From: Enterobacteriaceae bacterium
GTDB lineage: Bacteria > Pseudomonadota > Gammaproteobacteria > Enterobacterales > Enterobacteriaceae
Direction of reading: 5' to 3'
DNA length: 45,203 nucleotides
NCBI GenBank assembly: GCA_031253755.1
Contig: JAIRVT010000037.1
Span: 1-45,203, forward strand
Shown: in pieces, positions 1-45,203 of the stretch
Position numbering within the stretch: the first letter of the stretch is position 1
Layout of the letters: each line of letters starts with the position of its first letter
Translations under genes and position numbers: made by a program
The notes under the pieces: generated by a model
Databases searched by the model: none
What the model was told of the DNA's origin: nothing
Seen by the model: only the letters and a program-made list of their open reading frames with translations

Positions 1-1847
1 CCGACATTCAGCGGCGAGCAGAAAATGCCGCCCGGCGTGATTTTCAGGAACGTGCCGCCGACTTTGAGCGTGATTTCGGATGCCGCTTCCAGCACCACTT
101 TGCCGCCGCTTTTCAGGTGGATTTCCTGCCCGCTGTCAATCACCGTGGCATCACCGGTCTGGGTATGCTGGCTGCCCGCAATCCGGTGTGACACATCGCC
201 TTCGGTGGTGATTTTGCGGCTGCCCTGTACCTGATGGTGGTCATCGGCACGGATGTCGTGGTAACGGTTGTTGTCGATGCGTTGCTTCTGGTCGTGTTTG
301 ATATGCCAGAGCACATCGTTTTCGATATGGGCGGTGAAATCTTTCTGCCCGTGGAAGTAGATTTCTTCGCTGCCTTTCGCATCCTCAAAGCGCAGCTCGT
401 TAAAGCCCTTGCCCTTGTGGGTCTTGGTCTTGAAGGTGGTGCGGGTTTTGGCGGCGGGTAAGTCCAGCGGCGGGCGGTTCAGGTCGTTGTAGACGCAGCC
501 GGTGACAAGCGGGCGGTCAATATCACCGTTCAGGTAGGAAATTATCACTTCCTGCCCGATGCGCGGGATGGCCATAAAACCATAGCCGTGGCCGTTCCAG
601 CCCTGTGCGACGCGGACCCAGCAGGACGCGCCGTCATCCGGGGCGTCGTAGTGGTTCCAGTGAAAATGGATTTTTATTGCGCCGTCCTTGTTGACGAAAA
701 TTTCCTCTCCCTCCGGTCCGACGACGATGGCGGTTTCATCGCCGTCCGCCAGCGGTTTGTAGCGGAACGGCGGGCGCCAGTCGGCAAGGCCGTCGATAAA
801 GCTGAAGGTGTTGCTGAATGTTGTACCTTCACCGCTGCTGTCGCCGAACGCCTGCGGGCAGCGCCCGTGATGATGGATGCCGACGATTTGCCAGCGCACG
901 TTGAGCGGTTTGTGGGGGTGATTTTTGATTTCGAAAATCTTGCCCGGCATCAGCTTGATGCAGTTATTGCTGCCGCTGCCGGCCTGTTTTTGGTTATCCA
1001 GCGCTTCCTGCCGGTATTTGATAAACGGTTTGGCGGCGGCGTCTTTCTGGAAGCGGCCGTAACTCTCAAACACGGTGTACGGCGTCTGGCTGCCGAAATC
1101 GCGGAAACCTTCACTGCTGTGCATATGGGAGAGATGATAGCGCGGCCGCTCCGGGTTGAAATCCTTGTGGAAACTGCGCTGCGGGCTCATGCCGACGCCC
1201 AGTTGCACCCGATAAACCGTATCCACGCCATGCGCGGTGTCCGGCTGCGGCTGGTATTGCAGCGGCAGGCCGGCGGTCATGCCCAGATGGCTGTCGCTGA
1301 AAAACAGCGTTTCGTCCTCGAACCAGAAACTGATGCCCTCTTCCGCCGCCAGACGGCTGAAAAAATCATAGTCGGATTCGCGTTTCTGGGTGACGTATTC
1401 CCGGTCCTGATGGGCATCGTAGAGCTTGGAATCCGCTTTCACCCGGTGTTTTTTCAGCAGGCTGTTTAACAGCGTGGGGACATTTTGCTGATGGTAAATC
1501 CGGCTGTCCTGATTGAGTGTCAGCCGCCAGCAGGCCGGGCGCACGGTCATCGTATAAAGTGTCTTGTTGCCATCGGTACCCACCCAGTTGGCGTGGGAGA
1601 CAATGCCGGTGATTTTGCGCTGTACCGCTTCGCCGTCAAACACCTGCAACACGGCCTGCTGCATCAGCAGCCCGGCCAAATCAATCTCGGCCTGCGGCCT
1701 GAACGGGTTGTCGTCACCGGCTCTGACCAGCGTCAGGCTCAGGGTAAACAGGTCAGAGAGGTGTTCTTGCAGGGAAAAATCCCCCACCGCAAAGGTGTCT
1801 TCCGGCACACCGGCGATGGTAAAAACAAAACGTAATCCACTTTTCAT
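1..1847 (-). CDS. vgrG: Type VI secretion system spike protein VgrG (partial, 3' end outside window)
   Basis: The minus strand is open from an ATG at 1847 to the left edge, about 615 codons with no stop. The start MKSGLRFVF is preceded by a strong ribosome site (AAGGAG, 5-6 bases upstream). The reading shows the VgrG order: an N-terminal gp27-like part, then a gp5-like OB-fold around residues 370-450 containing CWVRVAQGWNGHGYGFMAIP and PRIGQEVIISYLNGDIDRP, then VTGCVYNDLNRPP and the beta-helical region with GGKVVLEAASEITL and TPGGIF near the edge. VgrG trimers form the tip of the contractile type VI needle and carry effectors to target cells. No other T6SS gene is visible, so it may belong to an orphan vgrG/effector island to the left. 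Whether it carries a C-terminal toxin extension cannot be seen. Confidence 0.95.
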   Translation of the reverse strand, partial: MKSGLRFVFTIAGVPEDTFAVGDFSLQEHLSDLFTLSLTLVRAGDDNPFRPQAEIDLAGLLMQQAVLQVFDGEAVQRKITGIVSHANWVGTDGNKTLYTMTVRPACWRLTLNQDSRIYHQQNVPTLLNSLLKKHRVKADSKLYDAHQDREYVTQKRESDYDFFSRLAAEEGISFWFEDETLFFSDSHLGMTAGLPLQYQPQPDTAHGVDTVYRVQLGVGMSPQRSFHKDFNPERPRYHLSHMHSSEGFRDFGSQTPYTVFESYGRFQKDAAAKPFIKYRQEALDNQKQAGSGSNNCIKLMPGKIFEIKNHPHKPLNVRWQIVGIHHHGRCPQAFGDSSGEGTTFSNTFSFIDGLADWRPPFRYKPLADGDETAIVVGPEGEEIFVNKDGAIKIHFHWNHYDAPDDGASCWVRVAQGWNGHGYGFMAIPRIGQEVIISYLNGDIDRPLVTGCVYNDLNRPPLDLPAAKTRTTFKTKTHKGKGFNELRFEDAKGSEEIYFHGQKDFTAHIENDVLWHIKHDQKQRIDNNRYHDIRADDHHQVQGSRKITTEGDVSHRIAGSQHTQTGDATVIDSGQEIHLKSGGKVVLEAASEITLKVGGTFLKITPGGIFCSPLNV

Positions 1848-2079
1848 TTTTACTCCTTATCGTTTATTACGCGATTCCTTGTTGTTTTTCATTGAATTTC
1901 ACTTACGTTTTATCGGTCAGGGGGCGGTATTATGCTGAATAGCAGAGAGATAAAATGCGTGCTCGATCAGCAAAACCTATTTATTCTACATACCAATCAA
2001 TCAAATTAATTAACGAATTAAATCCAATTTCCACCTGATTTTGGTGGAATATGAGGCAATTAGTGGAATGGACAAGGAA

Positions 2080-2104
2080 ATTCAGGCACCTGATGTGCCT
2101 GAAT
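2080..2104 (-). terminator. Hairpin directly after xni
   Basis: A perfect 10-bp inverted repeat, ATTCAGGCAC and GTGCCTGAAT with a 5-base loop, begins one base past the xni stop codon. On the minus strand it is followed by AATTTCC, a weak U tract, so it is a plausible but not ideal intrinsic terminator. A smaller 7-bp inverted repeat (TTCCACC/GGTGGAA) lies at 2029-2049 in the vgrG upstream region. Confidence 0.6.
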
Positions 2105-2105
2105 A

Positions 2106-2861
2106 TCAGCGCAGGTTTAAGCGGAGTTGCTGCAAATTGCCTTGCAGGGATAAATCGGTTTTTAATGAAGCCACTTCACGGCAGATATAGGCGATTTCTT
2201 TGCCAGCGGCCAATTTAGTGCGCCATTTTTCCGGCTGTGTTTCCAGATGCTGGTACAGCTTATCCAAAGAGCCGCTTTGCTGTAGCAGAGCGGCTGCGGT
2301 TTTCGGGCCGATGCCCGCGATACCCGGTATTTTGCTGCTGCTAATGCCTGCCAGCCCCCAATAATCGGGGAGCTGGTCAGGCGAAACGCCAAATTCCTGT
2401 TGGATAAAAGGCAAATCCAGCCAGCGCTTCTGGAAGTAATCCCGGATTTGAATCTGTGGGGAAAGTAGCTGGCAGTAGCCTTTATCGGTGGAAACAATCG
2501 TCACCTGATGCCCGGTTGCGGCAACTTTGGTCGCCAGTGTGGCGGCTAAATCATCCGCCTCGTGGCCCTCAGCATGCCAGCAGGCGACACCTTGTGTGTT
2601 AAATGCCTGCTTAATCAGCGGCATTTCCTGCTGTAAATCCTCCGGCATGGCAGAGCGCCCGGCCTTGTAATTCGGCAATAACTGATGGCGCCAGCTATGG
2701 CTGCGGTCATCTTCATCAAAGACCGCAACAGCATGAGTCGGCGAAGAATGGGTGATTAATTGCTTCAATGCCTGTTCACAGGCGACTGCACAGGGGCTTC
2801 CCTGCACAGCATGGATGCGTCGGATCAGGTTCAGGGCATCGACAATTAAAAGGTGGATCAT
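2106..2861 (-). CDS. xni: Flap endonuclease Xni (exonuclease IX, YgdG)
   Basis: The 251-residue protein is the length of E. coli Xni, which is homologous to the 5'-3' nuclease domain of DNA polymerase I and cuts 5' flap structures during DNA repair and Okazaki maturation. Visible features are the N-terminal [15 protein letters not shown], the acidic FDEDD motif near residue 48, [25 protein letters not shown] and the helix-hairpin-helix segment [16 protein letters not shown] near residue 190. It lies 40 bases downstream of ppnN on the same strand and may be read through from it. In E. coli the serine genes sdaC and sdaB lie between these two genes; they are absent here. Confidence 0.95.
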
Positions 2862-2901
2862 AATCAGGCTTCATCCATCATGGGTTAGCGGACATCGTGG
2901 G

Positions 2902-4269
2902 TTAGCGGATGATTTTATAACAGGGCTCATAGGCCGTGCCACCCGGAAGTTTCATGCGATCCTGTCTGACAAAATCTTCCAGTAAACTGTCCATTCTGCG
3001 CATGATGTCGGCATCACCGTGGAGTTTGAATACACCGTGCTTCTCGATAGCCTGAATGCCGCTTTCCTTCACATTACCGGCCACGATACCGGAAAATGCC
3101 CGACGCAAAGCCGCCGCCAGATTTTCGGGAGGCTGGTTAAGGTGGAGATCCAGACTGGCCATATTTTCATGCGTCGGCTCAAAAGGATGCTGCAAATCAT
3201 CAGGAATTTTCATTGCCCAGTTAAAACTGTAGGCATCTCCGGTTGAACGGCGGTTTTCTTTCACCAACGGCATCGCTTTTTTCATCTCTCTGGCAACGTC
3301 TGCCGGATCGTCCACAATAATCCGGTAATGCCTGCGCGCCTGTTCGCCCAGTGTATTGACGATAAATTCATCCAAAATGTAAAAATAGTCAGCACTCTCT
3401 TTCGGCCCGGTTAATACCAATGGCAGGACTTGTCCCTGATTTTCGGTATTCATCAGAATTCCTAATAAATACAGCAGCTCTTCTGCGGTGCCGACGCCGC
3501 CCGGAAAAATGATAATACCGTGCGCGAGGCGGACAAAAGCCTCCAGCCGTTTTTCAATATCCGGCATGATGAGCAGTTCATTCACCAGCGGGTTAGGCGG
3601 TTCAGCCGCAATAATGGAAGGTTCTGTGATACCGATAAAACGGCTGTTTTTATATTGTTGCTGGGCATGACCGACCGCAGCCCCTTTCATCGGTGCTTCC
3701 ATTGCACCGGGTCCACAACCGGTACAAATATTCAGCTCCCGCAAACCCAGTTCGTTGCCGACTTTTCGGGCATACAGATACTCATTTTCGTTGATGGAGT
3801 GCCCGCCCCAGCAAACGATCAGGTTCGGATCTTCGGCAAGATGCAGGGCTTTGGCGTTGCGCAGAATGGAGAAAATGGTGTTGGTAATGTGCATACCATT
3901 ATCCAGATCCAGCGAATGGTTTTTTTGCGCATCCACAAGTTGGGCGTGAACAAACAGAATATCCCGTAAGACGGCGAATAAGTTGGCCTGCAAGGAGCGA
4001 ATCAGCTTGCCATCGACAAACGCATCTTCCGGCGGATTAATCAACTCCAGTTTGACGCCGCGTTCTCTGCGCAGCACGTTAATGTGAAAATCTTCATACT
4101 TTGACAGTAACTCTTTACTGTTATCAGTCTGGCTGCCGGAGTTAAGCACGGCGAGTGAGCAATTGCGGAACAAACGGTATAGATCGCTGCTTGCGGTACG
4201 TTTCAGCGCATCGACTTCAAGCTGAGAGAGTAAATCCATTGACCCTAACGGGCTGACATGTGTTATCAA
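2902..4269 (-). CDS. ppnN: Pyrimidine/purine nucleotide 5'-monophosphate nucleosidase
   Basis: A 455-residue protein that matches E. coli PpnN (YgdH) in length and along its whole sequence. PpnN hydrolyses nucleoside monophosphates to base and ribose 5-phosphate and in E. coli is stimulated by (p)ppGpp. The LOG/lysine-decarboxylase-like fold is seen in [30 protein letters not shown] and the nucleotide-binding [15 protein letters not shown]. The start is TTG ([12 protein letters not shown]) with AAGGAG well placed upstream; E. coli also uses a TTG at this point, so the unusual start is credible. It is followed on the same strand by xni and preceded by queF, with a hairpin at 4347-4388 between them. 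Confidence 0.95.
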
Positions 4270-4346
4270 GAACGGCTCCTTATCCCCTAGTGGGTTTTCT
4301 TAATACTCAATAATAGATATGACAGTATTCAGTATAAGCCAGCCCG

Positions 4347-4388
4347 CGTTATACCGATGATGTATGAATGGATGCCATCGGTATAACG
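4347..4388 (-). terminator. Long hairpin between queF and ppnN
   Basis: A perfect 13-bp inverted repeat (CGTTATACCGATG at 4347-4359 and CATCGGTATAACG at 4376-4388) with a 16-base loop lies 7 bases past the queF stop codon. There is no U tract on the minus strand, so it may act as an mRNA-stabilising or attenuating hairpin rather than a classical terminator. The TATACC ends resemble those of the dispersed repeats elsewhere in this window, so it may also be a small mobile-repeat relic. Confidence 0.5.
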
Positions 4389-4395
4389 TGATTGA

Positions 4396-5241
4396 TTATT
4401 GACGGGCTAATCTTTCCGTTGTTGGTTCAAATGCGTGATTACTGCGCCACGGGTTGATATCCAACCCGCCACGACGGGTATAACGGGCATAAACGGTCAG
4501 TTTTTCCGGGGCACACAATGCCATTAAATCGTTGAAAATACGTTCAACACACTGCTCATGAAATTCATTATGATGACGAAATGAAACCAGATAGCGCAGT
4601 AATTTTTCCTGATCGATTTTACGTCCGGTATAACGGATTTGTACTGAACCCCAATCTGGCTGGTTTGTGATCAGGCAGTTTGATTTCAGTAAATGGCTGA
4701 CCAACACCTCTTCTACAACGTCTCCCGTCGCCGCCTTGTTAAGATAATCGCGATTGAACTGATAATCATCAATGTCAATATCCTGATTATCGATGCAATT
4801 ACCTGCAAAATCGGCGATTGGCTGCTGGCTGAAATCATGCAGGGGGATGAGAACAACGTCAATGTCACCTTTGGCGCAAGCGGATAAATCGTGTTGCAGG
4901 GTTTTTTGTACCGCGCCCCAATCCGCAAAACGGGTCTGGTTAAAGCTGTTCAGGTAAAGTTTAAAACTTTTTGATTCGATCAGATTTTCACTGTCCGCAC
5001 TCAGGCTGACATGACCGATGGCAACCTGCGGAACGCCCCGTGCATTGAGCCAAGACAGCTCATACATCGTCCAGATATCGGCGCCGTGAAACGGCAGGTT
5101 ATCAGGATATAACCCAAGAGGTTCACGGTTCAGGCTGCGGGGAACAGCTTGCAATAAGGTCGGATCATATTTATCGCTGTAGGAAGTTGCCTTGCCCAGA
5201 GTAAGCTGGGCGAGCGCCTGATCATCTTGATACAAAGACAT
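4396..5241 (-). CDS. queF: NADPH-dependent 7-cyano-7-deazaguanine reductase
   Basis: QueF reduces the nitrile preQ0 to the amine preQ1 in queuosine tRNA modification, in the cytosol. The protein has 281 residues, like the long two-domain E. coli type. The family NADPH motif [12 protein letters not shown] is at residues 89-100, and the catalytic Cys189 lies in [15 protein letters not shown] with Asp196 seven residues on. The start has AAGGA five bases upstream. An FAD-linked oxidase gene ends only 16 bases upstream on the same strand, so the two are probably cotranscribed, an arrangement not found in E. coli, where queF lies back-to-back with syd. Confidence 0.96.
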
Positions 5242-5257
5242 AAAATTCCTTAAAAAT

Positions 5258-6958
5258 TTATTTTTGGGTACGGAAATTGGCAGCAGAAAGTAATTTATCC
5301 AACAATGGCGATCTAAACACGCCGTGGGGATCGAATTTCTTTAATGTATTAATTGCTGAATACCAATTATTGTCAACCGGTAATCCGTCAGTCAATGATG
5401 CCGGAATTCTTTGGGTTAATATTTCATTTTCATCCCAAGCGGCATTTTCGCTGTATGCCCAGCCTTTACTCCACTCGACGCGAATAGAAGCGTAAGAATC
5501 ATCAAATTCTTTAAACATCCATTGTTCAAGTTGATGATAAAATTCCGCCGCATATTTTGTGTCCGGCAGCGTTAACACATCAAGCCAGATGGCAACATCC
5601 CACTGTGGCTTATCCGGGCGTGGTCGAATCGCGGATAAACTTGGCACAACTGCATCTGCCTGTACTACTTCCGCTGGCGTATCCAACCCTGAAACCCGGA
5701 TTTCAATCGGCCCGTTAACCGGAAATTTTCCGTGGTTTTGATACTCTTTTATTAATGTTTTCCATTGGGAGTAAAAGCGATTTAAGACTTTCTGAATAGT
5801 ATTCCGGCTGGTCAATATTGCGTAGCCATTGGCAGTCACACGCAATGTGGTGGGTTTAACATAGAGAAGTACGTTTTTGCTCCAGCCCCAGAGATCTTTT
5901 TTGCCTGTCAAAAGGGCGCTTTCTGTAAGACTGAATTGAAGCTGGCCGAATAGTGGAGTAAGCGCAGGCGTGAGATGCGTTATTTCTTTGGCTAAATCAG
6001 AAAGCTGAACAGGAATATTATCCGAAAATGGGTAATTATACGGATGCGTCACGTCAGTACTGGCCTGCGGTTTTTCCGGTGCAATACGCCAGACTTTTAG
6101 CCAAGGCTTCTCTGTGAATGGAAATAAAATAGCTTCGGCTCGGCCACCTGCGTCAAGAAAAGAGCTGAACGTTCTTTTATTTTTGTCGTCCGGTTTTTTG
6201 GCAAAAGTTTCGGCAAAAGTTTCGGCAAAAAGCTCTGTGGCCGAAATATGGGTCATACTTTCGCATTGAAGACGTTGATTTTTTCCTGCCTGAAGTTCGG
6301 CATTTAAAATCAGAGAGCAGCCTAAGTGAACGAGAAGCGGGGCACAATCCGGCTCATTTCGTTTAAAGCGTTTAATGATATATTGCTCACTTTTCTCATC
6401 CCACACGACGGCAGTCAGGGACAATATCGTATTGCTGAGAGAGCCATAAGTATGGCCTGATTGTGGTGTTTCATTCAGTGCTTTAATACTGGTTCCATGA
6501 CCGCCGATGGCTAAAACGCCGCCCAGCGTTAAATCGCCGGGGGCAGGCGTTGCAGTAAAACCAATTCCCTGTTCTTCCATTTTTGTCATGAGTGTTTCCA
6601 TCAATATGCCGGTTTGCGCGGTGACAATGGAATATTCAGGCAAATGTTTGATACTTATTTGGGAGAAATATTGAGTGAGATCCATCAGGAGAGTACGGTT
6701 TGTTGCCTGATTATTCGATGAAATAATCAACGGAGACCAGTTATGTGATTCCCCCACAACCCGCAGTTTATAATTTTGCTTCCCTGCCCAATTAACAACG
6801 GCAAGAACTTCTTTATCCGATTTAGGTATACAGCATTGAATGTTATTTGCTTTAATTTCCTTTGACCAGTTAATAAAGTTGATATTTTTTAATGTGATAT
6901 TATCGGGAAAGTCAATTAAACTTTCTTCATTCTTAATAGCGCTATTTTCTATATTCAT
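5258..6958 (-). CDS. FAD-linked oxidase of the VAO/PCMH family, similar to type II cholesterol oxidase
   Basis: The 566-residue protein has an N-terminal FAD-binding PCMH-type domain (about residues 35-230): [11 protein letters not shown], where His72 sits at the usual site of covalent flavin linkage, then [20 protein letters not shown] (residues 139-158). The C-terminal part, with [17 protein letters not shown] near the end, fits the substrate-binding cap of flavin oxidases for sterols, sugars and lactones. The similarity to bacterial type II (covalent-flavin) cholesterol oxidase is from recall; the substrate is not known. No signal peptide is evident. AAGGA lies 9 bases before the ATG. A 12-bp tandem repeat at 6200-6231 gives the local peptide [11 protein letters not shown]. 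The gene sits between queF and syd, directly upstream of queF, and looks like an accessory insertion. Confidence 0.75.
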
Positions 6959-7020
6959 TATATTGTTTCCTTATATTACTTATTTAAATGAATTTATTAT
7001 CTGAATTAATTTTTAATACG

Positions 7021-7090
7021 AATATATGTCTTTTCATAATAGTGATAGTATCAGTAGTGATTTTTCCTTATCATTTTGGAAAGCGATTTA
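7021..7090 (+). repeat. 70-bp dispersed repeat, copy 1
   Basis: These 70 bases match 26163-26232 in the same orientation at 65 of 70 positions by direct alignment, with no gaps. Both copies lie in gaps between divergently transcribed genes (here FAD oxidase/syd; at 26 kb ygiM/ygiF). The shared core includes TTTTCATAATAGTGA and TTTTTCCTTATCATTTTGGA. There is no long inverted repeat or reading frame, so function is unknown; a conserved promoter/regulatory block or the relic of a mobile element are both possible. Confidence 0.8.
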
Positions 7091-7305
7091 TAAATTAATG
7101 TTATTTCCGCGTTAATTTCTCGAAATTAAATTAACTTATTATTGATAATCATTTCGGTTATTACCGTCAATTCGTATTAACTCTGTATGATATATTACTT
7201 GGCGTGAATTAATTTCCTGCAAACTCTGAATAGTATGAGGTTTCACACTATTATTTTATGAAAGCAGGGTTATTAAAATTAGTTGTCATCTAGCTGAAAA
7301 ATGTA

Positions 7306-7387
7306 TATACCCGTCATCTTTCAAGCTGCCTCTTTGTTGGCTGCACTCGCTTGCCGCCGCGATGCAACTCGAAATTCATAGGGTATA
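7306..7387 (+). repeat. 82-bp TATACCC-ended dispersed repeat, copy 1
   Basis: The element begins TATACCCG and ends ATAGGGTATA, giving 7-bp terminal inverted repeats, and has internal arms near TTTCAAGCTGC and GCAACTCGAAA that can pair. The reverse complement of 32447-32528 has the same length and close sequence, including an identical CTTTGTTGGCT and CTTGCCGCCGCGAT core. It is non-coding and lies 37 bases upstream of syd. Short terminal-inverted-repeat units of this kind are typical of non-autonomous (MITE- or ERIC-like) elements in enterobacteria. Confidence 0.8.
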
Positions 7388-7424
7388 GAAAGCGGTATTA
7401 AATTGAATATATGGAATAAATGGA

Positions 7425-7985
7425 ATGAATCATCCTATGACCTTTAATGTGACAGACGCCTTGTCTGATTTTACCCGTCGCTATGTTGAACTGTGGCAGC
7501 AAGAAACCGGGCTGCCGCCTGCCAGTCATGATCTGTATGGCATCCCTTCTCCCTGTATCGAGCGGACGGGAGAGCAGTCGGTATATTGGCTGCCCCGGCC
7601 TTTTTCTGCGCCGGATAAACTGAATAAAGTAGAAAATGCCTTGGATATCCATTTACAGGCGCCAATCCATGATTACTATACCTTACAGCTGGCCGGTGAT
7701 ATGACCGCCAATTTTGACGGTCTGGCGCTCAGCCTGATTCAGGTATGGAGTGAAGATGACTTTATCCGATTGCAGGAAAACCTGATTGGTCATCTCGTCA
7801 CACAAAAGCGGCTGAAACTCTCTCCGACTGTATTTATTGGTACGACGGATTCCGATATGGGGCTAATTTCGGTGTGCAATCTGACCGGTCAAGTTATTCT
7901 TGAGCAGTTTGGCAGCAGCGAACGCAAGCGCTTAGCCGCTGATTTAGCCACATTCCTTTCTGCCCTTAACCCGGCGTTGACGTGA
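7425..7985 (+). CDS. syd: SecY-interacting protein Syd
   Basis: The 186-residue protein is similar throughout to E. coli Syd (181 residues), a peripheral cytoplasmic-membrane protein that binds SecY and is thought to monitor assembly of the SecYEG translocon. Recognisable stretches are LYGIPSPCIERT, QLAGDMTANFDGL, QVWSEDDFIRLQENLIGHL and VTQKRLKLSPTVFIGT. The ATG at 7425 is used; an in-frame ATG at 7437 is possible, and neither has a strong ribosome site. It begins a same-strand cluster syd-yqcC-truC-yqcA that keeps the E. coli order. Confidence 0.95.
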   Translation: MNHPMTFNVTDALSDFTRRYVELWQQETGLPPASHDLYGIPSPCIERTGEQSVYWLPRPFSAPDKLNKVENALDIHLQAPIHDYYTLQLAGDMTANFDGLALSLIQVWSEDDFIRLQENLIGHLVTQKRLKLSPTVFIGTTDSDMGLISVCNLTGQVILEQFGSSERKRLAADLATFLSALNPALT

Positions 7986-8010
7986 TAAGTATTTTTACCA
8001 GATAAAAACC

Positions 8011-8376
8011 ATGAATATAGAGAAACAAATTCTACACAAGTTACAGCTCATTGAAGCCGCGATGAAAACGATTGGCCTATGGCAAAGCCATCCGCCTAAG
8101 CCGGAGGCGTTCGAAAGTACAGAGCCATTTTCGATTGATACGATGGCGGCCGAAGAGTGGCTTCAGTGGGTATTGATTCCCAGAATGTTAGCGCTGATCG
8201 AGCAAAAAGCCTGTTTGCCGACAGCCTTTGCTATCGCGCCCTATTTTGAAGAAGTGTACAAGGAAGAAACCGAGTGTTATTTGCCCCTGCTTAAGCATTT
8301 GCGTGAGCTGGACAGCCTGTTTGTGCAGGATTCAGGCGCACAGAATCGCGGTTCTCATCATAGCGATACGGAATAG
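8011..8376 (+). CDS. yqcC: YqcC family protein (DUF446)
   Basis: A 121-residue acidic, helical protein matching YqcC, whose function is unknown. Recognisable features are the central EEWLQWVLIPRMLALIE and the segment ACLPTAFAIAPYFEEVYKE. There is no signal peptide or membrane segment. It follows syd by 25 bases and its stop codon is directly joined to the truC start region, so it is part of the syd-yqcC-truC-yqcA operon. The genetic link to truC is conserved in related bacteria and suggests a supporting role there, but that is inference. Confidence 0.9.
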   Translation: MNIEKQILHKLQLIEAAMKTIGLWQSHPPKPEAFESTEPFSIDTMAAEEWLQWVLIPRMLALIEQKACLPTAFAIAPYFEEVYKEETECYLPLLKHLRELDSLFVQDSGAQNRGSHHSDTE

Positions 8377-8381
8377 TGAAT

Positions 8382-9164
8382 ATGCTGGAAATTATTTATC
8401 AGGATGAGCATATTGTTGCGGTGAATAAACCCGCAGGCTGGCTGGTTCACCGTAGTTGGCTGGCGCGTCGTGAAACGGTGTTTGTCATGCAAACTCTGCG
8501 CGACCAAATTGGCCAGCATGTTTTCCCTGTCCATCGTCTCGACAGGCCGACATCCGGTGTTTTGTTGATGGGGTTGTCAAGTGATGTCGCCAGAACACTT
8601 TCTCAGCAATTTGAATACCAACAGACGCAAAAAACCTATCACGCGGTGGTGCGTGGTTATGTCGAAGGTGAGGATATTATCGACTATGCGTTGATGGAAG
8701 AGCTGGATAAAATCGCTGATAAATTCGCGAATACCGACCGGGAAGCGCAATCAGCCATTACGCGTTATCGTGCATTGGCGAAAGTTGAGTGTCCGGTTAC
8801 AATCGGGCGCTATCCGACATCGCGTTTCAGCCTGTTGGAACTGAATCCGCAAACGGGGCGGAAACACCAGTTGCGGCGGCATATGGCACATATTCGTCAT
8901 CCTATTATCGGAGATACCACACACGGTGATTTGCGGCAAAATCGTGGTGTTGCCGAACATTATCAGGCGGACAGATTAATGCTACATGCCAGCCATCTTC
9001 AGTTAAAACATCCGGTGACAGGCGAGGATCTGTTGCTGACTGCCCGTTGGGATCAAACGTGGCAATACTTGCTTGAGCAATTTGGCTGGCAGGGCATCGT
9101 ACCTGAGCTGGAATGCTCGGCGGGTTTCGGGTTGCAGGCAAGCGGAGAGCAATTCGAAGGATAA
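8382..9164 (+). CDS. truC: tRNA pseudouridine(65) synthase TruC
   Basis: TruC makes pseudouridine at position 65 in the T-stem region of certain tRNAs. The RsuA/RluD-type catalytic motif HRLDRPTSGVLLMGL is present with the catalytic Asp, along with YPTSRFSLLELNPQTGRKHQ and LRRHMAHIRHPIIGDT. About 260 residues, as in E. coli. I place the start at ATG 8382 (MLEIIYQDE), which matches the E. coli N-terminus and lies about 10 bases after CGGA. A GTG at 8376 overlapping the yqcC stop codon is too close to that site and would add only two residues. Confidence 0.95.
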   Translation: MLEIIYQDEHIVAVNKPAGWLVHRSWLARRETVFVMQTLRDQIGQHVFPVHRLDRPTSGVLLMGLSSDVARTLSQQFEYQQTQKTYHAVVRGYVEGEDIIDYALMEELDKIADKFANTDREAQSAITRYRALAKVECPVTIGRYPTSRFSLLELNPQTGRKHQLRRHMAHIRHPIIGDTTHGDLRQNRGVAEHYQADRLMLHASHLQLKHPVTGEDLLLTARWDQTWQYLLEQFGWQGIVPELECSAGFGLQASGEQFEG

Positions 9165-9213
9165 AAAGGCTAAACTTCACATCAATTAAGGCAGTATCAA
9201 AGGGATCATATCT

Positions 9214-9660
9214 ATGGCAAAGATTGGTATTTTTGTTGGTACGGTTTACGGCAATGCACAGGCGGTTGCCGAAGAGGCACAACGAATTCTTGAGCAACAG
9301 GGTCATGAAGCTAAAGTATTTGAAGAGGGAACGCTGGCACAATGGCAGGAATATTTGCAACAGGTGGTGCTGGTAGTGACATCGACAACCGGAAATGGCG
9401 ATCTGCCGGATAATATCCAGCCGCTGTATACGGAGCTTAAGGATCAATTGGGTTATCAGCCTGATTTGCATTATGGCGTGATTGCGTTGGGTGACAGCAG
9501 TTATGACACATTCTGTGGCGGCGGCCGTACTTTTGATGAATTGCTGCAAGAGCAGAGCGCCAAACGGATCGGAGAAGTTCTGTTGATTGATGGGACCGAT
9601 GTGGCTGAGCCGGAAGTTTTTGCCAAGGATTGGGTGACTGAGTGGGGCACCTTGCTCTAA
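9214..9660 (+). CDS. yqcA: Flavodoxin YqcA
   Basis: A 148-residue short-chain flavodoxin of the MioC/YqcA type, binding FMN as an electron carrier. The phosphate-binding loop [14 protein letters not shown] follows the first strand MAKIGIFV, and the flavin-contact segments [12 protein letters not shown] and [14 protein letters not shown] are in the expected places. It is the last gene of the syd-yqcC-truC-yqcA cluster and is followed by a hairpin at 9698-9720. Partner enzymes are not evident from the context. Confidence 0.95.
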
Positions 9661-9697
9661 TTTAGAACGCCGCGTTTAATGCCCGTATTAAAAAATT

Positions 9698-9720
9698 AAG
9701 CGGTGCGTCAGCCACCGCTT
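9698..9720. terminator. Bidirectional terminator between yqcA and yaeH
   Basis: The stem AAGCGGTG and CACCGCTT has a 7-base loop. Reading on the minus strand it is followed by AATTTTTTAA, a good U tract for yaeH. On the plus strand CTTAAAATT follows, a weaker tail for yqcA. The genes converge here, so a shared terminator is expected. Confidence 0.8.
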
Positions 9721-9769
9721 CTTAAAATTATTTATCGCAACCTATTTATCGCAAACTGCTTATTGCAAA

Positions 9770-10159
9770 CTATTTACCGCGAGTCAGTTTTTCCAAATCG
9801 GCTTCAATTTCTGCGATCTTGTTGGCAACGACATTCTCAAGATGACGTAAATCGTCCAGAATTTTGTGTTTCAAATCCACTTCTACCTGCTCAAGTTTGC
9901 AAATTTGATCCAGCTCTTCGAGTACGTAACGCAGGTTAGTGTTAATTTCGTTGATTTCTTTATAACCTTGCCCTGAATTATCGTCAGAGACGGTTTTCAG
10001 TTGGCGTGGGTATTTAAATTTAACACTTTTGGCGAAAAATTCGCCTTTATCCTTGCGGAAATAAATCTTAAGAATATCGTTATTCGCTTCCTGACGGAGG
10101 CTATAGCGATCAATATCTTCAGGATGCGTGATCCCCAAACTTTTCAAGTTGTCGTACAT
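9770..10159 (-). CDS. yaeH: DUF3461 family protein YaeH
   Basis: A 129-residue protein, the length of E. coli YaeH (128), of unknown function. The N-terminus [20 protein letters not shown] and the middle [20 protein letters not shown] are characteristic. The C-terminal half (residues 65-125) is charged, heptad-like and probably coiled coil. A good AGGTGA lies 7 bases before the ATG. It lies downstream of dapD on the same strand, 104 bases away. Between 9726 and 9779 the DNA repeats short TTATCGCAAAC-like units at the gene's 3' end. Confidence 0.92.
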
Positions 10160-10263
10160 AGCGCGTCACCTGTCACTGATAGAAAATAAGTGGAGTGGAA
10201 AATATCAGAAAAAATAACGGAATGATTATCCATTTCGTTATTGTGAAAAGTCAACAACCTCCA

Positions 10264-11106
10264 CTAGTCAATACTCCGCAATAGTTCGTTAATTCCCACC
10301 TTGCCACGAGTTTTGGCATCCACTTTTTTCACAATCACCGCGCAATACAGGCTGTAGCGACCATCTTTGGATGGCAGGTTGCCGGAGACAACAACCGATC
10401 CCGCCGGCACCCGGCCGTAGTGAATTTCGCCTGTTTCACGATCGTAGATTTTGGTGCTCTGGCCGATGTAAACCCCCATTGAGATAACCGAACCTTCTTC
10501 CACAATCACCCCTTCGACGATTTCAGAACGGGCGCCGATAAAGCAGTTATCTTCAATGATCGTCGGGTTAGCCTGTAAGGGTTCGAGAACGCCGCCAATA
10601 CCGACACCGCCGGATAAATGCACGTTTTTGCCAATCTGAGCGCAGGATCCTACGGTTGCCCAAGTATCCACCATCGAGCCTTCATCCACATACGCGCCGA
10701 GGTTGACATAAGAAGGCATTAGCACGGTATTGCGCGCGATAAATGCACCCTGACGAACGGCGGCCGGCGGAACGACGCGGAAACCTTCTTTTTCGAAACG
10801 CGCCTGATCATAATCTGCAAATTTCATCGGCACTTTGTCGAAATAGCGGCTTTCAGCGCCTTCCATCACTTGATTATCATTGATGCGGAAAGACAGTAAG
10901 ACGGCTTTTTTCAGCCATTGGTGAGTCACCCACTCACCGTCGATTTTTTCCGCGACCCGCAGTTTACCGCTATCCAGCATTTGAATAACTTGGTTGACAG
11001 CTTCACGGGTTGTTGCGTCAACGGTGGCCGGTGTGATGTTAGCGCGGTTTTCAAACGCGTTTTCAATCGTAGCCATGAGTTTGGTCATAGAGGATGATTG
11101 CTGCAT
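10264..11106 (-). CDS. dapD: 2,3,4,5-tetrahydropyridine-2,6-dicarboxylate N-succinyltransferase
   Basis: DapD transfers succinyl from succinyl-CoA to tetrahydrodipicolinate in the succinylase branch of lysine and meso-diaminopimelate synthesis, feeding peptidoglycan. The C-terminal left-handed beta-helix of hexapeptide repeats is evident from [20 protein letters not shown] through [19 protein letters not shown] to [21 protein letters not shown] choose ATG 11106 ([11 protein letters not shown]), with GAGAG 5 bases upstream; an ATG at 11118 has no ribosome site. The N-terminus is about six residues longer than E. coli DapD (274). It lies 33 bases after glnD, so the two are probably cotranscribed. 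Confidence 0.95.
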
Positions 11107-11139
11107 GGGATCTCTCATAAGGTTAGTGAACGTGAAAAT

Positions 11140-13794
11140 TTATCCTTTATCCTTGGTGTTAAGGGCTTCTGTCAACCTTTCCGACAATTCTTCCCTGATT
11201 TTTTTATCCAGCGCCAGATGGTCTGTATCTGCCAGCACAAAAAAATCCTCCACACGCTCGCCGATGGTGGTAATACGGGCACCGTGCAGAGAAACTCCCA
11301 GCTCGGCAAAAATACGGCCGACTCGCGCCAGCAGGCCGGGTTGATCCAGCGTCATTAGCTCCATATAAGTGCGGCGGATATTCGGTGTCGGTAAAAAATT
11401 CACTTTGGTCGGCACATCAAAATGGCGCAATTTTGCCGATAAATGGCGTGTTTTCGGCGCTTTTGGGTGAGGATCGTTAATGGCTTTGAGTAATGTCCGG
11501 CGGATAGGTTCATGCCGATCAGGGGCGAGTGAATGATTATTCTGATCAAGTATCACAAAAGTATCCATCGCCATTTCGTCGCGATTGGTAAAGATCTGGG
11601 CGTTATGAACACTTAAATTGCGGCGATCCAGCTCTCCGACGACTGCCGCAAACAGGGAAGGGCGATCCTGACACCAGATAAAGATTTCCGTTCCGCCATG
11701 AGAAACGGAGGTGCTGATCAAGACCATCGGCTCTGGAGAATCATGATCAATCAGATTGCTGGCGTGCCATGCCAGTTGATCCGGTGTGTGACGCAAAAAA
11801 TAATCCGCGTGGCAGCGGCTCCAGATAGTATGCAGTTTTTGTTCGTCAATCCCTTTCTGACACAGCAACGCGACGGCCTGTAAACGATTGTGACGGATTC
11901 GTTCACGCAGATCCGGCGTACTTTGTATCCCTTTGCGTAATTGGATCTCGGTGGCGAAATAAAGCTCGCGCAGCAGGCTTTGTTTCCAGCTATTCCACAG
12001 CTTGGCATTGGTTGCGCAGATATCTGCCACCGTCAGGCAGAGCAGATAATTCAGGCGACTTTGATTCATAACCTGACAGGCAAATTGCTGAATCACATCC
12101 GGGTCCTGAATATCCCGCCGTTGTGCCGTGACGGACATCAGCAGATGGTAACGCACCAGCCATTCCACCAATTCGGCTTCGTAATCGGTTAACCCGTGCT
12201 GTTTGGCAAAATTGAACGCCTCTTTCGCGCCCAGCTCGGAATGGTCGCCGTTGCGTCCTTTAGCGATATCGTGGAAAAAAGCCGCCAGCCGCAATAATTC
12301 CGGCTGCGGAATACACGGATAAAGCTCAACACACAGAGGATGGAGCATACGGTTATTTTCGTCGGCAAAACTTTCCAGTTTCTGCAATAACCGGATCGTG
12401 TGTTCATCAACGGTATAAGCATGGAACAAATCAAACTGCATCTGGCCGACAATATGGCTCCAAATCGGCGTATAGGCACTTAAAACGCTGTGACGGTGCA
12501 TCGGAAGCAGCGCACTTTTGACCGCGTGGGGATGGCGCAGAATCGCCATAAAAGCGTTGCGCGCTTCCGGCAATTCACACAGCGGCTGGCTGAGATTCCG
12601 GCGTGCATAACGAAGCTGGCGCAATGTGGTGGAATAGATGCCGGCAATTTCCTGATGAACAGCCATGTGATAGAACATATCCAGAATGGAAGCCGGATGG
12701 CGAATAAACAGCGTTTCATCAATGACATCGATCAGATCGCCGCGCAACTGAAAGGCGTCATTCAGCGGGCGGGGTTTTTCATCGGGTTGTAGCGTCAGAA
12801 TCGCTTCATCAAACAGCTGTAGCAGCATATCGTTCAGTTCGCTGACACGGCGTGTCATGCGGTAGAACTCTTTCATCATCCGCTCGACGGGCTGGTTACG
12901 CTCACCGTCATAGCCGAGCAGTTGAGCTACGCTGAACTGACGCTCAAACAGCAGCCGATTATCATAACGGGTCACCACCAGATGCAGGGCAAACCGGATG
13001 CGCCAGAGGAAATCCTGACATTCGTTCAGCTCTTCATGCTCTTCGCGGGTCAGAAAGCCGAAATCCACCATTTCATCTAACGATGTTGCCCCGAAATGGC
13101 GATGCGCTACCCAAAGTAAGGTATGAATATCCCGTAACCCGCCGGGGCTGCTTTTAATATCCGGTTCCAGATTGTAACTGGTGCTGTGATAGCGCTGGTG
13201 GCGTTTTTTCTGTTCATCCAGTTTGGCGGCAAAAAATTCGGCCGATGGCCAGAAATCATCACTGAAAATGTGTTTTTGCAGGCGCAGAAACAGCGGTAAG
13301 TCACCGAAAATTAACCGGGATTCGATCATATTGGTGGCAATCGTCAGGTCAGAAAGCCCTTTCTCAAGGCACTCTTCAAACGTTCTGACGCTGTGACCGA
13401 CTTCCAGACGAATATCCCAGAGCAGGGTAATAAACTGGCAGATTTTCGCTGATTGCTCTTCCGTCAGGGGCGCTTCACTCAGGATTAGCAAATCGATATC
13501 AGAAAGCGGATGTAACTCGCGCCGGCCATAACCGCCAACGGCAATCAGGGAAAGTGAGGAGATTTGATCGAACGCCTGTTGCTGCCATAAGCGTGTCAGT
13601 AGATTATCGATGTAATCACTGCGGGCATAAATCAGCGCATTGGGGGAAATACCCGCTTTAAATGCCTGTTCAAGCCATGATTGATAGCTCTCAATATGCT
13701 GCTTCAGCGCAGGTAGCTGAAGGTCATCGGCTGAAAATTCCACCGGAGATAACGGCGGAACCGGAGCATGGGTAAAAACAATATCAACTGACAT
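11140..13794 (-). CDS. glnD: Bifunctional [protein-PII] uridylyltransferase/uridylyl-removing enzyme
   Basis: GlnD is the glutamine sensor that adds UMP to PII proteins when nitrogen is short and removes it when glutamine is plentiful. The nucleotidyltransferase site is [20 protein letters not shown], followed by the GlnD-specific [20 protein letters not shown]. The HD domain for deuridylylation is visible in [20 protein letters not shown] with intact HD, and two C-terminal ACT domains occur from about residue 690 ([18 protein letters not shown] and [20 protein letters not shown]). The ATG at 13794 gives 884 residues (E. coli 890); a TTG at 13827 would add 11 residues without a better site. 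The usual neighbour map is missing upstream. Confidence 0.97.
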
Positions 13795-14189
13795 ATTCAG
13801 GAACCTATGATGAGAAGCGGTGAGCAAGTATTGGGAAGAGTTTATCCCGTATGTTGTAAAATCGCATCGCCACTATCCTAACTCATTAAGCCACAATGAT
13901 ATGCAACCATATCAAAGTATAATAATTTCATATAGTTGCATAACATGAACACATCATATCGCTGGCACATCAGGCTACAGTATAAGAGCCTATTCGGAAT
14001 CTTTTTTAAACGTCATCGTTTTTCATGCACCCTGTCCGCCAACATAAGAAGAGCGCCTGCATAAGTGACCTGCCGGAATGAGAGAAACCCTCGGAAACCG
14101 AACTCAGCCTGCTGGAGCAGGCTTTAAAAAAATCGGGTTGGGAACGCCATGAACAGGAGATGACGTTACTGTTCGACCTAAATAAAAAA
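13795..14189. other. Intergenic region upstream of glnD with an inverted repeat and a possible gene relic
   Basis: This is the junction between glnD and the gnt operon, where E. coli-type genomes carry map. It holds an imperfect palindrome at 13900-13942. On the plus strand from 14025 a frame reads MHPVRQHKKSACISDLPE, one TGA, then EKPSETELSLLEQALKKSGW and about 24 more residues to the gnt terminator. It may be a degraded small gene, but I recognise no family and one stop codon in so short a frame proves little. Confidence 0.4.
13900..13942. repeat. Imperfect palindrome in the glnD upstream region
   Basis: Arms TATGCAACCATAT (13900-13912) and ATATAGTTGCATA (13930-13942) pair at 12 of 13 positions around a 17-base AT-rich loop that contains TATAAT. 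It lies about 110 bases upstream of the glnD start and could be an operator or a promoter-linked structure. No regulator is identified. Confidence 0.5.
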
Positions 14190-14220
14190 AACGGCACTCT
14201 ATTCACCATAAAGTGCCGTT
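14190..14220 (-). terminator. Rho-independent terminator of the gnt operon
   Basis: A perfect 9-bp stem, AACGGCACT and AGTGCCGTT, with a 13-base loop. On the minus strand it is followed by eight U residues within 27 bases after the gntU stop codon, a textbook intrinsic terminator. Confidence 0.92.
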
Positions 14221-14246
14221 AATATCTTTGGAAAATCGTCAGAGCA

Positions 14247-15584
14247 TCACAAGACCATAAAATAGATCATGCCGACGATAGCCCCGGTCGTGCCCAAAAT
14301 GGTTTCCATTACGGTCCAGGTTTTTAAGGTTTGCGCTTCTGTCGCGCCGGTAAATTTACCAAACAGCCAGAAACCAGAATCATTGACATGGCTGAGAACC
14401 AACGAACCTCCCGCGATACACACCGACAATGCGGCCATTTGCGCGCCGGAATAGCCCAGTTCGCCGATAACAGGTAAAACTAAACCGACGGTCGTCAGGC
14501 AGGCGACGGTGGCTGAACCCTGAATCACCCGCACAGCGCCTGCCAGAATAAAACAGGCCAGCGCGATGGGCAGGCCAGCGCCAATCAGCGAGTTACCTAA
14601 CGCCGGGCCGACACCGGAATCCACCAGCACTTGCTTGAAAACACCGCCCGCGCCTGTCACCAGCAAAATAATTCCCGCAGGCTGGATCGCCGCAGAACAG
14701 ACCTCCATCACTTTATCTTTGCTCATGCCATTGCGGATCCCCAGACCGTAAATCGCCACCAGACAGGCAATTAAAATCGCGGTAAAAGGATGACCGATAA
14801 ATTCCAGCCACTGATACAGCTCAGATTGTTGATCAACGAAACGAGCGCCGATGGTTTTCAACCCGACCAGCACTAAAGGAAACAGCACCAATGCCAGACT
14901 TAACGCAAAAGAAGGCATTTTGCTCTTACCCAGACTGGGTGTACTCAGATCTTTGGGTAAATCCAGCGTGACATATCGGCTGATGAAATTACCGTAAATC
15001 GGACCAGCCAGTAACATGCCGGGAATGGCGGCACTCAGGCCAATCAGGATCATCCAGCCAAAATCGGCACCCATTTGAGATGCCAGCATCATCGGTGTCG
15101 GCCCCGGAACCAGAAACGCCGCTGCTGCTGCCACGCCGGCAAATAAAGGCACTGCCAGCCTGACGACGTTACCGCCGGTCCGGCGTGCAACCGCAAAAAC
15201 CACACCAATCAGCAATACGACCGCCACATCAAAAAACAGCGGTAACGCACAAATCAGACCCGCGATACCGAGTGCATAATTGGCCCGATTTTCCCCGAAG
15301 CCGCCCAGCAATTTCACGGCAATTTGGTCGAGTGCCCCGGTTTCGTGCAGAATTTTGCCGAACATAGCGCCCAGCGCCACCACCACCGCAAGAAAACCCA
15401 GTGTACCTGACATACCGTTCTGCATCGTTTGGGTGATTTTCGCGACGGGCATACCGGAAAAGATCCCCGCACCCATTGAAACCAGCATCAAGGCAATAAA
15501 AGCGTGCATTCTGGCTTTCATCACCAGAAACAGTAACAGGAGAACCGAACCGACAGCGGTCAGAACCAGCGTCAATGTACTCAT
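14247..15584 (-). CDS. gntU: Gluconate permease GntU (gluconate:H+ symporter family)
   Basis: A 445-residue, very hydrophobic inner-membrane protein with about 12-14 membrane segments. It follows E. coli GntU closely from MSTLTLVLTAVGSVLLLLFL onward, including FLAVVVALGAMFGKILHETG, AAAAFLVPGPTPMMLASQMG and the C-terminal SHVNDSGFWLFGKFTGATEA. GntU is the low-affinity gluconate importer. Its ATG overlaps the gntK stop codon by 4 bases (ATGA), so translation is coupled, with AAGGA upstream inside gntK. The gene ends before a strong terminator. Confidence 0.95.
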   Translation of the reverse strand: MSTLTLVLTAVGSVLLLLFLVMKARMHAFIALMLVSMGAGIFSGMPVAKITQTMQNGMSGTLGFLAVVVALGAMFGKILHETGALDQIAVKLLGGFGENRANYALGIAGLICALPLFFDVAVVLLIGVVFAVARRTGGNVVRLAVPLFAGVAAAAAFLVPGPTPMMLASQMGADFGWMILIGLSAAIPGMLLAGPIYGNFISRYVTLDLPKDLSTPSLGKSKMPSFALSLALVLFPLVLVGLKTIGARFVDQQSELYQWLEFIGHPFTAILIACLVAIYGLGIRNGMSKDKVMEVCSAAIQPAGIILLVTGAGGVFKQVLVDSGVGPALGNSLIGAGLPIALACFILAGAVRVIQGSATVACLTTVGLVLPVIGELGYSGAQMAALSVCIAGGSLVLSHVNDSGFWLFGKFTGATEAQTLKTWTVMETILGTTGAIVGMIYFMVL

Positions 15585-16120
15585 GAATTTTCCTTAGTTA
15601 TGCAGTTGATGGTTTTTATCGTGTTTTTAATGACTTCATCAAGATTGGCTTTGATATCAATGGCGTGAACATCTTGCTCATCGGCAGTGGGTTCTTCCAA
15701 TGCCTCAAATTGGGAAATCAGCATTTGTGATTTTTGAAAATGGCCCTTGCGTGCTTTCAGGCGGCTTTCAATTAAGTCAAAATCGCCGCGCATATACAGG
15801 AACGACAGGTTTTGGCTGCCATCACGCAGAATATCCCGATAGCTTTTTTTCAGGGCAGAACAGACCAGCAAAGAGATGTGATTAGTGCGCTGCATAGCGA
15901 AAATGGCATCATTCAGTGCCTTAAGCCACGGTTGACGATCATCATCATTCAGGGCATGACCTGAAGCCATCTTCTTGATATTGGCGCGGGGATGAAGAAA
16001 ATCGCCATCTAAAAACGCGGCTCCCAGTTCACGGGCAACACCAGTGGCAACGGCAGATTTACCACTGCCGGATACCCCCATCAGAATAAAAACATGGTTT
16101 GGTTGTTGGGTATCGCTCAT
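15581..16120 (-). CDS. gntK: Gluconokinase GntK
   Basis: A 179-residue P-loop kinase that phosphorylates gluconate to 6-phosphogluconate for the Entner-Doudoroff and pentose phosphate routes. The Walker A motif LMGVSGSGKSAVA is at residues 13-25, followed by FLDGDFLHPRANIKKMASG and DDRQPWLKALNDAI, the gluconate-binding signature of the family. A strong AGGAG lies 6 bases upstream. Two GntR operators sit immediately before the gene at 16137-16166, so it should be induced by gluconate. It is translationally coupled to gntU. Confidence 0.96.
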   Translation of the reverse strand: MSDTQQPNHVFILMGVSGSGKSAVATGVARELGAAFLDGDFLHPRANIKKMASGHALNDDDRQPWLKALNDAIFAMQRTNHISLLVCSALKKSYRDILRDGSQNLSFLYMRGDFDLIESRLKARKGHFQKSQMLISQFEALEEPTADEQDVHAIDIKANLDEVIKNTIKTINCITKENS

Positions 16121-16136
16121 ATCAAACTCCTACTAA

Positions 16137-16166
16137 ATGTTACCGGTAACTATTTACCGGTAACAT
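16137..16166. promoter_or_regulatory. Tandem GntR operators ahead of gntK
   Basis: Two perfect TTACCGGTAA palindromes lie at 16140-16149 and 16154-16163, each extended on its outer side to ATGTTACCGGTAAC or TTACCGGTAACAT. They match the known GntR operator consensus ATGTTACCGGTAACAT. The centres are 14 bases apart, not a whole number of helical turns. The pair lies 17 bases upstream of the gntK start, inside its untranslated or promoter region. Confidence 0.9.
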
Positions 16167-16271
16167 TATCAGCAGCAGAGGATAATGAGCAATCCGTCGG
16201 GATTGTTAAAACAGGAAATTGTGAGTTCTATCGCACTTGACGAAGGAAAGCAGCACGTTGAGCTACAAAAA

Positions 16272-17267
16272 TTAAACACTCTCACCGAGTGAAAGCGTAA
16301 ATCCAACATCGATAAGGACTTGTTCCAGCTTTTCGCCTCGCAGACGTGCAAGCAAGGCTTCTGCGGCTTTGCGTCCCATCTGATTACGCGGCGTCAGGAC
16401 ACTGGCGAGTTTTGGCGTCATCACCTGACCGACATCATGCCCATGAAAACCCGCAACAGCGATATCTGCCGGTACATTAATTCCCTGCCGTTGGCATTCA
16501 AAGATCGCACCAATGGCAATATCGTCATTCGTACAAAACAGGCCATCCACCTCCGGGTACTTCTGGCGGGTTTCCTGTAACATCCGGGCACCCAGTGAAT
16601 AGGATGAGCTGACCGGTGTCATCATTTTGCGCGGCTGAAACCCGGCACTGCGCATGGCGGCTTCATACCCTTCCAGACGAATCAATGTTCGCTCATCCTG
16701 CCGGGCGCCGAGATAGACAATGTTCTGACAGCCACGTTCGAGCATGGATTCTGTCATCTGACGCGCTGCTTCAAAATTATCGATCCCCACGGCAACATCA
16801 AGGCAGGGAGAGACGCTATCCATAATTTCCACCACGGGAATTCCGGTGGTTTCCAACAGCTTGAGCGTTTTGGGTGTGTGCGTCCGTTCAGCCAGAATCA
16901 GGCCGTCAATATTATAGGAGAGCAGGGAAAGCAGGCGTTCTTCTTCTTTCTGTGGCGAATAGCCGTAATGAGCGAGCATCGTCTGATAGCCATGACGGTC
17001 CGTCACATGTTCAATACCCCGGATCACTTCCGCAAAAACTTGGTTGGTTAAAGAAGGCAGCAACACACCGATGGTCCGGCTGGTGGCATTGGAAAGAATA
17101 TCCGGCACGCGGTTAGGAATATAGCCCAGCTGATCCAGCGCGACAGCAATGCGTTTCCCTAACGCTTCCGAAACCTGATCGGGATTGCGTAAAAAACGGC
17201 TGACTGTCATTTTTGTGACACCGACGAGATCGGCAACATCTTGTAGAACCGGGCGTTTTTTCTTCAT
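16272..17267 (-). CDS. gntR: LacI-family gluconate operon repressor GntR
   Basis: A 331-residue LacI/GalR-family repressor. The N-terminal helix-turn-helix VLQDVADLVGVTKMTVSRFL is followed by the hinge helix (NRVPDILSNATSRTIGVLLP) and a periplasmic-binding-protein-like sensor domain ending near FTLSLGESV. It closely tracks E. coli GntR, which releases its operators on binding gluconate. I choose the ATG at 17267 (MKKKRPVL, the E. coli N-terminus) over a TTG two codons earlier. It lies 151 bases upstream of gntK on the same strand with its operators in between. Confidence 0.95.
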   Translation of the reverse strand: MKKKRPVLQDVADLVGVTKMTVSRFLRNPDQVSEALGKRIAVALDQLGYIPNRVPDILSNATSRTIGVLLPSLTNQVFAEVIRGIEHVTDRHGYQTMLAHYGYSPQKEEERLLSLLSYNIDGLILAERTHTPKTLKLLETTGIPVVEIMDSVSPCLDVAVGIDNFEAARQMTESMLERGCQNIVYLGARQDERTLIRLEGYEAAMRSAGFQPRKMMTPVSSSYSLGARMLQETRQKYPEVDGLFCTNDDIAIGAIFECQRQGINVPADIAVAGFHGHDVGQVMTPKLASVLTPRNQMGRKAAEALLARLRGEKLEQVLIDVGFTLSLGESV

Positions 17268-17591
17268 TTTCAAGGTAATGTAATTAGTATATTGAGAGGC
17301 GAAAACTTTTTAACATACTTGTATACCATCACAATACGATTTTTGGCAAAAAACGCGGATTGACTCACATCACAAAATGAGTTCGATTCAGTTAACCTAT
17401 CGTCAATAGATTAAATATTATCAGAGCGAAAAATAATCAATTTGATATTATTTATGCAAGAATTATTGGTGTCGAATATTTAACCTTACTCACTCATTTT
17501 CAAGCACTTTTGGTTAAGGAAAAGTAAATAACTTGTGCTAGCCTGCCGGGTCTTTTATTTTCCTCCTTTTGAGCATATCTTTGAGCATATT
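17268..17591. other. Divergent promoter region between gntR and the envelope operon
   Basis: About 320 AT-rich bases. It contains a CRP-like site near 17357-17376 and, just before the downstream start, a 12-bp tandem repeat (TTTGAGCATATC then TTTGAGCATATT, about 17568-17591). The sequence TTAAGGAAAAG at about 17515 resembles a ribosome site but is too far from any start. No open reading frame is seen. Confidence 0.5.
17357..17376. promoter_or_regulatory. Possible CRP-binding site
   Basis: The sequence ATTGACTCACATCACA has a perfect right half TCACA and a 3-of-5 left half at the CRP spacing of 6. It lies about 90 bases upstream of gntR, which would fit catabolite control of gluconate use, but it could equally serve the divergent envelope operon. 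The match is weak. Confidence 0.35.
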
Positions 17592-18644
17592 ATGACCTTA
17601 ACTAACTTCAATAAATTGTTAGCAGCGACGTTCTGCCTTGCGACTTCATATAGCTATGCGGATAGTGATCGCCCACTGTTCTCAATGACGATGACAGAAT
17701 CCGGGGTATCAAAAACGAATAGCGATGGAAGTTTGTCCCAAGCCACAAAATCCGAATCCCGTATGTTACCGATTTGGGGCGATGAAGCTCGTGCAAGAGG
17801 CTACGATTTGCCGCAGCCATTTGGGGTTAGTTATGGGTATATGAATCTGCGTCAGAATATTAGTATTGATGACATTGGATTTAGCAGTCAAATGCTTGAA
17901 GAATACCAACGGAACATAGGCGGCGATCCTACTGATAAGACATTAAAGGATATGTTTGTTATAAAAACAGGCAATACCCGCCAAAGCAGTGAATCCCATA
18001 TGCTTAAATTAGATAGCTGGGTTTTTCCTTTTTTAAATGTGTATGGTGTATATGGAAAAACCAGAGGTACATCAAAAACGATGTTGAATAGTGTCAGGAT
18101 GCACGATACAGAGCCTGGTGATGACGGTTTTGATCCAGAAGGCTCAGAACTACTCAGTGGCGGCTCCGTTCCTTTTGATCTCGATTTTGAAGGTAAAACC
18201 TATGGTGGGGGTTTTACTCTAGCTGGGGGATATAAGGATTTTTTTGCTGTCGTAGATACCAATTTTACCCGTACTAAGCTGGATATTCTGGATGGGGAAC
18301 TGAAAGCTGCGATTGTCAGCCCGCGTCTTGGTTATAATTTTGTATTTAATCCATTAATTAATGGGCAGGGTAATACCAAACTTCAGGTATGGGCGGGAGC
18401 AATGTATCAGAAAATTACTCAGCGCCTTCAGGGCAATGTAAGTAATCTTAATCTACCCCCTGAATTAGCAGCAGCGCTAATGTACCATGATATGAAATTC
18501 GATGTTAAACAACACCTAGCCCATAGATGGAATTACACTACAGGTGCCCGTATCGAATTAACCCGTAATTTTGCGGTTATAACCGAAATTGGCTTTGGTG
18601 AGCACCGAAGCAGCACTTTCGTTTCTGGCGAGTTCCGTTTCTAA
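17592..18644 (+). CDS. Predicted outer-membrane beta-barrel protein, first gene of envelope operon
   Basis: The 350-residue product begins with a Sec signal peptide, MTLTNFNKLLAATFCLATSY, cut after SYA at residue 23. The mature part is rich in alternating polar and hydrophobic stretches, with a repeated YGVYGK / GGGFTLAGG / GYNFVFNP style, and ends GEFRF with a terminal Phe, the usual signal for the BAM machinery. I do not recognise the family with confidence. ATG 17592 is chosen because it opens the signal peptide and has GAG 6 bases before it; a GTG at 17535 adds a charged stretch that spoils it. The stop overlaps the next start by one base (TAATG). Its codon use is more AT-rich than its neighbours, suggesting transfer. 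Confidence 0.75.
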   Translation: MTLTNFNKLLAATFCLATSYSYADSDRPLFSMTMTESGVSKTNSDGSLSQATKSESRMLPIWGDEARARGYDLPQPFGVSYGYMNLRQNISIDDIGFSSQMLEEYQRNIGGDPTDKTLKDMFVIKTGNTRQSSESHMLKLDSWVFPFLNVYGVYGKTRGTSKTMLNSVRMHDTEPGDDGFDPEGSELLSGGSVPFDLDFEGKTYGGGFTLAGGYKDFFAVVDTNFTRTKLDILDGELKAAIVSPRLGYNFVFNPLINGQGNTKLQVWAGAMYQKITQRLQGNVSNLNLPPELAAALMYHDMKFDVKQHLAHRWNYTTGARIELTRNFAVITEIGFGEHRSSTFVSGEFRF

Positions 18645-19810
18645 TGTTTAGGTCTACTTCCATCAAAAGGCTGGTCGTCCCCAGCCTTATTATCTCCTCC
18701 GCCACCATTTTCTTTGCGACACCCGTCTATGCCAATATCCTGCCTGACAGGCAAAAAATTGATGGCTGGCTCAAAGAATTAGGCGGCAGTGATGAATTCG
18801 ATGCCCACAAAAAAATTGACTGGGGCGTGTTGCCCGGTCCGTTTTACACGCCTGAAATGGGCGCGGGCGTTGGTGTGGCCGTGATCGGGCTTTATCGCCC
18901 AGATAAACACGACCATATCAGCCAGAATTCCTCTTTAGGGCTGAGCGGCTTTGCTTCATCCACCGGTGCGTTTGGCCTGAACTTTACCAATTACAATTTC
19001 CTCGACAATGATCAGTGGCGGTTATTTATCTCCGGTACGATCAATGACACCCCGACCTATTATTGGGGCAGCGGTTATCAGGCTGGCAAAGAAGACGATA
19101 ACAAAGCCGATTACCGTTCGCAGGAGTTTAGCATTCATCCCCGTGCGCTTTATCGCGTAGCTGATGCCACTTATGTCGGGCTGGGCTGGGATTTTTCCTC
19201 CGTGAATGCCAGTAACCCGGAAGATAAAGCGAAAAAATATTTTGCCGAATCTATCGGTGGAACTTCAGTGCTTAGCTCTGGTATCAGTACCTATTTCAGC
19301 TATGACACGCGGGATTTCCTGCCGAACCCACAGCGCGGTCAGGCCATTGAGCTGATTTATACCTATTTCGCCCCTGAATTCGGCGGAGATAACCATTTCA
19401 GCACCACCCAGCTACAATTTGCGACTTATCATCAGCTCTCTGACAAAACCGTGCTGGCCTTTGACAGTTACGCCCGATTAACCGATGGCGATGTGCCGTG
19501 GAATCAGCTATCCCTGCTAGGCAGTAGCCAGCGTATGCGTGGCTATTATGAAGGTCGCTACCGTGACAAAAATATCTTCACCACCCAGTTAGAACTACGA
19601 CATAAACTGGATTGGCGGCACGGTATTGTTGGCTGGATCGGCGCGGGAACATTGGGACACACGCCTTCAGAGCTGGGAAGAGACCACTGGCTGCCTTCCG
19701 TTGGCGTCGGTTACCGCTTTGAGTTCAAACCGCGCATGAATGTCCGGTTAGATTTTGGTGTGGGTAAAGAGAGCACCGGGTTCTATTTTCAAGTCGGAGA
19801 AGCGTTTTGA
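18644..19810 (+). CDS. Omp85/BamA-family outer-membrane barrel protein without POTRA domains
   Basis: The 388-residue product has a signal peptide cut after VYA (residue 30) and then only about 40 residues before the barrel begins, so there is no room for POTRA domains. Two Omp85 hallmarks are present: SYDTRDFLPNPQRG (Asp-Thr-Arg-Asp at residues 221-224) and the loop-6 motif RMRGYYEGRYRD (Arg-Gly-Tyr at 299-301). It ends FYFQVGEAF with a terminal Phe. The length suits a 16-strand barrel. Canonical members (BamA, TamA, TpsB) fold or move proteins using POTRA domains; members lacking them are known, but their function is mostly unknown. It shares overlaps with both neighbours and is surely cotranscribed with them. 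Confidence 0.85.
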   Translation: MFRSTSIKRLVVPSLIISSATIFFATPVYANILPDRQKIDGWLKELGGSDEFDAHKKIDWGVLPGPFYTPEMGAGVGVAVIGLYRPDKHDHISQNSSLGLSGFASSTGAFGLNFTNYNFLDNDQWRLFISGTINDTPTYYWGSGYQAGKEDDNKADYRSQEFSIHPRALYRVADATYVGLGWDFSSVNASNPEDKAKKYFAESIGGTSVLSSGISTYFSYDTRDFLPNPQRGQAIELIYTYFAPEFGGDNHFSTTQLQFATYHQLSDKTVLAFDSYARLTDGDVPWNQLSLLGSSQRMRGYYEGRYRDKNIFTTQLELRHKLDWRHGIVGWIGAGTLGHTPSELGRDHWLPSVGVGYRFEFKPRMNVRLDFGVGKESTGFYFQVGEAF

Positions 19811-20976
19811 AGTCTTGGGTAACACGATTTTTAAGAGGTACGGTTTTAACTAGCGTCGCTTTAAGTTTTCTGTTGGTAGCATGTCAAAGCAAATCGCCTC
19901 CTGTTTCCGTTATCGGGCCGGTACTTTCCAGCGAAACCCACGAACAGGCAGAAACTCACTGGCCAGCCCTGTCTCCTCTGACGCCACCCGAAGGTCTAAG
20001 GCCGTGTTGTGCATTCGGCTATAACCTGAAAGTCGATGCTGGTGGTGTGCCTGTACCGCTTTACCGTATCGATAATATCGTTGAAGCGGATAAGTTGGGA
20101 GAACACCACTATAACGACAGCGTTTTGGGCGCGAGTGCGGCGATATTTGGCATGAGTAATGAGAGAATCGGCCTGCTCTATACCGAAAAAGGCGGATTTA
20201 TCGATATTGCCCATGTCAGAGATACCGCAGACTACACCCTTTATCTGTTTAGCCAGATTTATGCGCATCTTGGTGAGGAGCGTGTGCTGACGTTGGATAA
20301 TGAGCTGGCGGCGCGTAAAATTCGCTTTTTTGCCTTTACACCACCGGCAGACCCGACGGAACGCTATAACCTGAGTGCCTATCTGGCGGCAAAATTGGCA
20401 TTTCAATTAGCGGCCTGGCATGAAATCGCCCAATGGTATGGTTATCAGTCGATTCCCGGATTTTCAGAAGGTATCTCGGCTTTTTCCCCGGAAGATCTCT
20501 ATTCCAATTTGTTGGGTTCAAGAATCGCACTGACGCTGATCCTGAATGGTCAGGCATCTTCGCTGAATCAATTTTCGACTGCTATCGCGCATACTTTACC
20601 CATCGCCTTAAATCAACTGGGCGCTTATGACAGGCCAGATACACAAACGATGTTTGATGAAGTGGATGGTACATGGTGGAACAGTTATCAGCGTGTCCCG
20701 CAAAAGTTTCTGGTGTTACGCAGGAACTATGACACTCAGGATAATCGCGCACCGTTAATGCCTTCCGGTAAAGAAAAATCTGCTTTACGGCTCTCCCTGC
20801 CTGATTTTTATCTGAATTTTTCGCTGGAAAAATTAGCCCAATATCAGTTATGGCCAACGGATAAAATGCAGAACTTACCTGTACCGCAGCAATACTGGAC
20901 AAAAGAAGATTTCCCCATGCTGGCGAAAAGTGCCGAGCGGCAAGACAGGCTGCAACAGGTGTTGGACAATAAGTGA
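19807..20976 (+). CDS. DUF4056-like lipoprotein, third gene of envelope operon
   Basis: The 389-residue product has a lipoprotein signal with lipobox LVAC (Cys26) followed by Gln, so the Lol rule predicts the outer membrane. The start is a TTG that overlaps the preceding stop codon (TTGA) and has GGAG 7 bases upstream, good evidence for translational coupling. Notable stretches are RPCCAFGYNLKV (66-77), FIDIAHVRDTADYT (131-144), AAWHEIAQWYGYQ (202-214) and SAFSPEDLYSNLLG (224-237). The His136, His205-Glu206 and Glu229-Asp230 set looks like a metal or catalytic site. The DUF4056 assignment is from recall, and no biochemical role is known to me. Confidence 0.75.
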   Translation: MKSWVTRFLRGTVLTSVALSFLLVACQSKSPPVSVIGPVLSSETHEQAETHWPALSPLTPPEGLRPCCAFGYNLKVDAGGVPVPLYRIDNIVEADKLGEHHYNDSVLGASAAIFGMSNERIGLLYTEKGGFIDIAHVRDTADYTLYLFSQIYAHLGEERVLTLDNELAARKIRFFAFTPPADPTERYNLSAYLAAKLAFQLAAWHEIAQWYGYQSIPGFSEGISAFSPEDLYSNLLGSRIALTLILNGQASSLNQFSTAIAHTLPIALNQLGAYDRPDTQTMFDEVDGTWWNSYQRVPQKFLVLRRNYDTQDNRAPLMPSGKEKSALRLSLPDFYLNFSLEKLAQYQLWPTDKMQNLPVPQQYWTKEDFPMLAKSAERQDRLQQVLDNK

Positions 20977-21043
20977 TAATCAATTGTCCGTAATCATAAG
21001 TAGGTCATCATAACCCGGTCATCATAAAGAGTCATAATGGTTG

Positions 21044-21088
21044 ATATCTGATTCCCAACTGCGATTTTATGAGTCAGGAATCAGATAT
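21044..21088. terminator. Hairpin between convergent envelope operon and alcohol dehydrogenase
   Basis: A perfect 12-bp inverted repeat, ATATCTGATTCC and GGAATCAGATAT, with a 21-base loop, lies between the ends of two convergent genes, where a shared terminator is expected. No strong U tract follows on either strand, so the call rests on position and stem. Confidence 0.55.
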
Positions 21089-21099
21089 GAATATATCCG

Positions 21100-22137
21100 T
21101 CAGGCGGACAGAACAATTTTCAATGCCTTCTCCTGCGCAGCATTGCTGAATACTTCATAGGCTGTTTCTATATCATTCAATGGGTAATGGTGAGTAACCA
21201 GCTTTTCCGGCGCAATTTTGCCGGATTGGACACTTTTCAGTAGCATCGGTGTACTGCTGGTATTGACCAACCCAGTGGTAATGGTGATGTTTTTGATCCA
21301 GAGGTTTTCCAGATGTAAATCGACGGATTTACCGTGAACTCCCACATTCGCAATGAACCCACCCGGCGCAATAATATCCTGACAGATACTGAAAGTAGCA
21401 GGGATGCCGACACATTCAATGGCAACATCGACGCCAATACCATCCGTTAATTGGTTGATAACGTCCACGACATTTTGCCGGGTCGGGTTGATAATCGTGT
21501 TAGCGCCAAACTGCTGGGCGACGCTGAGACGGTTATCATCAGTATCAATCATGATGATATGAGCCGGAGAGTAAAATTGTGATGCCAGCAGCGTCGACAA
21601 TCCGACCGGCCCGGCACCGATTAAGGCAATGGTATTACCCGGTTGCACCCTGCCATTTATGACGCCGATTTCGAGGCCGGTTGGCAGAATGTCACTGAGC
21701 ATCAACGCGGCTTCGTCGTCGATGCCTTCTGGCAGGCGGTGCAGGCTATTATCCGCATGGGGAATACGCACTTTTTCTGCCTGCGTACCATCAATTTTAT
21801 GCCCCAGAATCCAGCCGCCGTTTTGACAATGCGCATAAAGCTGACGCTTGCAATAAGGGCAACTTCCGCAAACAGTGATGCAGGAAATCAGTACCTTATC
21901 GCCGATGTTGAGATTGCGGACAGATTCGCCGACAGCTTCAACGATCCCGATGCCTTCATGACCGAGAGTCCGGCCCGGTTCGACAGTGGGAACATCGCCC
22001 TTGAGAATGTGCAAATCAGTGCCGCAGATAGTGGTTTTGACAATACGGACGATAGCATCCGTTGGTTCGATGAGCTGGGGTGGCGCTTTTTCCTCCCAGA
22101 GTTTTTTGCCGACTCCGTGATAGATCAGAGCTTTCAT
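21100..22137 (-). CDS. Zinc-dependent alcohol dehydrogenase family protein
   Basis: A 345-residue medium-chain dehydrogenase. The catalytic zinc site is Cys38 with CGTDLH and His60-Glu61 in TLGHEGIGIVEAVG; the structural zinc site is Cys90, Cys93, Cys96 and Cys104. The Rossmann motif IALIGAGPVGLSTL binds NAD(P), and the acidic IDTDDNRL that follows favours NAD. It probably oxidises an alcohol or reduces an aldehyde in the cytosol; the substrate is not evident. It has a good ribosome site (GGGGAG, 6 bases upstream) and stands alone, convergent with the envelope operon and separated from plsY by about 190 bases. Confidence 0.9.
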   Translation of the reverse strand: MKALIYHGVGKKLWEEKAPPQLIEPTDAIVRIVKTTICGTDLHILKGDVPTVEPGRTLGHEGIGIVEAVGESVRNLNIGDKVLISCITVCGSCPYCKRQLYAHCQNGGWILGHKIDGTQAEKVRIPHADNSLHRLPEGIDDEAALMLSDILPTGLEIGVINGRVQPGNTIALIGAGPVGLSTLLASQFYSPAHIIMIDTDDNRLSVAQQFGANTIINPTRQNVVDVINQLTDGIGVDVAIECVGIPATFSICQDIIAPGGFIANVGVHGKSVDLHLENLWIKNITITTGLVNTSSTPMLLKSVQSGKIAPEKLVTHHYPLNDIETAYEVFSNAAQEKALKIVLSA

Positions 22138-22329
22138 ATAACTCTCCCCTATACAGTGGTTGTGGTTTGGAATGACAGTTATTTTTTGTGCTGAAATACC
22201 CTCATAGAGATTTCATGTATGAACGTTTTTTGTGATGGTAATACTAAACCGGGCTTATGCGACTTGCTGCTTCAAGTTTAGCAGACGTGGAAAGATAAGA
22301 GAGGGAAAGCCCCAACGGGGCTGTTCGCA

Positions 22330-22989
22330 TTAATCGTCTTGGTTTTCCTGCTCTTTGGCTGCCTGTTCTTTCTCTTCATCGGTCATTTCCTGTTTCTTTT
22401 TCAGTTTTTGCCAGATCCGGCTTTCCTGCCCACGCCAGAGGCGCTGAATATTATCGTGGTGACGCACGAGGATCAGGCAAGAAAGCATGGCGACAGGGAA
22501 TGTGAATTCGGGTTTGAACCACCAGACATAGAACGGCGCGATAAGCGCACCAACAATGGCACCCAATGAAGAATAACCACTCAACAGTACGGTCAGCAGC
22601 CATGTTCCGGCGATTAATCCCATCAGATCCCAGCCAATCGCGGCAATCGCGCCGAATGCCGTGGCAACGCCTTTACCTCCTTTGAAATGGAAAAAAACAG
22701 GATAAATATGCCCCAGACAGGCAGCAATAGCGATGATGCCTAAATAAGAAGGTGGAATATTAAATTTATAGGACAGCCAAACCGGGATCATTCCTTTCAG
22801 AACATCGCAGATCAGTACCGCGAGTGCAGCGCCTTTTCCGCCGATACGCAATACATTGGTTGCTCCCGGATTGCCTGAACCATGCTGGCGCGGATCAGGC
22901 AAACCTGCCAGACGACAGATCAATATCGCGCTGGATACAGAGCCACACAAATACGCGAAGATGATCATGCTAAGCGCGATAATACTCAT
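22330..22989 (-). CDS. plsY: Glycerol-3-phosphate acyltransferase PlsY
   Basis: PlsY acylates position 1 of glycerol 3-phosphate from acyl-phosphate in the inner membrane, the first step of phospholipid synthesis. The protein has five membrane segments and the three family motifs: [39 protein letters not shown] and [11 protein letters not shown] with the nearby HHDNIQRL. It has 219 residues from ATG 22989, chosen because GGAG lies 6 bases upstream and it matches the E. coli start; a TTG at 23001 overlaps that ribosome site. The C-terminal 20 residues are acidic and longer than in E. coli. It is divergent from folB, as in E. coli. Confidence 0.95.
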
Positions 22990-23092
22990 GGATATCTCCA
23001 AAAGGGTCGTTTTCTTGACTATAACAAGTGATAATACGCATATTTAGGCGGAAGTGGTATCCGGTGAACCGAAAAACGGAGAAAACAGCGTG

Positions 23093-23446
23093 ATGGATAT
23101 CGTATTTATTGAAGAATTAACCGTCATTACCACCATTGGTGCATATGATTGGGAACAAACAATTAAGCAAAAGCTGATTTTCGATATCGAAATGGGCTGG
23201 GACAATAAACGCGCAGCATTCAGTGATAATGTAGAACATTGTCTGGATTATGCCAGAGTGAGTGAAGCGGTACTCCAGCACGTAGAGAATCAGCGCTTTG
23301 CTTTGGTAGAACGTGTGGCAGAAGAGGTCGCTGAGATTTTGCTGAATCAGTTCCATTCGCCGTGGGTCAGAATCAAAGTCAGCAAACCGGGCGCAGTGGC
23401 TTCGGCAAAAAATGTCGGCGTCATGATTGAGCGCAGAGCCAGCTAA
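23093..23446 (+). CDS. folB: Dihydroneopterin aldolase FolB
   Basis: FolB cleaves dihydroneopterin to 6-hydroxymethyl-dihydropterin in folate synthesis. The 117-residue protein shows MDIVFIEELTVITTIGAYDW at the start, then CLDYARVSEAV, FALVERVAEEVAEILL and the C-terminal IKVSKPGAVASAKNVGVMIE. ATG 23093 matches the E. coli N-terminus; upstream in-frame starts add an unrelated leader. Its last codons AGA GCC AGC TAA fall inside a 16-bp sequence (23435-23450) that is repeated exactly at the end of cca, on the other side of the toxin-antitoxin module. Confidence 0.95.
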   Translation: MDIVFIEELTVITTIGAYDWEQTIKQKLIFDIEMGWDNKRAAFSDNVEHCLDYARVSEAVLQHVENQRFALVERVAEEVAEILLNQFHSPWVRIKVSKPGAVASAKNVGVMIERRAS

Positions 23447-23450
23447 CGCT
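23435..23450 (+). repeat. 16-bp direct repeat, left copy, at folB stop codon
   Basis: AGAGCCAGCTAACGCT is identical to 24161-24176. It contains the folB stop codon TAA. The two copies bracket the MazEF module with a period of 726 bases, which suggests that the module entered at a terminator once shared by convergent folB and cca. Confidence 0.9.
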
Positions 23451-23474
23451 TATTGTCAGAGAGAGCGGTTAATC

Positions 23475-23513
23475 TTGCCATTCTCATTGATGAATATTTA
23501 TACTATGTATAAA
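23475..23513 (+). promoter_or_regulatory. Promoter and operator of the toxin-antitoxin module
   Basis: A -35-like TTGCCA (23475-23480) and -10-like TATACT (23499-23504) are spaced 18 bases apart. The -10 is embedded in a perfect inverted repeat TTTATAC-TAT-GTATAAA (23497-23513). Antitoxins of this family repress their own operon through such palindromes, so autoregulation is likely. Confidence 0.7.
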
Positions 23514-23533
23514 CATTTGTTATGGAGGTTTGC

Positions 23534-23776
23534 ATGTCTATCGCAATTAAAAAGTGGGGAAATAGTCAGGGGATTATCATACCCACGCATATTCTCAATA
23601 AGATCGGTCTGAAGATTGGTGAAGCATTGGATATACAGGTTGATTCTGGAAAGATTATTTTGACACCCAAGCAAAAAAGGAAAATTTTTTCTGAAAGTGA
23701 TCTGCTTGCAGATATTAACGAGCATAACGCTCATTCAGATGAATTAGCAATCATTACCAGTACAGAATCAGGATGA
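23534..23776 (+). CDS. MazE/AbrB-type antitoxin
   Basis: The 80-residue product begins MSIAIKKWGNSQGIIIPTHI, the swapped-hairpin AbrB/MazE DNA-binding domain, with LNKIGLKIGEALDIQVDSGK completing it near residue 45. The acidic C-terminal tail (SDLLADINEHNAHSDELAII) is the expected toxin-wrapping segment. ATG 23534 is chosen because GGAGG lies 5 bases upstream; an earlier ATG at 23522 overlaps that site. Its stop codon overlaps the toxin ATG by 4 bases. The antitoxin should neutralise the downstream RNase and repress the promoter palindrome. Confidence 0.88.
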   Translation: MSIAIKKWGNSQGIIIPTHILNKIGLKIGEALDIQVDSGKIILTPKQKRKIFSESDLLADINEHNAHSDELAIITSTESG

Positions 23777-24129
23777 CTATGATGCCTTACCTGCCTAAAA
23801 GAAATGACATCATTCTCCTTGATTTTGAACCCGTTAAAGGAAAGAAAATAGGTAAATATCGGCCTGCGTTTGTTCTTTCAAGTGAGGAATATAATAGAAA
23901 AACAGGATTGGTTATTATATGCCCAATCAGTACCAGTATTCGTGGTGGATTAACTGAAGTACCGATCAATAATCTGGAAAAAACGAGCGTAGTTGCGGCA
24001 AGTATCATTCAAACATTGTCATGGAAAGAACGAAAATCTCAGTTTGTCACTGAAGCTGGACCCGATGTAATGGATGACGTTTTGGCTCGGTTGATTCCGC
24101 TGATTGGTGCAAATCATTTCTTCGAATAA
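23773..24129 (+). CDS. MazF/PemK-type endoribonuclease toxin
   Basis: A 118-residue MazF-fold protein: PKRNDIILLDFEPVKGKKIG then KYRPAFVLSSEEYNRKTGLV, CPISTSIRGG and IIQTLSWKERKSQFV. The RPAFVLS stretch is the family hallmark, and the ISTS and QTLSWKER regions hold the predicted RNA-cleavage residues. MazF toxins cut mRNA at short sequences and halt growth. The ATG at 23773 overlaps the antitoxin stop (ATGA); ATGs at 23779 or 23782 are better spaced from AGGA and equally possible. The exact subfamily (MazF, ChpB or PemK) is unsettled. The pair occupies the folB-cca interval that holds uppP in E. coli. Confidence 0.88.
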   Translation: MTMMPYLPKRNDIILLDFEPVKGKKIGKYRPAFVLSSEEYNRKTGLVIICPISTSIRGGLTEVPINNLEKTSVVAASIIQTLSWKERKSQFVTEAGPDVMDDVLARLIPLIGANHFFE

Positions 24130-24160
24130 CCTCCCACATCATGGCAAAAGCTAATCTTGA

Positions 24161-24176
24161 AGAGCCAGCTAACGCT
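24161..24176 (+). repeat. 16-bp direct repeat, right copy, at cca stop codon
   Basis: Identical to 23435-23450. Read on the minus strand it contains the cca stop codon TAG. Here it forms the left part of an intact hairpin (24161-24182); the left copy has only half of that hairpin. Confidence 0.9.
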
Positions 24177-24182
24177 GGCTCT
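24161..24182. terminator. Terminator hairpin at the end of cca and the mazEF-like module
   Basis: A perfect 9-bp stem, AGAGCCAGC and GCTGGCTCT, with loop TAAC. It overlaps the last codons of cca. It serves two converging transcripts; U tracts are weak on both sides. Confidence 0.65.
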
Positions 24183-25353
24183 GTTGCCAATCAGTTATAG
24201 CAGCCTGACGTTGCCGTTCTAATTCAGTGCGGATTTCCGCGCCCTGAAAACCTCTGGCAATAATCTGCTGAACACTGACTTGGCCTGCAATCCTAAAAGC
24301 TTCCCGCAAATAGTTTTCAGCGGGATAAACAGGCGTTTTTAACTCAGTGCCAGCACTGGCTTCTGCTTTACTACAAACAAGTAACTGTTCAAGGCGCTGC
24401 GGTTTCCGCCATACATCAATGGCATTAAACAACGCCAGCACTTTTTTTGCTGATAACGGCTCTGCTGATAACGGCTCTGCCGATAGCTGTTTTGCTGAAT
24501 GCACCCAATCGACATATTGCGCGGCGATACAGGCAAGATCACGCGCTGAATTGGGAATACGCAGCCGTTCGCACATTTGTTTAATCTGCGTGTTTCCAAT
24601 GTGAATACACAGTGAGGCAAACCGGATATCGCTATCCGCACTCAGATATGTGGACATTTTTAGGACGTTGAGAGAGTGAACCGCCGAATCGTTGTCCATC
24701 GTCTTCATACCGAACAGATTATCGATTTCCGGGAACAGAATGGCCAGCGCGCCACAGCCACGTAAAACCTGAAAGTAGACCTGCGGTGATGATGACGCGA
24801 GCGCTTTTTCCGTTTCTTTCCAGACCCGTTCAGGCGTTAATGAAGATAATTCACCACTCGCGGTCATTTTGGCGATTAGCGCCTGTGTTTCAGCAGCGAT
24901 GGAAAAACCGGCGTGAGCAAAACGCGCGGCAAAACGCGCCAGACGCAGTACACGTAACGGATCTTCGGAAAATGCCGCAGAGACATGGCGCAGAATACGG
25001 TTGTTCAGATCATCAACACCATGATAGGGATCGATCAATTCACCATCAGGGGTTTGGGCGATGGCGTTAATCGTCAGATCGCGGCGCAACAGATCGTCCT
25101 CTAATGTCACATCAGGCGCTGCATAACAGATAAAACCGGTATATCCCTGACCGGATTTTCGCTCGGTACGTGCTAACGCATACTCTTCATGGGTATCAGG
25201 ATGCAGGAAAACCGGGAAATCTTTCCCGACCTGTTGATACCCTTGTGATAACAGCGTTTCCGGGTTGCCTCCAACGATAACCCAGTCTCGTTCTGTCACC
25301 GGCAAATTCAGCAATTGATCCCGAACGGCGCCGCCGACTAAATATACTTTCAC
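24169..25353 (-). CDS. cca: CCA-adding tRNA nucleotidyltransferase with a degenerate HD domain
   Basis: Cca adds or repairs the 3' CCA of tRNAs. The class II nucleotidyltransferase head is intact in most motifs: YLVGGAVRD (4-12), [11 protein letters not shown] (90-100), [15 protein letters not shown] (131-145) and ERVWKE. The carboxylate pair is E21/D23 ([10 protein letters not shown]), where E. coli has two Asp residues. The C-terminal HD phosphohydrolase domain is damaged: E. coli LCHDLGKG reads LCIHIGNT here (residues 248-255), and about 25 residues including HHGH, plus a WHPE segment before it, are missing. A linker of four imperfect five-residue repeats (SAEPL type, DNA at 24449-24493) follows. 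At 394 residues it is shorter than E. coli (412). CCA addition is probably kept; phosphodiesterase and phosphatase activities are probably lost. Confidence 0.93.
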
Positions 25354-25382
25354 TTCGATGTCCTTAACCTTATGCCCTTCGA

Positions 25383-26009
25383 TCAGCTCATCCAGCGGTC
25401 TTTACGTTTCCGGCGCGGCACGATGTGTGGCAGTACCAGACCCAACACCAGACCTATGCCGGCAACAGCACCACCATACATAAACCACTGCAAGATAATG
25501 GCTCTTTGTTTGTCATCAATTTGCAAATTGGCGATTTCGACTTTTTTCTCCGCCACAGTCAGCTTATTCTGAAGCTTTACATTTTCTGCTTTTAATTCAT
25601 TGATGATGTTATCGCTGGCAGCCACTTTACTCTGCATCTCTTTGGTACGTTGATTCCAGCTATTATCAATATTAGTTAATTGATCGGTCAGTGTTTTGAT
25701 CTTCTGCTCCATGGCGGGAATACGTTCACGCAGGCTGGGGATTGAGCTGAGTTCACTGGATAAAATCCAGCTTGTGCGCCCTTTATTATCTCTTATCTGC
25801 AAATAACCATTTTCTGATTTCGCATTAACCAGAACAACTTCAGAGCCGGCATTCAGCGAACCCATAATACGGTTTTGAACGCTTGGCCCACTGCGGATAT
25901 AAGCGGAGAGTTCATCAGAAACGTAACGTTTTTCTTCAGCATGTACGGATAACGGAAGTGTGAAACCGAGTAATAGTGTAAAACTGAGTAATTGATGTAG
26001 TTTTTGCAT
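25383..26009 (-). CDS. ygiM: SH3-domain membrane protein YgiM
   Basis: The 208-residue product has a signal sequence ending SVHA (residue 24), a bacterial SH3-like domain (about 28-90, with [20 protein letters not shown]), a coiled coil (about 95-165) and a C-terminal membrane span ([20 protein letters not shown]) followed by basic [10 protein letters not shown]. This is the full YgiM layout (TIGR04211-type), an inner-membrane protein whose periplasmic SH3 and coiled-coil parts are thought to contact the cell wall. It lies 29 bases upstream of cca on the same strand, as in E. coli, so they are likely one transcript. Confidence 0.92.
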
Positions 26010-26377
26010 TCTGTTTTCAACTGTTTTGGTTGGTGTATGAGGTTATCGTGGTTCAAACTACTCAATCTGATAGTAAAGAGTTAAGTTTGCGGGTGCAATC
26101 AGTAAACCAGAATGAATCTGACTTAACAGTCCGAATAAAGCCATTGTTAGGTTTTTTTTGAGAATATATGCCTTTTCATAATAGTGAGGGTATCAGCAGT
26201 GATTTTTCCTTATCATTTTGGAAAGCTATTTATTTACTGAAGTAACATCATCATTGTTGAGATAACAAACTATTGTGGTTTATTTCCTGAAAATACATGG
26301 TTAAATCATTACGGTGGTTAAACCATCAGGATTGGAGTTATACATGATCCTTCCAGTGCCAATTAAGAGAGAAAAAT
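26010..26377. other. Intergenic region between ygiM and ygiF with a dispersed repeat
   Basis: A 368-base AT-rich gap between divergent genes. It contains copy 2 of the 70-bp repeat at 26163-26232 and AAGAGAG before the ygiF start. I see no convincing reading frame. Confidence 0.55.
26163..26232 (+). repeat. 70-bp dispersed repeat, copy 2
   Basis: Sixty-five of 70 positions match 7021-7090 without gaps. It lies 153 bases upstream of ygiM and 145 bases upstream of ygiF. Flanking sequence is unrelated to that of copy 1 apart from a few AT-rich bases. Confidence 0.8.
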
Positions 26378-27349
26378 ATGCGTTCTGTTGAGGTAGAGTT
26401 GAAATTGTCTGTCAAAACCGATTTATTTGTAAAAACGAAAGTGATAGCGGCGGTTCGCAACCGATTATTTCAGCTCCCTAACCATTACACTTCACCACAG
26501 CATTTGACCAATATCTATTTTGAAACGCCGGATAACCAATTGCGCCGTTGGGACATGGGGCTGCGCATCCGTGGTTTTGGCGAGCAGTATGAAATGACGA
26601 TGAAAACCGCAGGAAAAGTCATTGCCGGGCTGCATCAGCGACCAGAATTCAATGTGCCTCTTCAACAGCCAAAACTGGATTTGGCTCGGTTTCCCGCCGA
26701 TATCTGGCCTGAAAAAAGCAACTTGGCTCAATTACAGGCTGACTTAGCTGAAATGTTCAGTACGAATTTTTCCCGTGAAAAATGGTTGGTGACTTATGGT
26801 TTGAATGAAAAAAATCAGAGCGAAATTGAAGTTGTGCTGGATCAGGGTGAAATCCGGTCTGGAGAAAAAAGCTCGCCCATTTGCGAATTTGAACTGGAGC
26901 TAAAAACCGGTCAAATCTCCGATGTGCTGGCATTAGCCGATGAACTGGCGCTACAGGGCGGGCTGCGGCTGGAAAACAAGAGCAAAGCGGCGCGCGGGTA
27001 CGCACTGGTCAAGGGGAAATTGTCTACTGAACTGACACAATTATCGGAAATAACACAAGAACAGCAGCCTTTATCCGTTCTTCTCACCCACATTCTGCAT
27101 CAATGGCAGGAACAGGAAGAAAGATGGCTGGCAGGGATCAGCACAGGAAAAACCGAGTTAGCACAAGTACTGGCATGTGCAGAGATGGTGGTTGATAAAC
27201 AGGAAAAAACAGCACCAGCATTGATTTTATTGCCTGCACTCAAAGAGGCACTTTCTGCTACGGATGCCGATGCTCAGGAAGTCTGTTACCGCACTGAATG
27301 GCTGCAATGTAAGCTGGCGCTGACGCAATGGCTGATAGCTCATCACTGA
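26378..27349 (+). CDS. ygiF: Inorganic triphosphatase YgiF with truncated CHAD domain
   Basis: The N-terminal CYTH domain (about 1-205) is complete: the signature VEVELKL at the start, then LTNIYFETPDNQLR, MGLRIRG, EMTMKTAG, EIEVVLDQGEI, CEFELELKTG and ENKSKAARGYAL, with the alternating charged residues of the triphosphate tunnel. E. coli YgiF (433 residues) hydrolyses inorganic triphosphate. This protein stops at 323 residues, just after KLALTQWLIAHH, the equivalent of the middle of the CHAD domain; about 110 C-terminal residues are absent. The downstream gap is only 51 bases to glnE, so this is not a recent frameshift with a remaining tail. A good AAGAGAG precedes the ATG, and ygiF and glnE form an operon as in E. 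coli. Confidence 0.93.
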   Translation: MRSVEVELKLSVKTDLFVKTKVIAAVRNRLFQLPNHYTSPQHLTNIYFETPDNQLRRWDMGLRIRGFGEQYEMTMKTAGKVIAGLHQRPEFNVPLQQPKLDLARFPADIWPEKSNLAQLQADLAEMFSTNFSREKWLVTYGLNEKNQSEIEVVLDQGEIRSGEKSSPICEFELELKTGQISDVLALADELALQGGLRLENKSKAARGYALVKGKLSTELTQLSEITQEQQPLSVLLTHILHQWQEQEERWLAGISTGKTELAQVLACAEMVVDKQEKTAPALILLPALKEALSATDADAQEVCYRTEWLQCKLALTQWLIAHH

Positions 27350-27400
27350 CCGGTCACGCAACGACAATAACGAATAGCTATCATCAACGGAAACCCGATT

Positions 27401-30286
27401 ATGTTGCCACTTTCACCTGTTTTAACGCATCAGTTACAGCATGTTATTGCGAATTTTCAACAGATAAATATCCAACAGCCCAATATCCAAAAAGATACAG
27501 AAACGCCAGTGACCTTTTCACCGCATGAACAGGCAGTATTGGCGCTGAGTGATTTTGTGGCAGAAAATGTGCTGTCCCATCCTGAATGGCTGGCTGAAAT
27601 TCGTCAGGAATCGCCTCAACCGGATGAGTGGCAACATTATGCAGAGTGGCTGGATCAGGCGCTGTCAGCGGCTGATGATGAAAATACCCTGATGCGGGTT
27701 TTGCGCCTTTTTCGCCACAAAATGCTGGTGAGAATTGCGTGGATGCAAACATTGCAAATCGATCTTCCTAAAAAGAATGCGACAGAGCAAACACTGCAAC
27801 AATTAAGTGTGCTGGCCGAAAGCCTGATTATTGCTGCCCGTGATTGGCTGTACCGACATTGTTGTCAGGAATGGGGAACGCCGGTTGATCAGGCGGGCGT
27901 GCCACAGCCATTATTGATCCTCGGTATGGGAAAACTGGGGGGAGGAGAGCTCAATTTTTCTTCGGATATCGACCTGATTTTTGCCTATCCTGAAAATGGC
28001 AAGACACACGGTGGTCGTCGTGAGATGGATAACGCGCAGTTTTTTACCCGGCTGGGGCAAAAGCTGATCAAAGTGTTGGATCAACACACGGTGGATGGTT
28101 TTGTTTACCGCGTGGATATGCGGTTGCGTCCGTTCGGTGACAGCGGGCCATTGGTGTTCAGTTTTCCGGCGCTGGAAGATTATTATCAGGAACAAGGGCG
28201 GGACTGGGAACGTTACGCCCTGATAAAAGCGCGGATTTTGGGAGCCGACGATCAGGTTTATTGTGATGAATTGCGCCAGATGTTGAGACCATTTATCTTT
28301 CGCCGTTACATCGATTTCAGTGTGATCCAATCTTTGCGCAATATGAAGGGCATGATTGAACGGGAAGTTCGTCGGCGAGGATTAAAAGACAATATTAAGC
28401 TGGGTTCCGGCGGGATCCGGGAAATTGAATTTATCACACAGGTTTTTCAGTTGATCCGTGGCGGACGGGAGCCGAGCCTGCAATCCCGTTCGTTATTATC
28501 GACACTCAAGGCGATCGAAACATTAACGCTCCTGACTTCGGCACAGGTCAGTCAATTGGAAGACAGTTACCTGTTCTTGCGTCGGCTGGAAAATCTCCTG
28601 CAATCCCTGCATGATCAGCAGACTCAGACGTTACCGGAAAGTGAGTTGGATCGTGCCCGTTTAGCTTGGGGAATGGGGTTTGCTGACTGGCAGACATTGA
28701 CAGCGGAAACCGCGAAAAAAATGCAGGCTGTTCAGGCCATTTTCCAGCACCTGATTGGCGATGAACCGGAAGAAAATGGTAACGAAGCGGCTCATGTGCC
28801 GTTTAAGAGCCTGTGGCATGAAAGCCTGAACAGGGATGAACTGATGGTGCTGGTGCCGCATCTCAATGATATTGATGCCCAGAAAATGTGCGATCTGGTT
28901 GTGTCGTTGCGTCACGATATCAGCAAACGCACCATTGGCCCGCGCGGGCGAGATGTTCTGGATCACCTGATGCCACGCCTGTTGGCAAAGATTTGCGCGC
29001 GGCAGGATAGCAATACGGTGCTGGAGCGGATGATTCCTTTGCTGCTCAGTATCGTCAGCCGGACGACGTATCTGGAGCTGATACTGGAATCAGAACAGGT
29101 GATGACCCACGTGATTCGCCTGTGTGCGGCTTCGCCGATGATTGCCTGCCAGCTGAGCCGTCACCCTTTATTATTGGATGAGCTGCTTGACCCTGTTTCC
29201 CTGTATAAGCCGTTAGCGCTGGGAGCTTATCGGGATGAGCTATATCAGTACTTATTGCGTATTCCCGAAGATGATGAAGAGCAACTGCTGGAGGCGCTGA
29301 GGCAATTCAAACAGGCACAATTGTTGCGGATCACCGCAGAAGATATTGCGGGCATCCTGCCGATTATGAAAGTCAGTGATCACCTGACTTATCTGGCTGA
29401 AGCCATTATTGGTGCGGTCGTCCAACTGGCGTGGCATCAGATGACCAAACGTTATGGCGTACCGGTTCATTTATCCCGGCAATCTGGACTGGGTTTTGCC
29501 GTTATCGGTTATGGCAAATTGGGCGGATGGGAATTGGGTTATGGTTCGGATCTGGATCTGGTGTTCCTGCTGGATTGCCCGATGGAAATCATGACGGATG
29601 GTGAACGCTCCATTGATGCGCGCCAGTTCTATTTGCGTCTTGCCCAGCGCATTCTTCACTTATTCAGCACCCGAACCGCCTCCGGCGTGTTGTATGAAGT
29701 GGATGCCCGTCTGCGCCCGTCCGGTGAGTCAGGTATGTTGGTCAGCACGATGGAATCTTTTGACGACTATCAAAAAAACGAAGCGTGGACGTGGGAACAT
29801 CAGGCTCTGATTCGCGCCCGCATGGTATTTGGTGATGAAAAAATGCGAACGGATTTTGAACGCATTCGCCGTGAAACGCTATGCAGGCCGCGTGATCCTG
29901 AATTGCTGCGTCAGCAGGTGCGAGAAATGCGTGAAAAAATGCACCGGCATCTGGGGAGTCATCAACCGGATCAGTTTGATATTAAAGCTGATCCCGGCGG
30001 GATCACGGATATTGAATTTATCGCCCAATATCAGGTACTGCGCTATGCGCCAGAAAATGCCAGCCTGACCCGCTGGTCTGATAATGTCCGCATTTTTGAA
30101 CTGATGGCGGAGCATCACATTATGGATGAACAGGAAGCAGCAGCATTGACGGAGACTTATATTTCTCTGCGTAATGAGCTGCATCACCTTACTTTGCAAA
30201 CGTTATCTCACCGTGTGCCTGCTGAACGTTTCAGTCAGCAGAAAGCACAGATACGCCGTAGCTGGCAGAAATGGCTTGGGCATTGA
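27401..30286 (+). CDS. glnE: Bifunctional glutamine synthetase adenylyltransferase/deadenylyltransferase
   Basis: GlnE attaches AMP to glutamine synthetase to switch it off and removes it again, under PII control. The 961-residue protein has two nucleotidyltransferase domains: the N-terminal deadenylylase around [20 protein letters not shown] and the C-terminal adenylylase around [20 protein letters not shown], each followed by a matching [11 protein letters not shown] / [11 protein letters not shown] segment, with a helical regulatory part between. The length is slightly over E. coli (946). GGA lies 11 bases before the ATG. It follows ygiF by 51 bases and is followed by hldE, as in E. coli. 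Confidence 0.97.
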
Positions 30287-30357
30287 TCCGGTGTTTCTAA
30301 AGGCACTTTTAGATGTGGTAATATTCGCACAATTTATTTTTCGATTTGGAGCATGGG

Positions 30358-31782
30358 ATGAAGGTAGCACTCCCTGATTTTCACCGAGCAGGTGTTTTGG
30401 TTGTTGGCGATGTGATGTTGGATCGCTATTGGTATGGCCCAACCAGCCGCATTTCACCGGAAGCGCCGGTTCCGGTGGTTAAAGTCGATACGATTGAAGA
30501 ACGTCCGGGCGGAGCGGCGAACGTTGCGATGAATATCGCATCATTGGGCGCTCATTCACGCTTGGTCGGGCTGACGGGTGTTGATGATGCCGCACGGGCA
30601 CTGACTGAAAAACTCAGCAGCGTCAAAGTTCAGTGTGATTTTGTCCCGATTGCCACGCATCCGACGATCACCAAACTGCGTATTTTGTCGCGTAATCAGC
30701 AGCTGATCCGGCTCGATTTCGAGGAAGGTTTCCAGAATGTTGATGCACAGCCGATGCTGGAAAAGATCCGCCAATCGCTGCCGCATATTGGTGCGCTGGT
30801 GCTGTCAGATTATGCCAAAGGCGCGTTGAGTCAGGTACAGGCCATGATCCGGCTGGCGCAGGAAGCGGGCATTCCGGTTTTGATCGATCCTAAAGGCAAT
30901 GATTTCGAACGTTATCGTGGCGCGACATTAATGACGCCGAATATGTCGGAATTTGAAGCGGTGGTGGGGTCTTGCAAAGATGATGATGAGCTGGTGCAAA
31001 AAGGCGCAAAACTGATGCAGGATCTGGAACTGCAAGCGCTGCTTATCACCCGTTCCGAGCGCGGTATGAGTTTATTGCAGGAAGGGCTGCCGCCGTTACA
31101 TTTGCCGACGCAGGCACAGGAAGTTTTTGATGTCACCGGCGCGGGTGATACGGTTATCGGGGTGCTGGCAACCGCGATTGCAGCAGGGAAACCGCTGGCA
31201 GAAGCCTGTTACCTTGCTAATGCTGCCGCAGGCGTTGTGGTTGGTAAGCTGGGCACTTCAACTGTTTCGCCGGTAGAACTGGAAAATGCCGTGCGCGGGC
31301 GGTCAGAAACGGGTTTTGGTGTGATGAGTGAAGCACGCCTGAAAGACGTAGTTGCGCAGGCTCGCCAGCGTGGTGAGCGCATTGTGATGACGAATGGCTG
31401 TTTTGATATCCTTCATGCCGGTCATGTCTCGTATTTGTCCAATGCCCGCAAATTGGGTGATCGACTGATTGTCGCGGTAAACAGTGATGCCTCAACTAAA
31501 CGCCTGAAAGGTGAAACCAGACCAGTGAATCCACTGGAACAGCGGATGATCGTCTTGTCGGCGCTGGAATCCGTCGATTGGGTTGTTGCGTTTGAAGAAG
31601 ATACGCCACAGCGCTTAATCGCGGAAGTTCTGCCTGATATTTTAGTTAAAGGCGGGGATTATAAACCCGAAGAGATTGCCGGTAGCACAGAAGTCTGGGC
31701 GGCGGGTGGAGAAGTGAAAGTACTGAACTTCGAAGATGGGATCTCCACGACCAATATCATCAAAGCGATAAAAAACCAGTAA
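30358..31782 (+). CDS. hldE: Bifunctional D-beta-D-heptose 7-phosphate kinase/1-phosphate adenylyltransferase
   Basis: HldE makes ADP-heptose for the LPS inner core. The N-terminal ribokinase-type kinase (1-318) shows [16 protein letters not shown] and the catalytic [11 protein letters not shown]; the C-terminal nucleotidyltransferase shows [16 protein letters not shown] with the HxGH motif and [14 protein letters not shown]. The 474 residues match E. coli. ATG 30358 ([12 protein letters not shown]) is preferred, with GGAG 7 bases upstream; an in-frame ATG four codons earlier is not supported. It lies 71 bases after glnE and ends before a clear terminator. Confidence 0.97.
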
Positions 31783-31846
31783 TCTCATATCATGATGCCG
31801 TTACGTTTTTCTCGTACTGAACATAGCGGCATGATTGGAATGATTG

Positions 31847-31878
31847 GGAGAGTTGCATTTCAATGCAATTCTCCTTTT
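31847..31878 (+). terminator. Rho-independent terminator of hldE
   Basis: A 12-bp stem, GGAGAGTTGCAT and ATGCAATTCTCC with one G-U pair, closes a TTCA tetraloop and is followed by TTTT. It lies just past hldE and 5 bases before the end of convergent ubiK. Confidence 0.88.
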
Positions 31879-31882
31879 GCCA

Positions 31883-32197
31883 CTATTCCGCTTTCTTTTC
31901 CGCATCCGCCCGTGGGTTATCAATGGATCGTGTGTCAGTCACAGATTGTGGATTAGCAAGACGTGCTTCCAGTTCACTCAGGCGCTGTTCCAGACTGATC
32001 AGCTTTTCGCGGGTACGCAATAAAACCTGCGTTTGCACATCAAATTCTTCGCGATTAACCAGATCCAGCTTACTGAGTTGTGATTGTAGTGTCGTGCGCA
32101 ATTTTTTTTCTACATCATCGCCAAACTCTTTGACACCTTTTGGCATAGCGTTGTGAATTTGGCGGGCAATTTGTTCAATTTTTTTGGGATCGAGCAT
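31883..32197 (-). CDS. ubiK: Ubiquinone biosynthesis accessory factor UbiK
   Basis: The 104-residue protein (YqiC) is an accessory factor for the cytosolic ubiquinone-synthesis complex. The N-terminal amphipathic part [20 protein letters not shown] is followed by a coiled coil, [20 protein letters not shown] (about 58-77), and an acidic tail. Family members form trimeric coiled coils that bind lipid. AAGGA lies 8 bases upstream. It is divergent from the ribB riboswitch, as in E. coli. Confidence 0.94.
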
Positions 32198-32340
32198 GGT
32201 GAGTATCCTTCTAACAGAGAGTCTGCTTAATAGTCAATTTAGCAATATAGCGTTGCCGCTATTTTAATACCTGCTGACGAAAGCACAAATTATAGCTTTA
32301 CCGATTGTCCTGATAAATGATTACGGTTATAGTCGAACCG

Positions 32341-32594
32341 TTTATCTCAGGGCAGGGTGAAAGTCCCTACCGGCGGTAAAGTGAGATTGCCTTCCGGCGA
32401 TTTCATGCAGCCCGCGAGCGCTCTGTTTTACCCTAATTAGGGTATATATACTCAAAGAATTTCAAGTTGTATCGCGGCGGCAAGTGAGCGTAGCCAACAA
32501 AGAGACAGTTTGAAAGGCGATGGGTATAGCAGAGGTCAGCAGATCCAGTGTGAATCTGGAGCCGACGGTGATAGTCCGGATGGGAGAGAATAAC
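32341..32594 (+). ncRNA. FMN riboswitch (RFN element) with an inserted repeat
   Basis: All conserved RFN blocks are present in order: TTATCTCAGGGCAGGGTGAA, AGTCCCTACCGGCGGTAA, AGCCCGCGAGCG, AGGTCAGCAGATCCAGTGTG, AATCTGGAGCCGACGGTGAT and AGTCCGGATGGGAGAGAATA. The P1 pairing TTATCTC/GAGAGAATAA is seen. The distance between GCGAGCG and GTCAGCAG is unusually long (about 115 bases, against about 25 in E. coli) because an 82-bp repeat sits in the loop of the variable stem, whose base pairs CTCTG (32421-32425) with CAGAG (32530-32534). The switch senses FMN and controls ribB; the same leader gives the SroG transcript in E. coli. Confidence 0.93.
32447..32528 (-). repeat. 82-bp TATACCC-ended dispersed repeat, copy 2, inside the riboswitch
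   Basis: The reverse complement begins TATACCCATCGCCTTTCAAA and aligns with 7306-7387 over the same 82 bases, sharing CTTTGTTGGCT and CTTGCCGCCGCGAT. Ends pair as TATACTC/GGGTATA. Internal arms TTTCAAGTTGT (32460-32470) and ACAGTTTGAAA (32505-32515) pair at all 11 positions with two G-U pairs. A 16-bp perfect palindrome TACCCTAATTAGGGTA (32429-32444) lies directly beside it. Confidence 0.85.
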
Positions 32595-32603
32595 AGCATC
32601 AAT

Positions 32604-32635
32604 CGGGCGCTTGCGCTCGTCTGTTGTTTTTGCTT
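32604..32635 (+). terminator. Terminator (expression platform) of the FMN riboswitch
   Basis: The stem CGGGCGC-TT-GCGCTCG is followed by TCTGTTGTTTTTG. It lies 10 bases past the aptamer and before the ribB coding region, so it is the likely FMN-dependent stop. Confidence 0.75.
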
Positions 32636-32751
32636 TGTTTAAGCAATTGTACTCTATGGAATTCAGGCTAAACCTGAAAGACAGGTACACACTCCTCAAA
32701 ATTGCCCTGATTCTGGTAACCCACAAATTTAATTGAAGAGGTTTTTTTACC

Positions 32752-33405
32752 ATGAATCAGACGCTACTTTCCTCCTATGGTACGCCATTTGAACGTGTTG
32801 AACGTGCGGTCGCCGCTCTGCGTGCAGGCCACGGCGTAATGGTACTGGATGACGAAAATCGTGAGAATGAAGGCGATATGATTTTCGCTGCCGAAACCAT
32901 GACAGTGGAACAAATGGCACTGACTATTCGTCATGGCAGCGGAATTGTCTGCCTTTGCCTGACAGAAGAACGCCGTCAGCAATTGCAGCTTCCTATGATG
33001 GTGGAATGCAACTCCAGCCAGTATCAGACTGCTTTCACGGTGACAATTGAAGCAGCTCAGGGAGTGACAACCGGTGTTTCAGCCGCTGATCGCATTACGA
33101 CGATTCGGGCTGCGATAGCGGATGACGCCCAACCGAACGATTTAAACCGCCCTGGGCATGTTTTCCCGCTACGGGCGCAAAATGGAGGCGTTTTAGTGCG
33201 CCGTGGTCATACCGAAGCGACGATTGATCTGGTAAAACTGGCGGGTTTTAAGCCAGCTGGGGTGCTGTGTGAATTGACAAACGATGATGGCTCAATGGCC
33301 AGAGCACCTGAAGTGATTGCATTTGCAAAGCAACACGATATGCCAGTCGTCACGATTGAAGATCTGGTTGAGTATCGTATTAAGCTGGAAAAAGCAGTCA
33401 GCTGA
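32752..33405 (+). CDS. ribB: 3,4-dihydroxy-2-butanone-4-phosphate synthase
   Basis: RibB converts ribulose 5-phosphate to dihydroxybutanone phosphate and formate, a riboflavin precursor step. The 217-residue protein matches E. coli RibB in length and sequence, with the metal and substrate loop [16 protein letters not shown] (residues 27-42), [43 protein letters not shown] (130-149) and the C-terminal [10 protein letters not shown]. It has no GTP cyclohydrolase (RibA) domain, so it is the single-function form. It is controlled by the upstream FMN riboswitch. Confidence 0.97.
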
Positions 33406-33758
33406 TCCGGCACGATTTTCCCTTTACTAATATTTCCTCTTGCTGATATTTTTTTTACCCGCATGAAATGTCTTATAAATCACAAAAGGCAGTGAATAAA
33501 GCGGAAAGCAAAAGGATAAAGGGGAAAAATAGTTCGGAATAAGTAACTGAACGGGGTAGAATGTACCAGCTTTGATCGCATGTGCGCTTGAAAGGCCGTA
33601 GCCACACCCTGCGGCCTTTCAGTATTCTTGATGTAGCTCATTATTTTTTGATTGGTTACATTCAAGGAAGAAGCATCATAATCTTTCCATAACGTTTTCA
33701 TTGCCCATAACATAACCCACATAACCTATCATATTGATTTGCAACATGAGAGGCGAGA
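33406..33758. other. Intergenic region between ribB and ygiD
   Basis: A 353-base gap. Apart from the terminator hairpin at 33589-33621 it holds only AT-rich sequence and a short minus-strand frame with no coding look. In E. coli the zinc transporter zupT occupies this place; no zupT remnant is visible. Confidence 0.5.
33589..33621 (+). terminator. Terminator downstream of ribB
   Basis: A perfect 10-bp stem, TGAAAGGCCG and CGGCCTTTCA, with a 13-base loop, followed by GTATTCTT. It is strong in GC but has a broken U tract. It lies 183 bases after the ribB stop. Confidence 0.7.
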
Positions 33759-34535
33759 ATGAGTCTCCTGAGAATACCCGCATTGTTCATTGGTCATGGC
33801 AGCCCAATGAATGCCATTGAAGATAATCGTTATTCACATGCCTGGTTTGAGCTGGGGCAAAAGTTACCAAGGCCAAGAGCAATTCTGGTGATTTCTGCAC
33901 ATTGGTGTACCGATGGCAGTGTTGTGACAGCAATGACTCAACCCAGAACCATCCACGATTTTGGTTATTTTCCCCAAGAGTTGCATGAGAAACAGTATCC
34001 AGCGAGAGGGTTTCCTGGGCTGGCGGTGTTGGTACAGGATATTCTTGATCCGATTGACGTTGAGACTGATTTTGACGACTGGGGATTGGATTATGGTGCT
34101 TGGGGGGTACTGGCTAAAATGTATCCTGACGCGGATATTCCGGTGGTCCAACTGAGTATCGAACGTAACCAATCACCTTCTTTCTATTATGAAGTCGGGC
34201 AGAAACTCTCAATGTTACGGGATGAAGGTGTTCTGATTATCGGGAGTGGAAATATTGTTCACAACCTGTCGGCAGAACAACGCGGCGCAGAACCTTTTCC
34301 GTGGGCAAGCTCTTTCGAACAGTTTGTGCGTGAAAATCTGGACAGCCTTGAAGAGCCTCATCCGTTGTTGCAGGCATTGGACAGAGAAGATGGTCGGTTA
34401 TCCCACCCGACAATTGAACACTTTTTGCCTCTCTTCTATGTGATGGGAACATGGGATAAAAAAGAGCCTATTTCAACACCGGTTGACGGTATTGAAGATG
34501 GCTCGTTAAGTATGCTAACCATCCAACTCGGCTAG
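33759..34535 (+). CDS. ygiD: 4,5-DOPA dioxygenase extradiol (YgiD)
   Basis: A 258-residue member of the LigB-type extradiol dioxygenase superfamily. Metal-ligand candidates appear in [14 protein letters not shown] (His13), [14 protein letters not shown] (His48) and [12 protein letters not shown], with a further His in [11 protein letters not shown]. coli YgiD cleaves the DOPA ring at 4,5, but its physiological role is unclear. The 3' end overlaps the convergent ygiC stop by 4 bases. A weak GAGGCGAGA precedes the ATG. Confidence 0.93.
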
Positions 34536-35692
34536 TTCAGAATGATATGCGGGTAGAAGCGGGACAGATCTTGTGTGATTAACTCACGATCTTCACGAAT
34601 ACAGATACCCGCTGCTTGGTCATTGACCAGCCAGCTTCCTATCAGTGTATGGTTATCGCCAAATTTAGGTAACGCATGGAATTGCTGGACTATCATGCCT
34701 TCTTCACCATAAGGACCATCGGCGTGGGCAATTTCTTTGCCATTTTCGATAATGCGAATGTTAGCGCCTTCACGGGAGAATAACGGCTTAATCACATAAC
34801 TGCCCATATCTGCCGGGCGTTCATCATAAAAATAAGCAGGCAACAGATTCGGGTGATTCGGGAACATTTTCCACAGCATGGGTAATAATGCTTTGTTGGA
34901 AATAATGCTTTTCCATGCAGGCTCCAGCCAACGGACACCGGCATCAGCCAGTTTAGTCGAGAACATTTCACGCAACATGAATTCCCAAGGATACAGCTTA
35001 AACAAATTGCTGATCACCTGATCCTGCAAGTCGGTAAACTGCCCCTTTTCACCCATACCGATATCTTCAATAAACAGAAATTCCGTTGGAATATCCGCTT
35101 CTGAAGCGCAATCCTGCAAATACTGGATAGTGCCGCGATCTTCTTCGCTGTCCTGACAACAGGCCATATGCAGCAAACCAAATCCATGCGCTTCACGTAA
35201 CGCGGCAAAACGCTCAATCAGTTTTTCCTGTAGGCTGTTAAACTGATCGGCATTTGACGGCAGATGACCGGCATTGATCTGATCTTCCAGCCAGATCCAC
35301 TGGAAAAAAGCGGATTCGTAGAGTGAAGTCGGGGTATCTGCGTTGTTTTCCAACAATTTTGGCGGATGTTGCCCATCATAGGCTAAATCCAGACGAGAAT
35401 AGAGTGAAGGCTGGCTCGTTACCCATGAAGAGCGGACAAATTCCCAGCAATGTTTGGGGATCTGAAATTTTGTCAGCAGCTCTTCACTATTGACGACTTT
35501 TTCCACAACCTGCAAACACATTTGATGCAGTTCTGTGGTGGCATCTTCAATCTCTTCAACCTGCTTCAGACTGAATTGATAATAAGCCTCTTCACTCCAA
35601 TAAGGCTGACCATACATAGTGTGGAAGTTGAAGCCATATTCTGTGGCTTTTTCGCGCCAATCCGGGCGCTCGGTGATATTAATGCGTTTCAT
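34532..35692 (-). CDS. ygiC: Glutathionylspermidine synthase-like preATP-grasp protein YgiC
   Basis: A 386-residue protein of the glutathionylspermidine synthase (GSP_synth, ATP-grasp) fold. Characteristic are [20 protein letters not shown] at the N-terminus, [41 protein letters not shown] and [18 protein letters not shown]. It carries the synthetase fold without the amidase domain, and its substrate is not known; it probably forms an amide or peptide bond. It follows ygiB by 14 bases, an arrangement kept from E. coli, and ends overlapping ygiD. Confidence 0.93.
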
Positions 35693-35706
35693 CTTTAATC
35701 CGTGAT

Positions 35707-36402
35707 TTAACCACCCATTGAGCGGGAAGAACTGGAGCTTGAGCCGGCAGATGAACGCTGCATACTGGATTGTTTTGCTACTGTCTCACCGAACCCGCCA
35801 CGGGTAATGGTTGTTGTGGTTGCCGGTTTTGGCGCCATTGCGGTTTTTGGCACAGATAGGGTACGACCACCGGTCGCCGGGCCATAACTCTTACCTGTGG
35901 AATCGACAAACTTACCATTTGCCGGGCTGCTGGCGGATTGTGAGGAGAACAGTGGTTGTGAAGGTGCTGCGCTGCCGCCCATCAAACGCCCCATCATGTA
36001 GCCTGCCATCAAAGGCATCCAGAAACTGCCGCTACTGTTTTGTGCCTGAGCCTGACCCTCTGTGTTAACACTGCTACCAACACCGGCTTGTGCAGGCGTC
36101 TGAGTACACTGTTTTTCACCAAATTCAGCGATACAATCTTCACGGGTTGCATATTTAGGCGCGGTTTTTGCCGCTTCTTTCAGGGCGTTATTATAAGCAA
36201 TGGTACATTGTTCGCTGTTAGAGGGATTAGCCTTGGAACACTCATCGGCATTGGTGTAAAGCGATACCGTTTCATCGTTCTGCTCACAGGCAGAAAGCAT
36301 GAAAACAGCACTGACAGCAAGTGCGACAGGTGCCAGACGATAATTTCGCCATGCTTTGCGGAATGTATCGCGGTTAATCTCTTTTGTCCGTTTCATTGTC
36401 AT
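35707..36402 (-). CDS. ygiB: DUF1190 family protein YgiB
   Basis: About 231 residues, similar throughout to E. coli YgiB, whose function is unknown. Near residues 23-40 a hydrophobic stretch ([16 protein letters not shown]) looks like a lipoprotein signal with lipobox LSAC, so the mature protein is probably membrane-anchored. Repeated features are [20 protein letters not shown] and [18 protein letters not shown]; the C-terminus ends in a Ser-rich tail. ATG 36402 has GGA 8 bases upstream; ATGs at 36411 and 36396 are alternatives. It is cotranscribed with ygiC and lies downstream of tolC past a terminator. Confidence 0.9.
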
Positions 36403-36449
36403 AGTGAGCATCCATTATTGTAAAGGTATCAGATTAAGAGCTATAAAAG

Positions 36450-36470
36450 AGCCCACGCAAATGGTGGGCT
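36450..36470 (-). terminator. Terminator of tolC
   Basis: The stem AGCCCAC and GTGGGCT with a 7-base loop is followed on the minus strand by CTCTTTTATA. It lies between the tolC stop and ygiB, so ygiBC probably has its own promoter or depends on read-through. Confidence 0.8.
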
Positions 36471-36531
36471 GCTTCTTAAGTATAGCGGATTTACTATAAC
36501 GTTTTTTAAGCTAAAACGATAGTACATTAAT

Positions 36532-37893
36532 TCAGCGAACTGCGGGCGTTTTCATCTCTGTAATGATGCTATTGGCAGAGGTTGGAACCTGTGAGCCCAG
36601 TATTTTATTCAGATCTGCCAGATCTTTTTCACTTAAAGTACCGCGAGCCTGTTGGTTAACTAACAGACTTATCAGATACTTATAACGCGCATCGGATAAA
36701 TTCCGTTTGGCTTGATATAACTTCGTGGTGGCATCCAGTACGTCAACAATCGTGCGGGTGCCTACCTGATAACCGGCTTCCATCGAGTTCAGTGAACTTT
36801 CAGCCGACACAACAGCCTGCTTGTTCGCTTCAATACTGCTAATGGATGCGTTGATATCATTGTAGGAAGAACGTACTTCCTGAGTCACTTTACGGTAAGT
36901 GTTTTCCAGGTTTTGGCTGCTGGAGACAAAATTATATTTAGCCTGTTCAACCTGAGACATAGTTGCACCACCACTGTAAAGCGGCAGGCTCAGGGAGACA
37001 CCAACAGAATTGTTGCCGGCATATTTATTGCCGTATTGACCGTTACGCTGGTGTTCGTTATCGACTCCGGTACTGGCCGATAAGCCAATCGTTGGCATAT
37101 AACCGGTTTGTGCCAGTTTAATTTGCTCACGTCGCAAATCCTGCGTTAAACGTGCAGATAGCAGGTCAAGATTACGAGCTTCCGCATCTTTCAGCAGAGT
37201 TTCGGCAGGCTGTGGTTTATCCGCTTTGAAGTGATCGATGTTCAGTGACGCCAATTGTGGATAATAAACACCGGTAATCAGACGTAATTTTTCCAGCGAA
37301 TTATCCAGACTGTTACGGTCTGAAACTTCTTGAGCCAGAATGGAGTCATATTGGGCACGGGCGTTCTGTACGTCAGTAATGGCTGCCAGACCCACATTAA
37401 AGCGTTGAGTGGTTTGATCCAGCTGGCGATACAGTGATGATTTCTGCGCTTCGGTATAAGTCAGAGAATCAATTTTGCTCAGGACATCAAAATAAGCGTT
37501 AGCGGTATCCAGAATTAATTTTTGCTGGGCAGCCTGATAGCTGACATCGGCAATGCCGGCATTTTTTTCCGCTTCACTTAATTGATTCCATTTAGACATA
37601 TCAAAAATCGTCTGGGTCAGCGTTAATTTCGAATTAGCCCCATAATTTTCTTGATTATTATCACGGAAGTTTTTGCCATAGCTAGCACCCGCACTTAATC
37701 CTAATTGAGGTAATAGCGGACTGCGGGCGATGCCAATGCCTTCAAAAACAGAATTGCGATCAGCCAGCGCCTTAAGCAATTCAGGGTTAGTTTCTCTTGC
37801 CTGTTTATAAATTTGCAATAGATCTTCTGCATAGCTTGACGTACTGAAACCTACCAGATTTATAGCGATAAAAAGAGATAGCAATTTTTTCAT
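36532..37893 (-). CDS. tolC: Outer-membrane channel TolC
   Basis: TolC is the trimeric outer-membrane exit duct for multidrug efflux pumps and type I secretion. The 453-residue precursor has a signal peptide MKKLLSLFIAINLVGFSTSS cut after YA. The two structural repeats are seen: LTQTIFDMSKW with NAYFDVLSKIDSLTYTEAQK in the first half, LSLPLYSGGATMSQVEQAKY and YQVGTRTIVDVLDATTKLY in the second. The length is about 40 residues under E. coli TolC (493), mostly through a short C-terminal tail. It has an intrinsic terminator at 36450-36470. Confidence 0.95.
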   Translation of the reverse strand: MKKLLSLFIAINLVGFSTSSYAEDLLQIYKQARETNPELLKALADRNSVFEGIGIARSPLLPQLGLSAGASYGKNFRDNNQENYGANSKLTLTQTIFDMSKWNQLSEAEKNAGIADVSYQAAQQKLILDTANAYFDVLSKIDSLTYTEAQKSSLYRQLDQTTQRFNVGLAAITDVQNARAQYDSILAQEVSDRNSLDNSLEKLRLITGVYYPQLASLNIDHFKADKPQPAETLLKDAEARNLDLLSARLTQDLRREQIKLAQTGYMPTIGLSASTGVDNEHQRNGQYGNKYAGNNSVGVSLSLPLYSGGATMSQVEQAKYNFVSSSQNLENTYRKVTQEVRSSYNDINASISSIEANKQAVVSAESSLNSMEAGYQVGTRTIVDVLDATTKLYQAKRNLSDARYKYLISLLVNQQARGTLSEKDLADLNKILGSQVPTSANSIITEMKTPAVR

Positions 37894-38421
37894 TTGCGGT
37901 CCTTGTGGTGTTGCTATTTTGCTTAAGTTGCCTCTGCATCAAAACATGTCTGCATCAAAAACATGCCTGCATAAAACGAATAGTACAAATTCTAGCAGAG
38001 AATACTTGCAGGATAGGGTGGCTGTTTGTGCCATATTGCCCTATTTTCTGACCTGTTTGTATCTGCAAAGTGAATTTATTTAGCTTAATGTGAACTGATA
38101 ACATCTTAATCATGGCGGATTGAGAGATATCGATCAGGATTAATCCTGTTGGTGATGAGCTGGTTTGCCGTGAAGCGATTCGGCGTAAAGCTATTTGTCG
38201 TAAGCGATATGTCGTAAAACCGTGGCGTTGTCGTAAAACCGTGGCGCGGGCTGGCATAACACGATGAAAAATTTAAAAATGTGTGTCTGGCGGTATAATC
38301 ACTTTTTTTGTTTTAAAAAAACCTGAGTGTTGAAAAACATGAAGTGTGCCCCAGTCAGCAGATCTCGTGTATAAAGACACGTTAGAATGCCTCCCTACGA
38401 TCGACAGGAAAAGGAAACCTT
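37894..38421. other. 528-bp divergent region between tolC and cpdA
   Basis: E. coli-type genomes carry nudF and yqiB here; no remnant of either is seen. Visible features are repeated TGCATCAAAA-type units at 37937-37975, tandem GTCGTAAAACCGTGGCG units around 38211-38246, and a -10-like TATAAT at 38292-38297 that could drive cpdA. The rest is AT-rich with no open frame worth calling. Confidence 0.55.
38211..38246 (+). repeat. Tandem repeat of GTCGTAAAACCGTGGCG
   Basis: Two perfect 17-base copies (38211-38227 and 38230-38246) have a 19-base period, with degenerate units (GTCGTAAGCGATAT, GGCGTAAAGC) leading into them from 38165. It lies in the cpdA upstream region. Confidence 0.8.
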
Positions 38422-39261
38422 TTGGAAAGCCTGCTTGAAATACCTGTGGCGGAAGATGCCACAGCAAGAATATTGCAAATTACTGACATGCACCTTTTCG
38501 CCAATAAAAGCGGTTCGTTATTGGGTGTCAATACCTATCGCAGCTATCAAGCTGTGCTGGATGCGATCCTTGAGCAAAATCTCGATATCGATCTGATCAC
38601 TGTCACTGGCGATGTAGTGCAGGATCAGACCATTGATGCTTATCAGCATTTTGTTGAAGGTATTGCCCGTTTGCCTGCGCCCTGTGTCTGGCTGCCCGGT
38701 AATCATGATTATCAGCCTGCCATGGTCGATGTATTGGCTAGCGCAGGGATCTCACCATCTAAACAAATCTTCATCGGCCAACACTGGCAATTACTCATGC
38801 TGGACAGTCAGGTTCAGGGCGTTCCCTACGGTGAGCTGACGGACTATCAGCTTGAATGGGTGAAGAAGTGTCTGGACGAAAACCGTGAACGCTATACCAT
38901 TATCACACTGCACCACCATCCGGTGCCGTCAGGCTGTATCTGGCTGGATTCCCATAGTTTACGTAATGCACCCGCTTTGGCAGAACTGCTGAAAGGGCAG
39001 ACACAGGTGAAAATGGTGTTGTGCGGGCACATTCATCAGGAACTGGATGAAGTGTGGAATGGCATTCGTGTCATGGCAACGCCATCAACGTGCGTGCAAT
39101 TTAAACCACATTGTACTAATTTTACGCTTGATACAGTGGCTCCGGGTTGGCGTTACCTTGAATTGTCTGTGACTGGCAATGGAGAAGCACAACTGCAAAC
39201 GCAACTTCACAGGCTCAGGAGTAATGAATTTTGCCCGGATTTAGATTCGGACGGGTATTAA
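38422..39261 (+). CDS. cpdA: 3',5'-cyclic-AMP phosphodiesterase CpdA
   Basis: CpdA hydrolyses cAMP and so damps CRP signalling. The 279-residue metallophosphoesterase shows the family metal motifs in order: [33 protein letters not shown] and LCGHIHQE. The start is TTG ([12 protein letters not shown]), with AAGGA 6 bases upstream; the E. coli N-terminus MESLL aligns here, so the TTG is credible. Its TAA overlaps the yqiA ATG by one base, and the pair lies upstream of parE as in E. coli. Confidence 0.96.
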
Positions 39262-39869
39262 TGTCGACATTACTTTATCTACATGGTTTTAACAGTTCAC
39301 CACAATCGGCAAAAGCGAATGCGCTGAAAACGTGGTTACATCAACAGTCTCCTGACATCAATATGCTGGTGCCACAATTGCCGCCTTATCCTGAAGATGC
39401 CGCCGCCTTGCTGGAAGAGCTGGTGATAGCCCGCGCGGGAGAGCATATTGGTCTGGTCGGTTCGTCCTTGGGCGGTTATCTGGCTATCTGGCTTTCACAA
39501 TGTTTTGGCCTGCCTGCCGTCGTCGTTAACCCGGCGGTTCGTCCATTCGACCTTCTACAGAATTATCTTGGGGAAAACGTGAACCCCTATACCGGAGAGC
39601 GGTATACTCTCGAACAAAGTCACATCCATGACCTCAAAGTGATGCACATCGACCCGCTGGAATCACCCGATTTAATCTGGTTATTGCAACAAACCGGGGA
39701 TGAAGTGCTGGATTACCGTCAGGCTGTTGCTTATCTGATGCAGTGCAGGCAGACAGTCGAATCAGGCGGGAATCATACTTTTGTGGGTTTCGAATACTTT
39801 TTCCCTCAAATCATCGACTTTCTGGGGTTAGCCAGTGGCGATAATAAAAAAATTGCCAAAAATAAGTAA
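39261..39869 (+). CDS. yqiA: Esterase YqiA
   Basis: A 202-residue small alpha/beta-hydrolase. After [20 protein letters not shown] with the oxyanion HGFNSS, the nucleophile elbow is [15 protein letters not shown] with Ser in GSSLG. Later [17 protein letters not shown] and the C-terminal [13 protein letters not shown] supply the catalytic His. E. coli YqiA hydrolyses short and palmitoyl-CoA esters, physiological role unclear. ATG 39261 overlaps the cpdA stop (TAATG), so translation is coupled; a longer frame starting at 39231 lies inside cpdA and is rejected. Confidence 0.94.
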
Positions 39870-39924
39870 GTGACTGGTATTATCAACAGTATCTACCCTC
39901 TATTTACCGAGTTATATACTGAGT

Positions 39925-39950
39925 TATGTCACAATGAGAATCGTGACATA
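39925..39950. terminator. Hairpin downstream of yqiA
   Basis: A perfect 8-bp stem, TATGTCAC and GTGACATA, with a 10-base loop, lies 56 bases after yqiA. It has no U tract. A 21-bp duplication follows at 39951-39992 (CCTATGGGTAT, twice). Either could affect parE expression. Confidence 0.4.
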
Positions 39951-40055
39951 TCTCCTATGGGTATAGCGTGTTTCCTATGGGTATCGCTTGGGAAACAGAG
40001 GGAAAACCCATACTGATTGGCCCTTTAATCATGAAGCAACCGACAGAATTACAAC

Positions 40056-41951
40056 ATGACTCAATCTAGTTATAACGCAGAAGCCATTGAAGTTCTCAGT
40101 GGTCTGGAGCCAGTTCGTCGCCGTCCGGGAATGTATACCGACACAACCCGTCCGAACCATCTGGCACAGGAAGTGATCGATAATAGTGTGGACGAAGCGT
40201 TAGCGGGTCACGCGAAGCATATTGAAGTGATCCTCCACAGCGATCAGTCTCTGGAAGTGATAGATGATGGCCGTGGTATGCCGGTTGATATCCATCCTGA
40301 AGAAAAAGTTTCCGCAGTTGAATTGATCCTCACCCGCCTACATGCAGGTGGCAAATTTTCCAATAAAAACTACCAATTTTCTGGTGGCCTGCATGGCGTC
40401 GGGATTTCGGTGGTTAACGCGCTATCCAAACGCGTGGAAGTGACCGTTCGTCGTGATAGTCAGGTTCACCAAATCGCCTTTGAAAATGGCGATAAAGTGC
40501 AGGAATTGGCGGTGATCGGCAGTTGCGGAAAACGCAATACCGGCACCAGTGTGCATTTCTGGCCGGATGAAAGTTATTTCGATAGCCCACGTTTTTCCAC
40601 TTCGCGTCTGGCGCACCTGCTGAAAGCGAAAGCGGTTTTGTGCCCCGGTGTTGAAATTGTCTTTAAAGACAAACTGGCAGGCACTGAGCAAAAATGGTGC
40701 TATGCCGATGGCCTGACCGACTATTTACTGGCCGCCGTTAACGGGCTGGTGACATTGCCACAATCGCCTTTTATCGGCACGCTCAGTGGTGAAACCGAAG
40801 CGGTTGACTGGGCGCTGCTCTGGCTGCCGGAAGGTGGGGAGCTGCTGGCGGAAAGTTACGTTAACCTGATCCCGACCATACAGGGCGGAACGCACGTCAA
40901 TGGCCTGCGTCAAGGGTTGCTGGATGCGATGCGTGAGTTCTGCGAATTCCGCAATATCCTGCCGCGCGGGGTCAAACTCTCGGCGGATGACATTTGGGAT
41001 CGCTGTGCATATGTGCTGTCGCTCAAAATGCAGGATCCGCAATTTGCCGGACAGACCAAAGAGCGCCTGTCATCGCGCCAATCTGCGGCTTTTGTTTCCG
41101 GCGTCGTCAAAGATGCGTTCAGCCTGTGGCTGAACCAGCATATTCAGGAAGCCGAACAACTGGCGGAAATGGCGATTGCCAGCGCCCAACGCCGTATGCG
41201 TGCCGCCAAGAAAGTGGTGCGTAAAAAACTGACCAACGGTCCGGCGCTGCCGGGGAAACTGGCGGATTGTACCGCGCAGGATCTGAATATTACCGAACTG
41301 TTTCTGGTAGAAGGGGATTCCGCAGGCGGTTCGGCCAAACAGGCCCGTGACCGTGAATTTCAGGCGATTATGCCGCTGCGCGGGAAAATCCTGAATACCT
41401 GGGAAGTCTCTTCAGATGAAGTGCTGGCTTCGCAGGAAGTGCATGACATTTCTGTCGCCATTGGCATCGACCCGGACAGCGACGATCTCAGCCAGCTGCG
41501 TTACGGTAAAGTCTGTATTCTGGCGGATGCGGATTCCGATGGCCTGCACATTGCCACACTGCTGTGCGCCTTGTTTGTCCGTCACTTCCCGACACTGGTC
41601 AAACGTGGTCATGTTTATATGGCGATGCCGCCGTTGTACCGTATCGACCTCGGTAAAGAGGTGCACTATGCACTGGATGAAAGCGAGAAGAGTGCGATAC
41701 TGGATCGTCTGAGTCGCAAGCGTGGCAAACCGAATGTACAGCGCTTCAAAGGATTGGGGGAAATGAACCCGATGCAGTTGCGTGAAACCACCTTAGATCC
41801 CAACACTCGCCGTCTGGTGCAACTGACCATCAACGATGAAAATTATCAGGAAACCCTTTCCGTGATGGATATGCTTCTGGCGAAGAAACGCTCGGAAGAT
41901 CGCCGTAACTGGCTGCAAGAGAAAGGTGATTCCATCAATATCGAAGTGTAG
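40056..41951 (+). CDS. parE: DNA topoisomerase IV subunit B (ParE)
   Basis: ParE is the ATPase half of topoisomerase IV, which decatenates sister chromosomes. The 631-residue protein shows the GHKL ATP site (EVIDNSVDEALAGH, DDGRGMPVDIHP, GGLHGVGISVVNALS), the transducer, and the TOPRIM domain: LVEGDSAGGSAKQARDR, MPLRGKILNTWE and LADADSDGLHIATLLCALF. The GLGEMNPMQLRETTLDP segment is typical. No strong ribosome site is seen ahead of the ATG. It is 65 bases upstream of parC on the same strand; in E. coli the two are separated by other genes, so the direct pairing is a local difference. Confidence 0.97.
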   Translation: MTQSSYNAEAIEVLSGLEPVRRRPGMYTDTTRPNHLAQEVIDNSVDEALAGHAKHIEVILHSDQSLEVIDDGRGMPVDIHPEEKVSAVELILTRLHAGGKFSNKNYQFSGGLHGVGISVVNALSKRVEVTVRRDSQVHQIAFENGDKVQELAVIGSCGKRNTGTSVHFWPDESYFDSPRFSTSRLAHLLKAKAVLCPGVEIVFKDKLAGTEQKWCYADGLTDYLLAAVNGLVTLPQSPFIGTLSGETEAVDWALLWLPEGGELLAESYVNLIPTIQGGTHVNGLRQGLLDAMREFCEFRNILPRGVKLSADDIWDRCAYVLSLKMQDPQFAGQTKERLSSRQSAAFVSGVVKDAFSLWLNQHIQEAEQLAEMAIASAQRRMRAAKKVVRKKLTNGPALPGKLADCTAQDLNITELFLVEGDSAGGSAKQARDREFQAIMPLRGKILNTWEVSSDEVLASQEVHDISVAIGIDPDSDDLSQLRYGKVCILADADSDGLHIATLLCALFVRHFPTLVKRGHVYMAMPPLYRIDLGKEVHYALDESEKSAILDRLSRKRGKPNVQRFKGLGEMNPMQLRETTLDPNTRRLVQLTINDENYQETLSVMDMLLAKKRSEDRRNWLQEKGDSINIEV

Positions 41952-42016
41952 CCATCTCGAAGCTTTCATGACTGAAATAAAAACCCTATGGATTTCGCGT
42001 TTAGGAATATTAATAC

Positions 42017-44263
42017 ATGAGTGAAATAACTCACGACGGTGTGGAGCGCCAGCCGCTCCACACCTTCACTGAAAATGCCTATTTGAACTACTCCATGTAC
42101 GTCATCATGGACCGGGCATTGCCTTTTATCGGTGATGGCTTAAAGCCGGTTCAGCGCCGTATTGTTTATGCGATGTCAGAGCTTGGGCTGAGTAACAGTG
42201 CAAAATTCAAAAAATCGGCCCGTACTGTCGGTGATGTGCTGGGTAAATACCATCCACATGGCGATGGCGCTTGTTATGAAGCGATGGTTTTGATGGCGCA
42301 GCCGTTTTCTTACCGTTATCCGCTGGTGGATGGGCAGGGAAACTGGGGAGCGCCGGATGATCCGAAATCCTTTGCAGCGATGCGTTATACCGAATCGCGC
42401 CTGTCAAAATATGCTGAATTGCTGCTGAGTGAACTGGGACACGGCACAGTCGATTGGGTGCCGAACTTTGACGGCACATTGCAGGAGCCGAAAATGCTGC
42501 CTGCGCGTCTGCCGAATATTTTGCTGAACGGCACGACAGGTATTGCGGTCGGGATGGCAACGGACATTCCTCCGCACAACTCGCGTGAAGTGGCCAATGC
42601 GCTGATTGCCATGTTGGATAAACCTGACACTTCCCTTGATGAAATCATGGAGTACGTAAAAGGGCCGGATTATCCGACAGAAGCGGAAATTATTACGCCA
42701 ACAGACGACATCCGTAAAATCTACAAAACAGGCCGTGGTTCAATACGGATGCGCGCCGTGTGGCTAAAAGAAGAGGGTAACGTTGTCATTACGGCGCTGC
42801 CACATCAGGTATCCGGTGCGAAAGTGTTGGAGCAGATCGCAAGCCAGATGCGGGCGAAAAAATTGCCGATGGTGGAGGATCTGCGTGATGAATCTGATCA
42901 TGAAAACCCGACGCGGCTGGTGATTGTGCCGCGTTCCAATCGTATGGATGTAGAGCAGGTCATGAACCACCTGTTTGCCACTACCGATCTGGAAAAAAGC
43001 TATCGAGTGAACCTCAACATGATCGGTCTGGATAACCGTCCGAGTGTGAAAGGTTTGGTGGAAATCCTCAGCGAGTGGCTGGTTTATCGGCGTGAAACAG
43101 TGCGCAACCGCCTGAATCACCGTCTGGAAAAAGTGCTCAAACGGCTGCACATTCTGGCAGGTTTGTTGACGGCGTATCTCAACATTGATGAAGTGATCCA
43201 TCTGATCCGCAATGAAGATGAGCCAAAACCCGTGCTGATGCAGCGCCTTGGCTTAACGGAAACGCAGGCCGAAGCAATTCTGGAACTGAAATTGCGCCAT
43301 TTGGCGAAACTGGAAGAAGTGAAAATCCGCGGCGAGCAGGATGATCTGGCAAAAGAGCGGGACAAACTTCAGGGAATCCTCGGTTCTGAGCGCAAGCTGA
43401 ATACACTGCTGAAAAAAGAGATTATCGCTGACGCAGAAAGCTATGGTGATGAGCGCCGTTCTCCGCTGAAAGCGCGTTCAGAAGCCAAGGCCATGAGCGA
43501 TCACGACATTCTGCCTTCTGAGCCTATCACCGTCGTCATGTCGCAAATGGGCTGGGTACGCAGCGCGAAAGGGCATGAAATCGATCCGGCAGGGCTGAAT
43601 TACAAATCCGGTGACAGCTTCCGCGATGCGGTGCGCGGTAAGAGCAACCAGCCAGTGGTCTTTATCGACAGCACAGGGCGCAGTTATTCCGTTGATCCGC
43701 TGGATTTGCCGTCTGCCAGAGGGCAGGGCGAGCCGCTGACCGGCAAACTGACATTGCCAGCCGGCGCATCGGTTGAGCACTTGCTGATGTCGCAGGAAGA
43801 ACAGAAATTCCTGATGGCATCGGATGCGGGCTACGGTTTTATCTGTTCTTTCAACGACCTGATCACCAAAAACCGATCAGGGAAGGCACTGATTACCCTG
43901 CCGGAAAACGCGAAAGTCATGCCACCTCTGGCGATCAACAACGAACAGGATGATCTGTTACTGGCGATCACCAAAGCAGGCCGGGTACTGATATTCCCTG
44001 TTGCCGACCTGCCGCAGCTTTCAAAAGGCAAAGGCAACAAAATCGTTTCCATCACTGCCGCTCAGGCAGCTTCTGGTGAGGATATGTTGAGCTGGTTGCT
44101 GGTATTGTCACCGAAATCGTCCATCATACTTTACTTCGGTAAGCGCAAATTGCAGCTTAACCCTGAGGAATTGCAGAAATTCCGCGCAGAAAGAGGGCGT
44201 AAAGGCACGTCGCTGCCTCGTGGCTTGCAGCGTGTTGAGCGCGTCGAAGTTTTGAGCGAATAA
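42017..44263 (+). CDS. parC: DNA topoisomerase IV subunit A (ParC), Gly at the Ser80 position
   Basis: ParC carries the breakage-reunion activity of topoisomerase IV. The 748-residue protein shows the N-terminal core [20 protein letters not shown], the catalytic Tyr124 in [12 protein letters not shown] (Tyr120 in E. coli), and a C-terminal DNA-wrapping beta-pinwheel. In the quinolone-resistance region the sequence reads [13 protein letters not shown]. The Gly is residue 84 by my count and lies at the place of E. coli Ser80; the Glu four residues later (E. coli Glu84) is kept. The DNA (GGC GAT GGC GCT TGT) makes this clear. AGGA precedes the start. Upstream is parE; downstream plsC, as in E. 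coli. Confidence 0.97.
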
Positions 44264-44404
44264 CGTGCTAACGGATAGCACAGCGAACGGATAACACATT
44301 AAACAAATCGCGTATTGATCGAGTCACACTCAGCAATACCCCATTTAAACGTTAAATATCAATAATAGGCCAGTGTCATACTGGCCTGCTTATCAGAGGA
44401 AACT

Positions 44405-45145
44405 ATGTTAGCCATTATTCGTGGGATCATTGTTATTCTGTTTACGATTTTAGTCTTTATCTTTGGTGGCATATACTGCCTGTTCAGCCCACGGGATCCG
44501 CGTCATGTGATGACCTTTGGCCGGACGTTCGGCAAACTGCATAAAATCTTCGGCATCACGCTGATTGAGCGCATTCCTGAAAACGCCACGCAATATGGGG
44601 CAAGCATTTACATTGCCAATCACCAAAACAATTACGACATGATCACCATGTCGAATGCAGTGCAGCCGCGCACGGTGACAGTGGGTAAAAAAAGTCTGGT
44701 GTTCATTCCCTTTTTTGGTCAGCTTTACTGGCTGACGGGGAATATCCTGATTGACAGGGAAAACCGGACAAAAGCGCACGGAACCATTGCGCAGGTGGTG
44801 GATCAGATCAAAAAGAATCACGTTTCCATCTGGATGTTCCCAGAAGGTACCCGCAGCCGCGGCCGTGGTTTGATGCCGTTTAAAACCGGCGCTTTCCATG
44901 CGGCTATCGCGGCGGGTGTTCCGATTATTCCCGTTTGCGTTTCCACCACGCATGACAGAGTAAAGCTCAATCGTTGGAATAATGGTGCTGTCATTGTTGA
45001 AATGTTGCCGCCGATTGATACGACAAAATATACCAAAGATCAGGTACGTGAATTATCTGAACATTGCCGCCAGATAATGCAGGCCAAGATTGACGAATTG
45101 GATAAAGAAGTCGATGAGTTCAATCAAAGTAAAAATGTAAAATAG
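44405..45145 (+). CDS. plsC: 1-acylglycerol-3-phosphate O-acyltransferase PlsC
   Basis: PlsC adds the second acyl chain to lysophosphatidic acid to make phosphatidic acid at the inner membrane. The 246-residue protein starts with a membrane segment (AIIRGIIVILFTILVFIFGG) and has the acyltransferase motifs NHQNNYDMITM (HX4D, about residue 74), the FIPFFGQLYWLTGNILIDR segment, FPEGTRSRGRGL and VPIIPVCVST. AGAGGAAA lies just before the ATG. It follows parC by 141 bases, as in E. coli. Confidence 0.96.
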   Translation: MLAIIRGIIVILFTILVFIFGGIYCLFSPRDPRHVMTFGRTFGKLHKIFGITLIERIPENATQYGASIYIANHQNNYDMITMSNAVQPRTVTVGKKSLVFIPFFGQLYWLTGNILIDRENRTKAHGTIAQVVDQIKKNHVSIWMFPEGTRSRGRGLMPFKTGAFHAAIAAGVPIIPVCVSTTHDRVKLNRWNNGAVIVEMLPPIDTTKYTKDQVRELSEHCRQIMQAKIDELDKEVDEFNQSKNVK

Positions 45146-45174
45146 TTTCAGATTTTATTTTTCATTACCGATAT

Positions 45175-45203
45175 ACCAATCCAATTTCAAGTTGCAGTTT
45201 ACA
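45175..45203 (+). repeat. Possible start of another dispersed repeat at the right edge
   Basis: The sequence ATACCAATCCAATTTCAAGT resembles the TATACC... TTTCAA left end of the 82-bp elements but with a different interior. It is cut by the window edge, so it cannot be confirmed. Confidence 0.35.

Follow-up and report, generated by a model that had tools for sequence, protein, structure and literature searches.

Solitary toxin-antitoxin (TA) modules are common in bacterial chromosomes, and a 2020 review of TA modules, which we take to be that of Fraikin et al., touches on how they come to be there. In passages of this review (PMC7167474), the way in which solitary TA modules integrate is described as unelucidated. 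The question arises in concrete form in the enterobacterial DNA analyzed here (a stretch of 45,203 nucleotides, hereafter the window), in which a mazEF-like gene pair stands between the convergent genes folB and cca and is bounded on both sides by the same 16 bp. Did the pair enter the chromosome at this point, and, if so, by what route? A literature search covering titles and abstract openings yielded, among the matches listed, no report of a solitary TA module whose target had been duplicated.

The neighboring genes are folB (dihydroneopterin aldolase; positions 23090 to 23446, plus strand; Pfam FolB, 2.3e-32; NCBIfam PRK11593, above cut-off) and cca (tRNA nucleotidyltransferase; 24169 to 25353, minus strand; NCBIfam PRK10885, 2.2e-159, above cut-off). 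The 16-mer AGAGCCAGCTAACGCT was found in exact copies on the plus strand at 23435 to 23450 and 24161 to 24176, 726 bases apart. As the original prediction had described, the left copy contains the folB stop codon (TAA, 23444 to 23446), and the right copy, at the end of cca, contains the stop codon of that gene on the minus strand (24169 to 24171). The DNA between the two copies (710 bp; 23451 to 24160) has a G+C content of 0.376, compared with 0.457 in folB, 0.497 in cca, and 0.48 in the window. A 15-bp tandem repeat within cca (24448 to 24479) gives rise to a repeated SAEPL stretch in the protein.

The inserted DNA is occupied by two genes. The mazE-like antitoxin gene of the AbrB/MazE family (23534 to 23776, plus strand) was given the ATG start at 23534, which was taken from the sequence and is preceded by GGAGG at 23524 to 23528; its product, translated from 23522 for the search, matched Pfam MazE_antitoxin (PF04014; 2.3e-12; 47.1 bits against a cut-off of 24.7) and the MazE chains of the structures 1ub4 and 1mvf. 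The mazF-like toxin gene of the PemK/MazF family (23773 to 24129, plus strand) overlaps mazE by 4 bp, and its product matched Pfam PemK_toxin (PF02452; 8.4e-22; 77.9 bits against a cut-off of 23.1) and MazF structures (e.g., 5ck9 and 1ub4). By protein families and gene order, the pair is a predicted MazEF-like type II TA module, sharing with MazEF/ChpB-type modules a short operon in which a MazE-family antitoxin gene comes first and a PemK/MazF toxin gene second, with a 4-bp overlap. It differs from MazEF and ChpB of Escherichia coli in that all NCBIfam matches of both proteins fell under the curated cut-offs (e.g., 81.8 bits for the MazF-like protein against the E. coli MazF equivalog PRK09907, whose cut-off of 120 was not reached). 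Unlike E. coli mazEF, which adjoins relA, it is solitary between folB and cca. A promoter-like sequence (TTGCCA-18-TATACT; 23475 to 23504, plus strand) lies approximately where BLAST homology to mazEF of two other loci (L034 and L035) starts; promoter-like sites in the region numbered 3, against 3.2 expected in shuffled sequences. No integrase or transposase was recognized among the open reading frames and Pfam matches of the unit, in agreement with the original prediction: mazE and mazF occupy the 710 bp, and the three further short open reading frames (61 to 78 amino acids) are too short for an integrase.

The right copy of the repeat is, as had been predicted, half of an intact hairpin (24161 to 24182; 9-bp arms and a 4-nt loop). 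This perfect 22-bp hairpin had no counterpart in 100 shuffles, even in a search allowing up to three mismatches, and its predicted folding energies on the two strands are -17.3 and -21.4 kcal/mol (z, -3.3 and -4.5). It is intact at the right copy only; at the left end of the insert, it is gone after insertion (z, +1.0). When the two flanks are joined, the repeat forms part of the perfect hairpin AGAGCCAGC-TAAC-GCTGGCTCT, which the surrounding bases lengthen to 20-nt arms that are 80% complementary (23424 to 23443 and 24174 to 24193). A similar hairpin is present in a sister species (L009 of G013; -21.9 kcal/mol; z, -4.5). The original prediction called this structure a shared terminator. The strong hairpin between convergent genes bears out one half of that description, and it is from this position that we infer the label; however, there is no T-run on either side of the hairpin, and a terminator scan of positions 23000 to 24400 did not list it.

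Could the 16-bp repeat have arisen otherwise than by duplication of a target? Only CTAA (4 bp) needs to be doubled for both genes to retain their stop codons, and 12 of the 16 bp are thus extra, which places the repeat beyond chance: the right copy also matches the 8 bases upstream (folB codons), and the left copy the 4 bases downstream (cca codons in the joined site), with a chance of ~6 in 10^8 for 12 such base matches by simple arithmetic. These extra matches weigh directly against the idea that only the 4-bp stop overlap was doubled and that the hairpin arm was then selected anew beside cca. A hairpin arm could indeed be under selection, and the right arm lies within cca codons; nevertheless, 8 bases before the overlap in the right copy and 4 after it in the left copy match exactly, and the latter 4 bases lie outside folB and in no intact hairpin. 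We find re-selection of the arm barely credible. Another candidate, a dispersed terminator repeat, which the original prediction had named as a danger to its reading, was rejected on finding just two exact copies of the 16-mer in the assembly (3,015,481 bases in 107 contigs; 83% complete). Across the window, no third copy with up to three mismatches was found; among 100 shuffles, 2 contained at least two loose matches of this kind. The other exactly repeated 16-mers of the window belong to tandem runs and to one dispersed 82-nt pair, and none of them flanks a gene pair in like manner. The copies of the 82-nt repeat (7010 to 7091 and 26152 to 26233) are 89% identical; similar letters occur in L035, and the repeat is perhaps a MITE of the genus.

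The folB-cca junction was compared across the genus, as the original prediction had proposed. FolB was present in all 30 genus genomes searched, with cca beside folB in each. Stretches of ~2.8 to 3.4 kb from the 29 other genomes contained no mazE or mazF match at folB-cca (0/29), whereas the original prediction would have been refuted by the module standing there in all relatives. In 24 of these, 56 to 145 bp separate the two stop codons, and many of the 24 have a different hairpin (AAAAAGCGTCCC...). In the remaining five (G025, G013, G007, G006, and G012), the site is single-copy and the stops have 4 bp in common; removing 726 bp (i.e., the insert and one repeat copy) from the window restores exactly this overlap, so that folB and cca share one end. 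The joined flanks of the window aligned without gaps to all five at 75 to 79% identity; the alignment spans all 154 bases in four species and 151 of them in the fifth. These empty sites are those of sister species that differ by 21 to 25% at the site. A tree built from FolB, Cca, EttA, FklB, and HemN pieces (30 genomes; HemN in 29) grouped the genome of the window (G000) with exactly these five species (support, 100). The empty site in the five sisters, the gapless joined flanks, and the presence of the module in 1 of 30 genomes support the reading that mazEF was inserted here with duplication of a 16-bp target, as had been proposed.

Since the tree places G000 with the five empty sisters, a single gain in its lineage is the simplest history. 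The opposite course, in which the module is ancestral and the relatives deleted it by way of the 16-bp repeats, has in its favor that an exact deletion of this kind would restore the empty site, but it requires a gain and, within the nearest clade, no fewer than two losses. It also sits poorly with the absence of the module from 29 of 29 relatives, 24 of which have a different junction, with the lower G+C content of mazEF, and with the location of its nearest kin elsewhere in the genus tree and at another site. We regard ancestral presence as very improbable. The original prediction further noted that the site corresponds to the place of uppP in E. coli. Elsewhere in the family this position is indeed usual for uppP, which was present in the folB stretch at 26 of 27 loci from other genera, but in the genus itself uppP was absent from all 30 folB-cca loci. 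(A folB match was present in 156 of 198 genomes in all; the 27 loci are those that matched best among the 153 such genomes outside the genus, and they include the locus that supplied the uppP query [L228; Pfam BacA, 1.3e-84].) Because uppP is lacking from every genus locus, replacement of uppP by mazEF was rejected; the simplest reading is that uppP left this place before mazEF arrived.

The closest relatives of the module provide a second insertion for comparison. The nearest MazF proteins found (88% identity in G023 and 85% in G009) are encoded between the divergent genes ettA and slt, names that were assigned by reading the sequence, and G010 has the same ettA-slt mazEF with an internal deletion. 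These three genomes form a clade (support, 100), and its neighbors G014, G027, and G002 are empty at ettA-slt (read in 29 of the 30 genomes, with L083 left out). The insert is bounded by CTTTTGATTA, a direct repeat of 10 bp exact, or 13 bp with one mismatch in G023, and the empty sites of G027, G002, and G014 contain one copy of it. At the filled site, the left side reads TTTACCTTTTGATTA and the right side CTTTTGATT(A or C)AAAAATC; the empty G027 site reads TTTACCTTTTGATTAAAAAATCG. By itself this short repeat is not beyond chance (p of ~0.02 in one scan of L034; 0.08 to 0.12 in a scan with wider flanks of L129, L130, and L139), and the case for duplication at ettA-slt therefore rests on the empty site. 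It seems that this insertion also doubled target bases, of unrelated sequence and with other unit ends. The two insertions thus resemble each other in having the most closely related modules and a direct repeat that is single in empty relatives, and they differ in the target, in the repeat sequence, and in the insert, which is longer at ettA-slt.

The ettA-slt interval of G000 itself (L074) contains no mazEF, but it includes a stretch of 64 bp that shares 91% identity with the left portion of the insert in G023, G009, and G010. Among the 30 genus genomes, this stretch was found in these four only, once in each; perhaps a module once stood at this hot spot in G000 as well and left the stretch behind. 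Beyond the genus, a mazEF pair on a megaplasmid of Xenorhabdus bovienii CS03 (NZ_FO818638.1) is 75% identical at the DNA level across 90% of the insert (710 bp); unlike the window module, it is plasmid-borne, with rdgC on one side and a DNA methyltransferase gene on the other. To judge from this hit and from the original prediction, which named Xenorhabdus among the genomes to be aligned, the genus is presumably Xenorhabdus. An 8-bp repeat there (TAGCCCCT), at a spacing of 722 bp, is within chance (p of ~0.59). Vibrio plasmids encode relatives at ~70% protein identity. Carriage by a phage was considered and set aside: no MazF relative was found in viral contigs by a search sensitive to close relatives only, and 21 phage records had a match, all at <60% identity.

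By what route did the unit arrive? We think it quite probable that a promoter-plus-mazEF unit devoid of mobility genes of its own inserted a single time, in the lineage of the window, where folB and cca overlapped by 4 bp. The layout implies that the 16-bp duplication let both genes retain their stop codons and that the one intact hairpin, which once ended both, now stands between mazF and cca; folB, having lost half of its hairpin, may be read through into mazEF.

The geometry of the target invites the thought of a tyrosine-type integrase acting in trans, which would have joined a mazEF circle to the folB/cca hairpin with the 16-mer as the shared att core. The identity is core-sized, lies at the 3' end of a gene, and falls inside a dyad-symmetric target (arms 80% complementary); a 16-bp duplication at such a dyad is a possible integrase product; and the gene end was regenerated at insertion, as integrases do. 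Against this stand the lack of any recognized integrase in the unit, the bounding of close module relatives elsewhere by other sequences, and the absence of a third 16-mer copy from the 83% complete assembly. The 22-bp hairpin, used as the query in place of the bare 16-mer, had 0 exact matches in viral contigs. The differences in repeat sequence and unit length between folB-cca and ettA-slt also argue against a shared att core, and we regard an integrase as possible but doubtful. Clean direct repeats of the target, found also at the second mazEF insertion, would suit a transposase in trans that moved the unit as a MITE-like element with a 16-bp target duplication. Yet none of the four inverted-repeat pairs detected in positions 23300 to 24300 is at the insert ends, the repeat lengths differ (16 versus 10 to 13 bp), and no kinship is apparent between the unit ends of folB-cca and those of ettA-slt, all of which makes a MITE-like element unlikely.

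A third route would start from a stalled fork or a staggered break within the hairpin, at which a fragment of DNA was captured and a 16-nt stagger filled in. The unrelated repeats and ends at two kindred insertions, together with the failure to find an integrase, inverted ends, or an attP-like copy, favor such a capture over a fixed att core and over a MITE. Enterobacteria are not known to join ends efficiently, and break capture must therefore be rare; because the module is addictive, a rare event of this kind would be more readily retained. Whether the unit entered by rare capture with fill-in rather than through a dedicated recombinase is, in our judgment, evenly balanced, with capture as the reading that we carry forward.

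Do these footprints reflect a general habit of such modules? PemK/MazF matches numbered 38 in the genus, in 21 of the 30 genomes, and they include three sets of kindred modules at different loci: L133 with L143 and L144 (86% over 667 bp), L125 with L126 and L127 (88 to 90% over 656 bp), and L146 with L145, L138, and L135 (79 to 85% over ~630 to 660 bp). In the three sets, DNA homology stops at or within ~5 bp of the toxin stop codon, with the exception of L146 and L138, whose match ends ~25 bp before it. These ends and the two readable target duplications led us to a broader proposal, i.e., that MazEF units from promoter to stop (~655 to 730 bp) move repeatedly in the genus as minimal cassettes through one unrecognized trans-acting process, doubling ~10 to 16 bp of target and settling in intergenic ends of core genes. 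We advance this only very tentatively and, as matters stand, consider it improbable. A direct-repeat scan of 30 of the 38 PemK matches gave 5 of 30 loci with p of <0.05, against ~1.5 expected; one of these five is the window (L131) and one (L149) was misread, as were at least five loci in the scan through contig ends or the wrong strand (L128, L134, L137, L149, and L151). The scan is no proof of a general rule. A second scan, of 30 loci inside and outside the genus (L103, L105, and L116 were dropped as contig-end artifacts), gave nothing firm outside the genus save an FCPU426 contig with a long repeat. In that contig (L107), a 110-bp stretch is repeated (96% identity; 4579 to 4688 and 5347 to 5456) around a mazEF-like pair; the first copy contains the last part of the open frame preceding the pair, and the second follows the toxin gene, making this a far longer duplication of a gene end around a TA pair. 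A 64-bp repeat (95%; 1093 to 1155 and 1980 to 2043) flanks the mazEF pair of L125 (G016), which has a phage tail gene as its neighbor (PHROG baseplate hub, 6.2e-27; Pfam Phage_base_V, below cut-off), and a different mazEF lies beside a homologous piece of this tail gene in L132 (G020).

Several other intervals of the genus accommodate such modules. Between the convergent genes hemN and glnG (L186 to L214; found in 29 of the 30 genomes, with no glnG within the locus in 9), mazEF is present in G024 and G008, and several genomes have other inserts; this interval is likely a hot spot for TA modules. Its length ranges from 1 to 1,260 bp in the 20 genomes with both ends read. In L195, it contains a PIN-domain gene (PIN, 1.4e-14) with a small upstream gene that has no Pfam match, and other genomes have apparent remnants of the PIN-domain gene and its small partner. 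The flanks of fklB, examined in the 30 genomes (the rplI side was unread in 5), contain mazEF or remnants in both rplI-fklB and fklB-cysQ. The mazEF of G021 (L146) is on the opposite side of fklB from its kin in G016, G013, and G025 (L145, L138, and L135), and on the rplI-fklB side, several relatives seem to have mazEF remnants. At the mazEF sites of hemN-glnG, fklB-cysQ, and rplI-fklB, no clean target duplication was readable.

A comparable case in E. coli is ccdO157 at folA-apaH, which is likewise a type II TA module standing alone between two convergent core-chromosome genes. Passages of the review cited above (PMC7167474) mention REP sequences in the folA-apaH interval. Strains K-12 and MS 69-1, which lack ccd, instead have a 77-bp spacer between folA and apaH. 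In strain SSGw1, the only ccd-bearing strain examined at base level among 60 rows listed, no repeat of 8 bp or more was found around ccd between the 110 bases to the left and the 150 to the right. The absence of a repeat at this module indicates that the duplication footprint is not general.

The folB-cca event can nevertheless be read to the base: the empty site, the insert, the target duplication, and the reason that both neighboring genes survived are all visible. It is a clean footprint of the entry into a chromosome of a TA pair without moving machinery of its own. Together with ettA-slt, it provides two kindred insertions in one genus, each placed on the tree, and these two placed insertions make an integrase, a transposase, and break capture testable against one another by sequence comparison.
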